Assembly: GCA_030544185.1 (NCBI GenBank)
Contig: JAUNRO010000023.1
Coordinates: forward strand, 1-15,949
DNA: 15,949 nt
Direction: 5' to 3'
Source of the DNA: Propionibacteriaceae bacterium
GTDB taxonomy: Bacteria; Actinomycetota; Actinomycetes; Propionibacteriales; Propionibacteriaceae
Shown here one piece after another: positions 1 to 15,949 of this stretch. Position 1 is the first letter of the stretch. Every line of letters starts with the position of its first letter. A program made the position numbers and the translations under genes. Below the pieces are notes generated by a model that was given only the letters and a program-made list of their open reading frames with translations, had not been told where the DNA came from and made no database searches.

Positions 1-2062
1 GAACAATCGGCCCACCGCCACGGTCTGACCGTCCTCAACCTCACCGCCGAAGAGGCCACGAACTATCCATTGGCGCTGAGCGCTTACAGCGGAGACGAGG
101 TCCGGCTGCTGCTCGGTTATGAGCCGGACCTGTTCGACCAGGACACCGCCGACCGACTGCTGCGCGACCTCAGCGGCACCCTCGCCGGCCTGGTCGGTGA
201 TCCGGAGCGTCCGCTCGCCGCGGTGCGGGCAGCGGACACCTCGGCGACCGACGCGTTCGTCGATGGCGGGCCGCTGGCGGTGCCGGAGCAGACCGTGCAC
301 GATCTCTTCGCGGCGCAGGTGGCGCAGCGACCCGACGCCACCGCCCTGACCACCGACGACCAACACTGGACCTACACCCAACTCGACGAATGTGCCCAGC
401 GGATCGCCAAGCAGCTGCGCGGGATGGGCGTCACCCACGAATCGCGCGTCTTCCTCGCGATGCCCCGTTCTGCGGGCCTGGTCGCGGCCATGCTGGGCGT
501 ACTCATGGCGGGTGCGACTTATGTCCCGCTGCACGACTCCGTGCCCCCCGAACGCGTCGCTGCGCTGGCACGCGATCATGGGGTGGCGTACCTCGTCGCG
601 GACCCCGGGAGCCGGGACCGACTCGCGGCTGTGTCCGCGCTGGCTGTCCTGATCTGCGGGCCGGATGGGCGGGTCCTGCCCTCCGATCCGGGACGTGCAC
701 CTGCTGCTGCGGGGCGGTCGACCAAAGCCGCGCCGGCGTCGGCGGCGTACATCATGTTCACCTCAGGCTCGACCGGCACACCGAAGGGCGTGGTGGTCAC
801 CCACCGCAACATTGTGGCGCTCACCCGGGACGAACGGTGGGCGGACTCCCACGACCGGGTGCTGTTCCACTCGCCCCATGCGTTCGACGCGGCTACCTAT
901 GAGATCTGGACACCGCTGCTCAACGGCGGGACGGTCGTGGTGGCGTCGGCGCAGGGCATCACGCCGGCCACCCTGCGCCGGAGCGTCGACAGCGGCGGTG
1001 TCACGGCGGTCTTCCTGACCACCGCCCTGTTCAATCTGCTGGCCCAGGAGGATCCCGCGTGCTTCGCCGGGCTGCGCCAGGTCTGGACCGGCGGCGAGGC
1101 AGCTGATCCGGAGTCGTTCGTGCGGGTCCACCTGCCCGGTCACGACGCTCGTCCATGTCTACGGACCCACCGAGGTCACGACGTTCGCGACCTGCACCCC
1201 GATCGCCGAGGCCGACGCCCGCGCCGGAGTCTGCCCCATCGGCCGACCGATGAACGGCACCGGAACACACATTCTCGACCGAGCCCTCCGGCCGGTGCCC
1301 ACCGGTGCCGTCGGTGAGCTTTATCTCGCGGGTGACGGAGCAGCCCGCGGCTACGACGGCCGGGCCGGGCTGACGGCAGAACGCTTTGTCGCGAACCCGT
1401 TCGGCGATGGCGACCGGCTCTATCGCACGGGCGACCTGGTGCGCTGGCGGCCCGATGGGCTGATCCAGTTCGTCGGACGCGCCGACGGACAGGTCAAGAT
1501 CCGTGGCTTCCGGATCGAACCGGGCGAGATCGAGGCAGCCCTGGCCGCGTGCCCGGGCGTCGCCCAGGCCGCCGTCGCCGTGCTGGAAACCCCCTCCGGC
1601 TCGCGCGTGCTGGCGGGCTATCTGACCGAATCGGCTTCGGGGTCGGTAAGCCTCCCGAGCGTCGCGGAGGGCCTACGGGACACGCTGCCCGCCTACATGG
1701 TGCCGTCCTCGCTCCAGGTGCTGGACGCCCTTCCTCTCAACGACAACGGGAAGGTGGATCGGCGCAGGCTGCCGCAGCCCGACTGGGAGGCGATCCTGGC
1801 CGACCACTATCGGGCGCCAGAGACGCCGACCGAGGAACTCGTCGCCGAGATCTGGTCCCGGGTCCTCAACCTGCCGAGGGTCGGCCGCGACGACAACTTC
1901 TTCGAAGTCGGCGGTGACTCGGTCAAGAGCGTCCAGATCGTCGGCGAGGTGCGCGAGGCCCTCGACCTGAGCGTGCCGACCAGGGCCTTGTTCGACAACC
2001 AGACCCTGCACGCGTACGCCAGGGCGATCGAGGACGAGCTCCTGGAGCAAGCCCTGAGCTGA
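1..2062 (+). CDS. NRPS, 5'-truncated (end of C, then A-T), with an internal frameshift
   Basis: This is the 3' part of a peptide synthetase; it is open in frame 1 from base 1. Bases 1 to about 255 encode the C-terminal part of a condensation domain ([14 protein letters not shown]). An adenylation domain follows, with the ATP-binding motif [11 protein letters not shown] at 757-789, the pocket segment FDAATYE near 883-903, YGPTE, YRTGD and NGKVD (catalytic Lys codon 1751-1753). The carrier domain has VGGDS with the phosphopantetheine Ser at 1919-1921. The reading frame changes from 1 to 2 near 1130, inside the A domain. Aligned by eye to GrsA, the ten-residue specificity code reads D-A-Y-L-W-G-V-T-F-K, which suggests an aliphatic substrate such as valine (weak). 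There is no thioesterase after the T domain. The next synthetase starts 55 bases later with an LCL-like C domain, so this module probably passes its chain forward. Family assignment is secure; whether the intact protein is made is not. Confidence 0.9.
1129..1140 (+). other. Frameshift site within the first NRPS A domain
   Basis: Upstream of here the A domain reads correctly in frame 1 through [17 protein letters not shown]. Downstream, the expected [14 protein letters not shown] reads only in frame 2. The frame-1 reading runs on as non-homologous, Arg/His-rich sequence to a TGA at 1315-1317. By comparison with A domains that have an alanine-cysteine-proline step here, loss of two bases just after 1131 is the simplest explanation; gain of one base is the alternative. 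No further disruption follows to the stop at 2062, which fits a sequencing error or a very recent mutation. Confidence 0.85.
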
Positions 2063-2117
2063 CCCATCAGCCGCAGCTGAGCGACCGACCCCACGCCACA
2101 CCACTGCTGGAGATGAG

Positions 2118-5100
2118 ATGAGCACCACCGACGTTCAGACAACCGACCGGGCGAGCGTCCGCGATGAGATCCTGCGCCGAATGCGCAACCGCGACCGGCG
2201 ACTTGGCGACGTGCCCATCGTGGACCGTCACGAGCCGTTGCCGCTGTCGTTCGCGCAGCAGCGCCTCTGGGTCCTGGACCGGATCGATCCGGGGCGCACC
2301 GACTATCACTCCGCCTTTGCCCTCGACCTGACCGGCGATCTCGATGTGGACGCCCTCCGCCGCGCCTGGTGCGCACTGGTGCACCGCCATGAATCCTTGC
2401 GGACCCGGTTCGCCGAGGTCGACGGGGAGGGTCGCCAGCTCATCGATCCGCCCTCGGGACCCGAGATCACGATCATCGAGACCGACGTCGATCGGGTATC
2501 CGAGCTCGCCGACCACTACTTCGCCCTCCCGTTCGACCTGACGAGCGGGCCCCTGCTGCGCGTCCGGCTGTTCCGCGTCGGCCCACGACGCCACATCCTC
2601 GTGGCCGTCCTGCACCACATCATCACCGATGGCTGGTCGATGGGGGTCCTGCAGAAGGAACTCGACAGCCTGTACGCCAGGGCGGGGGAGGCGCCGCAAC
2701 TCGACGGCCAGGCTCTCGCCGCCACGCTGGACCCGCTTCCGTTCCAGTACGCCGACTATGCGCAGTGGCAGCGCGGGCGCCTGACCGGCGAGCGCTACCA
2801 GGCCTCGCTCGCGCACTGGAAGCGGCGGCTGGACGGCGCGCAGCCGCTGGAGTTCCCCACCGATCGGCCACGGCCGCAGGCACGGACAACTCGGGGCGAC
2901 GGGTTCTCGTTCGACGTCCCGGCCGCCGTCGCCGAGCGACTCGCCCAAGTGGGCCGCGACCACAACGCCAACCTCTATCAGGTCCTCATGACCGCCGCCC
3001 GGATCGCCCTGGCGCGGTGGACCCGCCACGACGACGTCGTCGTGGGCACGGTGACGGCCGGGCGGGAGGACGCCCGTTTCCATGCGATCACCGGGTTCTT
3101 CGTCAACACGCTCGCCCTGCGCGGAACCGTCGACGAAACACTGTCCTTCGCCCAGAACCTCGCGATCACGCGGGCGGACGTGCTCACCGACTTCGACCAC
3201 GCGGACGTGCCGTTCGATGCGGTCGTCGACGCCGTGTTGAGCGATCGCGACCCGGCGGTCCCGCCGGTGGTCCAGGCCGCGCTGATCCTGCAGAACGCGG
3301 CATCGGCGACCGGGAACCTCGGTGACCTGACGGCGACGCCGTTCGCGATCCATCGCGACCAGTCGGTCTTCGATCTCACACTCGAGTTCCAGGAGCGGGC
3401 CGACGGTCTGGCCGGACACGTCGAGTTCAGCTCGGACATCTTCGACCGGGAGACGATCGATTTGTTCGTCACCGGCCTGATCGAGGTGCTGGCGCATGCG
3501 GACGACCCCCGGCCGCTCCGCGCGCTGACACTTGCTGGCCCCGATGCAGCGGTCCTGAGCGGCCCGCCGGGTCCCCGTCCGCGATCGGTGCTCGATCTGC
3601 TGACCGATCAGGTGCTGACGCGACCGGATGAGCCCGCCGTGGTCGGTGCCGGCGAATCGGTGACGTTCGCCGAGATGGACCAGCGCGCCGCCGCCATTGC
3701 TGGCCAGCTTGCGGAGCAGGGCGTACGCCGCGGGGACCGGGTTGGCGTGTGCGTCGGTCGGGGCCCGGAACTGGCGGAATTGCTGCTCGGGGTGGTGTAC
3801 GCCGGGGCAGTCTACGTGCCGCTCGATCCGGATTACCCGGTGGAGCGCCTGGCGTACATGGTCGAGGACGCGGCCATGATCGGTGTCCTGGTCGCTCCCG
3901 AGTTCCGGACGCGGATGCCGGCCGGGGTGCGCACCCTGTCCGTCGACCGCGGCGCCCGGAGCACGCCGCTGCGTGCGGACCTGACCGTTGCCGGCGGCTG
4001 CTACATGATCTACACCTCGGGCTCCACGGGGCGACCCAAGGGCGTCCTCGTGCCGCACCGGGGGCTCGCCGCGATGACGCAATCCCTGGGCGAGGCGATC
4101 GGCATCGCCCCGGGGTCGAGGTTCCTCCAGTTCGCGTCGCCGAGTTTCGATGTGTCCATCGCGGAGATGATGGTCGCGTGGCTGAACGGCGCCGCCTGTG
4201 TGATGGTGCCGCGGGCCGAGGCGACGGCGGACGCGCTCGAAGCCACGCTGCGGAATCACTCGGTCACCCACGTCATCATGCCGCCGGCGCTGCTGCAGGC
4301 GCTCGATCCCGCACAGCTCGGACCGGTCGAGCACCTGCTCCTGGCCGGCGAGGCGTGGTCTGGTGCCCTGGCCGAGCGCTTCGGCGCCGATCGCTGCGTG
4401 CACAACGGATACGGCCCCACCGAGACCACCGCCTGCGCCACCGCCAGCCCGGCGCTGACGGACCCGGGCACGCCCCCGCTCGGTCCGCCGCTGGCCGGCA
4501 CCCGCCTCCACGTGCTCGATCGCTGGCTCCGTCCCGTGCGCGAGGGGGTTCCCGGTGAGCTCTACATCAGCGGTGACGGGGTGACCGACGGCTACTGGGC
4601 CCAGCCCGGGTTGACCGCCGCTCGGTTCGTCGCCGACCCGTCCGGTCCGGTCGGCCGCCGGATGTATCGCTCGGGCGATGTCGTGCGGCGTCGGCCCGAC
4701 GGGCAGTTGGAGTTCCTCGGCCGCGCCGACGAACAGGTGAAGATCCGGGGCCACCGCATCGAGCTCGGTGAGGTCGAGGCGGTCATCTCTGATCTGCCCG
4801 GAATCGACCAGGCTGTCCTGAGTGTCGACCGGACCGGCGCTGAGCGCCGGCTGGTCGCCTACGTCGTTCCCGCGCCCAACCACCCCCAGGCGCCGGCGAG
4901 CCTCGCCGGTGCAGCGGCCGAGGTGCTTCCGGCCTATATGGTTCCGGCCGCCTTCGTGACGGTCGACGGGATCCCCTTGACCGTCAACGGCAAGACCGAC
5001 CGCCGAGCCCTGCCCAGGGTCGATTGGGCCGGTCAATCGGGAACAGAACACGTGGCGCCCGAGTCCGCCACCGAGCTCGCGCTGGCGGAGGTCTGGCGGG

Positions 5101-8100
5101 AGCTGCTCAAGCTCGATCGGGTCGGGAAACACGACAACTTCTTCCGCGTCGGTGGTGACTCGGTGAGTGCGGTCCGGCTGGTGGCGCGCGCGGCCCAGAC
5201 CTTCGGGGTCAGGCTGGCGGTGCGGGCCGTCTTCGACCACCCGACCGTGGCGGGGTTGGCGCAACTCCTCGACGCCGGCGCCGCCGAGGTCGGCGTTGAT
5301 CCCGGCCCGGTCCCGGTGCCCCGCGACCAGGACCTGCCGCTGTCGGCCGGTCAGCGGCGGCTGTGGTTTCTTGATCGCTACGAGCCTGGCAGCGCGGAAT
5401 ACAACTCGGGCGGCGCCCTGCGGATCGCGGGCCTGGACGTGGCGGTCCTCTCGGTTGCACTCGCTGCGCTCGTCCACCGGCACGAGGCACTGCGCACCAC
5501 GTTCACCGAGGTCGACGGCCGTCCGGTGCAGGTCATCGGTGACCCCGCGCAGGCGCCGACCGTCGAGCTGACCGATCTGTCCGATGTCCCGGGCGCCCAG
5601 CGCGAGGCGTTCGTCGACGATGTCCTGAGCGACTTCATCCACCGGCCGTTCGATCTGTCGAGCGGGCCCCTGTTCCGGGCACTCGTGATCAAGACCGGAC
5701 CCCGGGACCACGTCCTCGCGCTCGGCATCCACCACATCGTGGTCGATGCCTGGTCGCTGTCCATCCTGACCCGGGAGCTGGGTGCGCTCTACGACGCGGC
5801 ACGGACCTCGCCCGCCGATGCCCGGGATCCCCGCACCCTGGCGCAACTGGCTGGTCTGCCGGATTCCCGACTGCAGTACGCCGACTTCGCAGCCTGGCAG
5901 GACGGATACCTCGAGTCCGACGCGTTCGACGAAGGCCTTGACTACTGGCGGACGCTGCTGGCGGATGCGGAGCCGCTGGATCTGCCGACGGATCACCCGC
6001 GACCGCCGGTGCGTCGAGGGCAGGGCACGACGCGCTTCTTCGACGTTCCCCGACCCACGGCCGCAGCCGTCCGCGCCTTCCAGCACTCCAGCGGCGTCAC
6101 CTTGTTCATGGTGTTGGCTGCCGCCGTCCGGGTCGTGCTGGCTCGCTGGGCCGGACAGCGCGACCTTGTGCTCGGCACCGTGATCTCCGGCCGGGATCGA
6201 GCTCAGCTCGACGATGTCGTCGGCTTCTTCGTCAACACCCTGGCGTTGCGGATGACGGTTGACGAGGCCCGCAGCGGCCGTGATCTCCTCGCGGCGACCC
6301 GGGAAGCGGTGCTCAGCGCGTTCCAGCACGGCGAAGTCCCCTTCGACACCGTGGTGGATGCGGTTGCGCCCCGGCGGGACCCGTCCCGGCCGACGCTGGT
6401 GCAGGCAGTGGTCGCCCTGCAGAACGCTCCGAGCGAAAGCTGGCAGATCGACGGCTTGACGGTGCAGGAGCAGGCGCTGACCCGCCGGGGCTCGCTGTTC
6501 GATCTCAGCGTCGACTTCTACGAGGACGACGACCGACTGTGGGCGAGCATCGAATACGACACCGACCTCTTCGAGCCCGCCACCATCGACCGGTTGTGGA
6601 GCCACCTGTGTGTCTTCCTGGACGCACTGGTGAGGTTCCCCGACCGTCCCATCAACCAGATCGACCACCTCACCAGCGGTGATCGGGACGAGCTCCTGGC
6701 CAGCAGTCGAACCACCCTGCACCGCTCAGTCTCAGCCGGGTCCGGCGAGGGCAGGTCGGGGGTGGCTGAGGGGCTGACGAGGCTGGCGCGCACCCATCCG
6801 GACGCTCCCGCCCTGACCGGTTCGGACCGAAGCCTGACCTTCGCCGAGCTGGAGGCCCGGGTCAACCGCGTGGCCCGGCATCTCGCCGGGCTCGGGATCG
6901 GGCCGGGCGATCGGGTCGTCACCATGGTGCCGCGCAGCGCCGACGCTGTGGTCGCTCTGTTCGGCGTCCTGCGGTCCGGCGCCGCATACATCCCGATCGA
7001 TCCCGCAGCCCCCGCCGATCGAGCTCGAACGATCGCCGCCGGTGCCGGCGCCGTCCGGGTCCTCGCCACCGGCGAGACGGTCGACGCCGCGCGGAGCCTG
7101 CTGGGGGAGACCCTGCCGGTCACCGAGGTCGCCGAAGCTGCGCAGCGATCGAGCGCGGCCTTCACCGCTGCCGAGCGGGTCCGTCCGCTGCGCGGCGCCG
7201 ACGAGGCGTACATCATGTTCACCTCGGGATCGACCGGTGCGCCGAAGGGGGTGGTCGTCACCCACGACAACCTCGAGGCGATGGTCGCGGCCTATCGGGA
7301 GGCAGTCCCGGAGGGCCCCGAGACCCGAGACCGCCGGATGAACGCGGCGCACCTTGCTGCCTGGACCTTCGACGCCTCCTGGGACCCGCTGGTGTGGCTG
7401 CTCAGCGGTCACCACCTGCACGTCGTCGATGAGTTCACCCGGACCGACGCAGAAGCGCTGTGCGGCTATGTCGCCGAGCACCGCATCGACTACCTCGACA
7501 CCACGCCGTCCTATCTCAATCAGCTCGTCGCGGCCGGACTCCTCGACGAGGGCCGACGCCCGCTCACGGTGCTCACCGTGGGGGCGGAGGCACTGGACGA
7601 TGGCTTGGCCGAACGGCTTGCCGCCGCGGGGCTCGAGGCGGTGTACAACTTCTACGGTCCGACGGAGAACACCGTCAACAGCACTGTCTGGCGCGTGCAG
7701 CCCGGGTGCCGGCCGCTGATCGGCCGACCAGTGCCGGGCACCCGGGTCTTGGTCCTGGACGAATGGCTCCGCCCGGTCCCGGTCGGGGTGCGTGGTGAGC
7801 TCTACCTCGCAGGTCAGGCGGTCGCGCGAGGCTATGAGGGATCCGCGGTGCTGACAGCCGAACGCTTCGTCGCGGATCCGGCGGGTTCCGGCGAGCGCCT
7901 CTATCGGACCGGGGACGTCGTGCGCTGGACCGCCGATCACGAGCTGGAGTTCCTCGGCCGCAACGATGGTCAGGTGAAGATCCGCGGCTACCGGATCGAG
8001 CTCGGTGAAGTGGAGGCCGTCATCGCGAGCCTGCCGAGGGTCGTCTCCGCAGCCGTCGTGGCGCGGGAGGACAGGCCCGGGATCAAACGGCTCGTGGCGT

Positions 8101-9899
8101 ACGCCGCCGTCAAGGACGGCGACCTCGCCCCCGATGGAGCAGCCATCCGCGCCGCTGCTGCCCGGCGGCTGCCCGACTACATGGTCCCGACCGCCGTCGT
8201 AGTCCTCGCCGAGCTGCCGCTCAACGCAAACGGGAAGACCGATCGCAAGGCGCTGCCTGCGCCGACCGAGGACGCCCTGCTCACCGCCGGTTTTGTCGCG
8301 CCTACCGGCGCCGCCGAGGTTTTCCTCGCTGCGCTCTGGCGCGACCTGTTGGGCGTGCCGCGGGTCGGCGCCGAGGACAACTTCTTCGACCTCGGTGGTG
8401 ACTCGATCCTCAGTATTCAGCTGGTCTCCAGGGTTCGGGCAGCCGGTCTGGAGCTGACCTCGAAGGACGTGTTCGTGCATCAGACGCTCGCTGCAATGGC
8501 GGCTGTCATGGACGCCCGGGAGCAGGTCGCGCCGGCCAGCGATGCCGATCGCGGCACACCGCTCACCGGCGACGTCGTGCTGACTCCCGTCCAGCACTGG
8601 TTTTTCGAGACCCATCCGCATCACCCCGAGCACTTCGACATGTCGCTGCTGGTCGAGATCGATCCGACGGTGGACCCGGGCCTGCTGGCGCAAGCAGTGA
8701 GGGCGGTCATCGACCAGCACGATCTGCTCCGGCTCCGGGCCGAACGCACGCCGGCCGGCGGGTGGCGCCAGCATCTGGACGAGGCGCTGGACAGCCACGC
8801 GGTCCGCGTGGTCGACGGCGCCGGGCTGAGTGAGGAGGTGTTCGAGGCGCTGGTCGCGACCGAGGCTGCCAGAGCGCGGCCGGCCCGCCGCCTCGCCGAC
8901 GGTCCGTTGTTCGAAGCCGTGATCTTCGACGGTGCCGGGGCCCGACCTCACCAGTTGCTGTTGTCAGCCCACCACCTGGTCGTCGATGCGGTTTCGTGGC
9001 GGGTCATCACCGAGGATCTCGAGACCGCCTATCAGTGCGTCTGCGCAGATCGGTCGGTCGAGCTCGGTCGCCGCACCACGTCCTTCCAGGACTGGGCCGC
9101 GAAGCTCCAGAGCTTCGCCCGCACGGGCGGTTTCGATGATGACCTTGCGTTCTGGTCCGACACCGCATCAGCCGCCGGGCAGCTGACGGTGCCCTGCGAC
9201 CTGGCCACCGGTCCCAACGACGTCGCGTCCGAGGACCGGGTCACCGCGACCCTGTCCGAAGAAGTCACCACGGCCCTGCTCACGGCGGCCCCCGCTGCCT
9301 TCCGGTGCCGCATCGACGATGTCCTGCTGGCGGGAGTCGGACGGACGGTGGCCGACTGGGCGGGCTCCGCGGCGGTCGGTATCGAGAAAGAGGGCCATGG
9401 TCGCGAGGACATTCTCGACGGCGTCGAGGTGTCCCGGACGGTCGGCTGGTTCACCACGATCTATCCCATGCTCCTGGAGCTGCCTGAGGGCCGCGATTGG
9501 GCGGAGACGGTTGCGGCGATCAAGCGGCAGACCCGCCGGACGCCCCGCGGCATCGGCTTCGGTGCGCTGCGCTATCTGGTTGACCGACCGGGCACCGACG
9601 CCCTGCGGAGCCTGCAGCTGCCGATCGCGTTCAACTACCTCGGCCGCTTCGCCGACAGCGCCGGGGACGGCCTGGTCCGGCGTTTCCTGCCGACCCCATG
9701 GGTCGACCACTCGCCGGCCGAGGAACGGACCAACCTGCTCGACATCACCGGCGCCGTCACCGACGGCCGGATGACGTTCACCTGGACCTACTCGACGAAC
9801 CGGCATCACCGCACGACGGTGGCCGGGCTCGCCCGAGCCCTCACCGATGGCCTCACCGAGATCTCCCGAGCGTCGTCGCAGCGGCGCCGGGGCCGGTGA
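2118..9899 (+). CDS. Non-ribosomal peptide synthetase, two modules, C-A-T-C-A-T-E
   Basis: This 2593-residue cytosolic synthetase adds two amino acids and epimerises the second. By residue: C about 30-470 (HHIITDG, His166-Gly172), A about 490-960 (YTSGSTG from 632, Lys959), T (Ser1015), C about 1070-1500 (HHIVVDA, 1205-1211), A about 1540-2040 (FTSGSTG from 1701, Lys2040), T (Ser2096), E about 2150-2585 ([10 protein letters not shown] from 2285, then EGHGRE and FNYLGRF). Both C domains begin with LCL-like LPLS..Q.RLW segments. Specificity codes read by eye are D-V-A-I-L-A-G-A-C-K and D-A-D-D-L-V-F-V-N-K. I recognise no exact match for either; the two acidic pocket residues in the second hint at a basic side chain (inference). 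No release domain follows E, so a partner must continue or release the chain. The ATG at 2118 has GGAG five bases upstream. An mbtH gene follows 63 bases downstream. Confidence 0.97.
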
Positions 9900-9962
9900 C
9901 CGTGGGGCCGCTGAACCACCTAGGAACCAACGTCAATCGGACAACAATGAAAGGAAATGCAC

Positions 9963-10175
9963 ATGAGTGACAACCCGTTCGACAACGAAGAGGGCACCTT
10001 CCTGGTGCTGGTGAACCACGAGAACCAGCACTCCCTGTGGCCCGCTTTCGCCGAGGTGCCGGCCGGCTGGCGCGTCGTCCTGAGCGACGCCTCCCGCGCT
10101 GACGCGCTGGTCTACATCGAAACGAACTGGACTGACATCCGACCGAAGAGCCTGATCGAGCTCACCAGCGAGTGA
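9963..10175 (+). CDS. MbtH-like protein (NRPS adenylation chaperone)
   Basis: The 70-residue product is a near-textbook MbtH-like protein: [15 protein letters not shown] at the start, then [19 protein letters not shown], and [10 protein letters not shown] near the end. It carries the conserved tryptophans in SLWP, GWR and NWT. MbtH-like proteins bind the N-terminal subdomain of A domains and are often needed for solubility or activity. I chose the ATG at 9963 over the in-frame ATG at 9957 because the AAAGGAA at 9950-9956 is well spaced for 9963 and overlaps the earlier ATG, and because family members start M-(S/T)-x-NPFD. It lies directly after the synthetase, probably in the same transcript, and is likely to serve the A domains there. 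I cannot tell which ones need it. Confidence 0.97.
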
Positions 10176-10203
10176 CGGCGCCGGGTTTCCGACGGCGGCG
10201 CCG
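10176..10203 (+). terminator. GC-rich hairpin just after mbtH (possible terminator or attenuator)
   Basis: A perfect 7-base inverted repeat, CGGCGCC at 10176-10182 and GGCGCCG at 10197-10203, begins at the base after the mbtH stop codon and leaves a 14-base loop. There is no T-tract after it, so it is not a classical intrinsic terminator. In high-GC actinobacteria such hairpins may still stall polymerase or stabilise the upstream mRNA end. The position between the assembly-line genes and the gap is what makes it plausible. Confidence 0.3.
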
Positions 10204-10439
10204 CTGTTCTCGACAGTGCGGCATCGACGTCCGTGGAACCAGTGTCTGAATGTCAGTGCAATCTGACCCGGTGTGGTTGGAGGCCGAATAGTCCGCCCGG
10301 TTCGCAGTGATCGGGCGCATCCCCCCACATGTCGCTGAGGCGGCGCGCTCCGCGTTGCCGAGGCCACGATTCGGTCGAGTCTGCGCAGCTGGATATCGGC
10401 CCACGGACCGACGTTGCCAATCGAAAGAAGGTCAAGACA
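10204..10439 (+). other. Intergenic gap, likely leader/promoter region of the tailoring genes
   Basis: I find no gene here; the short reading frames that cross it have no ribosome-binding site and no recognisable product. It is the longest non-coding stretch in the window and is a little less GC-biased around 10240-10300. A small nested inverted pattern, CTGA (10246-10249), TCAG (10253-10256), CTGA (10263-10266), could be an operator but is short enough to be chance. I see no convincing -35/-10 pair. Its place ahead of seven closely packed genes makes a promoter likely, but this is inference. Confidence 0.4.
10426..10431 (+). promoter_or_regulatory. Ribosome-binding site that sets the ligase start
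   Basis: AGAAGG ends eight bases before the ATG at 10440. This favours that start over the in-frame ATG at 10329, which would add 37 Arg-rich residues unlike the family and has no clear ribosome-binding site. Confidence 0.75.
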
Positions 10440-11828
10440 ATGTTGCCGCTTTGGAACCCCGAGATCGCCCTGGACGCCGCACGGTTCTGTGAGGACCAGC
10501 GCCGCCAGTGGTCGAATGAGATGACGACAGAGGAACTGGGCGCCTGGCAGGAGCGCGGCGTTGCTGCCACCTTCGATCACTGCCGGGCCGGGTCCGAGTT
10601 CTATCGGGAGCACCTGCGGGGGCTGGAGACCCCGTCCTCGCTGGCGGACCTGCAGCAGATTCCCTTCACGACGAAGGACGACCTGCGAGCCCACCTGGAC
10701 GCTGTGGCGTCCCTGCCGCTCGGACAGGCGTGGGTCTATTACGAGACGACCGGCACGACCGGCGTCGCGACCCCATGCCCGCGGACGACAGGGGATTCGA
10801 TCCGCACCGGAGCCGCATTGGTGAACGGCTACCGACAGCTCCTGGAGCCTTACGGGGAGAACCTGGTGTTCGCCGTCATGGGCCCCACCGAGCTCCATTC
10901 CACCGGGGACACGTTCGGTGATGTGCTCCGCAGCCTGGGGCACGCGACCGTGAAGATGTGGCCCCACTCCCCGCTCGTGGGATTCGAGCGCGCCTGCAAT
11001 CTGATCAAGCGGCTGGGGGTCAATGCCCTCATCTGCACCCCCGGGATGACCATCCTGCTCGCGCGGGAGATGCTGAATCGGGGTATCCGGCCGGAGAGCC
11101 TGGGGATCAAGGTCATCCTCACCGTCGGTGAACTGGCGTCGGAAGGGCTGCTGACCGCGATCGGACACACGTGGGGCGCCGATGTCCACAGCTGCATGTA
11201 CGCCTCGCAGGAGGCGTCGATCCTCGCCGTGTGCCAGGCCAACGGCGTACTGCGCAGCACTCCGCTGAACTACTTCTATGAGCTGATCGATCCACAGTCC
11301 GGCGAGGTGCTCGACTCGGGCGCCGACGCCAGGCAGGGCGAGCTCGTGGTCACGCATCTGTATCAGGGCGCGAAGCCCCTGCTGCGTTATCGCACCGGGG
11401 ATCTGGTGCGCATCGATGGGCATGGTCAGGATTTCGAGCTGACCCCGATCGGTCGCGTCCGCGATATCGTCCGCGTCCGGGACCGCAACTACTTCGCGCT
11501 GGATTTCGAGCGTCAACTGCTCCAGTTCGCCCCCCGCTTCCTGGACTATCAGGTGAGCATCGCGCGGGACGAGTTCGGTGACGATCGCCTCGATGTGGTC
11601 TTCGAGCCCGGGCCCTTTGCGAGCGAATCGCTCGTGTCCTATGCGTCCTATGCGACCCAGGCCTTCGATGTGCCGGTCACGGCGACCTGGGGTCCCACTG
11701 ATGCCCGCACCGCGACGGGCGCCATGGTCAGCTGGAAGGCTGCCCGGATTCGCGATGACAGGAACGATGGGTTCGAGGAGCGGTCGTCCATCCGCCTCGC
11801 GGTCGCGCGCGCCGGGAGCAGCAGATGA
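10440..11828 (+). CDS. PaaK-like adenylate-forming ligase (phenylacetate-CoA ligase family)
   Basis: The 462-residue protein looks like a member of the PaaK branch of adenylate-forming enzymes, which activate a carboxylic acid as its AMP ester and usually transfer it to CoA. Visible features are the PaaK-type IPFTTKDDLR (75-84), the phosphate-binding loop ETTGTTG (102-108), YASQEAS (254-260) where the family has its acid-binding aromatic/Glu motif, YRTGD (317-321), and a C-terminal SWKAARI whose Lys433 matches the expected catalytic lysine. The length is close to the usual 430-440 residues. The acid substrate is not readable from sequence. Candidates are an aryl or alicyclic acid made by the neighbouring genes or an acyl starter for the NRPS (inference). 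Its TGA overlaps the next gene's ATG (ATGA), so the two are probably translationally coupled. No free-standing carrier protein gene is present as an obvious acceptor. Confidence 0.88.
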   Translation: MLPLWNPEIALDAARFCEDQRRQWSNEMTTEELGAWQERGVAATFDHCRAGSEFYREHLRGLETPSSLADLQQIPFTTKDDLRAHLDAVASLPLGQAWVYYETTGTTGVATPCPRTTGDSIRTGAALVNGYRQLLEPYGENLVFAVMGPTELHSTGDTFGDVLRSLGHATVKMWPHSPLVGFERACNLIKRLGVNALICTPGMTILLAREMLNRGIRPESLGIKVILTVGELASEGLLTAIGHTWGADVHSCMYASQEASILAVCQANGVLRSTPLNYFYELIDPQSGEVLDSGADARQGELVVTHLYQGAKPLLRYRTGDLVRIDGHGQDFELTPIGRVRDIVRVRDRNYFALDFERQLLQFAPRFLDYQVSIARDEFGDDRLDVVFEPGPFASESLVSYASYATQAFDVPVTATWGPTDARTATGAMVSWKAARIRDDRNDGFEERSSIRLAVARAGSSR

Positions 11829-12712
11829 ACCGGTTGGCCTTCGTGGATGGGGACTGGATTCCCGAGGCCACCGGTCTGCTTCCGGTGGGGACGCAGGGGC
11901 TGCATTACGGCACCGCGGCGTTCGAGGGCATCCGGACCTATCCCACCGAGACCGGTCGGGCGACGATTCTCTTCCTGTACGCCCATCTGGAGCGGCTGCT
12001 CAGGTCCTGTTCCTACCTGCAGATTGAGCTGGGGTATTCGGTCGACGAACTCGCCCGCATCGCCCATGAGCTCGTCGATCGCAACGACGGGCACACCGCT
12101 GCGGGCTACATCCGACCGGTCGTGTTCAAGACGCGGCTGCTGCCCGGCACTGCGTTCGGGGTCAGGCTCACCGGGGTTGGCCACGCCGTGGCGATGACGT
12201 GGACGCCCATGCCCCGCCGGAACGGGGCAGAGTCGTCGCTGTGGCAGGCGAGCGCCTGCGTCATCCCCACGCAATCCATCAGCGCTGAGGCCAAGCTCTC
12301 CGGCAAATACATCGTCAATGCCCTGGCGGTGGACGAGGCGGTCCGCAACGGCCATTCGGACGGCTTGCTGTGCAATCGGGACGGGCACGTGGTCGAGGCG
12401 TCGACCAGCAACGTGTTCATCGTGTCGGACGGCGTGCTGGTCACGCCGCCGCTCAGCGACGGCCCGCTTCCCGGGGTCACTCGGGCGGCGGTCCTGACCA
12501 TTGCTGCCGAGCGTGGAATACCTGTCGTGGAGCGTTCGATGACGGTCGACGACGTGTGTGCCGCCCAGGAGGTCTTCCTGTGCGGAACGGGTGTGGAGAT
12601 ATCGCCGGTGCTTCGAGCCTGCGGTCAACAAATCGGTACCGGTCAAGTGGGTCAGACAACAAAGGAGATTATCGATGCATACGAAGACCTCATCGCATGC
12701 GGCGCCGGCTGA
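11825..12712 (+). CDS. Class IV (branched-chain-type) PLP aminotransferase
   Basis: The 295-residue protein has the fold-type IV PLP signature of branched-chain aminotransferases: HYGTAAFEGIRTY (27-39), YIRP (95-98), AKLSGKY with the PLP-binding lysine at 157, VVEASTSNVF with Glu191 facing the pyridine nitrogen, and PLPGVTR (214-220). The EGIR and YIRP motifs favour an IlvE-like L-amino-acid enzyme over D-amino-acid transaminase or aminodeoxychorismate lyase. Enzymes of this kind move an amino group, usually from glutamate, onto a 2-keto acid. In this cluster the likely acceptor is the prephenate-derived keto acid from the next gene, whereas bacilysin uses a class I enzyme (BacF) for that step. 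Supplying an aliphatic amino acid to the first synthetase is the alternative. The start overlaps the ligase stop, and the end overlaps the next gene by 38 bases. Confidence 0.93.
   Translation: MNRLAFVDGDWIPEATGLLPVGTQGLHYGTAAFEGIRTYPTETGRATILFLYAHLERLLRSCSYLQIELGYSVDELARIAHELVDRNDGHTAAGYIRPVVFKTRLLPGTAFGVRLTGVGHAVAMTWTPMPRRNGAESSLWQASACVIPTQSISAEAKLSGKYIVNALAVDEAVRNGHSDGLLCNRDGHVVEASTSNVFIVSDGVLVTPPLSDGPLPGVTRAAVLTIAAERGIPVVERSMTVDDVCAAQEVFLCGTGVEISPVLRACGQQIGTGQVGQTTKEIIDAYEDLIACGAG
12661..12667 (+). promoter_or_regulatory. Ribosome-binding site inside the aminotransferase gene that sets the BacA-like start
   Basis: AAAGGAG ends seven bases before the ATG at 12675. It is the strongest Shine-Dalgarno match in the window and lies inside the coding sequence of the upstream aminotransferase. 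It rules out the longer in-frame start at 12558. Confidence 0.85.
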
Positions 12713-13373
12713 CTGGGACACGCGCCAGCAGCACTTCCTGGTGAGCCCGCAGAACCTGGATGCCAAGGTGGTCGCGACGCTCGGACCCAAGGGAACCAGC
12801 AGCGAGCAGGCAGCGTGGCGCTTTCTGGCGCTGAACGACGCCCTGTCCGGCGAGATCCGGCTCAACAGCACCTATCCCGATGCCGCGGAGATGGTGCGCG
12901 ATGGTGCTGCCGACGTGCTCGTGGTGGCCAACGCATTCCACGGAGTCAATGAGTTCTATATGGACCCGCGGCTCCAGGTGCACTGTGTGTTCCGGATGCT
13001 GACGCCCCTCTACGGCCTCGCCTGCCGGGGCACCAACCCGCCCGAGGGGGAATACACCATCTATTCGCACCCTGCCCCGGTCCCGTTGATCGAAGAACTG
13101 CTGCCCGAGGGACATCAGTATTCGGAGGTGGTCCTGTCGAGCTCCACGGCCGAAGCGGCTGCCCAGGCGCGCGTGGCTCCGGCCAGCGTGGCCCTGACGA
13201 CCACGCTGGCCGCCAAGCGCAACGGCTTGCACATCTTCTCCCGCCAGCGCTGCATCGAGATGGTCTGGACCGTGTTCGCGGCCAGCCAGCCGGCCACGGC
13301 GCCTCCGGCAGGGACCATCCCCACTCCTGAACACCAAGCCATCAGACCGGGCGAACTCGTCGTGATTGGCTGA
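12675..13373 (+). CDS. BacA-like prephenate decarboxylase
   Basis: The 232-residue protein resembles BacA of bacilysin biosynthesis, as I recall its sequence, along its length: TLGPKGTSSE (35-44), an NAF-HG-x3-FYMDP stretch (86-98), TPLYGLACR (110-118), SHPAPVPLI (131-139), SSTAEAA (156-162), and an IEMVW-x2-F ending (194-201). BacA and relatives such as AerD and SalX decarboxylate prephenate without aromatising it, giving a dihydro-4-hydroxyphenylpyruvate that leads to alicyclic amino acids. Prephenate dehydratases share the TLGP start but carry a TRF catalytic motif and usually a C-terminal ACT domain. Neither is visible here, so phenylpyruvate synthesis is unlikely. The gene overlaps the aminotransferase by 38 bases and lies 81 bases before the DUF2000 gene. 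About 30 N-terminal residues precede the conserved core. The family call is strong; the exact product isomer is not readable. Confidence 0.9.
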   Translation: MHTKTSSHAAPADWDTRQQHFLVSPQNLDAKVVATLGPKGTSSEQAAWRFLALNDALSGEIRLNSTYPDAAEMVRDGAADVLVVANAFHGVNEFYMDPRLQVHCVFRMLTPLYGLACRGTNPPEGEYTIYSHPAPVPLIEELLPEGHQYSEVVLSSSTAEAAAQARVAPASVALTTTLAAKRNGLHIFSRQRCIEMVWTVFAASQPATAPPAGTIPTPEHQAIRPGELVVIG

Positions 13374-13439
13374 CCATTTGCTGTGCCGGCCGGCATCGGG
13401 CGACGACCGCCGCAGCGGTGCCGGCCGTCCATCACCAAC

Positions 13440-13445
13440 GAAGGA
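13440..13445 (+). promoter_or_regulatory. Ribosome-binding site that sets the DUF2000 start
   Basis: GAAGGA ends nine bases before the ATG at 13455. This favours that start over the longer in-frame one at 13383, whose extra residues are Arg/Pro-rich and unlike the family. The 81-base gap upstream also contains GTGCCGGCCG twice (13383-13392 and 13418-13427); the first copy lies in the 12-base palindrome TGCCGGCCGGCA. Confidence 0.65.
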
Positions 13446-13454
13446 CGGATATTC

Positions 13455-13862
13455 ATGTCAACCCAAACCACGCAGGGGATCACCATCGTTGTCGACAAAG
13501 ACTCGCCTTCGGGGGTGTCCGCGAACACCTGCGCGCTGCTGGCGATGACCCTCGGTGCCGAGCACCCCGAGTTCCTGGGCCCCGCCGTGACGACCAGCGA
13601 TGGCGTGTCCCATGCCGGCATCTGCCGGCTGCCGATTCCCGTGCTGGCCGCGCCCAGCAGCACCCTGGCCCAATTCGCCTCGGACGACCGGCTGCGCGTG
13701 GTGGGTTTCACGACCGTGGCGGCTCGCGCGCGCACCTATGACAGCTACGGCGCCGAAATGACGGACACCTCGCACGATTCGCTGCAATATCTCGGCATCG
13801 CAATGGTCGGCGACCGAAAAGTGATCAGGTCGTTGACCGGCGATCTGCCCCTCTATCGGTAG
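13455..13862 (+). CDS. DUF2000 family protein
   Basis: The 135-residue protein matches the DUF2000 pattern as I know it: IVVDKDSPSGVSANTCALLA (11-30), LGAEHPEFLGP (33-43), a DGVSHAGI-x3-PIPVL stretch (49-64), ARTYDSY (92-98) and YLGIAMVGD-x9-GDLPL (112-133). It has no signal peptide or membrane segment, so it should be cytosolic. To my knowledge the family has no established enzymatic function. Here it sits directly between a BacA-like decarboxylase and a Dabb protein. That makes it a candidate for an isomerisation, dehydration or ligand-handling step on the prephenate-derived intermediate (inference from position only). The next gene starts 17 bases after its stop. Confidence 0.85.
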   Translation: MSTQTTQGITIVVDKDSPSGVSANTCALLAMTLGAEHPEFLGPAVTTSDGVSHAGICRLPIPVLAAPSSTLAQFASDDRLRVVGFTTVAARARTYDSYGAEMTDTSHDSLQYLGIAMVGDRKVIRSLTGDLPLYR

Positions 13863-13879
13863 CGCACTCAGGGGCAGTG

Positions 13880-14191
13880 ATGATTCGACACATCGTGTTG
13901 TTCAAGCTGAAGCCGCCATGCTCCTTCGACGACGATCGCGTGCTCGTCGCCGAACGCCTGGCCCAGCAGGTCGGCGAGGAAGTCCCCGTGCTCAAGCGCT
14001 GGTCCACCGGCAGAAACCTGTCGACCGGGCGCGCGCAGGCGTACGACTTCATGGTCGAAGGACACCTGGAGACGATGCAGGATGTCGACAGCTATCTGGC
14101 GGACCCTTTTCACCAGAAGGCCGTTGCCGCCTGGCGCGAGATCAGCGACTGGGTCGTGATCGACATCGCGGAAGGCGACGGGTGCGGATGA
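13880..14191 (+). CDS. Dabb (stress-responsive A/B barrel) domain protein
   Basis: The 103-residue protein is a single Dabb domain. It starts MIRHIVLFKLKP (1-12), and its second half holds YDFMVEGHLETMQDVDSYL (55-73) and DPFHQKAVAAW (75-85), ending in a WVVIDI strand (91-96). Dabb proteins form small dimeric ferredoxin-like barrels. Some, such as olivetolic acid cyclase, catalyse cyclisation or related chemistry on small polyketide or keto substrates, and others have no known role. The ATG at 13880 has AGGGG five bases upstream; the GTG one codon earlier would leave only two bases of spacing. The TGA overlaps the ATG of the following reductase gene, so coupled translation is likely. A small-molecule enzyme in the alicyclic amino acid pathway is my best guess, from position. 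Confidence 0.87.
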   Translation: MIRHIVLFKLKPPCSFDDDRVLVAERLAQQVGEEVPVLKRWSTGRNLSTGRAQAYDFMVEGHLETMQDVDSYLADPFHQKAVAAWREISDWVVIDIAEGDGCG

Positions 14192-15168
14192 GGACCTTCG
14201 ATGCTGAGGAGGTGGCTGCGCTGCTGAGTCCGGAGATCGCCTACGAGGTGATGCACAGCACCCTCCGGCAGTTCGGCACGGCCGCGATCATGCAGCCGCT
14301 GCGCACCATTCTCCGCCCGGACTCCAGCGATTCCCTGATGGGCGTGATGCCGGCCCATCTGGCCGGCGACGACACGGGATTCGGGGTGAAGATCGCCCTT
14401 CTCGTGCCGGACAGCGGCAGTCAGGGACACGCGCGCCATGTCGGAATGGTGATGGTGTTCGACCCGGCGACCGGCGAACCGACGGCGGCGGTCGAGGCGG
14501 GCGCGGTCACGGCGCTGCGCACGGCCGCAGTCAGCGCCGTGGCCACCGATTGTCTGGCGAGGGACGACGCCGACACCCTGGCGATCCTGGGATCCGGGGT
14601 CCAGGCCCGCAGCCACCTCCGGGCCCTGGCCGGTCGTCGGAGCTATCGCAGGGTGGTGGTCTGGAGCCCGACGGAGAGCCGGGCTAGGGCGATGGCCGCC
14701 TGGGGCGAGTCCCTCCTCGGTCAACCCGTGCTCGTCGCCCCGACACCCGGGCAAGCGGTCGCCGGCGCGGCGGTGGTCGTCACCGCAACCGCGTCGAAGC
14801 AGCCGCTGCTGGAACACGCCGACATCGCGCCGGGCACGCATATCAACGCGGTGGGGGCCTCCTTCCGCGACTATCGGGAGCTCTCCTCGGAGCTGGTGGC
14901 GGCTGCGCGATTCGTCGTGGACAGTCGGGTCTCGGCGCTGGCGGAGTCCGGGGACCTGCTGGAGCCGATCCGCGAGGGCCTGTGCACCGCGGACGACATT
15001 CGGGGCGAGCTGGGGGAGATCCTGCGCGGCGAAGCCGTCGGCCGGGAAACCCCGGACGACGTGACGGTCTTCAAGTCGCTGGGCCTTGCGGTCGAGGATG
15101 TCGCCGCTGCGTTCGCTGTGGTGCGGATGAGCCAGGCCGACGCAGCGGCCGACCTCGCTCGGGCATGA
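14188..15168 (+). CDS. Ornithine cyclodeaminase/mu-crystallin family NAD(P)-dependent reductase
   Basis: The 326-residue protein belongs to the ornithine cyclodeaminase/mu-crystallin family: FGVKIALLVPDS with Lys68, VTALRTAAVSA (108-118), a Rossmann motif ILGSGVQARSH (133-143), INAVGASFRDYREL (219-232), SGDLLEP (254-260) and TVFKSLGLAVED (293-304). Several blocks read closer to mu-crystallin, a ketimine reductase, than to bacterial ornithine cyclodeaminase. The catalytic Asp228 of Pseudomonas putida ornithine cyclodeaminase (GGDCPGKTE context) aligns with Ser225 here, which argues against that activity. Reduction of a cyclic or open imine, or an amino-acid dehydrogenase role, fits better (inference). 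A SbnB/VioK-type role in diaminopropionate synthesis is less likely, as no cysteine-synthase-like partner is seen in this window. The ATG overlaps the Dabb stop; its own TGA overlaps the next ATG. Confidence 0.88.
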   Translation: MRTFDAEEVAALLSPEIAYEVMHSTLRQFGTAAIMQPLRTILRPDSSDSLMGVMPAHLAGDDTGFGVKIALLVPDSGSQGHARHVGMVMVFDPATGEPTAAVEAGAVTALRTAAVSAVATDCLARDDADTLAILGSGVQARSHLRALAGRRSYRRVVVWSPTESRARAMAAWGESLLGQPVLVAPTPGQAVAGAAVVVTATASKQPLLEHADIAPGTHINAVGASFRDYRELSSELVAAARFVVDSRVSALAESGDLLEPIREGLCTADDIRGELGEILRGEAVGRETPDDVTVFKSLGLAVEDVAAAFAVVRMSQADAAADLARA

Positions 15169-15908
15169 TTTCGAGGATGGCCCGCGCGCCGCAGGGAACG
15201 GTCCTGAGCAGCATCCTGCCCGCGCAGGTGGTCTGTGCCGAGGAATTCTCCGCGGGTCCGAGCGATTCGGCGGAGGCCGTCGTGCTGTCCGGCCTGTTTG
15301 ATGGCGAACGCTCAGCGATAGCGGGCGCGGTGCCCAGGCGCCAGGCACAGTTCGCGGCGGGCCGACGGTGCGCTCGGGCGGCGCTGGGTGAACTCGGGCG
15401 TGAGCCTTCGGCGATCCTCCCGGGGGCACGGCGCGAACCCGTGTGGCCCGACGGTGTCGTCGGCAGCATCACCCACTGCGCGGGCTATTGCGCCGCGGCG
15501 GTGGCATCGCAGCGCACCGTGTGGAGCCTCGGAATCGACGCCGAGGCCCATGAACCGCTCCCGGAGGGGGTGCTGGAGGTCGTGAGCGATCGCGACGAGC
15601 GCGCGCTGCTGCGGCAGTTGGCGCGCACCCATCCCGCGGTGCACTGGTGTCGGGTCCTATTCAGCGCCAAGGAATCGATCTATAAGGCCGTGTTCCCGAT
15701 CACGCGTCGCTGGCTCGGCTTCGACGACGCAACCCTGACCTGGGACATCTTCGGTGGTTCGTTCCGGGCCCGGCTGAACCCCGACGCCGCCCACGGCTTG
15801 GCCCCCGGGTCGGCAGGCCCGCCGGTCGTCACCGGTCGATTCGCTGTGCACGGTGAGCTGATCATGACCGCCGTCGTGCTGGCGCCCCCCGGGCGACCGA
15901 CGGGCTAA
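15165..15908 (+). CDS. Sfp/EntD-type 4'-phosphopantetheinyl transferase
   Basis: This 247-residue enzyme transfers the phosphopantetheine arm of CoA to the serine of NRPS carrier domains, turning them to the holo form. EntD-like features are a QFAAGRRCARAAL block in the N-terminal half, GSITHC (Ser101-Cys105 region), the magnesium motif GIDAE with Asp125 and Glu127, and FSAKES with Lys169 and Glu170 followed by IYKAVFP. The ATG at 15165 overlaps the reductase TGA in an ATGA, which supports it over the in-frame ATG at 15177. As the last gene of the run, it would make the cluster self-sufficient for carrier priming; the three T-domain serines in this window are natural targets. The TAA is at 15906-15908, and the 41 bases that follow hold nothing I recognise. 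Confidence 0.95.
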   Translation: MISRMARAPQGTVLSSILPAQVVCAEEFSAGPSDSAEAVVLSGLFDGERSAIAGAVPRRQAQFAAGRRCARAALGELGREPSAILPGARREPVWPDGVVGSITHCAGYCAAAVASQRTVWSLGIDAEAHEPLPEGVLEVVSDRDERALLRQLARTHPAVHWCRVLFSAKESIYKAVFPITRRWLGFDDATLTWDIFGGSFRARLNPDAAHGLAPGSAGPPVVTGRFAVHGELIMTAVVLAPPGRPTG

Positions 15909-15949
15909 TCGGGTCTGCGAGCGAGCACGCAAAGTCCTTCCGGCGCCAG

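Follow-up and report, generated by a model that had tools for sequence, protein, structure and literature searches.

Gene content of the window

The stretch of Propionibacteriaceae DNA analysed here (the window, 15,949 nucleotides) carries the features listed in Table 1, and its ends cut the gene cluster on both sides. The upstream part is occupied by nonribosomal peptide synthetase (NRPS) genes. In the first of these the A domain is split across two frames (1-1317 and 1250-2062), a break that may reflect a sequencing error or a damaged gene alike. The last condensation-like domain of the second NRPS is, judging from a motif of ten residues, probably an epimerisation domain. A run of smaller genes follows, centred on one encoding a BacA-like protein.

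Table 1. Features of the window with their coordinates, strand and the basis of each assignment
Feature	Coordinates	Strand	Basis or remark
Upstream NRPS end (A and T domain)	1..2062	+	Reading frame broken at about 1120-1250
NRPS, 2593 aa, C-A-T-C-A-T plus last condensation-like domain	2118..9899	+	Three Condensation, two AMP-binding and two PP-binding stretches; motif positions
PaaK-like AMP-forming ligase	10440..11828	+	ATG at 10440 taken as start (hand count); frame opens at 10329
Class IV (branched-chain-like) aminotransferase	11825..12712	+	Domain scans
BacA/SalX-like prephenate decarboxylase (predicted), 232 aa	12675..13373	+	Pfam, motifs, tree, Shine-Dalgarno sequence
DUF2000 protein, 135 aa	13455..13862	+	Pfam PF09391, 113.9 bits
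Dabb (A/B barrel) protein, 104 aa	13877..14191	+	GTG start; Pfam PF07876, 64.2 bits
OCD/mu-crystallin family reductase, 326 aa	14188..15168	+	Domain scans
PptT/Npt-type 4'-phosphopantetheinyl transferase (PPTase)	15165..15908	+	Domain scans; alternative start at 15177

The ligase and aminotransferase genes overlap by 4 nt, and the latter overlaps the BacA-like gene by 38 nt. Gaps of 81 nt and 14 nt lie between the BacA-like and DUF2000 genes and between the DUF2000 and Dabb genes, respectively, and the Dabb and OCD genes again overlap by 4 nt. This spacing suggests that the run from the ligase to OCD forms one operon. A PPTase start at the ATG at 15165 would overlap the OCD stop. The first-pass annotation of this DNA had named an aminotransferase and an NRPS as neighbours of the BacA-like gene, and both are confirmed; it had missed that, judged from the sequence, the DUF2000, Dabb, PaaK-like ligase and OCD genes belong to one unit with the BacA-like gene and the aminotransferase. 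In the ligase family, YETTGTTG and AMVSWKAAR are kept in at least 95% of 22 chosen alignment rows. The best solved relatives of the OCD protein are a pyrroline-2-carboxylate reductase and a thiomorpholine-carboxylate (ketimine) dehydrogenase; sequence searches returned only weak PDB relatives for Dabb and, at 0.001, none for DUF2000.

The BacA-like protein and its relatives

Salinosporamide (a proteasome inhibitor), bacilysin and an antibiotic of Photorhabdus all contain non-aromatic amino acids that arise through prephenate decarboxylase pathways. The BacA-like gene of the window starts with ATG behind a good ribosome-binding site (AAGGAG), and the only Pfam match of its product is to the prephenate dehydratase domain (PDT; 40.1 bits, residues 33-190), above the cut-off. 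The NCBIfam prephenate dehydratase model gives 36.6 bits, far below its cut-off of 219. The first-pass annotation had described BacA-type motifs and the lack of TRF and ACT, and our inspection agrees: TLGPxGTSSE, HPAP and RxIxMxW[ST]xF are present in the protein, and neither the TRF motif nor, by Pfam scan, an ACT domain was found in it.

Seven PheA proteins served as a control. Each came from a different genome that also carries a BacA-like gene, a separate PheA being present in all seven genomes of relatives searched. These controls score 145-223 bits against PDT and all carry TRF; six of the seven contain an ACT domain (E 0.01), the exception (L081) combining chorismate mutase and PDT. Near the C-terminus, MxW[ST]xF occurs in 67 of the 70 BacA-like rows of our tree and in none of the seven PheA. 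The string TRF is present somewhere in four of the 70 BacA-like rows (L016, L028, L101, L105) and HP[AS]P is missing from nine, so these marks are typical and not universal.

A first protein search with the window protein gave 69 rows, namely the query and 68 relatives, whose source names are mostly prephenate dehydratase (domain) protein, bacilysin protein BacA and hypothetical protein. When one genome per species was scanned, 127 relatives came up, and the best 80 of them entered the analysis as loci; 160 genomes of one genus were searched to find SalX. Among those best 80 of 127, the window protein shares 34-37% identity with the Bacillus loci and 54% with Kocuria, the former range marking it as BacA-like and not as a close copy of BacA. 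The tree comprised 77 rows (70 BacA-like and seven PheA), including SalX (L095), Photorhabdus and Bacillus proteins but not AerD; left out of it were 15 near-copies (8 Photorhabdus, 7 Bacillus), seven of ten Micromonospora-group rows, and L088-L094, which duplicate genes from other loci.

In this tree the seven PheA stand apart from the BacA-like rows with support of 100/99. The seven bacilysin-type rows form one clade (100/99), SalX falls inside a ten-row clade (100/97) and the window protein pairs with Kocuria (100/96). These four groups are the trustworthy part of the topology, the deep decarboxylase forks lacking resolution and several long branches coming together. The phylogeny that the first-pass annotation had proposed as a check on its BacA assignment is thus in line with it, as the window protein lies with Bacillus BacA, SalX and the Photorhabdus enzyme, outside the seven PheA, in a tree drawn without AerD. 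A profile built from 25 BacA-like proteins gave 210-274 bits for the cassette relatives L088-L091 and L093-L095 and 185 bits for Bacillus BacA (L092), scores biased in favour of the cassette relatives because the profile contains their close kin; five PheA reached 22-34 bits over their best stretch, and two were missed. As to identity alone, the window gene very probably encodes a prephenate decarboxylase.

The first-pass annotation had expected automated annotation to name such a gene prephenate dehydratase. Among the six annotated plasmid records described below this is borne out by one, H1 ("prephenate dehydratase domain-containing protein"), but not by H4 and H5 ("hypothetical protein") or by H7, H11 and H12 ("bacilysin biosynthesis protein BacA"). 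A distant BacA-like clade (L096-L105) shows 26-30% identity to the Photorhabdus protein, and the three of its rows kept for the tree have neither MxW[ST]xF nor HP[AS]P. By eye, the BacA-like gene of L105 directly follows a PaaK-like ligase and precedes an amidohydrolase-like frame.

A shared gene set and three partner variants

The locus comparison covered 82 loci, that is, the best 80 of the 127 relatives plus the salX locus (L106) and the window, and all counts below refer to this set; the 15 near-copies absent from the tree were retained in it. Three rounds of profile search, covering flanks of up to 10 kb on either strand, were used to find partner genes. The complete set of PaaK-like ligase, class IV aminotransferase, OCD and Dabb genes flanks the BacA-like gene in 54 of the 82 loci, from Actinomycetota and Pseudomonadota. 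Thirty-seven of these full-core loci also carry DUF2000, 15 carry DUF1330 and two carry neither; one further DUF1330 locus lacks one of the four core partners.

Small partner genes divide the set (best 80 of 127 plus two) into a DUF2000 variant with 42 loci including the window, a DUF1330 variant with 16 and a BacB cupin variant with 14. In the window, neither DUF1330 nor a PhzF-like gene nor a BacB-type cupin was found, and it is of the DUF2000 variant. After dropping three short contigs without any partner (L022, L040, L076) and keeping the other short ones, 79 loci remained, in which no two of the three partners coincide, against 8.5, 7.4 and 2.8 loci expected by independence for the three pairings; the loci are related, and the three-state variant label can be mapped onto the tree with only 4 changes, so these counts are not independent and overstate the evidence. 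DUF2000 loci (9) and DUF1330 loci (6) that share one core are nevertheless found together within one 17-row part of the tree (90/85, not starred). The PhzF-like gene is found in 15 of the 16 DUF1330 loci (the exception being L046), in two loci of neither type, in none of the 42 DUF2000 loci and in none of the 14 BacB loci; in the salX locus it was found across L106 and L107.

None of the four core partners was detected at the 13 Bacillota BacB loci of the 82, and the Streptomyces BacB locus L070 has Dabb. Outside Bacillota, bacilysin-type genes including the cupin also occur in two Streptomyces loci, L070 and L114, where a Dabb gene lies about 5 kb off. In five of the 82 loci (L005, L052, L057, L064, L068) DUF2000 stands beside the decarboxylase with none of the four core partners. 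According to names assigned by eye, a formylglycine-enzyme-like protein follows the DUF2000/BacA-like pair in the Bacillota among them (L057, L064 and L068, the contig of L064 being cut short), molybdopterin-oxidoreductase-like and permease-like proteins are found as well in L057 and L068, and an EamA-like transporter follows in L005 and L052.

Ten of the 82 loci have no small partner, three of them being the short contigs named above. Of the seven with full flanks, five lack OCD (L012, L016, L045, L049 and L062, which carry the ligase, aminotransferase and Dabb) and two (L048, L063) have all four core partners together with a PhzF-like gene. L049 adjoins a flavin-monooxygenase-like gene and L012 one for an FAD-NAD(P)-binding protein. 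A CMD-like gene occurs in 18 of the 82 loci (best 80 of 127 plus two), all from Pseudomonadota; it was not found in any actinobacterial locus of the set or in the window, which is cut at both ends.

A relative was found on 19 plasmid records, eight of which were examined. H1 and H4 carry DUF1330 and PhzF, H7 and H11 carry DUF2000 and CMD, and H12 is of the bacilysin type with cupin; H5 has only Dabb, aminotransferase and EamA transporter genes, and H3 and H19 are unannotated. The exclusion between variants also holds in the four cassette-bearing records among these eight. A LysE-type transporter gene closes the plasmid sets of Pantoea and Pseudomonas (H7, H11), consistent with a secreted free amino acid; in the window an NRPS and a PPTase take its place.

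Three known systems and the closest relative put the window in context. Photorhabdus is known for dihydrophenylalanine, according to a review. In Photorhabdus luminescens (L021) the gene order is Dabb, DUF2000, ligase, aminotransferase, decarboxylase, CMD-like and OCD, and this gene content suggests that L021 is the dihydrophenylalanine locus. Like the window, it unites Dabb, DUF2000, PaaK-like, class IV aminotransferase, BacA-like and OCD genes; it differs in gene order, in the CMD-like gene between the BacA-like and OCD genes and in having no NRPS in its flanks, whereas the window has an NRPS and PPTase and no CMD-like gene. A 2011 study by Crawford and colleagues is said to have found three genes, plu3042-3044, required for 2,5-dihydrophenylalanine, with a transaminase yielding 2,5-dihydrotyrosine; Actinobacteria reportedly also make dihydrophenylalanine. 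By gene order the CMD-like gene of L021 is probably plu3044.

The Salinispora genome G158 has the order Dabb, ligase, aminotransferase, SalX, OCD, DUF1330 and PhzF-like. A SAM-chlorinase family gene (PF01887) lies at 1,163,096, 16 kb from SalX at 1,179,759, and because of this gene and a phosphorylase we regard the locus as that of salinosporamide. Disruption of salX inactivates the supply of cyclohexenylalanine (PMC2866466), and PMC8609351 reports a cyclohexenylalanine block in the sal cluster of Salinispora fenicalii, the species of L028. The salX block shares Dabb, PaaK-like, aminotransferase, SalX/BacA-like and OCD genes with the window but has DUF1330 and a PhzF-like gene where the window has DUF2000. 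The bac operon of bacilysin shares the decarboxylase family; all seven rows of the bacilysin clade carry the BacB cupin, and none of the 14 bacilysin loci (best 80 of 127 plus two) has a PaaK-like ligase, class IV aminotransferase, OCD or DUF2000. Kocuria salsicia (L001), the nearest decarboxylase among the best 80 of 127, has the same DUF2000-type cassette; its gene order differs, its OCD scores lower and no NRPS was found within 13.4 kb.

Proposed route and rival readings

From what is established here, namely the protein families, the gene run, the conserved set and the variant type, we think it probable that the prephenate decarboxylase opens an operon-encoded route to a 2,5-dihydrophenylalanine-like residue for an NRPS peptide. 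The BacA-like enzyme would remove CO2 from prephenate to give endocyclic dihydro-4-hydroxyphenylpyruvate with a non-aromatic ring, and the class IV aminotransferase would convert this to 2,5-dihydrotyrosine before isomerisation can occur, both steps being modelled on what is reported for the Photorhabdus enzymes. The ligase, Dabb, DUF2000 and OCD proteins would then jointly strip the ring hydroxyl, leaving 2,5-dihydrophenylalanine or close kin. In this putative reductive deoxygenation OCD would most likely be the hydride donor (SN2'-like), since no other core protein is of the reductase type and imine reductases are the best solved relatives of OCD; the ligase could form a leaving group or a carrier-bound form. 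Finally, the neighbouring NRPS, activated by the PPTase, may build the residue into its peptide, a step in which we have less confidence than in the route as a whole. In the DUF1330 variant the PhzF-like protein would shift a double bond and so allow a second reduction, which fits cyclohexenylalanine as against dihydrophenylalanine. As the window is of the DUF2000 variant, common to Photorhabdus, dihydrophenylalanine is the better guess for it. Counting against the route is the lack in the window of the CMD-like gene, probably plu3044, one of the three genes reportedly required in Photorhabdus; further points against it are the relatedness of the loci behind the exclusion counts, the seven full-flank loci with no small partner, the A-domain codes given below and the truncation of the cluster at both ends.

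A more specific proposal, offered tentatively and with some doubt, is that the core ligase, Dabb and OCD proteins carry out an undescribed reductive deoxygenation of dihydrotyrosine, while the exclusive partners (DUF2000; DUF1330 with the PhzF-like isomerase; BacB) would set the final state of the ring. DUF2000 would then be a new enzyme or chaperone that fixes the dihydro stage, and the dihydrophenylalanine of the window would enter a nonribosomal peptide. To our knowledge, how the hydroxyl group leaves the ring in the biosynthesis of dihydrophenylalanine and cyclohexenylalanine has so far gone unexplained. The five-gene core and the three partner variants of the 82-locus comparison (best 80 of 127 plus two) supply candidates for ring deoxygenation that can be tested by deletion, and the neighbouring genes let genome miners guess the ring type in place of a misleading prephenate dehydratase name. 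Our literature search, outside which most subscription papers lay, found no article with the word DUF2000 and none in which dihydrophenylalanine, nonribosomal and gene cluster occur together, so that novelty is not proven.

Four other readings were weighed. The cassette could make 2,5-dihydrotyrosine or another ring-hydroxylated residue, with the remaining genes serving attachment or self-protection: on paper the decarboxylase and aminotransferase are enough, and the window lacks the CMD-like gene seen in the Photorhabdus set. We consider this unlikely, as the ligase, Dabb and OCD genes stay with that pair in 54 of the 82 loci (best 80 of 127 plus two), including the Photorhabdus and salinosporamide loci, whose reported products are without the hydroxyl. 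Cyclohexenylalanine, as in salinosporamide, would be suggested by a five-gene core shared with the Salinispora locus, yet it is improbable for a window without DUF1330 and PhzF-like genes, given that the latter accompanies 15 of 16 DUF1330 loci and none of 42 DUF2000 loci in the same set.

A bacilysin/anticapsin or aeruginosin (Choi) type pathway, the latter marked by an AerD clade with AerE/AerF, can be set aside as very improbable. It would share the family of the first enzyme (by our tree and PMC10157211), but a BacB-type cupin, present in seven of seven bacilysin-clade rows, is missing from the window, and no short-chain dehydrogenase was found among its scanned genes; AerD lay outside the comparison. 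There is equally little chance that the gene at 12675-13373 is an ordinary prephenate dehydratase, a reading for which the Pfam PDT match above its cut-off would speak: TRF and ACT are absent, the protein lies outside the PheA clade and each of the seven genomes searched has its own PheA. We reject identity with an ordinary PheA. The first-pass annotation is thus supported in part: its sequence points to a decarboxylase that does not aromatise the ring, and not to a dehydratase, within a cluster that has an NRPS and an aminotransferase. Its list of products was too wide: dihydrotyrosine and cyclohexenylalanine are less likely, and Choi and anticapsin are disfavoured by the partner genes of the window.

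Returning to the favoured dihydrophenylalanine-like residue, we compared A-domain codes in 24 domain pieces with the aim of naming the module that would take it up. The A2 code of the window is DVAILAGAC and the A1 pieces read DAYFWG and VTF; A3 is uncertain, reading by eye and alignment being in disagreement. By the usual code positions and specificity rules, A2 would presumably accept a hydrophobic, roomy residue and the A1 pieces appear branched-chain-like. Among the 24 pieces, no window code equals DLLSVGGVF, seen at two Salinispora loci, or DA[VI]VLGGTL, seen at five DUF2000 cassettes. The latter is the common code of A domains near the DUF2000 cassettes of Frankia and Streptomyces (L002, L010, L011, L018, L036), and is a candidate code for dihydrophenylalanine-type specificity.
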